Source: Bacilli bacterium (GTDB lineage Bacteria > Bacillota_I > Bacilli_A > Haloplasmatales > Haloplasmataceae). From it: 51,398 bases of DNA. The stretch lies in assembly GCA_012516175.1 (NCBI GenBank), contig JAAYWZ010000002.1, forward strand, positions 1 to 51,398, in the 5' to 3' direction. The position numbers and the translations under genes are program-made. Of the stretch, positions 1 to 51,398 are shown in pieces. Numbering within the stretch: the stretch's first letter is position 1; each line of letters begins with the position of its first letter. The notes beneath the pieces were generated by a model. That model saw only the letters and a list, made by a program, of their open reading frames with translations, made no database searches and had not been told where the DNA came from.

Positions 1-2350
1 CTACCTTAGGCATATCAGTTAAATGCACAGATGCACCATTTTCTAAATGACTCCAAACTTCATCAGTTGTAAAGGATAAGATTGGTGCTAAAAGGCGGGC
101 TAGACGACTACAGTTTTCATATAATACTGTTTGAATACTTCTTCTCGCGAAGGAATTTGTTTTTTCAATATAGAGAACATCTTTAGTGAAATCTAGATAG
201 AATGCTGATAAGAATTGGGTGATATAGTTATTAATTGCGCGATACACGTCAGCAAACGCAAAGTCATCATATGCTTCTAAGACTTCCTTAGTTAGTTCAT
301 CTAGTTTTACTAATACATACCGATCAATTTCTGGCATTTGATTATATGGAACACTATCTTGCGTTTTGTCGAAGTCAAAAAGATTACCTAACAAGAATCT
401 AAATGTATTACGAATCTTGCGGTAAGATTCGATGACTTGGTTCATTAAACTTTCAGAAATGCGTACATCTGCTTGATAATCTACACTTGATACCCAAAGA
501 CGTAAAATATCAGCACCTGATTGATTCATAACTTTGATAGGGTCAACAACATTACCTAAAGATTTACTCATCTTTCTTCCTTCACCATCAAGGACGAAAC
601 CATGAGTTACAACGGTCTTATATGGTGCTTGATTTGTCATCGCCACCCCAGTTGATAAGGAAGAGTTGAACCAACCACGGTATTGATCAGAACCTTCTAA
701 ATAAAGGTCAGCAGGATATGGTAACCCACGTTCGACTAAGACACCATGGTGACTTGTACCAGAATCAAACCAAACATCCATGATATCAGTTTCTTTTTTG
801 AAAATGCCATTAGGACTACCAGGATGAGTGAATCCTTTAGGTAATAGATCCTTGGCATCCCCTTCAAACCAGACATTTGAACCATGTTGTCTAAATAGTT
901 CAGCAACATGGAGAATAACATTTTCATCTAGAATTGGCTCACCATTTTCAGTATAAAATACGGGTATTGGTACACCCCATAAACGCTGACGAGATATGCA
1001 CCAATCTTTACGGTCTTTAATCATGTTACCTAACCGTAAATCACCCCATTTAGGATACCATGTAACTTTTTCGATTTCTGTTAACATGGTTTCTTTTAAT
1101 GCTTCAATGGACGCAAACCATTGGGGTGTGACGCGGAAGATTACTGGTTTTTTCGTACGCCAATCATGAGGATAGGAGTGAACAATCGTACCAGCCTTTA
1201 ATAATGATCCTTTTTCTTGTAACATCGCAATAACAGCTGGGTTCGCTTCATCAACATGCATACCAGTAAAATAGACGGAATCTTTAGTTAACTTGCCTTG
1301 TTCATCTACTACACAGAGAACATCGAGATTATATTTCTTACCGACATTAAAGTCATCTTCCCCATGTCCAGGTGCAGTATGGACGCAACCAGTCGCTTCT
1401 GCAGTTACATGTTCACCAAGAATCACTAAGGATACACGGTCATATAAAGGATGTTTACATTCGACATATTCTAATTCACTACCCAAATAGACCTTCAAGA
1501 CTTCAACATCTTGCCAACCTAACTCTTGGGCTAATTTTTCCACTAAAACTCTTGCGACAATATATTTACCTTTATCAGTCTTAACCAAAGCATATTCTAA
1601 CTCTGGATGAATACAAATAGCGAGGTTCGCAGGAATCGTCCATGGTGTTGTTGTCCAGATAATAAAACTTGTATCTGTATCAAGAATACCCTTACCATCT
1701 ATTACTGAGAATGCTACGTAAATTGAGGGTGATTTGATATCTTCATACTCAATTTCTGCTTCAGCAAGTGCACTTTCACTTGACCAAGACCAATATACAG
1801 GCTTTTCGCCTTTATAGATTAATCCTTTACTTACCATTTTCGCAAACACTCTAAGTTGCATCGCTTCATATTCTTTTTGGTAAGTTATATAAGGATGATC
1901 CCAATCACCTATTACACCTAAACGTTGGAATTGCTTCATTTGATTTTTAACTTGTTCAGTAGCATATTGGTGGCATTTTTCCCGATATTCTGATGGTGAG
2001 AGTGTTTTACGATTCACACCTTTCTTTGCTACTGCTGTTTCAATTGGTAAACCATGCGTATCCCAACCAGGGATAAAGGGAGCCTTAAAGCCACTCATGT
2101 TCTTGTAGCGTACCACAAAGTCTTTTAAAATCTTATTTAATGCATGACCAATATGTATATCACCATTTGCGTAGGGTGGACCATCATGTAAAATATACAA
2201 TGGTCTACCTTCGTTTTTCTTCATAATTTGCTCATAGAGATTTTCTTCTAACCATTTATTCAAGATTTGTGGTTCTTTGTTAGGTAAATTAGCCCGCATC
2301 TCGAAAGCTGTTTTGGGCATTAGCAAAGTATCTTTATAGTCCTTACTCAT
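1..2350 (-). CDS. ileS: Isoleucyl-tRNA synthetase, 3' end outside window
   Basis: Class I aminoacyl-tRNA synthetase that charges tRNA-Ile with isoleucine in the cytoplasm. The first 783 residues lie in the window; the family is usually about 910-930 residues, so the C-terminal anticodon-binding end and zinc region run off the left edge. The HIGH motif is at residues 66-69 and KMSKS at 593-597, both in one unbroken frame from the ATG at 2350. A GGAGG ribosome binding site lies about 8 bases upstream of that ATG. The gene follows a T-box leader with its own promoter, so it is controlled separately from the division cluster upstream, as in Bacillus. Identification is secure from motifs, synteny and leader. 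Confidence 0.97.
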
Positions 2351-2371
2351 TTGTTTCTACCTCCTTTTTCT

Positions 2372-2622
2372 AAAAAATAAAAAACCGCCCAAAAAGGACG
2401 ATTCTGCACCGTGGTACCACCTTAATTCGTATATAGATATACTATATACCTCGAACTCCTTAACGCGGAATAAACGTCATGCTTACTCGTAGTTCAGCAT
2501 GCGGCTCCTGGGTGATTTTCCTTATTAATCTTTTATAGGGCTTCCACCATCCCCTACTCGCTGATAAAAGGATTTAATAAGTACTGTCCCATTCATTGCC
2601 AATTTCTCATATTACTAGTTTA
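2372..2622 (-). promoter_or_regulatory. T-box leader of ileS (tRNA-Ile sensing)
   Basis: The conserved T-box sequence AGGTGGTACCACG lies at 2422-2410 on the minus strand. It is followed by a terminator stem whose arms CGTCC and GGGCG flank TTTTT (2400-2386), with flanking A/U and wobble pairs extending the stem, and then a run of T. The 5' part carries the AGTAG and GATGGTGG elements typical of stem I. An ATC isoleucine codon at 2516-2514, just before ACCC, is the likely specifier. Uncharged tRNA-Ile would stabilise the antiterminator and permit ileS transcription. The specifier assignment is inferred from position and was not folded. Confidence 0.95.
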
Positions 2623-2624
2623 TA

Positions 2625-2653
2625 ATTATAGTCATATTTAATTTATCTGTCAA
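2625..2653 (-). promoter_or_regulatory. Sigma-A promoter of ileS leader
   Basis: A consensus TTGACA (2653-2648), a 17-base spacer and TATAAT (2630-2625) lie just upstream of the T-box RNA and directly after the stop codon of the preceding gene. Confidence 0.88.
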
Positions 2654-2660
2654 CCTTAAC

Positions 2661-3452
2661 TTACTTTTTATATTTTAATTGATTAAACACTTCTAAAAAT
2701 TTACGAGCGGTTGGAACTTCTACTTGTTCTTCCTCTACTTCTTGTGTCTCTTCTTGTGGTGTTTCTTCATTAACCTCTTCTTTTGCCTTATCATCGATCT
2801 TTATCGTTTCATCTTTTAACAATTCTTCAAGGTCATAATCAGTTTTTTCTTCAACTTCTTTAACAATTTCAAGATACTTAGGATCTTCACTCAAACTCTT
2901 AATTATATCATCACATAGTTTTTGCAGGGCATCATCAGTTTCAAAGAACTGTAACATTTCTCGGAAATCTTCATTATCATTGCGGAAAATAAAGTAATTA
3001 GTATCAGCAAAACGGAAAATCGTTTTTCTAAAGATGGTCAGGATGTGACTCCGATAGCGTTTAAGCTCTTCATCTTTGTCTTTGAGGTTCTTAATTACCC
3101 CTTCAACTTGATTTAAATAATCAGTTAATATCTCATTTCCTTTACCATAGGCTTCTTGTTCAATCTTTTCTGCTTGCTTCTTAGCATTAATAATGATCTC
3201 ATCAGCTTCTTGTTTCGCTTTATCAAGAATATCCGCTGCTTGCTTTTCATAAACATCCGTGCTAACTTTGGCATGGTTTTCCCAATCAATTTTCTCAGTG
3301 AGGAGAATTTGATTTTCTTTTTCGAGTGTGGACCTTTTTTCATCTAAATCGACCAAAAAATCCAATAACTTCACGATGACAATTTTGGACTCTTCGGTAC
3401 TGTACTGATCTACATTCGCAAGTATTTGGTCGCGCAAGGCTTTAAAATTCAC
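2661..3452 (-). CDS. Coiled-coil protein in the divIVA position
   Basis: 263-residue soluble protein read from a GTG start with GGAGGG about 8 bases upstream. It occupies the place of divIVA between ylmH and ileS. Residues 40-135 look like a long charged coiled coil. Residues about 210-250 are a very acidic Glu-rich linker, followed by a short basic C-terminal segment ending KYKK. DivIVA itself organises the cell pole and division site, and the placement suggests a similar role. However, the usual DivIVA start (LTPLDI...NKEF-like membrane-binding segment) is not visible; the protein begins MNFKALRDQI instead. The call is therefore positional: a DivIVA analogue or strongly diverged homologue. 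Its product is unlikely to be in the membrane. Confidence 0.6.
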   Translation of the reverse strand: MNFKALRDQILANVDQYSTEESKIVIVKLLDFLVDLDEKRSTLEKENQILLTEKIDWENHAKVSTDVYEKQAADILDKAKQEADEIIINAKKQAEKIEQEAYGKGNEILTDYLNQVEGVIKNLKDKDEELKRYRSHILTIFRKTIFRFADTNYFIFRNDNEDFREMLQFFETDDALQKLCDDIIKSLSEDPKYLEIVKEVEEKTDYDLEELLKDETIKIDDKAKEEVNEETPQEETQEVEEEQVEVPTARKFLEVFNQLKYKK

Positions 3453-3470
3453 AAAGATCCCTCCTAAATA

Positions 3471-4220
3471 TTAAGCGGATGGAATATTTACTAGTACTAC
3501 TAACTTCCCCGTTTTTGTTGTGCGTAACAATTCTCCGACTTGAAAGCGGCCAAATTTACGCACGGATATGATGTCCCCTGCCTGGCAGATTTCATCTGCA
3601 TCTTTACATACTAAGAAGTTTCGATATACTAATCCTTCTTGGATATGTTTTTTCGTGCTATCTCTAGATAAATTATATACATGGCTAACTAAATTATCAA
3701 TACGCATGGATGAAATTATTATTTCTTTTTGGTCATATCTAGGTTGAATTAGCACTTCATCAGCATAAAGTGATATTTTAATTGGTACATTATTGATATG
3801 CGTAAACTCGTTAAGTAGAACTGGTACTATATCTTGAGAGACAAAGATAAATACTTCCTCATCACCTAGGACTATATCACCAAACAAACTGCGATCAAGT
3901 CCTAAACTCATTAATGTACCTAAAACATTACGATGAGTGATATCTAAATAACGTTTATTATAGGTTATTTTCAAACAATCAATCTTATAATCAACATCGA
4001 TGGTTATATCATGGGGAACTAAACTACCTTTACGGCGTTCCGCAAAGGGATATCCACCAGCAAACTTTAAATCGACATCCCTACCCTTTACAATTTCTTT
4101 ATAGATGGCCTGTTCTCTTAATGTGAGAAATTTGGTGATGATTATTTTCCCATTTTCAGCTCGCTCTACTTGGTCGAGTGCCTGAGCGTAAAAAGTCTTC
4201 TCTTCAGGTAAGATAATCAT
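3471..4220 (-). CDS. ylmH: YlmH-type S4 domain RNA-binding protein
   Basis: 249 residues. The C-terminal 70 residues form an S4 RNA-binding domain (the stretch from DSTKKHIQEGLVYRN through VRKFGRFQVGEL). The N-terminal part matches the YlmH layout, including the GGYPFAERR segment. YlmH homologues bind RNA and have been linked to ribosome rescue and quality control in Firmicutes. The ATG overlaps the stop of the YggT gene by 4 bases, implying translational coupling. The order yggT-ylmH-divIVA position is the classical division cluster layout. Confidence 0.9.
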   Translation of the reverse strand: MIILPEEKTFYAQALDQVERAENGKIIITKFLTLREQAIYKEIVKGRDVDLKFAGGYPFAERRKGSLVPHDITIDVDYKIDCLKITYNKRYLDITHRNVLGTLMSLGLDRSLFGDIVLGDEEVFIFVSQDIVPVLLNEFTHINNVPIKISLYADEVLIQPRYDQKEIIISSMRIDNLVSHVYNLSRDSTKKHIQEGLVYRNFLVCKDADEICQAGDIISVRKFGRFQVGELLRTTKTGKLVVLVNIPSA

Positions 4221-4468
4221 AATGTCGCAATTATCACTAATAAAAAGTGAATTAGTTCAAGAACAAGGATTGCCAATATTGGCGCAAAGCTAATTCCAGC
4301 AATGGTTGCGAACCGAAAAGGACTAATAATCGGTTCACAAACACGTTCTAAGAAAAGATAAATGCGAGAATCCCTACCCTCAGGAAAATAACCAAGTATT
4401 ATATAGACAAGAATTAAAAAACTGTATATTTGTACAATATAACCCACGATTTCTACTAATACTAACAC
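4217..4468 (-). CDS. ylmG: YggT family small membrane protein
   Basis: About 83 residues with two hydrophobic membrane segments (near residues 3-28 and 55-80) separated by the PEGRDSRIYLFLERVCEPIISPFR loop typical of YggT/YlmG. Members of this family are tied to cell division clusters and to osmotic or photosynthetic membrane assembly, but the exact role is unclear. Two GTG codons lie 6 bases apart. AGGAG sits only 2 bases from the upstream one (4474) and 8 bases from the one at 4468, so the downstream start is chosen. It overlaps ylmH by 4 bases. Confidence 0.88.
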   Translation of the reverse strand: MLVLVEIVGYIVQIYSFLILVYIILGYFPEGRDSRIYLFLERVCEPIISPFRFATIAGISFAPILAILVLELIHFLLVIIATL

Positions 4469-4489
4469 AGTCACAACTCCTAATCTGTC

Positions 4490-4846
4490 CTAATTTATTA
4501 TCCAAAAGCGAAATACTTTTTTCGATATCTTCTCCACATCACCATTTAACACATAGAGGGCACCAGCGATAAAATCAGTAACACGTTTACTTGTATCTAT
4601 ATCAACATCCGATAAATCGACAATAACGGTATTGCCTTTTTCTAATTGCTCGATAACTTCGCAAGCATCTTCATATGCCCTTGGATAGAGCCTGATTTCC
4701 ATATTACGGCGTTCTGGCAAGGGAGCATGATATTGGTTCTGTTGATATAGTTCCTCTTCTAGTGCGATTTCTTCATCCTTATGATTATCAAGTTGATTAT
4801 CTTCTTCTTCAAATCCCAAAAACTTTCTTAACATCTTTTTAATCAT
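4490..4846 (-). CDS. sepF: Cell division protein SepF
   Basis: 118 residues. The N-terminal amphipathic segment (MIKKMLRKFLGFEEED) would anchor it in the membrane. After an acidic linker, the C-terminal SepF domain carries the conserved GNTVIVDLSDVD and RVTDFIAGALYVLNG stretches. SepF tethers FtsZ filaments to the membrane and shapes the septum. The start is set by GGAGG 7 bases upstream of the ATG at 4846; a longer frame of 130 residues lacks a ribosome binding site. The gene begins within the end of ylmE (8-base overlap). Confidence 0.95.
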   Translation of the reverse strand: MIKKMLRKFLGFEEEDNQLDNHKDEEIALEEELYQQNQYHAPLPERRNMEIRLYPRAYEDACEVIEQLEKGNTVIVDLSDVDIDTSKRVTDFIAGALYVLNGDVEKISKKVFRFWIIN

Positions 4847-5528
4847 CGTTATTTCCTCCGTTAGAAAATAATAACGAGCCAATTCTGATTACTGTAGCAC
4901 CTTCACGAATCGCGATTTGGTAATCATTGCTCATGCCCATCGAAAGTTCCGTGCATGGTGCATATGGTAGTTTCAAGGTTTGAATTTCATCGCGGAGTTC
5001 TCTAAGTGTCCTAAAGGTTTGCTTTAGCACTTCAATATCCGTAGTATTTTCAGCCATCGTCATTAACCCTATTATTTTAATTTTATCATATTTTTCTAAT
5101 TTGTATATAAAAGAATGCACATCATCGACTCTTAATCCGTGTTTACTTACTTCGCCTGAACAATTAACTTGGATGAAACAGTTTAGTGGTGCTTTGCGAT
5201 ATTTGTTGATTTCTTCTGCTAAATTTTCTCGATCTAGTGAATGCAGGTAGGATATCTTATTGATCATTTTCTTGACTTTATTAGTTTGCAAGGTACCAAT
5301 AAAATGCCAAGTAATATCTTCATTCTGTAAAACTTCATATTTCGTTAGAAAATCTTGGACGCGATTCTCGCCGAAATTAGTAATACCAGCTTGGAGTAAC
5401 TCCTTCATTACTTTAACATCCACATATTTAGTAGCAGCACAAATGGTAACATTTTGCGTAAGATGGTGTAGAGATTTAACTCTATCTATTTCTCTTAATA
5501 AGCGGTTGACATTTTCTTTTATACTCAT
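4839..5528 (-). CDS. ylmE: YggS/YlmE PLP homeostasis protein
   Basis: 229 residues of the YggS/PROSC family, a pyridoxal-phosphate-binding alanine-racemase-fold protein without known racemase activity that buffers PLP and amino-acid pools. The PLP lysine lies in CAATKYVDV near residue 33. FGENRVQDF, WHFIGTLQTNKVK and SMGMSNDYQIAIREGATVIRIGS are the family signatures. It lies between ylmC and sepF; the laccase-like ylmD usually found upstream in Bacillus is absent here. Confidence 0.95.
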   Translation of the reverse strand: MSIKENVNRLLREIDRVKSLHHLTQNVTICAATKYVDVKVMKELLQAGITNFGENRVQDFLTKYEVLQNEDITWHFIGTLQTNKVKKMINKISYLHSLDRENLAEEINKYRKAPLNCFIQVNCSGEVSKHGLRVDDVHSFIYKLEKYDKIKIIGLMTMAENTTDIEVLKQTFRTLRELRDEIQTLKLPYAPCTELSMGMSNDYQIAIREGATVIRIGSLLFSNGGNNDD

Positions 5529-5590
5529 ACTTCTTCACCTAGGAAATATTTACCTTTATTATAACATAAAGTGGGATTTTTACTAAGATA

Positions 5591-5836
5591 TTATCCCAGG
5601 TTTTTTACAGGATAATTGACAATAATGACGTTTTCACCAATTTTTATAATCTGATCCCAAGGTATTCTAATACATTCCCGCTTAGAGAAGAGGTTACCAA
5701 GTCCTGCCCGTTGTTGCACAAAGATTGAAAAAATCTGTCCCGAGTTAGGCTCAATTTCTAAATCAACAATAAAACCAATAATTACCCCATCAACAACATT
5801 AATCACTTCCTTTAATTCCATTTCCGAAAGTAGCAT
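5591..5836 (-). CDS. ylmC: YlmC/YmxH family PRC-barrel protein
   Basis: 81 residues with a PRC-barrel-like beta structure (LSEMELKEVINVVDG, then RECIRIPWDQIIKIGENVIIV). YlmC/YmxH proteins are small, conserved in spore formers and of unknown mechanism. The ATG at 5836 follows GGGGGTGG at a good distance; the longer frame starting at 5869 would place that site inside the gene. It follows sigG after a terminator, the same neighbour as in Bacillus. Confidence 0.88.
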   Translation of the reverse strand: MLLSEMELKEVINVVDGVIIGFIVDLEIEPNSGQIFSIFVQQRAGLGNLFSKRECIRIPWDQIIKIGENVIIVNYPVKNLG

Positions 5837-5872
5837 TTTTTTCCACCCCCTTAATTCTAGTATATGCATAAA

Positions 5873-5904
5873 TAAAAAAGTAAAACCGAGTAGAAATACT
5901 CGGT
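5873..5904 (-). terminator. Rho-independent terminator after sigG
   Basis: The arms ACCGAGTA and TACTCGGT (8 bp) enclose a 4-base loop and are followed by TTTTACTTTTTT on the minus strand. The stem begins in the sigG stop codon and separates the sporulation genes from ylmC. Confidence 0.85.
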
Positions 5905-6680
5905 TAGTTTAAATATTCTAACATTTGCTTAAGTGCATTTTTCTCTAAACGGGATACCTGTGCTTGCGAAATCCCGATCTCTTCCGCAATCTCCATTTGG
6001 GTTTTCCCTAAAAAGTAACGTTCATAAATGATGCGTTTTTCCCGCTTTTCTAGCATCTTTAAACAGTTTTCAATCATCACATTATTGCTCCAAGTTTCAT
6101 AGTCGTCATTTTCATCTTGAATTTGATCGATTAAATGAATCGTATCGCCCCCGTCACTATAGATGGGTGTATAGATACTTATCGGATCTTGGATAGCTTC
6201 TAGTGAGATAATGACATCGATGGGATCGATTCCTAGTATCTTCGCAATTTCTTCTTCCGTTGGCTCCCTGTGATGCTCCAATATATATTTATCTCTAACT
6301 TGTAGTACCTTATATGCAATATCTTTTAAGGAACGTGATACTCTAATTGCACTATTGTCACGCAAGTAACGTCTGATTTCCCCGATTATCATCGGTACAG
6401 CATAGGTCGAGAACTTGACTTCATGTTTTAAATCAAAATTATCTATCGCTTTAATTAAACCTAAACATCCCACCTGAAATAGATCATCCATATTTTCCCC
6501 ACGCTGATTGAACCGCTTTAAAACACTTAATACCAAGCGAAGATTACCAAAGATGAGTTTTTCTCGTGCCTCAGTATTTCCTGCTTGGTACTGTTTGAAT
6601 AGTTCAATCATCTCACTGTTCTTTAATACCTTTAGTTTACTGGTATCTAAGCCATTAATGTCGACCTTATACTTGCTCAT
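5904..6680 (-). CDS. sigG: RNA polymerase sporulation sigma factor SigG
   Basis: 258 residues, close to the 260 of Bacillus SigG. Region 2 is clear (MDDLFQVGCLGLIKAIDNFDLKHEVKFSTYAVPMIIGEIRRYLRD in pieces), region 3 follows, and region 4 ends in the helix-turn-helix TQMEIAEEIGISQAQVSRLEK. SigG drives late forespore transcription after engulfment. The ATG at 6680 has AAGGAGG 8 bases upstream; the longer frame to 6734 has no ribosome binding site. It follows sigE by 77 bases, the canonical arrangement. In Bacillus it has its own sigma-F/G promoter; here the 77-base gap was inspected but no convincing match was found. Confidence 0.95.
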   Translation of the reverse strand: MSKYKVDINGLDTSKLKVLKNSEMIELFKQYQAGNTEAREKLIFGNLRLVLSVLKRFNQRGENMDDLFQVGCLGLIKAIDNFDLKHEVKFSTYAVPMIIGEIRRYLRDNSAIRVSRSLKDIAYKVLQVRDKYILEHHREPTEEEIAKILGIDPIDVIISLEAIQDPISIYTPIYSDGGDTIHLIDQIQDENDDYETWSNNVMIENCLKMLEKREKRIIYERYFLGKTQMEIAEEIGISQAQVSRLEKNALKQMLEYLN

Positions 6681-6757
6681 ACAAAAGCCTCCTTCATATA
6701 AAAAGTTTGGCTTTTTTCTGAGCAAGATATGCATTACATCAACATTTTTAGCGAGAT

Positions 6758-7456
6758 TTAACTGATACCCTTCTTAATTTGTTGTTTCATTTTGTCGATA
6801 ATTTTCTTTTCTAAACGAGATATGTATGACTGTGAGATTCCCATGAGTTCAGCTACTTCTTTTTGAGTAAGCTCTTCATGTCCATATAAGCCGAAACGCA
6901 AAGTAATGATTTCTTTTTCTCTCTTACTCAACTTATCCACGGCTTGATACAGGATTTTTCTTTCTTCATCTTCTTCAAGATCTTTCATAATAATGTTTTC
7001 ATCAGTACCCAAAATATCTGATAATAGTAACTCGTTTCCGTCCCAATCAATATTTAACGGTTCATCAAAACTAACTTCTGCTTTCACACGACCATTTTTC
7101 CGTAAAAACATCAAGATTTCATTCTCAATACATCTACTAGCATATGTAGCTAATTTAATATTTTTATTCTTATTGTATGTCATCACTGATTTAATTAAAC
7201 CAATCGAACCAATACTGATTAAATCTTCGATGTAGACACCAGAATTCTCAAAGCGTTTCGCAATATAAACCACTAATCTTAAGTTATGTTCGATTAGCTT
7301 GTCTCTTGCTTTCATATCACCATTTTCAAATGCTTCAATATATTTTTGTTCCTCTTCTGGTGATAATGGTTCTGGTAAGACCTCGGAACTGTTAATAAAA
7401 AAGGATAAACATTTTTTAAATACTTTTTCTAACCACACAAAGATTTTTTTGAGCAT
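6758..7456 (-). CDS. sigE: Pro-sigma-E, mother cell sporulation sigma factor
   Basis: 232 residues, very similar in layout to Bacillus SigE (239): NLRLVVYIAKRFEN, EDLISIGSIGLIKSV, LATYASRCIENEILM, VSFDEPLNIDWDGNELLLSD and the C-terminal MGISQSYISRLEKKI. The first ~27 residues are a hydrophobic and basic pro-sequence (LKKIFVWLEKVFKKCLSFF) ahead of the conserved LPEPLSPEEEQ. This is the inhibitory, membrane-binding extension removed by SpoIIGA. SigE directs early mother cell transcription. The gene is 12 bases after spoIIGA, so protease and substrate are co-transcribed. Confidence 0.96.
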   Translation of the reverse strand: MLKKIFVWLEKVFKKCLSFFINSSEVLPEPLSPEEEQKYIEAFENGDMKARDKLIEHNLRLVVYIAKRFENSGVYIEDLISIGSIGLIKSVMTYNKNKNIKLATYASRCIENEILMFLRKNGRVKAEVSFDEPLNIDWDGNELLLSDILGTDENIIMKDLEEDEERKILYQAVDKLSKREKEIITLRFGLYGHEELTQKEVAELMGISQSYISRLEKKIIDKMKQQIKKGIS

Positions 7457-7468
7457 ACTCTCCCCCTC

Positions 7469-8275
7469 CTAGTTTAAGATTTGTGGATGTAAGATAACAG
7501 CAAACTTCTCGCCCCGAAATATCGATTCATCTACTAAAACAAGATACACTTCTTTCTCATAGTATTTCTTCTTTTTTACAACATAGAAGCTTTGTGGTTT
7601 AAACCCTAATAATCTACTTTGTCCATTAATCGTATTTGTAATAATATATGTATACTTAATACCATGTAATTGTAATAATGTTTCATTAATAGTAACGGGT
7701 ACTAAGGCTTTATTAATAAAGACAACGGGAAGGTAATCATTCGCACTATAAGTTAAATTTCCAGTATCGGTGAAACCATAAACCTCATACTCTTCATTTA
7801 ATAAAGAAAACTTGACTTTCACTAGGATATTACCTTTAGAGTTGTCCGTTACAATTTTATACACATAGGTAAATATATTCGCAAAAAGAAAAGATATGAT
7901 TAAAAGGTACCACGTAGTACGCTCCTTGTATAGAAGTGTAATACCGTTATTTAGTAACGAGAATTCATAAGAAACAAGGATACCTGCGATAACGTAGTTT
8001 AAAAAATAAAAGATAATAAGATTCTGACAATACTGTTTAAACGATGTATTTTTAAAAGCGATTAAGATAATCCCAAAACTATAAATAATTCTTAAAATAA
8101 CAAAAATTATCTTTACTGGGATTAAGAATAGGACAAAACCACCAACCGCATATAAAGAGGCAAGGATGATACGATAATATTTAATGATTTGATGATTGAT
8201 GATACCAGTATAAATGATTAAACAGTAATCCAATAAGAAATTAGTAATAATTACGAGATCTAGATATACTTTCAT
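7469..8275 (-). CDS. spoIIGA: SpoIIGA, pro-sigma-E processing aspartic protease
   Basis: 268 residues. The N-terminal ~145 residues hold about five membrane segments. The soluble C-terminal domain has the single aspartic protease motif DTGN at residues 170-173 (DSGN in Bacillus), in the context VYGFTDTGNLTYS. SpoIIGA dimerises in the septal membrane and cuts the pro-sequence from SigE in response to the forespore signal SpoIIR. It is somewhat shorter than the Bacillus protein (309). An ATG start follows GGGTGGGAG. It is the first gene of the spoIIGA-sigE-sigG group. Confidence 0.93.
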   Translation of the reverse strand: MKVYLDLVIITNFLLDYCLIIYTGIINHQIIKYYRIILASLYAVGGFVLFLIPVKIIFVILRIIYSFGIILIAFKNTSFKQYCQNLIIFYFLNYVIAGILVSYEFSLLNNGITLLYKERTTWYLLIISFLFANIFTYVYKIVTDNSKGNILVKVKFSLLNEEYEVYGFTDTGNLTYSANDYLPVVFINKALVPVTINETLLQLHGIKYTYIITNTINGQSRLLGFKPQSFYVVKKKKYYEKEVYLVLVDESIFRGEKFAVILHPQILN

Positions 8276-8358
8276 ACTCTCCCACCCTTGTATTTATGGC
8301 TATTTTATCAAATCCAATTCAAAAAAAAGCAAGGATTATGTCAGGTTGTTTATTTTTT

Positions 8359-9030
8359 TTAATCTACCAAATAAGTTGTGTATAATCGATACTTTTTTAG
8401 ATAAATGATATAAATAATCAAAATAACTATTAGATAAACTGGTAATAAGATATAGTTATTTAAAAAGATTAAATAATCAAAGATACTATGTAGAATTAGC
8501 GACACTACAAGTGACATCACAAAATAATAACGTTTTGTAAACCCACGTTTTGCGTGTTTAGCAATGGTTAGTAGTAGTCCCATAATTATCGCAAAGGTAA
8601 GATGCCCACAACTCGCTAAGGTTACTCGTAATAATGGTAAATCATAACTTTCATAATCTAAAAAATATAAAATGTTTTCGCCAGTCGCAAAGCCACTAGC
8701 AACTACTAATGCATATCCTAAACCAGGATATGGGCCATGTCTATGTCTTTTATATGTTAAATTTATCAGTACATATCGTTTAATAAATTCCTCAATAAAT
8801 CCTAAAACAAATGCTTGATATAAAGCTTTTAGTATATTCGGAAACTTGCCATAGGATAGCACAACAATTTCAAAAAAGGTGGTTGGAACGGTAATAACTA
8901 TACTAATAATAAATAATTTGGTAGTTAATTTGCCCCGTTCTTTATCCTTCTTAAAGGCATAAAATAATATGTAAAATATACCAATTAACATTGTTAAACC
9001 AAAGACCAAATATTCAAGTAACTCTATCAT
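8359..9030 (-). CDS. prsW: PrsW family intramembrane protease
   Basis: 223 residues, almost all hydrophobic, with about seven to eight membrane segments. The PrsW signatures are present: the Glu-Glu pair at residues 80-81 (VLGFIEEFIKR), GFATGENILYF, the HLTFAIIMG histidine and LILHSIFDYL. PrsW is a membrane metalloprotease that in Bacillus makes the first cut in anti-sigma factor RsiW; relatives act in spore germination. Its position next to spoIIGA, where ftsA/ftsZ lie in Bacillus, is unusual. ATG 9030 is chosen because AGGTGG is 5 bases upstream; a GTG 9 bases further up overlaps that site. Confidence 0.88.
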   Translation of the reverse strand: MIELLEYLVFGLTMLIGIFYILFYAFKKDKERGKLTTKLFIISIVITVPTTFFEIVVLSYGKFPNILKALYQAFVLGFIEEFIKRYVLINLTYKRHRHGPYPGLGYALVVASGFATGENILYFLDYESYDLPLLRVTLASCGHLTFAIIMGLLLTIAKHAKRGFTKRYYFVMSLVVSLILHSIFDYLIFLNNYILLPVYLIVILIIYIIYLKKYRLYTTYLVD

Positions 9031-9131
9031 CTTTACCACCTACAAACTACTAATAGTGTTAATCAGACAAGACAAAAATATAAATATCTTTTATCTAGGT
9101 GGACATAATATTAACGAAAAGGAGGATAGAC

Positions 9132-9530
9132 ATGTTCGACTTAATCTCACGTAAACGTAATTTCATCAGTGACATCATTCCGGATTCTCTAGTCTTTTCG
9201 CTAGATAAAAACATGCGTTTAAACATCAAAGAAACAGATTTAAACTATGAGTTTGAAGTTGAACTTCCCGGTGTTAAACGCGATGACATTACTGTTACTT
9301 ACACTGATGATGTCTTAACCATCAGTGTCAAAAAGGAAGAAGAAGTTAATGAAGAAACTTCTAAGTATATTCGCAAGGAACGCAAATTTGGTTCCTTTTC
9401 TCGGAGTTTCTCCTTACCTAACGTGAATAGTGAACTTATTACTGCCAATTATCAAAATGGTTTATTAAAGATTATCGCTCCGAAAAAAGAAAAAGTAGAA
9501 AAACCACTGAAAATAATTAATATTGAATAG
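9132..9530 (+). CDS. Hsp20/alpha-crystallin small heat shock protein
   Basis: 132 residues. The alpha-crystallin domain covers residues about 28-125 (YEFEVELPGVKRDDITVTYTDDVLTISV and the IRKERKFGSFSRSFSLPN strand). It is followed by the C-terminal IXI-like tail (PLKIINIE) that docks into neighbouring subunits. The protein is an ATP-independent holdase that keeps damaged proteins soluble in the cytoplasm. The ATG at 9132 has AAGGAGG 7 bases upstream. It is divergent from prsW and monocistronic, ending in a strong terminator. No CIRCE element is visible upstream. Confidence 0.95.
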   Translation: MFDLISRKRNFISDIIPDSLVFSLDKNMRLNIKETDLNYEFEVELPGVKRDDITVTYTDDVLTISVKKEEEVNEETSKYIRKERKFGSFSRSFSLPNVNSELITANYQNGLLKIIAPKKEKVEKPLKIINIE

Positions 9531-9540
9531 TAATATTAAA

Positions 9541-9566
9541 AAATCGACCATAATGGTCGATTTTTA
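9541..9566 (+). terminator. Terminator after hsp20
   Basis: The stem AAATCGACCA/TGGTCGATTT with a 3-base loop, then a T run. Its A/T symmetry could work in both directions. Confidence 0.9.
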
Positions 9567-9577
9567 CATATAGAGTT

Positions 9578-9605
9578 TTGACAATTTAACTAATTTCCTT
9601 ATAAT
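9578..9605 (+). promoter_or_regulatory. Sigma-A promoter of the alcohol dehydrogenase gene
   Basis: TTGACA at 9578-9583, a 16-base spacer and TATAAT at 9600-9605. The start codon is about 27 bases past the expected transcription start. Confidence 0.88.
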
Positions 9606-9638
9606 GTATATTGGAGTAACTGAAAGGAGAACTTCACG

Positions 9639-10808
9639 ATGAAAAACTTTACTTATGTTAATAGCACCAAAATTATCTTTGGGAAAGATACAGAAAGTCT
9701 TATCGGTGAAGAAATTAAGAGTTTTGGTGGTAAAAAAGTACTGTTCCACTATGGTGGTGGCAGCATTAAGAAAACTGGATTATACGATCGTATTATAAAG
9801 TCATTAGCAGAAAATCAAATAGATTATGTAGAACTTGGTGGAGTACAACCCAATCCCCGTTTAAGTTTAGTTAGAACTGGTATTGAATTATGTAAACTAC
9901 ATGATATTGATTTCATACTGGCTGTTGGTGGTGGTAGTGTCATCGATAGTGCTAAGGCGATAGGTATTGGTGCGGTTTATGAAGGCGATGTGTGGGACTT
10001 TTTTACAGGTAATGCCACGATTGAGTCAACCCTACCTGTTGGTGTCGTCCTAACCATCCCTGCAGCTGGTAGTGAAGCTAGTACAGGTACAGTTATTACT
10101 AATGAAGATGGCTGGTATAAATGGAGTGTTAATTCCGTTTTAATTAGACCTAAATTTGCGATTCTTAACCCTGAACTAACTTATACTTTACCAGATTACC
10201 AAACTGTTTGCGGTGCAAGTGATATGATTGCACATGTCTTTGAACGTTACTTCACTAATGAGTCTGGAGTTGATTTCACTGATGAATTATGCGAAGCAAC
10301 TATTCGTTCAATTATGAGATGTGTAAAAATGGTTCTCAAAGACCCAACTAATTATGATGCAAGGGCTAATCTCATGTGGGAAGGTACATTAGCGCATAAT
10401 GGTATTTTAGGAACTGGTAGAATTGAAGATTGGGCTAGCCACAAAATTGAACATGAGTTAAGTGCGATTTATGATATTGCGCATGGTGCAGGACTAGCGA
10501 TTATCTTCCCACATTGGATGGAATATGTATATAAACATGATATATATCGATTTGCTCGTTTTGCCCATCGAATCTTTAATGTTGATGTAGATTTCTTCAA
10601 TCTTGAAGCTACTGTTCTTGAAGGCATCAAACGCTTAAAGAATTTCTATAAGGAAATTGGTTTACCAACCAAATTAAAGGACGTTAATATTGGTAGTGAA
10701 CACTTCGAAGAAATGGCGAAAAAAGCGACCATCAATGGTCCAATCGGTAGTTTTGTGAAGTTAAATACGGAAGATGTCTTTAATATTTTCAAACTAGCAT
10801 TAGAATAG
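9639..10808 (+). CDS. Iron-containing alcohol dehydrogenase (BDH-type)
   Basis: 389 residues of the group III, iron-dependent dehydrogenase family, closest in layout to the NADH/NADPH butanol dehydrogenases (YugJ/YugK, BdhA). The nucleotide-binding GGGSVIDSAKAIG stretch is near residue 95. The metal ligands appear as Asp in GASDMIAHVFE, His a few residues later, and the two histidines in HGAGLAIIFPHWM, with HNGILGTGRIEDWASHKIEHEL before them. It reduces aldehydes to alcohols (or the reverse) in fermentation. AAGGAGA lies 10 bases before the ATG. It is a single-gene unit with its own promoter and terminator. The exact substrate cannot be told. Confidence 0.95.
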   Translation: MKNFTYVNSTKIIFGKDTESLIGEEIKSFGGKKVLFHYGGGSIKKTGLYDRIIKSLAENQIDYVELGGVQPNPRLSLVRTGIELCKLHDIDFILAVGGGSVIDSAKAIGIGAVYEGDVWDFFTGNATIESTLPVGVVLTIPAAGSEASTGTVITNEDGWYKWSVNSVLIRPKFAILNPELTYTLPDYQTVCGASDMIAHVFERYFTNESGVDFTDELCEATIRSIMRCVKMVLKDPTNYDARANLMWEGTLAHNGILGTGRIEDWASHKIEHELSAIYDIAHGAGLAIIFPHWMEYVYKHDIYRFARFAHRIFNVDVDFFNLEATVLEGIKRLKNFYKEIGLPTKLKDVNIGSEHFEEMAKKATINGPIGSFVKLNTEDVFNIFKLALE

Positions 10809-10825
10809 TTTTTCCTAATAAAAAT

Positions 10826-10862
10826 AACCCCTCGATCTTTTTATAAAGATGGAGGGATTTTA
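10826..10862 (+). terminator. Terminator after alcohol dehydrogenase
   Basis: The arms CCCTCGATCTTT and AAAGATGGAGGG (one mismatch) around TTAT, followed by ATTTTATATTT. It may also serve the convergent gene. Confidence 0.85.
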
Positions 10863-10895
10863 TATTTCAATTTAATTGTTAGTCTATTTCTAATA

Positions 10896-11198
10896 TTATT
10901 TATTTACAGGGTACTTAATCGCATTTTTCTTAAGTTTCTCTAAAATAATCTCTTCAAGGTTAAACCCATGTTCATCAGCAAACCTAATACAATAAATTAA
11001 TACATCAGCAAGTTCTTCTTTAATGTTTTGCATATTCTTTGCATAAGCTTCTTCATTAGAGATCCATTGAAAGTTTTCTAATAACTCACTAGCTTCAAGA
11101 CATATGGAGATAGCGAGATCTTTACCATTATGATACTTAATCCAGTCGCGTTCTTCCGCAAAATCATGAATAATTTTTACTAGTTCTTTAGTTTCCAT
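10896..11198 (-). CDS. MazG-like nucleotide pyrophosphohydrolase
   Basis: 100 residues of the all-alpha NTP pyrophosphatase superfamily (MazG/RS21-C6 type). Metal-binding acidic residues appear in LEASELLENFQW (residues ~33-45) and EELADVLIYCIRFAD (~61-75), the EExxE and ExxD pattern. Such enzymes hydrolyse non-canonical (d)NTPs to the monophosphate plus pyrophosphate, cleaning the nucleotide pool. It stands alone, convergent with the dehydrogenase gene, downstream of spoVS across a terminator. Confidence 0.88.
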   Translation of the reverse strand: METKELVKIIHDFAEERDWIKYHNGKDLAISICLEASELLENFQWISNEEAYAKNMQNIKEELADVLIYCIRFADEHGFNLEEIILEKLKKNAIKYPVNK

Positions 11199-11233
11199 CT
11201 TTGACTCCTTTTCATCTTAGTTTCGCAATTAAC

Positions 11234-11266
11234 AAATAAAAAGAGACTAAAAAAGTTTTAGTCCCT
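11234..11266 (-). terminator. Terminator after spoVS
   Basis: On the minus strand GGGACTAAA pairs with TTTAGTCTC around a short loop, followed by TTTTTATTT. Confidence 0.85.
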
Positions 11267-11282
11267 TTCCCCCTGAATATAC

Positions 11283-11543
11283 TTAGCGTGCTTCGACAAT
11301 TAACTTAATAGCTGTTCTTTCTTCGCCGTCGATAATGACATCAGCGAATGCTGGAATGCAAATTAAATCTTTTCCAGTTGGTGCTACATAACCTCTGGCA
11401 ATTGCGATTGCTTTTACTGCTTGGTTAAGTGCACCAGCACCAATTGATTGAATTTCTACAACCCCACGTTCACGAAAACAATTCGCTAAAGCCCCGGCTA
11501 CAGAATTTGGATTGGATTTTGATGAAACTTTTAATACTTCCAT
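11283..11543 (-). CDS. spoVS: Stage V sporulation protein S
   Basis: 86 residues, matching the full length of SpoVS: MEVLKVSSKSNPNSVAGALA, then RERGVVEIQSIGAGALNQAVKAIAIARG and the C-terminal ERTAIKLIVEAR. It is a small, highly conserved Alba-like nucleic-acid-binding protein that affects spore coat and core development, and is also found in some non-spore formers. AGGAGG precedes the ATG. As in Bacillus it lies downstream of rny and ymdB. A sigma-H promoter was looked for upstream but the two elements are not correctly spaced. Confidence 0.96.
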   Translation of the reverse strand: MEVLKVSSKSNPNSVAGALANCFRERGVVEIQSIGAGALNQAVKAIAIARGYVAPTGKDLICIPAFADVIIDGEERTAIKLIVEAR

Positions 11544-11724
11544 ACTTTAATACCTCCTATAATTTTTATTACACTGAAAGTATATTCGCTGTGCGTGCTC
11601 AATATGATAATATTGGCACTTTTTTCCTCTACTTATCTTTTATAATATTTAACCACATAATTATTAATTTGTACAGAGGAAAATGTCAAAAATCTATATA
11701 GATTTGTACATTATTTCGCCTTTT

Positions 11725-12519
11725 TTACACTTTTTGGGGCTTTTCCGTAATATATATACGCTCAATACCTTCAGCAATTCCCGTTTTAGGATCAATATTT
11801 AAGAGAACCGCATTAAGTTGGGTCTCTCCTTCTTCGACGGGATTAAAACGACTAGGCAACCCATTAATAAAACGATTTATGACATTATCTTTCTCGACAC
11901 CGATAACACCATTTAGTGGACCAGTCATCCCAGCATCAGTTATATATGCAGTGCCATTCGGCAAGATCCGATTATCAGCAGTTTGGACATGCGTGTGTGT
12001 ACCAATTACTGCTGTGGCTTTCCCATCAGCATAATAACCAAAAGCCATCTTTTCGCTAGTTGCCTCAGCATGGAAATCAACGATAATAATAGGGGTGATG
12101 GTTCTTACAGTATCATAGATTTCATCAAAGGTACGAAAAGGACAATTAACAGGGGGCATGAAAGACCGCCCCATTAGATTTATAACCGCTATCTTGATAT
12201 CATTTATAGTAAAGATATCGAAACCTTTTCCTGGAACTGATTTATCCATATTGGCTGGTCTGATTAAATTTTTTGCATTATCAATAAAATTAAAAATATC
12301 ATGATTGTCAAATGTATGGTTACCCATGGTAACAACATTAATTCCTTCTTCAAGAAATTGCTTATACATTACTTCTGTTATACCTCTACCATGGGCAGCA
12401 TTCTCACCATTGGCAATCACAAAAGCAACTTTATATTTTTCTTTTAGTTCAGTTAAATAGTTTTTTACTGTATTTCTACCTAATGAACCACAAATATCGC
12501 CTATAAATAGTACATTCAT
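11725..12519 (-). CDS. ymdB: YmdB family metallophosphoesterase
   Basis: 264 residues, the same as Bacillus YmdB. The calcineurin-like metal site is seen in MNVLFIGDICG, ANGENAAHGRG, TMGNHTFDNHD, DFHAEATSEK and GTHTHVQTADNR. YmdB hydrolyses 2',3'-cyclic nucleotides and affects biofilm and motility decisions; it is co-transcribed with RNase Y in Bacillus. The ATG at 12519 is preferred over an adjacent TTG at 12522. It lies 48 bases after rny, separated by a terminator hairpin, so expression may be partly read-through. Confidence 0.95.
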   Translation of the reverse strand: MNVLFIGDICGSLGRNTVKNYLTELKEKYKVAFVIANGENAAHGRGITEVMYKQFLEEGINVVTMGNHTFDNHDIFNFIDNAKNLIRPANMDKSVPGKGFDIFTINDIKIAVINLMGRSFMPPVNCPFRTFDEIYDTVRTITPIIIVDFHAEATSEKMAFGYYADGKATAVIGTHTHVQTADNRILPNGTAYITDAGMTGPLNGVIGVEKDNVINRFINGLPSRFNPVEEGETQLNAVLLNIDPKTGIAEGIERIYITEKPQKV

Positions 12520-12545
12520 CAAATCAATACCTTTCTAATTTATAA

Positions 12546-12572
12546 AAATAAAGTGGGAAGCCCCACTTTATT
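12546..12572 (-). terminator. Hairpin between rny and ymdB
   Basis: The stem ATAAAGTGGG/CCCACTTTAT overlaps the rny stop codon, then TTTTTATAAATT. It may attenuate ymdB and spoVS expression. Confidence 0.82.
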
Positions 12573-14139
12573 TAGCAACTTCGACAGCTCTGGTTTCTCT
12601 AATTACAGTAACTTTAATCGTTCCAGGATAATTGAGCTGTTCTTCAATTCTCTTCTTAACATCACGTGCTAAGCGATGGATTTCTAAATCGGAAATACTT
12701 TCGGGTTTAACTAACACCCGTACCTCACGTCCAGCTTGAATGGCGTAAGATTTTTCGACTCCTTCGAAGGAGTTAGAGATTTCTTCTAATTTTTCTAAAC
12801 GGGTTACGTAATTTTCTAGTGATTCACTTCTAGCTCCTGGACGAGCAGCAGATAAGGCATCAGCAGCTGCCACCAACGCAGCGATAATGGATTTTGGTTC
12901 TGTATCTCCATGATGTGAGGCAATCACATCTAGAACTACAGGATGTTCACGATACTTTTGGGCAATCTTGAGACCAATTTCTACATGGCTTCCTTCAACT
13001 TCATGGTCCACTGCTTTACCAATATCGTGTAATAAACCTGCGCGGCGCGCCAAGATTTCATCTTCACCAATTTCCGCTGCCAGTTTTCCAGCGATAAATG
13101 CTGTTTCAATAGAATGTCTTAATACATTTTGCCCATAACTCGTACGATAATTCAAGCGACCTAGTAGTTTTACCAAATCTGGATGTAGTTTTCCTATACC
13201 TGTTTCGAAAATCGCTTCTTCGCCCATGTCACGGATTTTTTCCTCGACATCACGACGCGCTTTATCGACTACTTCTTCAATCCGGGCTGGGTGGATGCGT
13301 CCGTCTTGCACGAGTGTTTCCAATGCAAGTCTAGCAACCTCCCGTCTTATTGGATCGAAACAAGATAAGACGACTGCTTCAGGTGTATCATCGATTATTA
13401 AATCAACACCTGTAAGCGTTTCCAGTGTCCGGATGTTACGTCCTTCACGTCCAATAATCCGTCCTTTCATATCATCATCTGGTAAACTAACTACGGATAC
13501 AGTCCGCTCACTTGCCATTTCTGCAGCATATTTCTGAATAGCAAGGGTGATGTATTCGCGTGCTTTTTTATCGGCTTCAAACTTAGCTTTTTCTTCTTCT
13601 TCTTTAATAAATTGTGCAATTTCCACCGAAATTTCTTCTTGCACCTTTTGTAACAGGATGTCTTTGGCTTGATCTTTGGTTAAACCTGAGAGATCCTGTA
13701 GAATACGTTCTTGTTCTTGTAATTTTTGATCAATTTCTTCTTCTTTTTCTCTTAATTCATTAATCTTCGCTTCAATTTTCTCTTCTTTAAGAGATAAATG
13801 TTCTTCGCGACGTGTAATTTGCTTTTGCCGTTCGTCTAAGCTTTCTTCCCGAGCGGTTACACGTGCTTCTAATTCTAAGATCATGGTTTTACGTTCTTTT
13901 AATTCACGTTCAGTTTCTGACTTAATTCGATGTTGTTCTTCTTTAATTTCAATTAAAGCCTGCCGTTTTTTCGCTTCGGCAGTTTTTATTGCCTCATCAA
14001 TAATTTGTTGAGCTTTTTCTTTTGAACGAGCTATTTTACTTTCGTAAATATAGCTTCTAATCAAATATCCTATCAACGTTCCAACTATTGCTACTAACAA
14101 AATAGAGATGATTGCAACGAGTAATGATATTTCAAGCAA
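12568..14139 (-). CDS. rny: Ribonuclease Y
   Basis: 523 residues. One N-terminal membrane anchor (residues 5-28), a long charged coiled coil (30-205), a KH RNA-binding domain ([29 protein letters not shown], ~230-260) and an HD domain with the catalytic [19 protein letters not shown] (~365). It is the main mRNA-decay endonuclease of Firmicutes, acting on 5'-monophosphate RNA at the membrane. The start is a TTG at 14139; no in-frame ATG fits, and GGAGG lies 12 bases upstream. It sits downstream of recA across a terminator, the Bacillus order. Confidence 0.96.
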
Positions 14140-14254
14140 TTAGTACACCTCCGTAATATTTGCAAGCTAAGCAAGAGTTGGACAAAATGTATTCTAAGTA
14201 CTATCTTACAGTCTTTTTAATATCAAGTCAAGAAAAAAAAATTTGCGGTATCAT

Positions 14255-14293
14255 TAATAAAAGAAAAGGACGATTAAACAGTGTTTAACCGTC
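14255..14293 (-). terminator. Terminator after recA
   Basis: The arms GACGGTTAAAC and GTTTAATCGTC (one G-U pair) around ACT, followed by CTTTTCTTTT on the minus strand, 7 bases after the recA stop. Confidence 0.88.
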
Positions 14294-14300
14294 ACTTTAA

Positions 14301-14684
14301 TTATTCACCCTCATAGCCAGCTTCGTCACTAGCTTTAAAGATATTCTTTTGTTGTAAAGTTTCCCTAATCTTCGTTTCTATTTCTTGTGCGATTAGTGGA
14401 TGATCACGCAAGAATTGCTTGGCATTTTCTCTTCCTTGACCAATCTTTTCGTTATTATAAGCGTACCAAGCACCACTCTTGTCAATGATGTCAAGTTGAA
14501 CACCAAGGTCTAAAATTTCACCTTCTTTAGAAATGCCTTCGCCATACATAATGTCAACTTCAGCAGTTCTAAATGGAGGGGCAACCTTATTCTTTACAAC
14601 CTTTAACTTCGTATTATTACCGACGATATCATTACCAAGTTTTAGTTGCTCACCACGACGGACTTCTAAACGAATAGTCGCATA
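14301..14684 (-). CDS. recA: RecA, 3' exon (residues 218-344)
   Basis: The second part of recA, 128 codons with stop. It starts [15 protein letters not shown] at 14684 and contains [21 protein letters not shown] (L2/DNA-binding end and C-terminal core) and the acidic tail DEAGYEGE. It has no start codon of its own at its 5' end; a 249-base frame that begins at an internal ATG (14549) is not a gene. Joined to the 5' exon it gives 344 residues, against 348 in Bacillus, with the codon phase exactly kept: TTC of the 5' exon is followed by TAT. Together they form the ATP-dependent recombinase of homologous recombination and the SOS response. Confidence 0.95.
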
Positions 14685-14732
14685 GTTGGCTAAATATTTG
14701 ACGCCTATTCAGGTTTTCAAATATTCGCCACC
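14685..14732 (-). other. Group II domain VI with branch-point A
   Basis: GGC-GAATATTTGA pairs with TCAAATATTTA-GCC around a 15-base loop. The unpaired A at 14691, seven bases from the 3' splice site, is the expected lariat branch nucleotide. Confidence 0.85.
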
Positions 14733-14766
14733 AAACCGTACATGAAAGTTTCCAATCATACGGCTT
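14733..14766 (-). ncRNA. Group II intron domain V (catalytic hairpin)
   Basis: A 34-base hairpin. It opens AAGCCGTATG with the catalytic AGC triad, has the GGAAAC tetraloop region and closes with ATGTACGGTTT, matching the domain V consensus closely. Its integrity suggests the ribozyme is still able to splice. Confidence 0.94.
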
Positions 14767-14789
14767 TCCAATTGCGCAGTAATCTACGT

Positions 14790-15938
14790 TTAAATTCTTC
14801 TATTAACTATCTTTTTCTTGGGAAAAAGTTCTATAAAGATGCGTTCACCTGTGTTATTCACCCAATTAACACCCCAAACTCCCAAGCGAAAATACTTCTT
14901 TTCACCTGTATCGGTTCGCACATTGATTAACTTAGCCACTTTAGTGCGGTACTTACCAGCCAAAGTTTTCAGAAAACTTTGAGTAAATAGATGATGGGCA
15001 AAATTTAACTTGCTTTTCACATCAAAACAGTACTTATAATACTGATAAAAGCGATTAAATATCCTATTATATGTTGTTATAATCTCATAATCATTATTAT
15101 TAAAGTTCTGTGTTCGATGAATTGCCTTACCATTCTTCGCGAAACTATTTTCGCTTAGGAATTTAGTGACAATCTCTTTAGGTAAAGAAAACTTCGTGTT
15201 TTCAATGATTTGATAACCTAAAAAGCGAACCTTGTCTTGATAATGGGTCACTTGTAGTGTGCAAGGGAACATCTTTGGTAACTTTTCCGCTAAAGCGAGA
15301 ACTAACTCTTTATGTGCCACCAAGCCTACCGCAAATTTATTCTTATAGCGTACGTAGCTAGTTTGACTAGCTAAGTATGTATCAAAATCAATCAGTGCTA
15401 TTTCAAGACCAATTTCACTAAGTACTCCTCCATTAGGAGTATTGTTATAATCGTGAAAATAATGGTAATTTTTTAAGTATCCTACCTTAATGAATTTATT
15501 GATGAGACGAATAAATTTCTCATCTGTAATCTTTTCTTTTAGTTTATTAATTAATATGTGCTTATCATAGTCTAGACTTATATCTCCTACAATCCACCAT
15601 TTAACCTCTTTGAAGTCTTCTTTAATAACCTTCAAAGCTTCATCATGATGTTTGAAACGATATTTTAGTTCTTTAGCATAAATTGCTTCTAAGATTTTAC
15701 GAATGTTTGTCACTATAGCTTTATCAATTAGATTATCTTTTTCTGGGTTAAATAATTGTGGTTGATAAGACTCATCTTTAAGACTATTGATGACAGTTTC
15801 AAGTTCAATTTGTTTAAGGTCTAGATACTCTTGATAAATTTGCGGATTATACAGTAAGCGACATAATCTTGTGTGTTGATAATTTGGCTTTTCAGAATTT
15901 AAACGTAATAATTCGAGTACTTGTTCAGGATTTCGCAT
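14790..15938 (-). CDS. Degenerate group II intron protein, RT-dead maturase
   Basis: 382 residues, encoded in domain IV of the recA intron in the same strand. The N terminus (RNPEQVLELLR...YQHTRLCRLLYNP) and the segments WWIVGDIS (D119) and NTPNGG (167-171) align with a group II reverse transcriptase. However, the catalytic YADD box is YKNK (198-201: YVRYKNKFAVGL), so both palm aspartates are gone. TPQGG has become TPNGG. The usual finger blocks with TPGTDG, IPKKNGKLRPLGIP and HGFRPNRS are missing between residues 30 and 100. The maturase domain X is kept (TTYNRIFNRFYQYYK, then FLKTLAGKYRTKVAKL near 320-336). No HNH endonuclease follows. The frame is fully open, which suggests selection for splicing help rather than mobility. 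Confidence 0.88.
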   Translation of the reverse strand: MRNPEQVLELLRLNSEKPNYQHTRLCRLLYNPQIYQEYLDLKQIELETVINSLKDESYQPQLFNPEKDNLIDKAIVTNIRKILEAIYAKELKYRFKHHDEALKVIKEDFKEVKWWIVGDISLDYDKHILINKLKEKITDEKFIRLINKFIKVGYLKNYHYFHDYNNTPNGGVLSEIGLEIALIDFDTYLASQTSYVRYKNKFAVGLVAHKELVLALAEKLPKMFPCTLQVTHYQDKVRFLGYQIIENTKFSLPKEIVTKFLSENSFAKNGKAIHRTQNFNNNDYEIITTYNRIFNRFYQYYKYCFDVKSKLNFAHHLFTQSFLKTLAGKYRTKVAKLINVRTDTGEKKYFRLGVWGVNWVNNTGERIFIELFPKKKIVNRRI

Positions 15939-16172
15939 GGTCTCACACCATATCCTCTCTTTAATTTGCGCAATCTGTCTCCCTTCGCTCCTTTATATTT
16001 TCCTATAAAGTCCAATCGCTACTATGGAGACTCCGTTACCATATAAAACCTGATGGTTTTACTTAGGTAATCTCAGGTTATCCAATATACTATAATGCTC
16101 TTCTGTTTAGGTTTCCCGTTCGATGTTTACCTCTAACCGAGGTTGTGGGAGTAATGCCTAGGTCCAGCTCGT

Positions 16173-16238
16173 AAATTCTAAACGGCTGGGATTACTCCTG
16201 TTACCATGATAGCCATTCGTAAGGTAACACCCGCTTTA
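16173..16238 (-). other. Exon-binding sites EBS1 and EBS2 of the intron
   Basis: EBS1 GAATTT (16178-16173) is complementary to the last six exon bases AAATTC. EBS2 TAAAGC (16238-16233) is complementary to the six before them, GCTTTA. They lie about 300 and 240 bases into the intron, where these loops are normally found in domain I. Found by direct base matching; not folded. Confidence 0.75.
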
Positions 16239-16476
16239 TGAGCACTCCATCTGGGATTCACGCAGTTTAGCGTTAACCATGCAGAAGATTCTGTCTCGCC
16301 ATTCACCTGTACCTATAATGGCTTAGGTAGGTTATGACTTTTCAGCCATGTGTTTGTCCCCCATCCCTTTCGGTAAGAGGTAAGGCTGATGACAGTAACC
16401 CCTAGACAGGTTAGTCACTTCCGTGACAATAGTATACTGAACGCGTTCTAAATTACACTAGAACTTCCTGACACAC

Positions 16477-17127
16477 GAATTTTAAAGCACGTCCGCCCGG
16501 TGTCGTTTCGGGATTACCAAACATAATGCCAACTTTTTCGCGAATTTGGTTAATGAAAATGGCGATACATTTGGATTTGTTAATAGCCCCTGCCAATTTA
16601 CGCATCGCTTGACTCATTAAACGTGCTTGTAAACCAACATGACTATCACCCATTTCTCCTTCAATTTCTGCTTCAGGTACTAAAGCTGCGACACTATCGA
16701 TGACGACGATATCAATCGCATTGCTTCTGACTAAAGCTTCAGCGATTTCTAAAGCTTGTTCTCCTGTATCTGGTTGTGATAATAAGAGGTTTTCGATATC
16801 GACACCAACTTTTTTCGCGTATTGTGGGTCTAATGAGTGCTCTGCATCGATGAAGGCAGCGTTACCACCAAGTTTCTGCACTTCGGCAATCGCATGTAAG
16901 GCAAAGGTAGTTTTACCTGAACTTTCTGGTCCATAAATTTCGATAATTCGACCACGGGGGTACCCACCAACACCTAATGCTGCGTCAAGCGCAATCGAAC
17001 CGGAACTACCAACATCCAGTGTTGGGGTTACATCAGCTCCTAGTTTCATGATGGCGCCCTTACCAAACTGCTTTTCAATTTGCTTTAGGGCCATATCTAG
17101 GGCTGCTTGCCGATTATTATTAGACAT
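16477..17127 (-). CDS. recA: RecA, 5' exon (residues 1-217)
   Basis: The first 217 codons of recA. Walker A GPESSGKT is at residues 66-73. The Walker B-like [14 protein letters not shown], the L1 loop region [21 protein letters not shown] and [26 protein letters not shown] follow, ending in the L2 loop where the intron is inserted. AAGGAGG precedes the ATG. The 3' exon lies 1792 bases further on. The gene is 112 bases after pgsA with its own promoter; cinA, which lies between pgsA and recA in Bacillus, is absent. A bacterium cannot easily do without RecA, so the intron must be spliced efficiently if this is the only copy. Confidence 0.97.
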
Positions 17128-17148
17128 ATCTTTCCTCCTTTTTTCATT

Positions 17149-17173
17149 ATAACGTCATCTATTTATACGTTAT
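17149..17173 (-). promoter_or_regulatory. Inverted repeat at the recA transcription start
   Basis: ATAACGT and ACGTTAT, 11 bases apart, lie immediately downstream of the recA -10 box, about +2 to +26. The position suits an operator. The sequence does not match the Bacillus LexA (DinR) box with its CGAAC/GTTCG halves, so the regulator, if any, is unknown. Confidence 0.35.
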
Positions 17174-17181
17174 TAATGTAT

Positions 17182-17210
17182 ATTTTACCCTAATTTACCA
17201 TATTAAGCAA
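17182..17210 (-). promoter_or_regulatory. Sigma-A promoter of recA
   Basis: TTGCTT (17210-17205), a 17-base spacer and TAAAAT (17187-17182), about 55 bases before the recA start codon. Confidence 0.65.
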
Positions 17211-17239
17211 TAAATAATATAAACATTTGTTCGCTTTTG

Positions 17240-17842
17240 CTACTTGGTTTGAAAGACAATATGTTTGTTCTTAAGTAAGTAATCTAAACCTGAGACAATT
17301 GTTAGAATTGTCGCAAGCACCATCAAAATGTCAACGATTAAGTGGTATACATCAAAGTGCGTAAAGAACATATAAGTATTTTCAGCTTGTAAGTTAAAAA
17401 GGAACATCACGATAATTAGGATTATTTGGGTAGTTGTCTTAGCTTTTCCTAAGTAACTAGCCGCAATTACTTTTCCATCCGTAACAGCTAATAATCTAAT
17501 CCCAGTAACCATAAATTCACGGGAAATGATGAGAATTGGCACAAAGGCTGGCATGAGACTTAATTCAATCGCCAACAGTAAGGCTGATGTTACAAGTAAC
17601 TTATCAGCCAAGGGATCCATGAACTTCCCAAATGTAGTGACAAGATTATATTTACGGGCAATTTTTCCATCTAAATGGTCAGTATAAGCTGCTATCGCGA
17701 AGATTCCTGTACCAATCAAATTAACTAATGGCATGCTTAAATCTAGCACACTAATGGTAGTTTTAATTGGTAAGTAGAAGACAATTACGAAAAGTGGTAT
17801 AAGTACAATCCGAAATAATGTTAATTTATTAGGTAGGTTCAA
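17240..17842 (-). CDS. pgsA: CDP-diacylglycerol-glycerol-3-P phosphatidyltransferase
   Basis: 200 residues with about six membrane segments. The CDP-alcohol phosphotransferase motif DGKIARKYNLVTTFGKFMDPLADK (D-G-x2-A-R-x8-G-x3-D-x3-D) lies near residues 59-82. It makes phosphatidylglycerol phosphate from CDP-diacylglycerol and glycerol 3-phosphate, the committed step to anionic phospholipids. It lies directly upstream of recA as in Bacillus, but without cinA between. A shorter paralogue lies at 36290-36817. This copy is the better candidate for true PgsA because of its length and synteny. Confidence 0.93.
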   Translation of the reverse strand: MNLPNKLTLFRIVLIPLFVIVFYLPIKTTISVLDLSMPLVNLIGTGIFAIAAYTDHLDGKIARKYNLVTTFGKFMDPLADKLLVTSALLLAIELSLMPAFVPILIISREFMVTGIRLLAVTDGKVIAASYLGKAKTTTQIILIIVMFLFNLQAENTYMFFTHFDVYHLIVDILMVLATILTIVSGLDYLLKNKHIVFQTK

Positions 17843-17918
17843 GATACATCACTCACTTTCTAATTATTTCTTATCCCATTATAACATAAATCGACTTATA
17901 TAAATATGCTAAATTATT

Positions 17919-18476
17919 TTATTTACGCGATACATGAGGGTTATCTTTGATATAAAAACGCCATAACCGATCTTTATCCTCTTCAGCATAATCGATATTA
18001 ATGCGTTTCGTCTGTACAATATCTTTAACCTGATAACCATCATCTTCAATGTACATAACATCACTAGTAACTAAATCAAGTTTATTAAAGCTTCGGTCAA
18101 TCCCTAATTTACGACAAAGTTTTCCCGGTCCATTTGTTTCTGATCTGGGTGGAATATCCTGTAATGGTTCTAGAGCTCGAATCAAGACAGCTTCAGGATT
18201 CTCTTCAACACTGGCACTTATATTTAACATATAATACATACCATATATGAAATACACATATAAATGACCACCAATTAAATACATCGCATCATTTCTATTT
18301 GTGCGCAAGTAATTATATGCATGACTAGCTTTATCAACACTTCCCCCGTAAGCTTCTGTTTCGATGATGCGATATCTTTCTAGTTTTCCATTCCTAATAA
18401 TGCACAGTACTTTTCCTAGTAGGTTTTGTGCTAAAGTATAAGCAGTAGTAGTATAAAAATCTCTACCTAAACGCAT
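17919..18476 (-). CDS. DNA-3-methyladenine glycosylase (MPG/AAG type)
   Basis: 185 residues of the alkyladenine glycosylase family. Hallmarks: IIETEAYGG (containing the catalytic Glu), ASHAYNYLRTNRNDAMY, GHLYVYFIYGMYYMLNISA and NGPGKLCRKLGI. It removes alkylated and deaminated purines by cutting the N-glycosidic bond, starting base excision repair. It lies upstream of pgsA in the same direction with a 76-base gap. Family members run 190-210 residues, so this one is slightly short but complete. Confidence 0.95.
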   Translation of the reverse strand: MRLGRDFYTTTAYTLAQNLLGKVLCIIRNGKLERYRIIETEAYGGSVDKASHAYNYLRTNRNDAMYLIGGHLYVYFIYGMYYMLNISASVEENPEAVLIRALEPLQDIPPRSETNGPGKLCRKLGIDRSFNKLDLVTSDVMYIEDDGYQVKDIVQTKRINIDYAEEDKDRLWRFYIKDNPHVSRK

Positions 18477-18522
18477 AATACCACCTTAAACAATATTGCT
18501 TTTATTATTATATAATATCTTA

Positions 18523-18555
18523 TTAATAAAAAAAACTCTTACAAATAGTAAGAGT
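18523..18555 (-). terminator. Terminator of rnpB
   Basis: CTCTTAC/GTAAGAG with a 5-base loop, followed by eight T on the minus strand, just past the RNase P RNA 3' end. Confidence 0.88.
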
Positions 18556-18561
18556 CAGTTT

Positions 18562-18970
18562 AGGTGCGTGTGCAGTATTCTGTAAGCCATGTTCTGTACC
18601 TTCGTACTCCTAGCGGATGCCTCCTCGTACTCAGGTGGTAATCATTTGTCTACAGAGATTTACTCTGTCCCCAATCCCTGTTCATTTCCAGGGATCAGAG
18701 TTCCCCTACCAAAATTTGGGTTTCTCGCTCGTGGGGTTTACCAACGTTCCACCCTAGCAGTTTCCCGCTAGGCTCGTCTCTGTGGCACTTTTATAGGTAC
18801 TCACACCATGCCCAATATGGGTTTAGGTGTTTTCCCAGCCGTCAGGCTAACCTGCCCTGACTTATGTCTTCGTCAGGCACGAACACTACAAGCATCGCAG
18901 CTTGTGCGAGCATGGACTTTCCTCATCAAAACCCAATGGTCTTGACGCGATTACCCGAATACCACACACA
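18562..18970 (-). ncRNA. rnpB: RNase P RNA, Bacillus class B
   Basis: About 409 bases. The conserved 5' core GAGGAAAGTCCATGCTCGCAC and the 3' core ACAGAACATGGCTTACAGAA are present, as are GGGTAATCGCG near the start and the CGAGCCTAGCGGGAAACTGCTAGGGTGGAAC region. The ends GTGTGTGGTATTC and GAATACTGCACACGCAC pair as helix P1, fixing the boundaries to within a few bases. The lack of the class A arrangement fits a Firmicute. It is the catalytic RNA that trims tRNA 5' ends. Short frames inside this stretch are not genes. Confidence 0.97.
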
Positions 18971-18973
18971 TAT

Positions 18974-19001
18974 ATTATACCTGATAACCTGATTAAGTCA
19001 A
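18974..19001 (-). promoter_or_regulatory. Sigma-A promoter of rnpB
   Basis: TTGACT (19001-18996), a 16-base spacer and TATAAT (18979-18974), with the RNA start 4-6 bases downstream. Confidence 0.85.
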
Positions 19002-19147
19002 CCAAACTAAAAAGACAATATCATCCAACACTATTTTTTTAAGCAAATAAGGAAAAAATATTAATGTAAATGCGCAAATGACTTAAAATCAAAAAAGTTT
19101 TCCTTTTTCCATAAAAATTTGTTAAGATAGAAGTGGTGGTGATCATT

Positions 19148-19723
19148 ATGGTAATTAATTACCCAATCAAAAAGAAGCAAGAAAATACAGTGAATTATGC
19201 TCATCGGGGTATGACCCTAGAAAATGAACTGAATGAATCCAATAAATATTACAAAGCCCATAACATCGCGTTAATCTATAAAAAACCAACTCCCGTCCAA
19301 ATCGTGAAAGTAGATTATCCTAGCCGTAATAAAGCAGTGATTCGCGAAGCTTATTATCAAGCACCTTCTACAACTGACTATAATGGAATTTATCGCGGCA
19401 AATATATCGACTTTGAAGCGAAAGAAACATCTAGTCGTACGGCTTTTCCCTTACGCAATATCCATGAACACCAAATAATTCATATTAAGCAAGTTATTGA
19501 CTTAGGAGGTATCGCCTTCATCATCATCCGTTTTACGAAGTTAGATAAAACCTATTTGCTTGATGGAAAACTTGCTGTAAAATGTTATGAAGAGTATTTA
19601 AAAGATGGAAAGAAATCATTAAGCCTACAGTTTTTTATGGAAAAAGGACATGAAATAACAAGTAAATGTATTTATACCCTCGACTATTTAAGTGTAGTCG
19701 ATCAGGTGTATTTTAATGAATAA
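19148..19723 (+). CDS. recU: Holliday junction resolvase RecU
   Basis: 191 residues. The nuclease-fold residues are visible: NYAHRGMTLENELN, TTDYNGIYRGKYIDFEAKET (the D...E-x-K metal site) and FPLRNIHEHQIIHIKQVIDLGGIAFIIIRF. RecU resolves four-way junctions and works with RecA and RuvAB. The ATG at 19148 lies 8 bases after GGTGGTGAT. It overlaps ponA by 8 bases, the same recU-ponA coupling as in Bacillus. Another ATG 15 bases upstream has no ribosome binding site. Confidence 0.96.
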   Translation: MVINYPIKKKQENTVNYAHRGMTLENELNESNKYYKAHNIALIYKKPTPVQIVKVDYPSRNKAVIREAYYQAPSTTDYNGIYRGKYIDFEAKETSSRTAFPLRNIHEHQIIHIKQVIDLGGIAFIIIRFTKLDKTYLLDGKLAVKCYEEYLKDGKKSLSLQFFMEKGHEITSKCIYTLDYLSVVDQVYFNE

Positions 19724-22394
19724 ATTTATATCAGTCTTACTAAAGTCATTTGCGTTACTAATAATTGCCTTTGGTCTTACTATTTATGGTTACCTTTATT
19801 TAAGAATCTATGCCTATATCCAAGATGCGGAAAATTTTGATATTAAAAAGATATATGTTCCTGAACCAACCAAAGTCTATGATCAAAATGATAACTTAAT
19901 CGCTGAACTAGGCACGGAAAAACGTACTATAGTGAAATACGAAGATATTTCTCCAAACATGATTGAAGCCCTTGTCGCAATTGAATATTCCAGATTTTTC
20001 CAACATCATGGTTTTGATACACCACGCATCATTTCTTCTGTTATTGAAAATCTGAAAGCGAAAAGTTATAAAGAAGGGGCAAGCACGATAACCCAACAAT
20101 TAGTTAAACTATCCTATTTGACCCATGAAAAAACGATTGAACGGAAACTCCGTGAAGTATTTTTAAGTATTGAATTGGAAAACCGCTTAACTAAAGAAGA
20201 AATTATAGAAGCATATTTAAATCGAGTTCTCTTTGGTGGTAGGGTTTATGGTGTAGAAAAAGCGAGTCAATATTACTTTCATAAATCGGCAAAGGATTTA
20301 AATTATGAAGAAGCTAGTCTCCTTGCTGGCATTCTGCAAAGTCCAAATCGCTATAATCCCTACACTAATCCTGAAGATACGAAAGCAAGACAAATCCTCG
20401 TCTTAGAAGCTATGTACAGTAATGGGTATATTACCAAAAATGAGTTAGATCAAGGTACTAATCGTTCTTTAAATGAGTTAGTTTTAGAACCTCTGTTAGA
20501 TAGTTATGATAAAGAAATAACTGCCTATCTTGACTATGTGATATATGAACTTAGGAGTAAATACCAACTAGATCCTTTAACTGATTATATCCAAATTAAA
20601 ACACATCTCGATCTTAATATTCAAAAAACTATTTATCAAACAGAAAACGATGCTACTTTACATCCAAAGCCAAATACACAAACGGGAATCGTGGTACTAG
20701 AAACGCAAACTGGCTATATTAAAGGTATCGGTGGGGGGAGAGGTTATCAAGATATCCTCTCTTTTAATTTAGCAACTGATGCACGTTTACAACCAGGTTC
20801 AACCATTAAACCCGTCCTTGATTATGGTCCTGCCATTGAGTACTTATATTACTCGCCAGCCCAACCGTTTATCGATGAAAAAATCTACTACAGTACAGCT
20901 GGTAGCCGCTTTGTGGCTGTAGAAAATTATGACCATAAGTATAAAGGTATCCTATCCATGCGGGATAGTATTATCGATAGTAGAAATGTCACTGCCATCA
21001 AGGCATTTCGCGAAGTTGGGATGGAAAAAGCATATGAGTTTGCATCGCGTCTAGGGTTAAATATTAAAGAACCACGGACAGAAGCCCATGCAATAGGTGG
21101 TTTTAAATATGGTTTCACGGTTCTTGAAATGGCTGCTAGTTATGCACCTTTTGGTAATCGTGGTATCTATAATGAGCCCACAACGATAAAAGAAATCATT
21201 AAAGATGGAAAAGTGATTACTCCTACTCCAAAACCAGTTCAAGCGATGCGTGAAGATACCGCTTATCTCATGAGTCACATGTTACATGATAATATGATAA
21301 ATGGTACAGCCGTTACTGCCAATGTCACGAATCTCATCATAGCGGGAAAAACTGGGCAAACAAACTTTACAGATGAGATTAACACCAAATATAATTATCC
21401 ACATAATAGCGTCCGTGACTCTTGGTTTATAGGCTATACTACGAAATATACTACCGCTGTATGGTTAGGATTTCCAAAAATTGGTGAAAATACCTTTTTA
21501 ACTCCTCAAGATGCAAAACAATCACTGGTGATGTTTCGAAAGATTATGGAAGGAATTCACCAAGATCCTAATGAAAGCACGGATTTTTATCGCCCTGATA
21601 ATATCATCGAAGTTGAAATTGAGGCAAACACATATCCATTAGGCTTACCAAGTGAATACACGCCTCTAACTTATCGAAAGAAAGAACTCTTTATCAATGG
21701 ATATGAACCAAAAACCGTCTCAAATTATTTTAAACCATTAGATGTTCCAAAGAATTTCTACGCTTATTATGATTTTGATGAGGGAACTTTGGTATTTAGA
21801 TGGGATAAACATCCGCTCGATTATTCCCAAGAAGATTTTCGATTAAGTGAAAAAGTCCATCAAATTGAGAGATTTTATGATAACTATAAAGCTAAAACAC
21901 AAAATGAGTTCAACCAAACCGGTGAACTCACCTACTTAAAATCAAGTCGCATTGCGACAACTTATGCAGAGTATTGTGCCTCTGATAGTAAAATCTTAAA
22001 CCTCTGCCCACTTCAAAATCCAAAACAGCTAAGTAATCATATTTTATTACTTGACGAATTAAAGAAAACAGAAATTAATAACTTACTTGAAGATAAAAAA
22101 GTAAGAATTCTTACTGAAGGAGAGTTAAGTATCATTCGTGGATACGAAACTTACAACGGTTATCAGAATGGTTTATATAGTAATTTTGGTAACATTCATT
22201 ATGAAATCAAGGGTTTAATTGGTAGCGAAGAAATCATCTTGTACCAGGGTGAATATCTTGAAGAACTTCGAATACCCATGCCTGTAGAAACCTACTTCTC
22301 CTTCAATGCCTTTTCTCTAAATGCGGACTATTCCCGCTATAAGAACTTCCTCAAAAGTTCAAAAACCATTACTTTAAATCCTCTATGGAACTAA
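19716..22394 (+). CDS. ponA: Bifunctional penicillin-binding protein 1 (class A)
   Basis: 892 residues. Membrane anchor at 8-30. The GT51 glycosyltransferase spans about 60-235, with catalytic Glu90 in AIEYSRFFQHHGFD (usually ED; the Asp is Tyr here), GASTITQQLVK and REVFLSIELENRLTKEEIIEAYLN. The transpeptidase has SxxK at 362-365 (GSTIKP), SRN at 422-424 and KTG at 545-547. About 280 further residues follow with no recognisable PASTA or FN3 repeat. It polymerises and crosslinks peptidoglycan outside the membrane. It is coupled to recU by an 8-base overlap. A wall-synthesising enzyme argues against a wall-less mollicute. Confidence 0.95.
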   Translation: MNKFISVLLKSFALLIIAFGLTIYGYLYLRIYAYIQDAENFDIKKIYVPEPTKVYDQNDNLIAELGTEKRTIVKYEDISPNMIEALVAIEYSRFFQHHGFDTPRIISSVIENLKAKSYKEGASTITQQLVKLSYLTHEKTIERKLREVFLSIELENRLTKEEIIEAYLNRVLFGGRVYGVEKASQYYFHKSAKDLNYEEASLLAGILQSPNRYNPYTNPEDTKARQILVLEAMYSNGYITKNELDQGTNRSLNELVLEPLLDSYDKEITAYLDYVIYELRSKYQLDPLTDYIQIKTHLDLNIQKTIYQTENDATLHPKPNTQTGIVVLETQTGYIKGIGGGRGYQDILSFNLATDARLQPGSTIKPVLDYGPAIEYLYYSPAQPFIDEKIYYSTAGSRFVAVENYDHKYKGILSMRDSIIDSRNVTAIKAFREVGMEKAYEFASRLGLNIKEPRTEAHAIGGFKYGFTVLEMAASYAPFGNRGIYNEPTTIKEIIKDGKVITPTPKPVQAMREDTAYLMSHMLHDNMINGTAVTANVTNLIIAGKTGQTNFTDEINTKYNYPHNSVRDSWFIGYTTKYTTAVWLGFPKIGENTFLTPQDAKQSLVMFRKIMEGIHQDPNESTDFYRPDNIIEVEIEANTYPLGLPSEYTPLTYRKKELFINGYEPKTVSNYFKPLDVPKNFYAYYDFDEGTLVFRWDKHPLDYSQEDFRLSEKVHQIERFYDNYKAKTQNEFNQTGELTYLKSSRIATTYAEYCASDSKILNLCPLQNPKQLSNHILLLDELKKTEINNLLEDKKVRILTEGELSIIRGYETYNGYQNGLYSNFGNIHYEIKGLIGSEEIILYQGEYLEELRIPMPVETYFSFNAFSLNADYSRYKNFLKSSKTITLNPLWN

Positions 22395-22396
22395 TT

Positions 22397-23374
22397 CTAC
22401 CAGAACATCAAACTATTTACTCTAAATAAGGCAACTATTAAGTAGATTATTAATCCTAAGTATACGAAGAAAAAGATTTTACTAATAAGAAGAATGGTCC
22501 GATAATAGGAAATGAAAATTCCTACTCGATATATTACCGCACGACCAAACCGCTCAATTCGTTTGATAACCGTTTTTGAATCATAAAGCTGACTGATTTC
22601 ATATTTCCGGTCAACATGGTAATTTTTAGCTAACTTATATAAATGCTTCTTAATCTTCTTTACATTAGGGCTAAACTTCTTTAACATCCGTTCCTTCTCT
22701 TTGATGAGAAATCCTCTCGCCGTTAAGCCATATTGGAGGACCTTATCAAAATAGACTTTGACAATGATTAGATACATGGAAATTATTATAGATAAATATA
22801 CTAATATCGATAAAATATTATAATAGCGCTGATAGATTAATAATTTGTTAACCATCGCAAAGAAGCTACCTATAACTGGTATCATTTGAAGAAAAGAATA
22901 TTGCTTAAGTAAAACTAGCATAATGACCGCACCAATGATATAACCATTAATGGTGCGGTTTTTTATTCTTTTTACATTCTTTACAGGATTAAAAGAAGCT
23001 TGTTCAAAAATCTTCTTTAATCTTTCATCAATCATCTTGTAATAGTCAATTTCCCAGCGTTTAATTATCTCATCGACGATTTCTTTACGTTTCTTCACCT
23101 TGATATAAGGATAACGTACGATATAGTGTACTGGATAAGGCTGATCAAAATAACCTTCATAGGTGATAATAATATCTTCAATATATTTTTTTTCATGATG
23201 ATTAACATCCATAAAGGGATTCATATCATATTTTATATGATGATAGGAGTTTAAAACTGCTGTGTTATCAGATAAAATACGATAATCTTGATTAGCTTTC
23301 TTTTCTTGGATTTTTTTTTGGATATGTTTCCTTATCCGAAAGATGGAAAAGAAAGAGAACTTCATCTCTACCAC
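22397..23374 (-). CDS. Uncharacterised membrane protein
   Basis: 325 residues, no family recognised. The first ~140 residues are soluble, basic and rich in His and Tyr. Membrane segments follow near 144-160, 188-210 and 293-318, with a basic cytoplasmic stretch (KKFSPNVKKIKKHLYKLAKNY) between the second and third. It starts at a GTG that directly follows the stop of the upstream CvpA-like gene; an ATG three codons on is an alternative. The abutting arrangement means the two proteins are probably made together and may form one membrane complex. It is convergent with ponA, only 2 bases apart. Confidence 0.75.
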   Translation of the reverse strand: MVEMKFSFFSIFRIRKHIQKKIQEKKANQDYRILSDNTAVLNSYHHIKYDMNPFMDVNHHEKKYIEDIIITYEGYFDQPYPVHYIVRYPYIKVKKRKEIVDEIIKRWEIDYYKMIDERLKKIFEQASFNPVKNVKRIKNRTINGYIIGAVIMLVLLKQYSFLQMIPVIGSFFAMVNKLLIYQRYYNILSILVYLSIIISMYLIIVKVYFDKVLQYGLTARGFLIKEKERMLKKFSPNVKKIKKHLYKLAKNYHVDRKYEISQLYDSKTVIKRIERFGRAVIYRVGIFISYYRTILLISKIFFFVYLGLIIYLIVALFRVNSLMFW

Positions 23375-25111
23375 TCAATTCTTCTTCATATTCTCTAGTA
23401 ACTTGTAATTCTCATAAGATAAGGTTTCTTTAACAATTGGTGAAGCTAGTAACTCATCGATAATGGTAGCTTCGCAAAATTCATGCTCAATTAAATAATC
23501 AAGATATGTTTGCCCTTCTCGCTTAATAAGTAAGGTCCTAATAATTTCATTTATACTTTTTTTAGTTCGATTATATAAATCTTCATTTTGACTAAAATGT
23601 GAAAGTTGACGAATAACTTTCTCTGCAGTCATTGGGTCGATGTTTAATTCTTGATCGATATCGATGAGGAAGAGGGCGACATAGATTTGTGCCGTTTCAT
23701 AATAAACTTGATTATTCTTAGTAAAGCGGTTCAGAAAATCTAAACTATCAAGGAAGAACAGATACATAATACTTTCACTTTGAATTTCCCGGTCGACTAA
23801 ATGGTTAAATTTAGTATCCTTGAGAATCGCAAAAGTGAGTTTATATTTAAATGAAACATCATCCATCAGTTGTTCGTAGATCATGATTTGGGGTTTATAT
23901 CTGTTTTGATACAAGGTTTGAAAGTTTTTTAGCTTGTCTAATTGACTAAGGATAATTTCTTGTTCCTTTTGGTCAAACTCCAGTTTAATCAGTTCTAACA
24001 AATCATCTTCATATAGGGGATAATGATCTAAGATGTTTTCTAAATTATCATCATTTAATAAATCTGTAGTTGAAGTAATATCAATTTGAAATGAGTCACT
24101 TAACCACTCTTTTAATACAAGGTATAGTTTAACATTAAACTTAAGTTTCGTTAACATCTCAATCGTTAGTTCATCATCAGTACTTGCGGCGATTTCATTA
24201 TAGTTCTGGATAAAACTTTCAATCACTTCTTCTTTTGTCTCCATCTCTAAGACCTGTTTTTCATATGCCCAAACAAAAACTTGCCGATATCTATTAATTT
24301 TATCTATTAATGATTTATTTAGATTACTCATTTCTTTATCATTTAAATTAAGATCTTGAAATATATTAGTATTATATAGATAATAAGTAAGGAATTCTCT
24401 CTTATTATATTTATCAGTTATGATGTCTTCCGCTGATAAATATGTATATAAATCATATGCTTCATCTTCAGTTTCTGTCACAAAACTCTTGACATCATAT
24501 ACTAAGTGCGTATATTTTTCAAAACTCTTAATATCCATAATTTTAAGTGAAGAAGTAACATCATTAAGTTTATCAATTGTTGGTCGAGCTTTATCAAGAA
24601 GAATCCCCATCCGTGAAAAGCGAGGTGGATGATTGATGATAAATTTTGTAAGGGGATCATGTTGATTTGTGAAGTTGAGTGCATAAAAAGGGATAATAAT
24701 GATCGAAACAATAATATAAGTACGGATGAGTGCGAATATTCCTCCTAAAATTGAGTTATAACGACCAAAATAATACTCAATTCGCTCATCAAGTACATAT
24801 TTACCTAAACGCCATAAAAGGATTGCGAGGAAGAGATAGACAACGATGTATAAGAGAATCTTCGTCGATAATGACGCTATGGTATTACGATAAGGAACAT
24901 TTGGCAATATATCATAAACAAATTCAACAATTCTCTGATTCGAAAATAAAAGATTAGTTATCTTATCGCCATAAAAATAAAGTACCAGAAAGGGTATAAT
25001 GATTTTTGCGACCCGTAAGAACTCAATACCTCCACCGCGAATAAAACCAGTGATAAAGATTGTGACGAATATGGCGATAATAATTAAGTCAAAATCGACG
25101 GTAATCGTCAT
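23375..25111 (-). CDS. CvpA-like membrane protein with long C-terminal region
   Basis: 578 residues. The first ~160 residues have four membrane segments and resemble the CvpA (colicin V production) family, including GFIRGGGIEFLRVAKI and a Gly-rich YNSILGGIFALIRTYIIVS segment. CvpA proteins are normally about 160-200 residues. Here some 400 mostly helical, acidic, soluble residues follow that resemble nothing I know. CvpA relatives affect envelope integrity, but the function of this form is unknown. Neighbour: the 325-residue membrane protein directly downstream. The ATG at 25111 follows AGAGGGATAAT. Confidence 0.78.
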   Translation of the reverse strand: MTITVDFDLIIIAIFVTIFITGFIRGGGIEFLRVAKIIIPFLVLYFYGDKITNLLFSNQRIVEFVYDILPNVPYRNTIASLSTKILLYIVVYLFLAILLWRLGKYVLDERIEYYFGRYNSILGGIFALIRTYIIVSIIIIPFYALNFTNQHDPLTKFIINHPPRFSRMGILLDKARPTIDKLNDVTSSLKIMDIKSFEKYTHLVYDVKSFVTETEDEAYDLYTYLSAEDIITDKYNKREFLTYYLYNTNIFQDLNLNDKEMSNLNKSLIDKINRYRQVFVWAYEKQVLEMETKEEVIESFIQNYNEIAASTDDELTIEMLTKLKFNVKLYLVLKEWLSDSFQIDITSTTDLLNDDNLENILDHYPLYEDDLLELIKLEFDQKEQEIILSQLDKLKNFQTLYQNRYKPQIMIYEQLMDDVSFKYKLTFAILKDTKFNHLVDREIQSESIMYLFFLDSLDFLNRFTKNNQVYYETAQIYVALFLIDIDQELNIDPMTAEKVIRQLSHFSQNEDLYNRTKKSINEIIRTLLIKREGQTYLDYLIEHEFCEATIIDELLASPIVKETLSYENYKLLENMKKN

Positions 25112-25188
25112 ATTATCCCTCTTTTCTTTAACTATAGATTATATCATGACTAATATGCTTAGGCAATTTAAGATGAGGAGGTTAATAA

Positions 25189-26097
25189 ATGTTTTTTGAT
25201 TTACATTCCGATATCCCTTACGATATCGTTCAAAAACGTCTAATGGGTAAGAAACACATTATTAAGGATTATCACCTACCACAATTAGAAAAAGGTAACT
25301 TTATCGGAGGAATTTGGTGCTATTACACAGATATTAGTAATGAGTTATGTTCGTTTGCGAAAGCAATAGAATTAATCTTGGAAGAGTTAGAAGAAGTTAC
25401 AGATGATATTAAAATAATAAAAAAACAAGATGACATTGATTTAAATAAAATAAATGTCATCTTAGGTTTGGAAGGTCTAGCACCTGTAAAAGACATCGAA
25501 TACTTAGAAGCTTTATACAAATTAGGTTTTCGTCATGCCATGCTCACTTGGAATGAAGAAAACCAGTTTGCGACAGGAGTCAAAGGGGATATTAATCGCG
25601 GACTGAGTGAGTTAGGTAAAGAAGTAATACGTTTCATGATAAGAAATAAGATGATTATTGATATTAGTCATGCGAATCTACAAACGGTTAATGATATCTT
25701 AAAAGTAACAAAGAGAGTGATTGCTAGTCACTCGAATGTCTATGAGTTATGTGCTCATCCACGTAATTTACCTTTTACCTATATAAAAGAAATCTCACAA
25801 AATGGTGGATTGATTGGTATCACTGCTGTAAAGTCATTTGTGAATCCTGAAAATCCTACAATCAAAGGTATGATAAATCATCTTGATTACCTTGTTAATC
25901 AAGGTTTAATTGATAGTATCGCTTTTGGTTTTGACTTTATGGATTACATGGATATTGAAAATCTTATTGATTTTCATAATGCGAGTGAAACAGAGAAAAT
26001 AATTCATGAGCTAAAAGCAAGAAACTATGATGATTCTTTAATTAATAATCTTACCCATAAAAATGCGTTAGACTTTATCACAACCTACTTAGAATAG
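25189..26097 (+). CDS. Membrane dipeptidase family protein (peptidase M19)
   Basis: 302 residues of the renal dipeptidase family. Zinc-site motifs: FDLHSDIPYDI (H-x-D), LGLEGLAP (bridging Glu), IDISHANLQTV (His), VIASHSNVYELCAHPRNL (His) and FGFDFMDYM (Asp). There is no signal peptide, so it is probably cytoplasmic. It hydrolyses dipeptides, some relatives with D-residues. GAGGAGG precedes the ATG. It is monocistronic, divergent from the CvpA-like gene and ended by a terminator. Confidence 0.93.
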   Translation: MFFDLHSDIPYDIVQKRLMGKKHIIKDYHLPQLEKGNFIGGIWCYYTDISNELCSFAKAIELILEELEEVTDDIKIIKKQDDIDLNKINVILGLEGLAPVKDIEYLEALYKLGFRHAMLTWNEENQFATGVKGDINRGLSELGKEVIRFMIRNKMIIDISHANLQTVNDILKVTKRVIASHSNVYELCAHPRNLPFTYIKEISQNGGLIGITAVKSFVNPENPTIKGMINHLDYLVNQGLIDSIAFGFDFMDYMDIENLIDFHNASETEKIIHELKARNYDDSLINNLTHKNALDFITTYLE

Positions 26098-26124
26098 GAT
26101 GATTACACATCCTATTTCTTTTTA
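26093..26124 (+). terminator. Terminator after dipeptidase gene
   Basis: TAGGATG/CATCCTA with a 6-base loop, then TTTCTTTTTATT; the stem overlaps the stop codon. Confidence 0.82.
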
Positions 26125-26164
26125 TTAATATTTGGTTATTAGTGAGGAAAAATATTAGTAAATC

Positions 26165-26190
26165 GTTAATTTGGTTAAGTTTTTGTTAAG
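26165..26190 (+). promoter_or_regulatory. Possible PhoP-box-like repeats
   Basis: Three GTTAA(G/T) copies at 26165, 26174 and 26185 with periods of 9 and 11 bases, upstream of a phosphate transporter gene. Bacillus PhoP boxes are TTAACA-like repeats with an 11-base period. Only one pair has that spacing, so the assignment is weak. Confidence 0.3.
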
Positions 26191-26255
26191 TATATTCAAA
26201 AACTATAAAAGGTGTGATAATCTGGGGTGGAAAAATTTTACTGGAGGTATTTAAC

Positions 26256-27950
26256 ATGAATGACCTGGTAACAGTGCTACTTGGCTTAATTGGGGGCTTA
26301 GGCATCTTCCTTTATGGGATAAATCTAATGGGAGATGGCTTACAAACACTTGCTGGGGATAAGATGAAACGGATAGTTGAGAAACTGACTAATAATATCT
26401 TCGTAGGAATAATAGTGGGTATGATTGTGACTGCCATCATTCAGTCCTCTTCTGCTACTACTGCTTTATCCATTAGCTTAATCAGAGCTGGGCTCATGAC
26501 CATGCCGCAAGCGATTGGAATTATTATGGGAGCCAATATTGGTACTACCGTTACCGCTTTTCTCTTTAGTTTTCCAGCGATTAGTGATTATTCTCTCATC
26601 TTTGTTGGTATCGGTGCCATTCTCATCTTCTTCATCCGGCATAAAAAAGTAAAAGTCATCGGACATGTTATCTTAGGTTTTGGATTATTGTTTTATGGTC
26701 TAGACCTCATGGGCAATGGATTAAAAGAAGTCATTAAAAATAGCCAAACAGTACGTGATATTCTCCTTCGCTTTAAAGATTATCCTCTATTAGGTCTCAT
26801 GACAGGTTCAGTAGTAACAGCTATTGTCCAATCATCAAGTGCTACTACTGGTATTGTTCAAAGTATTGTTGATACAGGAGAATTATCACTTAAAGGGGCG
26901 ATTCCTATTATCTTCGGTAATAATATCGGTACAACTATAACTGCTATAATCGCTGCTTTAGGCGGTTCAATCGCTGCGAAACGTGCTAGTTTATTCCATG
27001 TACTTTTTAATATCTTCGGTTCCATTCTTTTTATGATTTTCTTAGTACCATTTACTAATTTAATCATGTATCTACAAGACTTAACCAATGCCTCGGATAA
27101 GCTTGCGATTGCTTATACACATGCCATTTTCAATATCACTAATGCCCTAATACTAGTTTGGTTTGTTAAGCAAATCATCTGGTTCCTTAAGAAAACCATT
27201 CCTGGCCAAGATGAAATGGAAGAAGAGTATTCCGATGATATGTTCAATGAAGATTTAATCAAGAACTCACCTGTACTTGCCTTAGAGAGTTCCAAAAATG
27301 CGATTGTCCATATGGCACATGTAGTTAAAAAGATTCTCATATCAACTATCAATTATTATCAAGAACCAACGCAAAAGACACTAGATGAAGGTCTTTTCTA
27401 TGAAACTATCATCAATACCCTAGATCGAAAAATCCATGAATATTTAGTTAAAATCACTTCATCTGTAGATGATTTCCATTCATATGATTTATCAAAGTAC
27501 TTCGACACCATTAGAGACCTAGAAAGAATCGGTGACCATTGTGAGAATCTCTTAGAAGTTTTAGAATATATACATGAGAATAAAGGTGTCTTTAGTGAAG
27601 AAGCCCTTAATGATTTAAATGAACTCTTTGACATTGTGCTCAAGATGGTTGAAAGTGGTATCCGCATCATTGAAACCAATGATATTATCATCGCTAATCA
27701 AGTGATAGAACTTGAAGAACATGTTGACCAACTAGTGCGGAAATCCCGTAAACGCCATACAATTAGAGTTAATGAAGGTATATGTACCTCAGAAACAGGT
27801 ATTATGTTTGTCGAGTTACTATCAAATATTGAGAGAATTGCGGACCATTGTACTAATATCGCTGAGTATACCATCAATAAAGATTATTACATTGTTATTG
27901 ATGAAAAAGAAGTTGATCTCAAATCAATTAAAAAAGTACCGCAAAACTAA
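26256..27950 (+). CDS. Na/Pi cotransporter family protein with PhoU-like domain
   Basis: 564 residues. The N-terminal ~310 residues carry two inverted Na/Pi repeats with the signature QSSSATT twice (IIQSSSATTALSIS near residue 65 and IVQSSSATTGIVQS near 195), plus GANIGTT/GNNIGTT. A C-terminal helical PhoU-like domain (340-555) contains the duplicated RDLERIGDHCENLLE and SNIERIADHCTNIAE motifs. It moves phosphate with sodium across the membrane; the PhoU part probably senses or gates. The ATG at 26256 has GGAGG 9 bases upstream. Monocistronic. Confidence 0.95.
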   Translation: MNDLVTVLLGLIGGLGIFLYGINLMGDGLQTLAGDKMKRIVEKLTNNIFVGIIVGMIVTAIIQSSSATTALSISLIRAGLMTMPQAIGIIMGANIGTTVTAFLFSFPAISDYSLIFVGIGAILIFFIRHKKVKVIGHVILGFGLLFYGLDLMGNGLKEVIKNSQTVRDILLRFKDYPLLGLMTGSVVTAIVQSSSATTGIVQSIVDTGELSLKGAIPIIFGNNIGTTITAIIAALGGSIAAKRASLFHVLFNIFGSILFMIFLVPFTNLIMYLQDLTNASDKLAIAYTHAIFNITNALILVWFVKQIIWFLKKTIPGQDEMEEEYSDDMFNEDLIKNSPVLALESSKNAIVHMAHVVKKILISTINYYQEPTQKTLDEGLFYETIINTLDRKIHEYLVKITSSVDDFHSYDLSKYFDTIRDLERIGDHCENLLEVLEYIHENKGVFSEEALNDLNELFDIVLKMVESGIRIIETNDIIIANQVIELEEHVDQLVRKSRKRHTIRVNEGICTSETGIMFVELLSNIERIADHCTNIAEYTINKDYYIVIDEKEVDLKSIKKVPQN

Positions 27951-27981
27951 AAAACTGTTCAATTTACGAACAGTTTTTTTA
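27950..27981 (+). terminator. Bidirectional terminator between convergent genes
   Basis: AAAAACTGTTC/GAACAGTTTTT with a loop of about 7 bases and T runs on both sides. It serves the cotransporter and the convergent cyclase-family gene, whose stop it overlaps. Confidence 0.88.
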
Positions 27982-28602
27982 ATCTTCTAATAGGGCTACC
28001 GCCCTAACTAATGAAGCTTCAGCTTTTACTTTTAAGGGAAAACACATAAGTTTAAAGCGAAAGATACCTAATAGATTTTCTAAGTTACAAACATTTTCTA
28101 AGAGGAAAATGTCGTTACTCAATAAGATCTTATGCACATCATATGGTTCATAATCAGGGGAAGGAAAGTCGATTCCTACTAACTTTACTTTTTGTTCAAC
28201 TAAGAATTGTGCCATTTCATTTGTGATGATTGGATGGTCATTGAAGTATTTAGTACTAGGGTAATGCTCCCCATGTCCGGTATAGATTAGAATGCAATCC
28301 TGTGATTTTATCATATTCTCATATGATTTTTGATAATCTATCACTTTTTCTCCATATGCATTTATTAGTATACCTCTACCAAAGAAACAATCAATCGGAT
28401 ATTCATCAATCGTTTTCTGAGATTCTGTTAGGTGAATTGGTGCATCAAGGTGAGTACCAACATGCATAGTTGTAGTGATGGTAAAGAGGTTATAACCATC
28501 TCGATCATATTCTTTCTCATGCTTGATAATAAGTGGTGGATCACTAGGATATACTGGTGAATCATTAGCTAGAGGATAAGATAAATCGATTAAACGCATC
28601 AT
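27979..28602 (-). CDS. Cyclase family protein (kynurenine formamidase-like)
   Basis: About 207 residues of the cyclase/arylformamidase superfamily. The metal-binding motif HVGTHLDAPIHL lies near residue 47 of the ATG form, with IDLSYPLANDSPVYPSDP at the start and VGIDFPSPD later. Members hydrolyse N-formylkynurenine, isatin or related amides; the substrate here is unknown as no tryptophan pathway genes are near. Three ATGs occur; GGAGG lies 5 bases from 28602 and 8 from 28599, while the longest form would include that site in the coding region. It follows rnz by about 12 bases, likely one operon. A paralogue lies at 49911-50537. Confidence 0.9.
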   Translation of the reverse strand: MMRLIDLSYPLANDSPVYPSDPPLIIKHEKEYDRDGYNLFTITTTMHVGTHLDAPIHLTESQKTIDEYPIDCFFGRGILINAYGEKVIDYQKSYENMIKSQDCILIYTGHGEHYPSTKYFNDHPIITNEMAQFLVEQKVKLVGIDFPSPDYEPYDVHKILLSNDIFLLENVCNLENLLGIFRFKLMCFPLKVKAEASLVRAVALLED

Positions 28603-28614
28603 CCCAACCTCCAT

Positions 28615-29514
28615 TTAATCAGGAAATTTTAGCGATCGCACTAAGAGATTTCGACCTAAGTTCTTATTAGGAAAAACTTCTTGAGCGTTTAGAAGATAGT
28701 TTTCTGGTTTTTCAAGTTTTGGACTAAAATGCGTAAGAATTAACTCATCAACATTACCCAACTTGGCAAGGGTAGCTGCCTCTCTAAAAGTCATATGATA
28801 GTTATTCTCTGCCTTTTCTTTATCATCATCACTACCATACATACCCTCGCAAACAAAAAGATTACTAGTTTGAATAAAAGAGGGGATTTCTGGGATAGGT
28901 CTTGTATCAGTAATGTAACTGAATTTAAGACCACGCCGTTCTTCACCTAAAACCATTTCTGGTGTATAGGTTACATCACCTACTATTACTGTATTTCCTT
29001 TTTGAAGTTTACTCCAATGTTCTTTTGGGACATTATTATTAATTGCCTTATTAACATCAAAGCGTCGTTGCCTTTTAATAGTAAAGGAATATCCTAAACA
29101 AGGTATGGTGTGCTGTAAAGGTAATGTGTTAATTTCCATATCAAGAAACTGAATATTGTCAGGATGTTCAAGATATACTAATTCATATGGTAAATAAGGG
29201 ACCAATAGTTTGATCGCATTACTAACTTTATCTAATCCTTTAGGACCAACAATTGTAAGTGGTTCTGTTCTTTCGCTATTAGAAATTGTTTGGAGTAATC
29301 CAGGCAAACCAAATAAGTGGTCACCATGATAGTGAGTTAATAATATATAATCAATATTCTTTAAACCCCAACCGAGTTCCTTTAAGGCGACTTGGACATA
29401 TTCACCAGTATCAATTAAACACATCTTACCTTTATAGCGGATTAAGACTGCGGATAAAAAGCGATGGCTAACGGGGATGCTGCCACCACAACCTAAGAGT
29501 GCTACATCGAGCAT
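28615..29514 (-). CDS. rnz: Ribonuclease Z
   Basis: 299 residues of the metallo-beta-lactamase fold. The zinc motif HYHGDH is at residues 61-66, preceded by LIDTGEYVQ. Later metal ligands are visible in the SYITDTRP and LTHFSPK stretches, and EGMYGSDDDKEKAENNYHMTFREAA holds the catalytic Glu/His region. It cuts the 3' trailer from tRNA precursors that lack encoded CCA. The ATG at 29514 follows GGAGGGG at 5 bases; the longer frame from 29559 has no ribosome binding site. It is co-directional with the cyclase gene downstream. Confidence 0.94.
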   Translation of the reverse strand: MLDVALLGCGGSIPVSHRFLSAVLIRYKGKMCLIDTGEYVQVALKELGWGLKNIDYILLTHYHGDHLFGLPGLLQTISNSERTEPLTIVGPKGLDKVSNAIKLLVPYLPYELVYLEHPDNIQFLDMEINTLPLQHTIPCLGYSFTIKRQRRFDVNKAINNNVPKEHWSKLQKGNTVIVGDVTYTPEMVLGEERRGLKFSYITDTRPIPEIPSFIQTSNLFVCEGMYGSDDDKEKAENNYHMTFREAATLAKLGNVDELILTHFSPKLEKPENYLLNAQEVFPNKNLGRNLLVRSLKFPD

Positions 29515-29578
29515 ATAATCCCCTCCAGTATTTGAACTATTACCATTATTTTCTGACAATTACTAAATTCTATGTATC

Positions 29579-29613
29579 ATGATGAAAAATGACTTTCTAT
29601 CAAGAAAGTCATT
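29579..29613 (-). terminator. Terminator after HD-GYP gene
   Basis: AATGACTTTC/GAAAGTCATT with a 6-base loop and TTTTTCATC. The stem includes the stop codon. Confidence 0.85.
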
Positions 29614-30520
29614 CCTTATTAATCACCTTGAGAAATGCATCTACAACATCTTTATCGTATAACTTACCTGCTAAACTCACAATTTCTTGAATTGCTTGTT
29701 CTGTAGTCAATCTGTTTCGATAAGCACGATCACTAGTCATCGCATCAAAAGTATCAGCTACTGCTATGATACGAGCTTCAATACAGATATCATCCCCTTT
29801 TAATCCAAAGGGATATCCCGAACCATCTAAGCGTTCATGGTGTTGAAGAACAATATCGCCAACATCAATGTACTTTATCGCATTGACATATTTAGCACTT
29901 TCGATGGGATGATGTTTAACTAGTTCGTATTCATCACTTGTAAGTTTATGTGGTTTACCTAATATTTCATCGGAAATAAATATTTTACCTAAATCATGAA
30001 AAAGTGCCGCTATCGCTAACTTCGCAATCCGATCTCGGCTTAAACTCATTTCCACACCAATCTTAACTGCTAAATCTTGTACTCGTTCTGAATGACCTTT
30101 TGTATAAGGATCTTTTCGTGTAATTTCTTCATTAATTAAGTGTAATTTAGCGTAAGCTTCTCCAATATAGTGAAAGATGGGTTGTGATGATATGTATAAG
30201 AGTTTAGTTTTAGAAAGGGTTCGAAACACACAGGGCTCAGTTAATTCTTTTGTATAAAAATAATCCCCTTTAGTAAGTTTTATGAACTCATTACTATCTT
30301 TTGTTAGGTATTCAATTTCACCATCAAGGATATAAAAGAATTCCATTAAGGTAGGATTTGCTTCATCGGGATAAATATCAAAGGTAATACCATTTTCCAA
30401 ATCATGAGTCATGATTTCAATACCATCACCAGAAGCCAATAGCCGTAATTCACTCGTTTTAAGTGTTACTTTATCTAGGTAATCAGTACCATTTTGAATA
30501 ATGAGTCCAGTCTGTTTCAT
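29609..30520 (-). CDS. HD-GYP domain phosphodiesterase with cupin-like sensor
   Basis: 303 residues. Residues ~20-115 look like a cupin/beta-barrel sensor (MEFFYILDGEIEYL, TKGDYFYTKELTEPCVFRTLSKTKLLYIS). Residues 130-300 form an HD-GYP domain with intact HD (175-176), HH (203-204), HH (227-228) and GYP (235-237), followed by ARIIAVADTFDAMTSDRAYR. HD-GYP proteins typically degrade cyclic di-GMP. No GGDEF protein is in this window. There is no membrane segment, so a soluble ligand is probably sensed by the cupin part. It has its own promoter and terminator. Confidence 0.92.
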   Translation of the reverse strand: MKQTGLIIQNGTDYLDKVTLKTSELRLLASGDGIEIMTHDLENGITFDIYPDEANPTLMEFFYILDGEIEYLTKDSNEFIKLTKGDYFYTKELTEPCVFRTLSKTKLLYISSQPIFHYIGEAYAKLHLINEEITRKDPYTKGHSERVQDLAVKIGVEMSLSRDRIAKLAIAALFHDLGKIFISDEILGKPHKLTSDEYELVKHHPIESAKYVNAIKYIDVGDIVLQHHERLDGSGYPFGLKGDDICIEARIIAVADTFDAMTSDRAYRNRLTTEQAIQEIVSLAGKLYDKDVVDAFLKVINKE

Positions 30521-30560
30521 TATATCAATCCTTATAAATCATTTGCAACTAGATATGATT

Positions 30561-30589
30561 ATTATACTAGAATTTACCCCGTTAGACAA
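30561..30589 (-). promoter_or_regulatory. Sigma-A promoter of HD-GYP gene
   Basis: TTGTCT (30589-30584), a 17-base spacer and TATAAT (30566-30561). Confidence 0.8.
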
Positions 30590-30604
30590 GTAATAACGAT
30601 TAGA

Positions 30605-30645
30605 AAGATAAAAATGACTTATGTTTGCACATAAGTCATTTTTTC
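30605..30645 (-). terminator. Terminator after small secreted protein gene
   Basis: AATGACTTATGT/ACATAAGTCATT with a 6-base loop and a TTTTTATC tail on the minus strand. Confidence 0.9.
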
Positions 30646-31032
30646 TTACCACCGATGTACCCGAATTGGGTCGACATATACTACTTTGTCTCCAATCACA
30701 ACCTCAATATAATATACTTCTACTTCATAGCCATATTTTTCTAGTTTTTCTACAGCTTTTTCGGTAATCTTTTCAGTCTTAGTTAATAGGTTATCGATAA
30801 TTTGATCAAGTTTTCTTTCATATTGAGGATGGTTGCGTAATTGGAGTTCTTTTTGAATTGCTTTTTGGATTTCTATTTCGATATCGAGATTAGCTTGTTC
30901 AGCAATTTTTTGTGCTTCTTCGTAGCTTAAGCCATTTTCTTTAGCTTTCGCATTTGCACTGATAGAACCGATTAACGCAAAGCCAATAAAAAGGAATAGT
31001 AATACAAATAGTTTTTTCATTGAAAATTTCAT
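30646..31032 (-). CDS. Small secreted protein of unknown function
   Basis: 128 residues. A signal peptide (MKFSMKKLFVLLFLFIGFALIGSISANAKA, two pieces) ends near residue 30 with an Ala-x-Ala type site. The mature part is helical and charged (residues 35-95) and ends in a beta-rich YEVEVYYIEVVIGDKVVYVDPIRVHRW segment. No family recognised. The ATG at 31032 is chosen because GGGAGG lies 7 bases upstream. It has its own promoter and terminator. A surface or spore-envelope role is possible but not shown. Confidence 0.75.
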   Translation of the reverse strand: MKFSMKKLFVLLFLFIGFALIGSISANAKAKENGLSYEEAQKIAEQANLDIEIEIQKAIQKELQLRNHPQYERKLDQIIDNLLTKTEKITEKAVEKLEKYGYEVEVYYIEVVIGDKVVYVDPIRVHRW

Positions 31033-31064
31033 ACCAAAACCTCCCATCCAATAACTCTATGTCT

Positions 31065-31093
31065 ATTATATCAAGTAGATATCTATAAGACAA
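31065..31093 (-). promoter_or_regulatory. Sigma-A promoter of small secreted protein gene
   Basis: TTGTCT (31093-31088), a 17-base spacer and TATAAT (31070-31065), nearly the same elements as the neighbouring HD-GYP promoter. Confidence 0.8.
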
Positions 31094-31120
31094 TATTTTC
31101 TTGAAATCTTTTAATGATTA

Positions 31121-32038
31121 TTACATCATGTACCGCTTAATATATTCTTCTAACCTAAAGTCACCCAAATATTGTTTTGTAACCTGATACCCACTATGAT
31201 ATAAGTTTTCAATTTGGGCTCTTGACAATCGAAAATCAGTGGATTTTAAATTGTCGGGATTATCAATGGTAATAATACGAACTAGGTCTTTACTACTCAC
31301 ATAAGTTAACTCATCCTTATTTAAAGCAGCAGTAACTAAATCATGGGCATAAGCAAGTAAGTTTGTTTTGCCTTTTTTAGTATAACTTTCTGGATCTTTT
31401 ATTTTAATTCCAATTGTAGGTCTCGTTGGTTTTCCCGTCTTTTCAAAAACCCATATTGGAAAAGTACTGATTAATCCACCATCTACAACATATGAGATGT
31501 AATTGTTAGATAGCACTCTTACAGGAGTAAAAAAGACAGGAATAGTACAACTCATCTGGACAGCTTTACTTATAGGATAACTCTTAGGGTCCTTACCGTA
31601 AAAAGTGATATCATCAGGTAAAATAAGCAACTTTCGATTAGTAATATCCGCTGCCATAACTTTCAGGGGACATTCGTTATTAACATAGAGGTCACCAAAC
31701 ACCTTGATATTTTTCTTTGCTAGAAGCATATCTATCCACTTAGAAATCACATTACCATCATATAAACCTTTACTAAATATTAATGACAAGACTTTGCCCA
31801 CTACAGGAAAACTACCAAAAGGAGGAGTTTTGAGAAACATAGTAAAGTCAGTATCAGCCAACTCATCTTTTAACTCTTGAGGTGTAAACTTCGCACAAAT
31901 TAATGATGCAATGACACTACCAGCACTAGTGCCGGCTACTCGCATGATTTCAAATTTCTTCTCATAGAAAGCTTCATAAGCCCCAACAAAACCAATCCCT
32001 AAAACGCCACCACCTTCAAACACTAAATCAACTTTCAA
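31121..32038 (-). CDS. Patatin-like phospholipase
   Basis: 305 residues. The oxyanion motif GGGVLGIGFVGA is at residues 9-20, the nucleophile Ser38 in GTSAGS and the catalytic Asp186 in VVDGGLIST, so the Ser-Asp dyad is complete. Family members cleave acyl groups from phospholipids or other esters in the cytoplasm or at the membrane; some are phage-defence effectors, but no cGAS-like or other defence partner is next door. The ATG overlaps the stop of the upstream coiled-coil gene by 4 bases, so the two are translationally coupled. Confidence 0.93.
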   Translation of the reverse strand: MKVDLVFEGGGVLGIGFVGAYEAFYEKKFEIMRVAGTSAGSVIASLICAKFTPQELKDELADTDFTMFLKTPPFGSFPVVGKVLSLIFSKGLYDGNVISKWIDMLLAKKNIKVFGDLYVNNECPLKVMAADITNRKLLILPDDITFYGKDPKSYPISKAVQMSCTIPVFFTPVRVLSNNYISYVVDGGLISTFPIWVFEKTGKPTRPTIGIKIKDPESYTKKGKTNLLAYAHDLVTAALNKDELTYVSSKDLVRIITIDNPDNLKSTDFRLSRAQIENLYHSGYQVTKQYLGDFRLEEYIKRYMM

Positions 32039-32952
32039 GCTATCACCTGCATGAATAAGTTTTGTTTTGCTTTTTCAATTTCTAACAATTCTTGTAAGTA
32101 CTTATCTTTATACTTCATTAATGTTTCTAGTAGTTTAGTTAACACTAAAGGATAATGCTCAGCTTGATCTAACACTTTTCTTAATGATTCTTGTTCTTTT
32201 AAATCATCATATAAATGATTCTCGATGTAATAATATAACTCTTTAAACTCTTGTAAATTAATTTGAAGGTTGGTGTAGTAATTAATCGTTTTAAGCGTAC
32301 GCATTAGTTTATTACCCCGGTAATATAGTTCTTTAACTAAAGTTTCCGTATTTCTAAACTCAGGTGTTTTCGTTATTGATAACAAGAGCCCACGACTTAA
32401 TATATCGAAGTTATTCCAGTTTTTCGTATTATCAACTACTCTTTGAAACTTATCCACTGACTCTAAGATGATTTTAATACTATTAACAGCTTCATTTAAT
32501 AAGCGGATTCTTAGTTTGATTTTACATGCTTCTTCATGATGTGCAAGTAAACTCTTAAGTGTTTCTTTTTCCTTATTAACTATCACAAATTCGCCTTCTA
32601 GTTCAAGTTGTTTTAGTTCATTTTCATAACCATTTATGTTATTTAGTTTTTGATTATAATCTTCTTGTTCCTGCATTAGATAATGTAGAAGATGATACAA
32701 TAATTTATAATCATAAACTATCTTTGGTACTTCCTTGCCTTTGGTTGTAAAAATTGTAAACCAAATAACTAGTAAATCTTCTTTATCTATTTCTCTAGGG
32801 CTAATACCACTCATTTCTAATTTCCTTGTGAGAACACTTAAGCGTTGTTGCGATATATTGATTAGCTCATGGAATTCTTGGTTCATTTTCTCATAAATAA
32901 ACTTCTGATAGGTTTTTTCATATAATTCTAAATATTTTTTTATCATTTCCAT
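32035..32952 (-). CDS. Uncharacterised helical protein coupled to patatin gene
   Basis: 305 residues, no family recognised. It is almost entirely alpha-helical and charged, with coiled-coil-like stretches (residues ~90-165, LNNINGYENELKQLELEGE and following, and ~250-300). No signal peptide or membrane segment. GGGGAGGG lies 7 bases before the ATG. The 4-base overlap with the patatin gene implies a fixed stoichiometry or a direct partner, for example a regulator or scaffold of the lipase. Confidence 0.72.
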   Translation of the reverse strand: MEMIKKYLELYEKTYQKFIYEKMNQEFHELINISQQRLSVLTRKLEMSGISPREIDKEDLLVIWFTIFTTKGKEVPKIVYDYKLLYHLLHYLMQEQEDYNQKLNNINGYENELKQLELEGEFVIVNKEKETLKSLLAHHEEACKIKLRIRLLNEAVNSIKIILESVDKFQRVVDNTKNWNNFDILSRGLLLSITKTPEFRNTETLVKELYYRGNKLMRTLKTINYYTNLQINLQEFKELYYYIENHLYDDLKEQESLRKVLDQAEHYPLVLTKLLETLMKYKDKYLQELLEIEKAKQNLFMQVIA

Positions 32953-33029
32953 TTACAGCCCTCCCCTTTTCCTATTATTATATGTATGATGAAATCATTA
33001 GATGATTAACTAATTTTATGGAGGTCTTT

Positions 33030-33767
33030 ATGAATCAAGTAATTGAAACCATTCTAAATCATCGTTCAATTAGAAATTATAAAGATCAGGCTTTACCAGA
33101 AGAACACTTAGCACTCCTTGTTCAATGTGCCCAAAAAGCACCATCATCAAATAATGGTCAACCTGTGACAATAATCGCGGTCACCGACAAGACAAAAAAA
33201 GCACAACTCGCTGAGTTATGCGGAAATCAACCTTATATTGCTGAAGCAGGTGTTTTTTTTGTCTTCTGTATTGATTTTTATCGTGGTAAATTAGCCTGTG
33301 AAAAAACCAATAATGAGTTCTGTATTACTGATGAGTTCACTGCGACCGTAATTGGTACTTTTGATGCTGGTCTTGCTATGCAAAATATGATTGTTGCTGC
33401 TGAATCATTAGGATATGGCACAGTACCCATTGGTGGTATCTTAAATGATCCTCAAGCAGTGATTAGTTTATTAGAAATTCCTGCATATGTCTTCCCGATT
33501 TGTGGACTCGTTGTTGGTTATCCGAAAGATTATTCCCAAGTTAAACCACGCCTACCTTTAAAAGCTGTGTTTAATAGAGATAAATATGACCCTAATCAAA
33601 AAACTTATATTGATGAATATGATGAAGTTATGGCTGAGTATATGGCAGAACGCACAAATGGCGAAAGCCGAAGAAATTGGTCTGAGACCATCAGCCGTGT
33701 CTATCGATCTAAAGGTAGACGCAATATTAAGCAAGCGATGGAAAACCAAAAATTTTATAATCATTAA
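33030..33767 (+). CDS. Nitroreductase family oxidoreductase (NfsA/NfrA type)
   Basis: 245 residues. The FMN-binding start NHRSIRNYKDQALPEEHL and QKAPSSNNGQPV are typical; AESLGYGTVPIGGILNDP and CGLVVGYP follow, with the NfsA-type C terminus (KPRLPLKAVFN...TYIDEYDEVMAEY). It is a flavin enzyme using NADPH to reduce nitro compounds, quinones or flavin. The ATG at 33030 follows GGAGG at 5 bases. Monocistronic, divergent from the patatin pair. Confidence 0.93.
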   Translation: MNQVIETILNHRSIRNYKDQALPEEHLALLVQCAQKAPSSNNGQPVTIIAVTDKTKKAQLAELCGNQPYIAEAGVFFVFCIDFYRGKLACEKTNNEFCITDEFTATVIGTFDAGLAMQNMIVAAESLGYGTVPIGGILNDPQAVISLLEIPAYVFPICGLVVGYPKDYSQVKPRLPLKAVFNRDKYDPNQKTYIDEYDEVMAEYMAERTNGESRRNWSETISRVYRSKGRRNIKQAMENQKFYNH

Positions 33768-33806
33768 AAAAGAGAGGTTCATAACACTTTGGCTATGAAC
33801 CTCTTT
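33768..33806 (+). terminator. Terminator between nitroreductase and KDG kinase genes
   Basis: AGAGGTTCATA/TATGAACCTCT with an internal loop, an A run before and TTTTATG after; suits both converging genes. Confidence 0.85.
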
Positions 33807-33813
33807 TATGTAA

Positions 33814-34836
33814 TTAACGTTGCACTCTACCAGATGCATCGCCTTTTACTAATGTCTCTACTTCTTCTAATGATACTAAATTGAAATCACCAGGAATTGT
33901 ATGCTTTAAGGCACTAGCAGCTACCGCAAAATCTAATGCTTGTTTCATATCATCTTTAGTGAGTAAGCCATGGATTAAACCTGCACTAAAGGCATCACCA
34001 CCACCAACCCGATCAACAATTCTGATATCATACTTACGGGAATGATAGAATTCCTTACCATCATATATTAATGCACTCCAAGTGTTATCACTGGCAGAAT
34101 GGCTTTCTCTTAGTGTAGTGGCAACATATTTAAAGCCAAACTTATCAATCATTTGCTTAAAGATTTCTTGATAGCCAGTTAACTCTAACTCACCTTTAGT
34201 TACATCTGTTTTACCAGGTTTAAATCCTAAACACTTTTCTGCATCTTCTTCATTTCCGATACAAACATCAACATATTGCATCAGATTAGTCATGACTTTT
34301 TGTGCTTGCTCTTTTGTCCAGAGTTTCTTGCGATAATTTAAGTCACAGGATACTGTGACATTATTCCGTTTAGCTGTTTTTAGAGCCTCTTCTAATACCT
34401 TTTGTGCTTTTTCACCTAAAGCGGGGGTTATACCACTCCAATGAAACCATTTAGCACCTGAAAATATTTTATCAAAGTCATAATCACTAACATCAGATTC
34501 TGCAATCGCTGAATGAGCCCGGTCATATATCACGTTTGATGGTCGCATGCTCGCACCAGTTTCTAAATAATAGATTCCGATACGCTCACCACCACGGGCG
34601 ATAAAATCTGTCTTAACCCCAAAACGCCGTATGTAGTTAACTGCTGCTTCCCCAATCTCATGTTTAGGTAACTTGGAAACGAAGTAAGCTTCATGACCAT
34701 AATTGGCTAAACTTACTGCCACATTAGCTTCTCCTCCACCAAAAACCACATCAAAACTTTGAGTTTGAACAAAACGCTGGTATCCTGGGGTTGAGAGTCT
34801 TAACATGATTTCTCCTAAAGTAATTACTTTCGCCAT
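33814..34836 (-). CDS. kdgK: 2-keto-3-deoxygluconate kinase (PfkB family)
   Basis: 340 residues of the ribokinase/PfkB family. The sugar-binding GGGEANVAVSLANYG lies near residue 33 and the anion hole/catalytic Asp in VDRVGGGDAFSAGLIHGL near 290. The IMLRLSTPGYQRFVQTQSFDVVFGG start and WFHWSGITPAL fit KDG kinases, which phosphorylate 2-dehydro-3-deoxygluconate in hexuronate and Entner-Doudoroff routes. No KDPG aldolase gene is adjacent; the GH2 enzyme 10 kb away is the only related sugar gene. It has a long structured leader upstream. Confidence 0.88.
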   Translation of the reverse strand: MAKVITLGEIMLRLSTPGYQRFVQTQSFDVVFGGGEANVAVSLANYGHEAYFVSKLPKHEIGEAAVNYIRRFGVKTDFIARGGERIGIYYLETGASMRPSNVIYDRAHSAIAESDVSDYDFDKIFSGAKWFHWSGITPALGEKAQKVLEEALKTAKRNNVTVSCDLNYRKKLWTKEQAQKVMTNLMQYVDVCIGNEEDAEKCLGFKPGKTDVTKGELELTGYQEIFKQMIDKFGFKYVATTLRESHSASDNTWSALIYDGKEFYHSRKYDIRIVDRVGGGDAFSAGLIHGLLTKDDMKQALDFAVAASALKHTIPGDFNLVSLEEVETLVKGDASGRVQR

Positions 34837-34942
34837 GCTTTTCGCTCCTTAAAATTATAATCTATATTACTTAATTATAAATTTAACTAAAATATAATAG
34901 TATTATTCAAAGAGTAATATTTATTAAAAACATTCTATAGTT

Positions 34943-34976
34943 ATTAAAAGTTTGCACACATATGCAAACTTTTAAT
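34943..34976 (-). repeat. Perfect 14-bp hairpin in the kdgK leader
   Basis: ATTAAAAGTTTGCA and its exact complement are separated by 6 bases, about +55 to +88 of the predicted kdgK transcript and 107 bases before its start codon. The A run before and T run after resemble a weak bidirectional terminator, so an attenuator is possible. Confidence 0.7.
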
Positions 34977-35000
34977 AGGAAGTAACATGGTAAACTTTTT

Positions 35001-35030
35001 ATTCGGATATACGAATTGCATTCGCAATTC
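35001..35030 (-). promoter_or_regulatory. Nested palindromes at kdgK transcription start
   Basis: GAATTGC-GAAT-GCAATTC (35030-35013) starts at about +1 of the predicted transcript, and ATTCG-TATATC-CGAAT (35016-35001) overlaps it. A perfect 7-bp palindrome directly after a -10 box is typical of a repressor operator. The regulator is not in the window. Confidence 0.6.
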
Positions 35031-35037
35031 TATAATT

Positions 35038-35066
35038 ATTTTATCTTAACTTGATAATAAAGTCAA
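35038..35066 (-). promoter_or_regulatory. Sigma-A promoter of kdgK
   Basis: TTGACT (35066-35061), a 17-base spacer and TAAAAT (35043-35038), just downstream of the SpoU methyltransferase stop. It leaves an untranslated leader of about 195 bases. Confidence 0.75.
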
Positions 35067-35074
35067 TATTTACT

Positions 35075-35803
35075 TTAAAAAGAATGTTTAGTAAATTCGT
35101 ATAAGGCAATACCTACTGCGATTGATAAATTTAAGGAGTCGATTGTTTTTAAGTGCGGGATTACGACACTAGTGCCCACATTTGAAAAACTATTATCTAA
35201 TCCCTTTGCCTCATTCCCAAAAACTAATCCAAAAGGTTCTGGTTGTATTTTAACATCTTGGATCTTTAATTTGCCATTTAGCATGAAAGGATAAAAATGA
35301 TGCTTGGTAAATTGATTTTGATACTCAGTAAAATCATTGAAATAGGTAAAATTAATGTTAAATAAGGCACCCATAGATGCTCTGATTGTTTTGGGATCAA
35401 AAATATCAACTGCTGGTTTAATAATCGCGATATCGCGAATTCCAAAGCCCAAACTTGTTCTTATAATGGTTCCTAGATTACCTGAGTCACTTGGATTTAC
35501 AAGTACTACATGATTATCATTTTTACTTAATACAGGTTGGTATTTTTCAAAGATGCCAATCGCAAAGCAGTTTTCTTTAGGAGAGAGTTTTTCAATTAAC
35601 TTATCGTTAAACTCATATGGTATCTTTTTATCTTTACATAAAGAAATTATTTTATTTATTCCTTCTGATTCCTTGGCTTTTGTGTGTAAAAAAACAGTGA
35701 TGACGTGATTAGCTTGATGATTTAAGAGTTCAATGGTTAAAAAACTACCCAAGGTATATGAATAATCTAAATCCTTTTTATAAGTTCTTATTTTAGTAGT
35801 CAT
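35075..35803 (-). CDS. SpoU/TrmH family RNA methyltransferase
   Basis: 242 residues. An N-terminal L30e-like substrate-binding part (1-90) is followed by the SPOUT knot domain with the three family motifs: NPSDSGNLGTIIRTSLGFGI (motif 1), LVFGNEAKGLD (motif 2) and IPHLKTIDSLNLSIAVGIALYEF (motif 3). It 2'-O-methylates a ribose in rRNA or tRNA using S-adenosylmethionine; the target cannot be assigned. TTATAAT lies upstream but the -35 box is poor. Confidence 0.92.
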   Translation of the reverse strand: MTTKIRTYKKDLDYSYTLGSFLTIELLNHQANHVITVFLHTKAKESEGINKIISLCKDKKIPYEFNDKLIEKLSPKENCFAIGIFEKYQPVLSKNDNHVVLVNPSDSGNLGTIIRTSLGFGIRDIAIIKPAVDIFDPKTIRASMGALFNINFTYFNDFTEYQNQFTKHHFYPFMLNGKLKIQDVKIQPEPFGLVFGNEAKGLDNSFSNVGTSVVIPHLKTIDSLNLSIAVGIALYEFTKHSF

Positions 35804-35920
35804 AATTTCACTCCATTTCGTGATTATTATAACACTAAATTACAAAGGGTAAAAGTTACTAAAAATAAATAACCTTATAAAACATTTTGGAATTGTTCAT
35901 AATATTATTGAGGTGATTTG

Positions 35921-36265
35921 ATGCTGAAAAAAATCGGATTAGTCATCGCAAGTTGTTTTACTCTACTTTTCACAATGAATAATTATACTTTTGCTAATCA
36001 AATTCGACCTGAAGTAGTAGAACCACAGGATCGCTTCACCAGTGAAGACAAACGGATTCTAAAAGAAAAAATGGATGAGCTTAAACATAAGTATTTCTCG
36101 AACTGGAAAAACATGACAAAGGATGAAAGAAAACAGGCGCTTAAACAATACGAATTAGAACTTGATAAGTTTTGTAAGGAAAAGTATGGGTTAAGTTTCT
36201 CCGAATTAAAAGAAAAATATCCTAGTTATTTTAAACGTAAATATAATAAGAAAAAGGTATCATGA
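35921..36265 (+). CDS. Small secreted protein of unknown function
   Basis: 114 residues. A signal peptide covers about residues 1-26 (MLKKIGLVIASCFTLLF... ending TFANQ). The mature part is short, helical and very rich in Lys and Glu (residues 40-114), ending in a basic KRKYNKKK tail. No family recognised. The ATG at 35921 follows GAGGTG; a TTG one codon upstream is less likely. It has its own terminator. The mature protein is strongly basic at its C terminus, which would fit wall or DNA contact, but this is only inference. Confidence 0.75.
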   Translation: MLKKIGLVIASCFTLLFTMNNYTFANQIRPEVVEPQDRFTSEDKRILKEKMDELKHKYFSNWKNMTKDERKQALKQYELELDKFCKEKYGLSFSELKEKYPSYFKRKYNKKKVS

Positions 36266-36284
36266 ACATCATGATACCTTTTCA
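36250..36284 (+). terminator. Terminator after small secreted protein gene
   Basis: AAAAGGTATCATGA/TCATGATACCTTTT with a 3-base loop. It overlaps the stop codon and is near symmetrical, so it may also end the convergent gene. Confidence 0.88.
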
Positions 36285-36289
36285 TGTTC

Positions 36290-36817
36290 TTAGTTATGGA
36301 GTTGTTTAATCTTTTCACTACCAATAACTGAGTATTTAAAGAAAGCGAAGATTGCGATTAGAATTGCGAGAATTAATAAATAGACACCATATTGATATTT
36401 CAGGGCTACCGCAATAATCGCAATGTAAAATAAGATGGTTGCGATCTTTCCATAAATATTGGCAGGAATAATTACTTTTTCTTTTTTCGTATATAATAAG
36501 AAACCACCAATAATCATTGTCATTTCTTTAATACCATAGATGACAATGAATAATACAGGAAGATGTTTATCTATGGTAAAACATGCCAATACAGTAAGCT
36601 GCATAATTTTATCTGCAAAAGGGTCAAGCACTTGCCCAAGTTTCGTAATCAAATTATATTTTCTCGCAATATAACCATCGATAACATCTGTAAATCCTGC
36701 CACAACGAATACAATTAAAGCTAGATACAGATTATAAGTTAGTGAAGAAAAATAAACTAGCACAAATACTGGTACTAATATGAGGCGAAAGATAGTTAGA
36801 ATATTGGGGATATTCAT
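36290..36817 (-). CDS. CDP-alcohol phosphatidyltransferase, PgsA paralogue
   Basis: 175 residues, about five to six membrane segments. The family motif DGYIARKYNLITKLGQVLDPFADK near residues 45-68 is intact (D-G-x2-A-R-x8-G-x3-D-x3-D). It is 25 residues shorter than the pgsA product at 17240 and diverged. It could make phosphatidylglycerol phosphate, cardiolipin or another phospholipid from a CDP-linked donor; the alcohol is unknown. The ATG at 36817 follows GAGGTG; a GTG three codons upstream overlaps that site. Confidence 0.87.
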   Translation of the reverse strand: MNIPNILTIFRLILVPVFVLVYFSSLTYNLYLALIVFVVAGFTDVIDGYIARKYNLITKLGQVLDPFADKIMQLTVLACFTIDKHLPVLFIVIYGIKEMTMIIGGFLLYTKKEKVIIPANIYGKIATILFYIAIIAVALKYQYGVYLLILAILIAIFAFFKYSVIGSEKIKQLHN

Positions 36818-36904
36818 GTTTATCACCTCAGTTTTTGCAACTTAAAGTTACTTCTCCACTACTAATTCTTCATTACTATGTATATTTTAAAAATTTTATG
36901 ATTA

Positions 36905-38092
36905 TTATATAATGTTTAATTCTTTACCAACTTTTTCGATGATGCGCACTGCTTCATCTAACTCAGCTTTTGTATGAACAGCACTAATCATACATCTAAT
37001 CCGACCCGTCCCTTTAGGTACAGTTGGATATACAATACCAGAAACAAAGACACCATTTTCTAATAAAGTTTTAGAGAATTGCATCGTTTTCGCTTCATCG
37101 CCAACGATAATTGGGGTAATCGGTGTTTGACTATGACCAGTATTAAATCCTAAACTTGCGACTTGTTCTTTAAAGTAACGAGCATTATCCCACAAACGAT
37201 CAGTATACTCGCTTGTTTCCATTAAAATCTTAACAGATTCAATGATTGCGCCAACAGCTGCTGGTGGTAGTGATGTGGAGAAGAGAATTGGCCTACCACG
37301 ATGTAAGAGCCATTCTTTCATTGTTTTACTACCAGCAACATAACCACCTACGACACCAATGGCTTTCGATAGTGTACCTATACTAAAATCAACTTTACCA
37401 TGTAAACCGAAGTGATCGACAGTACCACGACCATTTTCCCCTAATACACCGGAGCCATGGGCATCGTCGACATAAGTTAAACATTCATATTTTTCCGCTA
37501 ACTCAACAATTTCTGGTAATTTGGCAATATCACCATCCATCGAAAATACTCCATCTGTCACAATCAGGACATTCCGATAGAGATGGCGTTTTTCTTTAAG
37601 AAGGTTTTCCAAATCTTCCATATCACCATGTTTATATATAGCTTTATCAGCACGTGATAATCTTACCCCATCGATGATCGAAGCATGATTTAATTCATCA
37701 GAAATGATTAAATCACCTTTTTCGGTTATCGCTTGAATCGTACCGAGATTACACATAAAGCCAGATTGGAAAACGCAGACTGCTTCTTCACGTTTAAATT
37801 CAGCTAGTACGCGTTCTAGTTCTTCATGTAAATCCATGTTACCAACAATAGTTCTAACAGCGCCGCTACCAGCACCATATTTTTCGATAGCCTCGATTGC
37901 GGCTTTTTTCACTCTTTCATGATTAGCTAAACCCAAATAATTATTACTAGAAAGGTTAATTACTTCTTTACCATTTAAATTGATAACACCATCACAGGGG
38001 CCGTAATTAATTGGTAAAACTCGATAAACACCGTCTGATTTTAACTCTTCGATTTTTTCTTTTAAAAAAGTTAACTCATGGACATTACTCAT
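36905..38092 (-). CDS. kbl: Glycine C-acetyltransferase (2-amino-3-ketobutyrate CoA ligase)
   Basis: 395 residues of the alpha-oxoamine synthase family. [16 protein letters not shown], the substrate region [16 protein letters not shown], the PLP-binding DDAHGSG and the PLP lysine in [16 protein letters not shown] are all present. It splits 2-amino-3-ketobutyrate with CoA into glycine and acetyl-CoA, the second step of threonine breakdown. It follows tdh by 19 bases; AGGAGC precedes the ATG. Glycine so formed feeds the cleavage system encoded just upstream. Confidence 0.95.
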
Positions 38093-38111
38093 GGATAATC
38101 GCTCCTTATCT

Positions 38112-39155
38112 TCATGGAATTAAAGCAATCTTACCGCTATTGCCACTCTTCATGACTTCCATTGCCTTATCAATCTCAGTTAGTTTAAAAGTATGAGTGA
38201 CAATCTTATCTAAATCTAATCTTCGTAATAGTCCTTTAACTTGATGCCATGTATCAAACATGATTCTTCCTGTTACACCATAAATGGTTAGTCCTTTAAA
38301 GACAACATCATTACTTAGGTCAATTTCAATATTCTTACTAGGGATACCTAAAATACTCATGAACCCACCAAGTCGCATATACTTAAAGGCTTGTTCAATA
38401 GCTTGTTTATTGCCAGAGAATTCACCTAGTACTTCCACACCTAGACCATCAGTTTCTGCAAGAACACGACTTATGACATCTTCTTTTAACGGGTTAATAA
38501 CGACATCTGCACCAAGCTCTTTTGCCAATTTAGCGCGGTATTCATTTATCTCAATCGCAATGATCTTAGAAGCACCAACCGCTTTAGCGAGATTAACTGC
38601 CATTAAACCAATTGGACCACAACCGAGAACTGCTACTGTACGTCCCACAATGTCAAAATGAAGCATAGTATGAACCGCATTTCCTAGCGGTTCTTGAATC
38701 GAGAGGAACCGTGGGTCAATAGTTGGATCGTTGATAATAAGATTCTTAGCTGGGATTTTAACATATTCGGCAAAACATCCATCAGTATCAACCCCAATGA
38801 TTTGCGTATGTTGACAAATATGCCCTCTTCCTGACCGACAGAATTCACAGTTGTCACAGACTATGTGTGTTTCGCAGGAAACAATATCACCAACTTTGAC
38901 TCTGGTCACATTCTTTCCAACTTCTACTACTTCACCAGCTAATTCATGACCCATAATAATCGGTGGCTTTACACGCTTTTGACTCCATGCATCCCAACTA
39001 TAAATGTGGTAATCAGTACCACAAATGGCAGTAGCTAATACTTTGATTAATACTTCATCATCACTTATTACAGGTATAGGCTTTCTGGTAATTGTTATTC
39101 CTGGTTCACTTTTATCTTTGACCAAAGCCAACATATCTTTACTACTATTAATCAA
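38112..39155 (-). CDS. tdh: L-threonine 3-dehydrogenase
   Basis: 347 residues of the zinc alcohol dehydrogenase family. Catalytic zinc ligands are in [12 protein letters not shown] and MGHELAGEV; the structural zinc site has four Cys in [15 protein letters not shown]. The NAD-binding [18 protein letters not shown] lies near residue 172. It oxidises threonine to 2-amino-3-ketobutyrate with NAD. The start is a TTG at 39155 with GGGGG 7 bases upstream; no ATG fits as well. It is first gene of a tdh-kbl operon with its own promoter. In Bacillus tdh-kbl follows spoVS; here it has moved beside the glycine cleavage genes. Confidence 0.95.
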
Positions 39156-39190
39156 TTTTTGTCCCCCTTTATGTAAGCACTATCATTTTT

Positions 39191-39219
39191 ATTATAACAC
39201 AATTGTTTGGCTTTGACAT
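39191..39219 (-). promoter_or_regulatory. Promoter of tdh-kbl
   Basis: ATGTCA (39219-39214), a 17-base spacer and a perfect TATAAT (39196-39191). Confidence 0.68.
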
Positions 39220-39235
39220 AAAAAGGTGATGGTTT

Positions 39236-39272
39236 TCAAAAGAAAATGTTTCCCAAAGTCTTGGGAAACATT
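39236..39272 (-). terminator. Terminator after lpd
   Basis: AATGTTTCCCAA/TTGGGAAACATT-type stem (about 11 bp) followed by TTCTTTTG on the minus strand; it closes the gcv operon before tdh-kbl. Confidence 0.85.
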
Positions 39273-39278
39273 CACATT

Positions 39279-40640
39279 TTATATCAAGCCACGGATTGCT
39301 TCAAGAATTGCTTCTGGTAAAGTTGGATGAGCATGAATTATGTTAATTGCTTCCGTTAATGGGATCTTTCTTTCAATTAAGATTGTGGCTGCTTGAATTA
39401 ATGATGAAGCATCAGGTCCAATAATATGACAACCAGTTAAAGTATTATCTGCACTAATTACTTTCACAAAGCCATCCACTTCACCCATCGTTTGTGCTTT
39501 ACCACTGGCTCTAAAAAGATACTTATTCGTTTTTATCTCTCCATAGCGTGTCTTAGCTTCTTCTTCCGTTAATCCAACAACAGCAACTTCGGGGAAAGTA
39601 AAGACACAACTAGGGATTACTTGGAAGCTAGTATTGTTTTCTTTGCCTAATAGATGATCTAAGGCTTTAAAACTTTGGAAAGTAGCTACATGGGCTAACA
39701 TGTTACTACCTGTAACATCACCCACTGCATAAATATGCTCAATTGTGGTTTGCATATGTTCATTTACCACAATACCATTCTTATCATATAAGACATTAAT
39801 CTTATCAAGATTCAATCCATCAAAGTAGGCTTTTCTACCCGTCGCTATGAGGATATACTCTGCTCGATCCGCGAATTCTTTACCTTTTTTGGTTTTGCCA
39901 GTAAGCACTAACCCATTTTCAATTTGTTCAATTTTCTCAACCAACGCATCATTGTTTATCTCGATGCCCCGTTTCTTAAGTAAAGCTTTTAACCGCGTTG
40001 AGATTTCATTATCAAACATCGGAAGAATACGGTCCATATATTCATAAATTGTTACTTCAGAACCCAGCTCACGGAAGATACTCGCAAATTCAATTCCGAT
40101 TACCCCACCACCAACGATGATTAATTTTGTTGGTATCTTATTTATCGCAAGAAGTTCTTTACTGGTTACTACATTAGGTAAATCAATTCCAGAAATTTTG
40201 ATTGTTTTTTCCACAGAACCTGTCGCGATAATAAAGTAGTTAGCGGTAAGCTTTTGTTCATTTTCACCATTTTTTACAAGAATAGTATGGTCATCGAGAA
40301 AACTTGCTTCTCCATTTATAATCTCGACATTACTCTTTTCTAACATCATCTTGATATTACTGCGTAGGTTATTTACGATACTCTCTTTACGTGCCTGGAT
40401 TTGTGAAAAATTAATTTCATATTGAACATTATTAAAACCAAATTCTAGAGCTTCTGTTAGAGTTTTATGGACAAGGGCGCTTTTATATAATGCCTTCGTA
40501 GGAATACAACCATGATTTAAACAGGTCCCTCCTAATTCACCCTTTTCCACGATAGCGACCTTTAAGCCATGTAAACTTGCTTTAATTGCGACTTCATATC
40601 CCCCTGGTCCAGCACCGATGACGATTAGATCCTTATTCAT
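39279..40640 (-). CDS. lpdA: Dihydrolipoyl dehydrogenase (L protein)
   Basis: 453 residues. FAD-binding [16 protein letters not shown] at the N terminus; the redox disulphide in [15 protein letters not shown]; the NAD-binding [22 protein letters not shown]; the second FAD segment [14 protein letters not shown]; and the C-terminal [10 protein letters not shown] with the catalytic His. It reoxidises dihydrolipoamide on GcvH, making NADH. The ATG at 40640 overlaps gcvPB by 8 bases; another ATG four codons up has no ribosome binding site. Its place as last gene of the gcv operon argues for use in glycine cleavage rather than in a 2-oxoacid dehydrogenase. Confidence 0.95.
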
Positions 40641-42090
40641 GGGGCTCTTCATATTTAAGGATTGGATTGCGTGCTGCCTTAGCTTCGTCTAAGCGTCTAA
40701 CCGGTGTGCTATAAGGGGCATGTTTTAAGTATTCAGGATCTTCTTTAGCGATTTGTGCAATCTTTTTCATAATAGAAACGAATTCATTTAGTGTTTCTAG
40801 GCTTTCTGTTTCTGTTGGTTCTATCATAATAGCTTGGTCGACAATTAATGGGAAATAAATTGTAGGTGCATGATAGCCAAATTCCAGCAAACCTTTGGCA
40901 ACATCTAATGCCGTAACTCCAGTAGATTTATCGTTTAAGCCACTAAAGACGCATTCATGCTTACAAATTCCATCAATCGCAAGTAAATAATCATCTTTAA
41001 GTTTAGTTTCAAGATAATTCGCATTTAAAACTGCCATGCGACTAGCATGTTTTAACCCAACCTTCCCCATCGTTAAGATGTAGGTATAGGCTCTAACTAA
41101 AACACCAAAGTTACCATAGAAGTTGCCTAACCGACCTATAGAATCAGGGCAATCACAATTTAATATATATTTATTATCTTTAAACTCGATATGAGGTTTT
41201 GGTAAGAATTCCACCAAGTGTTTCCTAACCCCAACGGGACCACTACCTGGCCCACCACCACCATGTGGTGTTGAGAAGGTCTTATGGAGATTCAAATGGA
41301 TGATGTCAAAGCCCATATCTCCAGGTCTTACTTCACCCATTATCGCATTCAAGTTAGCACCATCATAATATAATAATCCGCCCGCTTCATGTACTAAACG
41401 TGTGATTTCTAAGATGTCTTTTTCAAAAATACCTAATGTATTGGGGTTAGTAAGCATTATTCCCGCAATTTCATCATTTAAAGCAGCTTTTAATGCTTCA
41501 AGATTTACAGTGCCATCTTCATTAGATTTGATTTCCACAATATCAAATCCAGCAATCGCCGCACTAGCTGGATTTGTACCATGAGCACTATCAGGTACGA
41601 TGACTTTAGTTCGTTTAAAGTCTTTATGCTTTTCATGATATGCTTTCATAATCATCATACCAGCTAATTCTCCATGTGCTCCCGCAAATGGAGTTAAAGA
41701 GACCTTAGCCATTCCCGTAATTTCCGCTAGGAACTCACTTAATTCATACATTAGTTTAAGTGCACCTTGCACAGTATTTTCATCTTGGAGAGGATGCAAG
41801 GTTTGAAAGAAGGTAGCCATATCTTCATTAATTTTAGGATTGTACTTCATCGTACAAGAACCTAACGGATAAAAACCTGTATCAACTCCATAATTCTTAT
41901 TAGAAATATTGACGTAATGACGCATGATGTCATTTTCACTAACTTCAGGTAATCTATTATCAGTTTTTCTTTGAAGATTTTCAGGTATTAAATTATTGAT
42001 ATCTTCCATTTCAACATCTAAAGGTGGGAGGGAATAACCGCGCCTTCCAGGACGGGATAGTTCGAATATTAACTTATCGTAATTACGCAT
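40633..42090 (-). CDS. gcvPB: Glycine dehydrogenase (decarboxylating) subunit 2
   Basis: 485 residues, the C-terminal half of P protein. The PLP lysine lies in [25 protein letters not shown] near residue 275. Upstream are [10 protein letters not shown] and [13 protein letters not shown]. With subunit 1 it decarboxylates glycine and passes the aminomethyl group to lipoyl-GcvH. GGAGGG precedes the ATG, which lies inside the stop region of gcvPA (1-base overlap, TAATG type). Confidence 0.96.
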
Positions 42091-43430
42091 TATTTCAACC
42101 CTCCTAATACTTGAACTAAACGATCGATTTCAGCTTTCGTCCGTTTTTCGGTAACACAGAAGAGAATGTGATTCTTTAATTCTTCATAATAAATGCCTAA
42201 ATGTACTCCTGCCATCATGTTTTCTTTTAATAAAGCTTCTTTTATAACTTCATAGTCGACATTGGTCTTTACGACGAACTCATTAAAGAATGGCGATGTA
42301 AATACAGGCTCAAAGTTAGGTAGAGCAGTAATCTTTTTATAAGCATAATGGGCTTTTTGAATATTTTGCAGACAAACTTCCTTTAAGCCTTCCTTACCCA
42401 TGGTTGCAAGATAAACAGTAGTCATTAGTGCCATTAACGATTGGTTGGAACAAATATTAGAATTAGCTTTTTCTCTTCTAATATGTTGTTCACGGGCTTG
42501 GAGGGTAAGCACAAAGGCTCTTCTTCCATCCACATCAGTGGTTTGCCCACAAATCCGACCAGGCATCTTTCTGACATAATCTTTCTTGGTGCATAAGAAC
42601 CCTAAATATGGTCCACCAAAACTGAGCGGGATACCTAGACTTTGGGCTTCACCACAAACGATATCAGCACCGATTTCTCCTGGTGTTTTTAAAATCCCTA
42701 AACTTAAAGGATTAACCATCATGATAAGTAAACTCTTATTATCATGAATCTTTTGGACATAAGTTTCGGGGTTTTCAATTAAACCAAAGAAGTTGGGATT
42801 GCTTATAACTACACAAGCCACTTCACTATTTAGTTGCTTAACTAGTTCATCCTCAGTAACTAAACCATCTTGATGGTTGAGTAATACTACATCAAAACCA
42901 TTGTAATGACCATAGGTCTTGATGGTTTCAATCGTATGTGGATGCATAGTACTTGAAACTAATACTTTATTACGTCTTGTTATACTTGTAGCCATCATAA
43001 TTGCTTCAGCACAACTTGTAGCCCCATCATACATAGAAGCATTGCTAACATCCATACCAGTCAAGTTACATATCATCGTTTGGTACTCAAAAATGTATTG
43101 TAAAGTACCTTGAGCAATCTCTGGTTGGTATGGTGTATAGGCTGTATAATACTCAGAGCGACTTGTAATGTGCTTAATTATTGAAGGAATATAATGGTCG
43201 TAACTTCCCGCACCAATAAAATGCACTAAATTATTTGTATTTAAATCACGTAGTTCTTGTAAGCGCCGCACTACATCTAACTCACTCATGCTGTCAGGAA
43301 GATTATAATCACGGTTAAGTTTAACTTCTTCTGGAATATCTCTAAAGAAACAATCAATACTTTCGGCATTAATCTCCTTAAGCATGGTCTTGATATCTTC
43401 TTCAGTATGCGGAATGTATTTATAGGTCAT
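42090..43430 (-). CDS. gcvPA: Glycine dehydrogenase (decarboxylating) subunit 1
   Basis: 446 residues, the N-terminal half of P protein. [13 protein letters not shown] at the start, [39 protein letters not shown], and [40 protein letters not shown] in parts are all family signatures. It forms an alpha2beta2 enzyme with GcvPB. The ATG at 43430 has AAGGA 9 bases upstream; a GTG two codons earlier is too close. The split P protein is the Firmicute form. Confidence 0.95.
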
Positions 43431-43448
43431 AAACACCCATCCTTTTTA

Positions 43449-43829
43449 TTATTGATTTTCGCAGAATGCTTCGTATTCAGTACTATTCATTAACTCTTCT
43501 AATTCAGATTCATTTGTTAATTCTAATACCGCAAGATAGTTTGTGTAGGGATCTTCATTTAATAATTCAGGTTGATCAGCTAGTGCTTCATTAACTTCAA
43601 CAACGACACCTGAAACTGGTGTATAAACATCACTTGCAGCCTTAACAGATTCAACTACACCTAAGACATCATTTTTTGCTAATTCAGCATCTAATTCAGG
43701 TAATTCCACATAAACAATATCACCTAATGAATGGGTCGCAAAATCAGTAATACCGATATATGCTTTATTACCTTCTACTCTAACCCACTCATGTTCTTTT
43801 GAATAATATAAACCTTCTAATACTTTCAT
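43449..43829 (-). CDS. gcvH: Glycine cleavage system H protein
   Basis: 126 residues. The lipoylated Lys63 sits in [18 protein letters not shown]. It is the shuttle carrying the aminomethyl group between P, T and L proteins. GAGGAGG precedes the ATG. It lies between gcvT and gcvPA, 12-16 bases from each. No lipoate ligase is in this window, so lipoylation must come from elsewhere. Confidence 0.97.
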
Positions 43830-43845
43830 AATGTCCTCCTCTAAA

Positions 43846-44931
43846 TTATTTATTTTTATTTAAGAATTTCTTATTAATTACTTTTGCTTCAAATAACTTG
43901 TTTCTTATGTTTACTAATACATCATTTCCTAATACTGCTTCTTCACTATTAATTAAAGCTAAGGCAACACAGAGTTCCCGTTCTGGAAGTAAATACCCTG
44001 TAGTAATCACACCTATTTCTATTTCTTCTAGATTAAATACAGGATAACCGTGTCGACATATACCTTTACGTTGTAATTCTAGTCCAACCAACTTTCTTTT
44101 TAAGCCTTCTTCTTTTTGTTTTAAGAGCGCTTCTTTACCGATAAAATCAGTATCTAACTTCACGAAATAACCTAAACCAGCTTCCAATGGGGATATTGAT
44201 TCACTTATTTCATTACCGTATAAAGGCATACCAGCCTCAAAACGTAAAGTATCGCGGGCACCTAATCCAACAGGTAAAGCACCAGCATTAATTAAAGCAC
44301 GCCAAATCTTTACTATACTTTCTCTACTGGAATAGATTTCAAAGCCATCTTCACCAGTATAACCTGTACGGCTAACAAGGCAATCTTCATCACATACCTT
44401 GAACAAATCAAAGTAGAAGTACTTCAATGAGCTTAACTCGTAGGTAGTGAATTGTTGGAGGATTTTTTCTGCATTAGGGCCTTGTAAGGCTACTTGCCCA
44501 TACTTAACTGATTTATCTTGAATAACAACGCGATAATCATCGCAGTGTTTTACAATCCATTCATAGTCTTTTAAGGTATTTGAAGCATTTACCACAAGTA
44601 AATAGTTTTCTTGATTAAACTTATACACTAATAAATCATCAACGATACCACCATGTTCATAACACATCATGGTATACATAATTTGATTATCGACGATTTT
44701 TGTAACATCTCCAGTTACTAGTTTTTGGATATAAGCTTCACTATCAGGTCCAGAAATAAAGATTTCACCCATATGACTGACATCAAATAAGCCACAATTA
44801 TTGCGTACTGAAAGGTGCTCATTAGTTATACCTGAATACTCAATTGGCATTTCCCAACCAGCAAAATCAACCATTTTGGCACCTAAAGTTAGATGTTCAT
44901 CATATAGCGGTGTACGTTTTAGTTCAGCCAA
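43846..44931 (-). CDS. gcvT: Glycine cleavage system T protein (aminomethyltransferase)
   Basis: 361 residues. [56 protein letters not shown] and [20 protein letters not shown] mark the folate-binding fold. It releases ammonia and makes 5,10-methylene-THF from aminomethyl-GcvH. First gene of gcvT-gcvH-gcvPA-gcvPB-lpd, with GGAGGA upstream. The 92 bases before it hold a promoter but no glycine riboswitch, which is the common control of gcvT operons in Firmicutes. Confidence 0.96.
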
Positions 44932-44964
44932 TTCTATTCCTCCTTGTTAAATAATACTAATTAA

Positions 44965-44993
44965 ATCATACTACATTTTCACAAAGTTAACAA
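44965..44993 (-). promoter_or_regulatory. Promoter of the gcv operon
   Basis: TTGTTA (44993-44988), a 17-base spacer and TATGAT (44970-44965), about 34 bases before the gcvT start. Confidence 0.65.
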
Positions 44994-45023
44994 TTACTTT
45001 TCGCAAAAAATGAATGCGCTTTA

Positions 45024-47423
45024 CTAACGGGTATTCGATTGTTTTATAATCGGTACGGTAAGGGTTTTAGTAGCACCATGTGCTAAAGTCACCTTTATCT
45101 CCCCTTCACCTTCTTCACGTTTGGTTTTAACCCAGAAGGCAATGCTTCCACCAATTAGGGCAAGCTGCTTAGGACCAATCACTTCTAGATTTGGTGAAGT
45201 TTCGATTTTTACTCCATCAAAGGCATAGGGTAGGATGTTACCATAAATGTCAACTAATCTAACTTGAATCCGAGCCACATCATATGTTTCCGCAATTATT
45301 AGTTTGTCTTTATTAGTTTTTACCTCTAAAAATCTTTCTTTTGCATCGCCTTTAATAACTTCGCAAACTTTTTGATTACTCTGATAACCGATGATTATAT
45401 ATTTAACTTCACAACCCCAATTATTAACATATTTAGTATATAGTTCGGCTCCCCGTTGATAATTCAAACGATATTTAACCATTATATAAGCCATGGTAAG
45501 AAGTCCCTTGATATTTAATTTACCTTTTTGACTAATTTGCTTAAAAACTGTTTTTAACTTCTTAGCATCTTTCTTAGCGAATCCTTCACTTTCAAGTAAA
45601 TCACCAAAGAAATCATCGATGATGATGGGGGGATGGGGTAAATATTTAAACTCGCTATTATCCGGATAAAAGCGACCAAGATAATCCTCATTGCGATAAA
45701 CATCAATATAATCACAATTAGTAAAGACATAGACCTTGCCTAATAATGATGCATCGTATTCACCAGGATTAAAAGTACTCGCGACATGTAAAACAGGATA
45801 TTTATCTTGTTGGCTACTATAAGCATAAAAGGCAGTTTTTTCTAAGCGGAACATATCCATAACTCCATGATGACAAATGCGGTCACCACTACCAAACTCT
45901 TTATGGGTATTATAATCAAACATACACCAACCAATAGCACCACTAATATCCTCAGTTTGATACATCGCATTTAGCACTCTTAAATGCCTTAAAGCATGTT
46001 CTACGCGTTTTATTTCTGGGTCAAACTTCTTAGTAGGATACATATGTCCATTATGTTCTGTAACTAGATATGGCACCTTCTTTTGAGCAACCTTTTTACG
46101 TTTATCTAAGCCTTGATTCTTGCCCGAGTGCACAAAATCATTATAAGTATAGACATCTTCAAAAAGATGGCTATGTTTAAAGTTTCTGACTCCTCCAGTA
46201 GCACGTGTATCATCAAGTGTTTTGGCAATTTGATTCATTTCTTGGTAAAACTGATCATCATCAGCCGATTCATTAATACGAACACCCCATAAGATAATAG
46301 ACGGATGATTAAAATAATTAACAATCATTTCCCGTAAGTTATTCTTACTATGCTCTTTCCATTCCGCATCACCTATATGTTGCCATCCAGGAATCTCACA
46401 GAACACTAATAAACCTAACTCATCGCATTTACGCACAAAATGTTTAGATTGCGGATAATGAGATAACCTAACAATATTAACTCCTAATTGGTTCTTAAGG
46501 ATTTCGGCATCTTCTTCTTGAGCACTTTTAGGCATCGCATAACCCACATAAGGATAACTCTGATGTCGATTTAAACCTCTTAATTTTAACTTCTTCCCGT
46601 TTAAATAAAAACCATTCGGTTTAAATAGGATTTCCCGAAAACCAAATCGCTCATTAACCTTATCGATTATCACATCATTATGTAGCAGTTCAACTATTAA
46701 ATGATATAAATTAGGATTATCAAGATCCCATAATTTAACATCACTAAGCTCTTCCTTAATGTAAATTTCTTGAGTATTAATATATAAGGGCTGATTTATT
46801 ACTTTTATGATGTTATCAGCATCTAATACTTTTATGTTTAATTTATAATAGTTATCGTTTATAGGTTCATTTAATACTATTTTAATCTCTAGTTGTTTGT
46901 TAAAATCTGTCACTTGCTTAGTTTTAATGAATAGATTATCGATATGAGTCTTAGGCACTATTTCTAATCTTACTTCCCGATAAATCCCTCCATATGCTAA
47001 ATAATCCATTACAAATCCAAAGGGAGGTATATCATTTCTTTCGTTACTATCAACTTTGACTATTAAATGATTATCTTCACCAAAGCGAAAATATGGTGTA
47101 ATATCAACAGAAAAAGGCGTGTAGCCACCATAATGTTTAGAAATAAAAGTACCATTTAAGTATACTTCACAGTAACTCATCACACCATCAAACTTAAGGA
47201 GTAACTGGTTATCTATATACTTTTTTGGTAAATTAAGAGTTTTATGGTAACATGAGATGAACTGATAAATATTTTCATCAAAATAATTATATGGTATTTC
47301 TTTAACAGTATGTGGTAAATCGACTTTTATACTATGGGAAAAGTCAACCATTTCTAAATACTCATCAGCAAAATTTGGCAAATAATCCCAATCATAATTT
47401 AGATGAAGTACTTCACGCATCAT
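45024..47423 (-). CDS. Glycoside hydrolase family 2 (beta-galactosidase/glucuronidase-like)
   Basis: 799 residues, no signal peptide, so cytoplasmic. A jelly-roll sugar-binding domain (1-160), an immunoglobulin-like domain (~165-265) and the TIM barrel (270-560) are followed by a C-terminal beta domain. Acid/base Glu385 is in ILWGVRINES and the nucleophile Glu456 in YLVTEHNGH; LRGLNRHQSYP and RLSHYPQS are family marks. A Lys-rich insert near 620-650 interrupts the C-terminal region. It cuts a terminal beta-linked sugar; galactose, glucuronate and mannose cannot be told apart. GGAGGG lies before two tandem ATGs. Unlinked functionally to the gcv genes after it. Confidence 0.92.
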   Translation of the reverse strand: MMREVLHLNYDWDYLPNFADEYLEMVDFSHSIKVDLPHTVKEIPYNYFDENIYQFISCYHKTLNLPKKYIDNQLLLKFDGVMSYCEVYLNGTFISKHYGGYTPFSVDITPYFRFGEDNHLIVKVDSNERNDIPPFGFVMDYLAYGGIYREVRLEIVPKTHIDNLFIKTKQVTDFNKQLEIKIVLNEPINDNYYKLNIKVLDADNIIKVINQPLYINTQEIYIKEELSDVKLWDLDNPNLYHLIVELLHNDVIIDKVNERFGFREILFKPNGFYLNGKKLKLRGLNRHQSYPYVGYAMPKSAQEEDAEILKNQLGVNIVRLSHYPQSKHFVRKCDELGLLVFCEIPGWQHIGDAEWKEHSKNNLREMIVNYFNHPSIILWGVRINESADDDQFYQEMNQIAKTLDDTRATGGVRNFKHSHLFEDVYTYNDFVHSGKNQGLDKRKKVAQKKVPYLVTEHNGHMYPTKKFDPEIKRVEHALRHLRVLNAMYQTEDISGAIGWCMFDYNTHKEFGSGDRICHHGVMDMFRLEKTAFYAYSSQQDKYPVLHVASTFNPGEYDASLLGKVYVFTNCDYIDVYRNEDYLGRFYPDNSEFKYLPHPPIIIDDFFGDLLESEGFAKKDAKKLKTVFKQISQKGKLNIKGLLTMAYIMVKYRLNYQRGAELYTKYVNNWGCEVKYIIIGYQSNQKVCEVIKGDAKERFLEVKTNKDKLIIAETYDVARIQVRLVDIYGNILPYAFDGVKIETSPNLEVIGPKQLALIGGSIAFWVKTKREEGEGEIKVTLAHGATKTLTVPIIKQSNTR

Positions 47424-47555
47424 TATCCCTCCACTATCTCACATTATAACAAGTTTCTTTCGAAATTAAAACAACATAAGCAAATCGATTTTCTTAACAC
47501 CCATTATTTAGTATGATAATAACTAAGTTAACAATAAAAATTAAGGAGGATACCC

Positions 47556-48455
47556 ATGAAAGTTGGTTTAATCGGTCTTGGGAAAATGGGATATAATCTC
47601 GCTCTCAACATGAGGGATAATCACATCGATGTAGTAGCTTATAATCGCTCCATCGAAAAAGTTAAAGAAATTGAGAAGGAAGGGGTCTTAGGAGCTTATT
47701 CTTTAACTGAATTAGTGGAAAAACTACCTAAGCCTAGAATTATCTGGTTAATGATTCCTGCAGGAGATCCTGTTGATGAAATGATTGATAAATTATTACC
47801 CCTAATTGAACAAGATGATATTATCATCGATGGTGGTAATTCGCATTATAAAGATACTTTAAGAAGAAAAGAGTTCTTAAAAGATAAAGGAATTAACTTC
47901 GTTGATATTGGTACTAGTGGTGGGATTAATGGGGCTCGCTATGGTGCTTGCATGATGATTGGTTGTAGCGATGATATCTTTAGCATCATTGAACCACTTG
48001 TAAAAGCACTTTGCGTACCTAATGGTTATTTACACACAGGTACAAATGGTAGTGGGCATTATGCGAAGATGGTACATAACGGGATTGAATATGGGATGTT
48101 ACAAGCGATTGCGGAAGGTTTTGAAATCCTTGAAAAAGCCCCCTTTAGTTTTGATTTGGAACAAGTTGCCAGGGTCTATAATCATGGCAGTGTCATTCGT
48201 GGTTGGTTAATGGAACTCCTGCAAAATGCCTTATCCAAAGATCCTAAATTAGAAAACATCTTGGGTGTTGTTCATTCTTCTGGTGAAGGATTATGGACTG
48301 TTCAAGAGGCATTGGAATTAAGAGTACCTGCCCAAGTAATTACGACAAGTTTATTTACCAGATATCGCTCAGAACAAACTGATACCTTTACAGGTAAGGT
48401 TATTGCAGCCTTACGCAATGAGTTTGGAGGTCACAAAGTCGAAACGAAAGAATGA
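47556..48455 (+). CDS. gnd: 6-phosphogluconate dehydrogenase, short (NAD-type) form
   Basis: 299 residues, the short YqeC/GndA-like class rather than the 470-residue enzyme. Rossmann motif GLIGLGKMGYNLA at the N terminus, IIDGGNSHYKDT, the catalytic IGTSGGINGARYG and NGSGHYAKMVHNGIEYGMLQAIAEG. It decarboxylates 6-phosphogluconate to ribulose 5-phosphate; the short class often prefers NAD. AAGGAGG precedes the ATG. It overlaps the zwf reading region closely, forming the operon gnd-zwf-cyclase. Confidence 0.94.
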   Translation: MKVGLIGLGKMGYNLALNMRDNHIDVVAYNRSIEKVKEIEKEGVLGAYSLTELVEKLPKPRIIWLMIPAGDPVDEMIDKLLPLIEQDDIIIDGGNSHYKDTLRRKEFLKDKGINFVDIGTSGGINGARYGACMMIGCSDDIFSIIEPLVKALCVPNGYLHTGTNGSGHYAKMVHNGIEYGMLQAIAEGFEILEKAPFSFDLEQVARVYNHGSVIRGWLMELLQNALSKDPKLENILGVVHSSGEGLWTVQEALELRVPAQVITTSLFTRYRSEQTDTFTGKVIAALRNEFGGHKVETKE

Positions 48456-48466
48456 GGGTGAAATAC

Positions 48467-49909
48467 ATGAATAATAATACATTTGTCATCTTTGGTGGAA
48501 CAGGTGACCTTACCCAGCGGAAATTGATGCCAGCTTTATATAATCTCATAAAAGAAGGAAGTTTACCTAAAGGATTTGCGGTCGTATCCATTGGAAGAAG
48601 AGATTTAACAAGAGAAGCTTATCTTGATCAAATTCAAACATCCATTAAAACCTTTAGTCGTTATCCTTTTGAAGAAAAAATCTGGGATGAGTTAAAAAAT
48701 CTGATATATTATAAGCAAATGGATTTTACGAATTTTGCTGAATATGAAAAACTCAAGGAATTCCTAGACTTTGTCGATATTAAGCATCATACAAAGGGAA
48801 ATCACATCTACTATCTAGCTGTAGCTCCAGAATTCTTTGACGTCATAGTTGATAATTTAGCAAAAGCTAATTTAAATGCACAAAATGGTAAGTTTTCAAG
48901 AGTAATGATTGAAAAACCTTTTGGACGGAATTTACAGAGTGCGATTTACCTCAATCAAAAAATTATTCAAGCTTTTGGCGAAGAGAATACATACCGGATT
49001 GATCATTATTTAGGGAAAGAAATGTTACAAAATATCATGGTGATAAGATTTGCGAACAGTTTATTTGAACCTGTTTGGAACAAGGATTATATTGAACAGG
49101 TGCAAATTACTTCTAGCGAGACAATAGGAATTGGTACCCGTGGTAGTTATTATGAAAACGCAGGAGCGATTCGCGATATGGTCCAAAGTCATCTCCTTCA
49201 ACTTTTAAGTTTAATTGCCATGGAACGTCCTAAAGATTTATCACCTAATAGTGTGCGAGATGAAAAAGTAAAAGTACTCCAAAAATTAAAACCAACATCT
49301 AAAGCGGAAATAAAGAAAAATATTGTGCGTGGTCAATATAAGTCATATCGAAGTGAACCTAATGTGAGCACCACCTCAACCACCGAAACATTTGTGGCTC
49401 TAAAACTTGAAGTGGATACCCCAAGATGGAAAAATGTACCTTTCTATATACGTACTGGTAAGAAATTACCAAGAAAGGCGATTGAAATAATTATTCAGTT
49501 CAAACAACCAGAAAAAATGCTTTACGACAATTTAACATCTATTCCCAACATGTTAATCATTAAAGTTCAACCACAAGAAGGTGTCTTCTTTGTCTTCAAT
49601 GCTAAAAAACCCGGCACCAAAAATACCATCATTCCCGTCCAAATGGACTTTTGTCAGAACTGTGATGTAGGAATAAATACACCCGAAGCTTATGAGCGAT
49701 TATTACTTGATGCTTTTAATGGTGATTCCACCCTCTTTGCACGATGGGATGAGGTTTTATATTCCTGGAAATTTATTGATGCTATTATTGAATCATGGCA
49801 AGATGATGAAGTTAATTTTCCTAATTATGAGGATGGCACCTATGGTCCAATTGAAGCAAACGAATTATTAGCCAAAGATGGTAAGGAATGGATTAATTTG
49901 GAGGATTAA
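48467..49909 (+). CDS. zwf: Glucose-6-phosphate 1-dehydrogenase
   Basis: 480 residues. The NADP-binding FVIFGGTGDLTQRKLMPALYNL starts the protein; the active-site RIDHYLGKEMLQNIMVIRFAN and FYIRTGKKLPRKA are intact. It oxidises glucose 6-phosphate to 6-phosphogluconolactone, yielding NADPH. The ATG at 48467 follows GAGGGTG; an in-frame ATG 15 bases upstream overlaps the gnd stop but lacks a ribosome binding site. 6-phosphogluconolactonase is not in the operon. Confidence 0.95.
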   Translation: MNNNTFVIFGGTGDLTQRKLMPALYNLIKEGSLPKGFAVVSIGRRDLTREAYLDQIQTSIKTFSRYPFEEKIWDELKNLIYYKQMDFTNFAEYEKLKEFLDFVDIKHHTKGNHIYYLAVAPEFFDVIVDNLAKANLNAQNGKFSRVMIEKPFGRNLQSAIYLNQKIIQAFGEENTYRIDHYLGKEMLQNIMVIRFANSLFEPVWNKDYIEQVQITSSETIGIGTRGSYYENAGAIRDMVQSHLLQLLSLIAMERPKDLSPNSVRDEKVKVLQKLKPTSKAEIKKNIVRGQYKSYRSEPNVSTTSTTETFVALKLEVDTPRWKNVPFYIRTGKKLPRKAIEIIIQFKQPEKMLYDNLTSIPNMLIIKVQPQEGVFFVFNAKKPGTKNTIIPVQMDFCQNCDVGINTPEAYERLLLDAFNGDSTLFARWDEVLYSWKFIDAIIESWQDDEVNFPNYEDGTYGPIEANELLAKDGKEWINLED

Positions 49910-49910
49910 A

Positions 49911-50537
49911 ATGAAAGTATATGATATATCCATGGTAATTGATGACACGATGCCTGTTTATAAGAATTTAGAAGTAAAAAAGCCAAAAACAATAATTCGT
50001 GACACTTTTGAAAACAGTAATCATTATGAGACTTCGATGTTATTGGATATGCACACAGGAACCCACATTGATGCACCTTTACATATGATCAAAGATGGTC
50101 AACCTATGAAAACATATAAAGTTGAAGATTTTATCACTAAATGTAAAGTACTAGATTTCACTGATGTTAATGATAAGATAACAATAAATGATTTACAAAA
50201 GAAAGATATTAATAGGGATGATTTTATCCTACTTAAAACCAAGAACTCACAAACAGAAGTATTTGAACCAAATTTTATCTATTTAGATAAAGATGCTGCT
50301 TACTATCTTAAGCAAATTGGTATAAAAGGAGTTGGAACTGATGGTTTGGGGATTGAGAGAAACCAAAAAGACCATGAAACCCATCTTCATTTACTAGGTA
50401 ATAACATCATGGTTATCGAAGGTTTAAGATTAAAAGATATAACTGAGGGTAGTTACACATTAATCATCTTACCACTTAAAATCTTACACACTGAAGCATG
50501 CCCTGCTAGGGCTATCCTAATCGAAGGACTCCTGTAA
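49911..50537 (+). CDS. Cyclase family protein (kynurenine formamidase-like)
   Basis: 208 residues. DISMVIDDTMPVYKN at the start, the metal motif MHTGTHIDAPLHM near residue 46 and GVGTDGLGIERN are characteristic of the superfamily. GGAGG lies 7 bases before the ATG at 49911, one base after the zwf stop. It shares family with the gene at 27979 but only moderate similarity. In place of a 6-phosphogluconolactonase it is the third gene of the operon; whether it opens a lactone or another ring is untested. Confidence 0.9.
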   Translation: MKVYDISMVIDDTMPVYKNLEVKKPKTIIRDTFENSNHYETSMLLDMHTGTHIDAPLHMIKDGQPMKTYKVEDFITKCKVLDFTDVNDKITINDLQKKDINRDDFILLKTKNSQTEVFEPNFIYLDKDAAYYLKQIGIKGVGTDGLGIERNQKDHETHLHLLGNNIMVIEGLRLKDITEGSYTLIILPLKILHTEACPARAILIEGLL

Positions 50538-50552
50538 AGGAGCCTTTTCTTT
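50521..50552 (+). terminator. Terminator of the gnd-zwf operon
   Basis: AAGGACTCC/GGAGCCTT (one bulge) around TGTAAA, then TTCTTTTATG; it includes the last codons of the cyclase gene. Confidence 0.75.
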
Positions 50553-50573
50553 TATGTCATTTTACCGAAATTA

Positions 50574-50602
50574 TTGACAGTTAACGTTTAAATAGATATA
50601 AT
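50574..50602 (+). promoter_or_regulatory. Sigma-A promoter of degV
   Basis: TTGACA (50574-50579), a 17-base spacer and TATAAT (50597-50602), a full consensus promoter. Confidence 0.9.
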
Positions 50603-50651
50603 ACTTTTAAGTTCAAACTATTTGATTATCAAAGTATTAATGGAGGAAATT

Positions 50652-51398
50652 ATGTCAAAGATTGGAATTGTTACGTGTAGTACCAGTGGTTTAGATTATT
50701 TACCTGGATATGAAGAAGTGCGGATTGCTCGCACCACCATTATTATGGATGGACAAGAATATCTTGATGGTTTAACCATGCATCCTCAAGACTTTTATGA
50801 TAAGTTAGATTCCTTACAAGATGTACCCAAAACAAGCCAACCTTCCACGGGACATTTACTAGAAATCTTTGAGGAAATGAAGGCTCAAGGCTATACTGAT
50901 ATTATTTATATTTCCATATCTGATCAACTTAGTGGAACTTATCAGGCTGTATGTTTAACTAAAGAGTTAATCGACGGTATCAATATCCATCCTTTTAATA
51001 CGAAAACTGCCACCTTTGTGCATGGTTTTATGGCCACTGAAGCCTATAGACTCGCTAAAGAAGGCAAATCTGTTGAAGAAATCCTCGCTTATCTAGAGTA
51101 TTTACGTGATAATGACCGAATTTTTTTCATGGTTGATGACTTAAAATACCTCGTAAAGAATGGGCGTTTATCAAATGTAGCTAGTGTTATCGCTAATATG
51201 TTGAAAATTAAACCATTATTAGAAATTGGTGACGATGGTAAAATCGTCGCTAAAGAAAAAATCCGTACTACCACAAAAGCCATCGACCGTGTTATCGATA
51301 GCTTTCTTGAAGATACGGATAACGGGAAAAATGCAAAATTTGTTTTTATCCTCCAAACCGACGCCAAGGATAAGGTAGCGTATGTCAAAGGACGTTTA
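50652..51398 (+). CDS. DegV family fatty-acid-binding protein, 3' end outside window
   Basis: 249 codons to the right edge with no stop; the family is about 280-290 residues, so perhaps 30-40 are missing. MSKIGIVTCSTSGLDYLPG opens the fold, TSQPSTGHLLEIFEEM and SISDQLSGTYQAV hold the fatty-acid-binding residues, and FFMVDDLKYLVKNGRLSNVAS is typical. DegV/FakB proteins carry a fatty acid for phosphorylation by FakA, feeding phospholipid synthesis. AGGAGGA (TGGAGGAAAT) lies 6 bases before the ATG. Confidence 0.93.
   Translation, partial: MSKIGIVTCSTSGLDYLPGYEEVRIARTTIIMDGQEYLDGLTMHPQDFYDKLDSLQDVPKTSQPSTGHLLEIFEEMKAQGYTDIIYISISDQLSGTYQAVCLTKELIDGINIHPFNTKTATFVHGFMATEAYRLAKEGKSVEEILAYLEYLRDNDRIFFMVDDLKYLVKNGRLSNVASVIANMLKIKPLLEIGDDGKIVAKEKIRTTTKAIDRVIDSFLEDTDNGKNAKFVFILQTDAKDKVAYVKGRL

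Follow-up and report, generated by a model that had tools for sequence, protein, structure and literature searches.

A gene-free stretch upstream of the kdgK gene, at positions 34837-35074 of a window of 51,398 nucleotides (the whole stretch of DNA that was analysed), is a real, conserved regulatory region, and the array found within it at 35024-35001 is, with a probability that we put at roughly 0.85, the three-box operator of a putative IclR-family, KdgR-like repressor that is encoded elsewhere in the same genome, beside kdgA. An earlier note, made from the letters of the window, had suggested a repressor operator combined with an attenuator or a new riboswitch; the operator part of that suggestion is now well supported, and a family (IclR, KdgR-like) can be named for the regulator, on the strength of four features of the sequence: conservation, the arrangement of the boxes, recurrence at regulator-linked genes of the pathway, and position relative to the promoter. 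Binding by this regulator, repression, and the identity of the ligand are inferred. In this way an uncultured Haloplasmataceae genome gains a predicted regulator, a predicted motif and a small predicted regulon made up of kdgK and kdgA, three-box IclR sites are tied to uronate use in two further families of Bacilli, and one conserved leader hairpin is singled out for direct test.

The kdgK leader and its surroundings

The window corresponds to contig C207 of a genome (‘G000’) of 2.26 Mb that is 99% complete. Two related genomes recur throughout the analysis: G001, which belongs to the same GTDB genus, and G002, which shares the family. The features of the region are as follows.

35061-35066, minus strand: -35 hexamer TTGACT, from a consensus scan; conserved in G001 and G002
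35038-35043, minus strand: -10 hexamer TAAAAT, after a 17-bp spacer; -10-like hexamers at the equivalent place in G001 and G002
35013-35030, minus strand: 18-bp palindrome GAATTGC-GAAT-GCAATTC, seen in the sequence; not conserved as such in G002
35001-35024, minus strand: putative three-box IclR-type operator, CGAAT (35024-35020), N3, ATTCG (35016-35012), N6, CGAAT (35005-35001); conserved in G001 and G002, recurs at uronate operons
34980-34998, minus strand: conserved 19-mer AAAGTTTRCCATGTTACTT; G000, G001 and G002 agree at 18 of 19 positions
34942-34977, minus strand: perfect 15-bp hairpin with a 6-nt loop, core AGTTTGCA/TGCAAACT; G000, G001 and G002 hold one copy each, at kdgK
34851-34941, minus strand: A+T-rich remainder of the leader; not detectably conserved
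34845-34850, minus strand: ribosome-binding site AAGGAG, read directly in the sequence
33814-34836, minus strand: kdgK, 2-keto-3-deoxygluconate kinase, PfkB family (PF00294), 340 aa

The best solved relative of the kdgK product is 2afb, itself a 2-keto-3-deoxygluconate kinase (E 3e-125). A SpoU-family methylase gene (trmH-like, 35075-35803) lies upstream of the leader on the same strand. The features first noted in the intervening DNA are all present: it contains no open reading frame of at least 80 aa, the 195-nt leader is structured (folding z = -4.6), and the TTGACT-17-TAAAAT promoter is present at 35066-35038 on the minus strand, which would place the start of transcription near 35031. As a match alone, this promoter does not exceed chance, since the 501 bases scanned hold 2 such sites where shuffled versions hold 3.0 +/- 1.7; TTGACT is nevertheless kept in position in G001 and G002.

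The neighbourhood itself varies among the three genomes. kdgK stands alone at the locus (33814-34836) in G000, a kdgK-kduI-kduD group occupies the matching spot in G002 (L080:7669-10320), no KduI match was found in G000 or G001, and a DDE transposase gene adjoins kdgK (L010:13-1041) in G001. Two proteins encoded nearby lack any Pfam or NCBIfam match: an apparently secreted protein of 115 aa (35918-36265, plus strand), with look-alikes, judged by eye, that keep its position in G001 (L010:3353-3697) and G002 (L080:11383-11763), and a protein of 305 aa (32035-32952, minus strand), which has a look-alike by eye nearby in G002 (L080:6568-7479).

A conserved three-box array and its recurrence at uronate genes

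A search for kdgK in 60 genomes gave some match in 30, although a large share of these matches are weak and fall on sugar kinases of other kinds. The leader is kept at three of the eight best kdgK loci (58-100% identical), those of G000, G001 and G002; no such leader lies directly upstream of kdgK in the remaining five (G005, G006, G033, G048 and G052), where the gene follows closely behind another. Two overlapping palindromic elements had been described at the expected start of transcription. The ATTCG/CGAAT pair is indeed present, as ATTCG-N6-CGAAT at 35016-35001. The 18-bp palindrome is present as well, at 35030-35013, and the exact sequence occurs only once in the 2.26-Mb genome, but it is not itself the conserved unit: it carries one mismatch in G001, and only its outer GAAT/ATTC is left in G002. 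What is conserved across the relatives is a set of three alternating boxes, CGAAT-N3-ATTCG-N6-CGAA, that overlaps the palindrome. The order of these boxes and their 3/6 spacing are constant in all seven aligned sites, with single-base changes in some boxes.

The 23-bp operator of G000 is identical to its counterparts at 21 of 23 positions in G001 and 20 of 23 in G002, and from the operator to the end of the hairpin 51 of 56 columns (G001) and 43 of 61 (G002) are the same. Fourfold-degenerate sites of kdgK, in contrast, are near saturation (57 of 124 identical in G001, 45 of 109 in G002), while the leader 3' of the hairpin retains 75 of 112 columns in G001 and 55 of 112 in G002. Because the identity of the operator-hairpin block is high relative to the fourfold-degenerate sites, the block is, as judged from these alignments, under selection, whereas none is detected on the remaining leader sequence. 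Array and hairpin alike are kept in G001 and G002, so that the outcome named in the earlier note as refuting, a lack of conservation in close relatives, did not occur.

Recurrence elsewhere was sought with patterns at two levels of stringency. An initial pattern, built on the kdgK sites plus the kdgA site of G005 and allowing up to two mismatches, gave 21 matches in the window's own genome versus 48 for a reversed control, and at that setting is thus not significant by pattern alone. One of the 21 lies on contig C191, in the 102 bp that separate an IclR-family gene from kdgA; it starts 7 nt past a TTGAAA-17-TATAAT promoter and agrees with the kdgK site outside the pattern as well (TATAT). A refined pattern, CGAANNNNRTTYGTATATNCGAA, with up to one mismatch, finds exactly two sites in this genome, at kdgK and at kdgA, and none with the reversed control. 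Across 198 genomes it finds 15 sites in 10 genomes, versus three reversed-control sites.

Nine of the 15 lie at uronate genes: two each in G000, G002 and G005, and one each in G001, G033 and G028. The G002 sites are found at kdgK and between the ortholog of the regulator and yiaL-kdgA-kdgK2. In G005, sites precede yiaL-IclR, an alginate lyase gene and a kdgA-kdgK2-kdgK-kduI-kduD operon, the alginate lyase site having two mismatches to the refined pattern and standing outside the count of 15. Beyond the family, the G033 site lies within an IclR-bearing pectin/uronate cluster, and the G028 site precedes a solute-binding-protein gene that opens another, in which uxaC, kduI, kdgA, kdgK, kduD and an IclR gene could be read by eye. 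Three further sites (0-1 mismatch; L140, L146 and L147), all in G082, lie before genes for apparently secreted proteins that belong to no clear family; only one of these proteins has a Pfam match (fn3). The last three have no visible link to sugars: the G165 site is inside a reading frame, and those of G094 and G024 precede ATPase-like genes. Neither the surroundings of kdgK in G006 and G048 nor those of kdgA in G082 yielded a convincing match when scanned.

These matches are not all independent of the patterns that found them. A weight matrix was trained on seven sites (three at kdgK, the window genome's kdgA site and three in G005), and the G002 yiaL-kdgA and G033 matches are independent of it; the refined pattern was written after those two were known, so that only the G028, G082 and three unrelated matches are independent of that pattern. 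Before other uronate genes, where the earlier note proposed to look for the palindrome, it is the three-box array that is found, at kdgA and at uronate operons. Sites resembling the catabolite (cre) consensus (one or two mismatches) also occur near the IclR-type sites of G002, G005, G033 and G028 (leaders L012, L079, L084 and L139); the leader in the window has none at two mismatches or fewer.

The candidate regulator and known IclR systems

In the window's own genome, the IclR-family gene (L122:7263-8009) directly adjoins kdgA, which encodes a KDPG/KHG aldolase, with the operator site between the two. Its product carries HTH_IclR and IclR_C domains, as do the other regulators scanned, and is 68% identical to the G002 regulator (contig C55) that lies beside the second G002 site. 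Against the KdgR model NF011671 it scores 129.6 bits, under the curated equivalog cut-off of 275 bits; the four regulators scanned score 130-162 bits against this model, and they match both the KdgR and the PcaR/PcaU models below cut-off. Because the score falls short of the curated cut-off, the protein is named on its sequence as ‘KdgR-like’ and is not filed as KdgR. Searches of the G001 genome found no regulator gene; its sole kdgA match comprises the C-terminal 53 residues and is cut off by the edge of a 4420-base contig, where the regulator would sit, so that a break in the assembly can account for the missing gene.

According to the proposed model, in the absence of sugar acid the regulator would occupy the boxes, which lie immediately 3' of the -10 hexamer, and so block initiation at both kdgK and kdgA. 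Enterobacterial KdgR responds to 2-keto-3-deoxygluconate, and by analogy this pathway intermediate would release the regulator.

The architecture has precedents. IclR-family operators made of three boxes in alternation, those of PcaU, PobR and HmgR among them, have been described (Suvorova and Gelfand 2021, PMC8222616), and these operators, like the kdgK array, combine one group 1 pair with one group 2 pair and are accompanied by an IclR gene that adjoins the target operon, as is also seen here. When fitted by hand to the group 1 core KTYCRY-W4-RYGRAM, the G028 site agrees at 16 of 16 positions, the G005 kdgA site at 15 and the kdgK site of the window at 13; the motif overall conforms to the group 1 form GKTYCRYW3-4RYGRAMC, with the window's kdgK site itself only a near fit. 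The third alternating box follows the group 2 arrangement, sharing the middle box with CGAAT-N3-ATTCG. The array thereby fits the published architecture, group 1 and group 2 arrangements combined (PMC8222616). It differs from those systems in its predicted 2-keto-3-deoxygluconate regulon, its occurrence in Haloplasmataceae and its CGAAT boxes at kdgK.

Regulators already called KdgR offer a second comparison. The gamma-proteobacterial KdgR is alike in its family and in its role in pectin and uronate use, but its motif, given as RWWGAAACGNCGTTTCAKKA in Table 1 of PMC8222616, differs from the kdgK boxes. The KdgR of Thermotoga maritima is likewise an IclR-family regulator of uronate metabolism, but its predicted regulon includes neither kdgK nor kdgA; control of both there is predicted to lie with UxaR, of the GntR family (PMC3750489). 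An IclR-type KdgR of Caldicellulosiruptor is called a KDG repressor in PMC8579813, where sites that overlap the promoter or fall in the 5' UTR are read as a sign of repression. A literature search found no paper on KdgR or uronate in Haloplasma, nor on IclR with 2-keto-3-deoxygluconate.

The leader hairpin and 19-mer

The operator model leaves the 19-mer and hairpin unaccounted for; these two make up a distinct conserved element in the transcript of kdgK. A perfect 14-bp hairpin had been noted at about +55; counted from a start at 35031, a perfect stem is indeed found there (34977-34942), with 15 pairs rather than 14. The window has three perfect stems of at least 14 bp, against none in any of its ten first-order Markov simulations, and z values of -4.1 to -5.4 mark the hairpin as stable. 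Its core, AGTTTGCA...TGCAAACT, is present in exactly one copy each in G000, G001 and G002 and is absent from the other six of nine genomes searched; the combination of hairpin and 19-mer occurs only at kdgK of those three. In G002 the lower stem is altered yet paired, with two pairs changed on both sides (RNAalifold on three sequences, too few to establish covariation, with broken or gapped pairs also counted), and the gap between the core arms grows from 6 to 12 nt. Retention of the stem despite these changes suggests a role at the level of RNA, and an RNA hairpin is favored over a protein dimer on DNA because such a change in spacing would be hard for a dimer to accommodate.

Searched with up to two mismatches in 60 genomes, the 19-mer occurs at 13 places in 11 genomes, three of them the kdgK leaders; the block is absent from the six of the other ten places that were inspected (L050, L040, L045, L044, L039 and L048, as distinct from L046, L047, L049 and L051). 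A covariance model (‘R1’), built from the three leaders, matched 10 of 395 genomes of the class at E <= 0.1: the three kdgK leaders at E 2e-13 or better, and seven others at 6e-4 to 0.08, of which the five inspected (L055-L059, leaving out L060 and L061) resemble terminators or coding DNA. An exact pattern of 19-mer and core was found in 14 genome_contigs records and in no viral_contigs record; the model scores only in those of G001 and G002.

The most likely reading, if a weakly supported one, is that of a stem in the 5' UTR with an effect on the stability or processing of the mRNA. It is improbable that the hairpin is instead the intrinsic terminator, or its remnant, of the upstream trmH-like gene. 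The other long perfect stems of the window do lie at gene ends, and in G000 and G001 the interval from the trmH-like gene to the kdgK promoter shows no other terminator; however, the hairpin is downstream of that promoter and would stop kdgK too, and in G002 the methylase gene has its own terminator-like hairpin and T-run before the promoter while the leader hairpin is still present. Nor does the hairpin have the form of an intrinsic terminator, a G+C-bearing stem with a U-run after it: its U-run is part of the stem itself, and in G002 amounts to just UUU. On the minus strand it is not called by a consensus scan.

An attenuator or new riboswitch was the other proposal of the earlier note. The first half of the 19-mer approximately repeats the 5' arm of the hairpin, and in each of the three sequences the 19-mer can pair with the 3' arm, so that a metabolite-binding or protein-controlled switch in which the two compete for that arm can be drawn; the stability of the hairpin, and conservation of the 19-mer and core across near-saturated divergence, would also be in keeping with it. 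The alternative helix, however, is 12-14 kcal/mol weaker (-3.9, -5.3 and -9.0 versus -17.6, -17.9 and -20.9 kcal/mol), no U-run extends past the stem, the leader 3' of the hairpin is unalignable, and no Rfam family matches. The model is convincing in only three of 395 genomes, with no homologue in the other 392 and scores in only two of the 14 records above, and the kdgA leader of the same genome is too short to contain such an element. We consider this proposal unsupported and such a switch unlikely. Similarly doubtful is the broader idea of a lineage-specific cis-regulatory RNA, adding a second, RNA-level control of kdgK to the IclR operator through mutually exclusive pairing or binding of a protein or metabolite.

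An equally slim chance attaches to the idea that AAAGTTTRC repeats are bound, as DNA, by a second protein that regulates kdgK: boxes of this kind are conserved, in two direct copies and one inverted, but the spacing of the inverted copy shifts from 6 to 12 bp in G002, that of the direct copies varies, and the exact inverted pair does not recur beyond the kdgK leaders in the nine genomes searched. A leader peptide can be set aside: the short frame opened by ATGTTACTT lacks a ribosome-binding site and has only five codons in G001. So can a known RNA family, since none reaches its gathering score (the best weak match is sau-19, at 22.2 bits versus a gathering score of 80), in agreement with the first impression that the leader resembles no known riboswitch. 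Elsewhere in the window, Rfam matches mark a T-box leader (2391-2605), the end of a group II intron (14685-14768) and a class B RNase P RNA (18578-18962), all on the minus strand.
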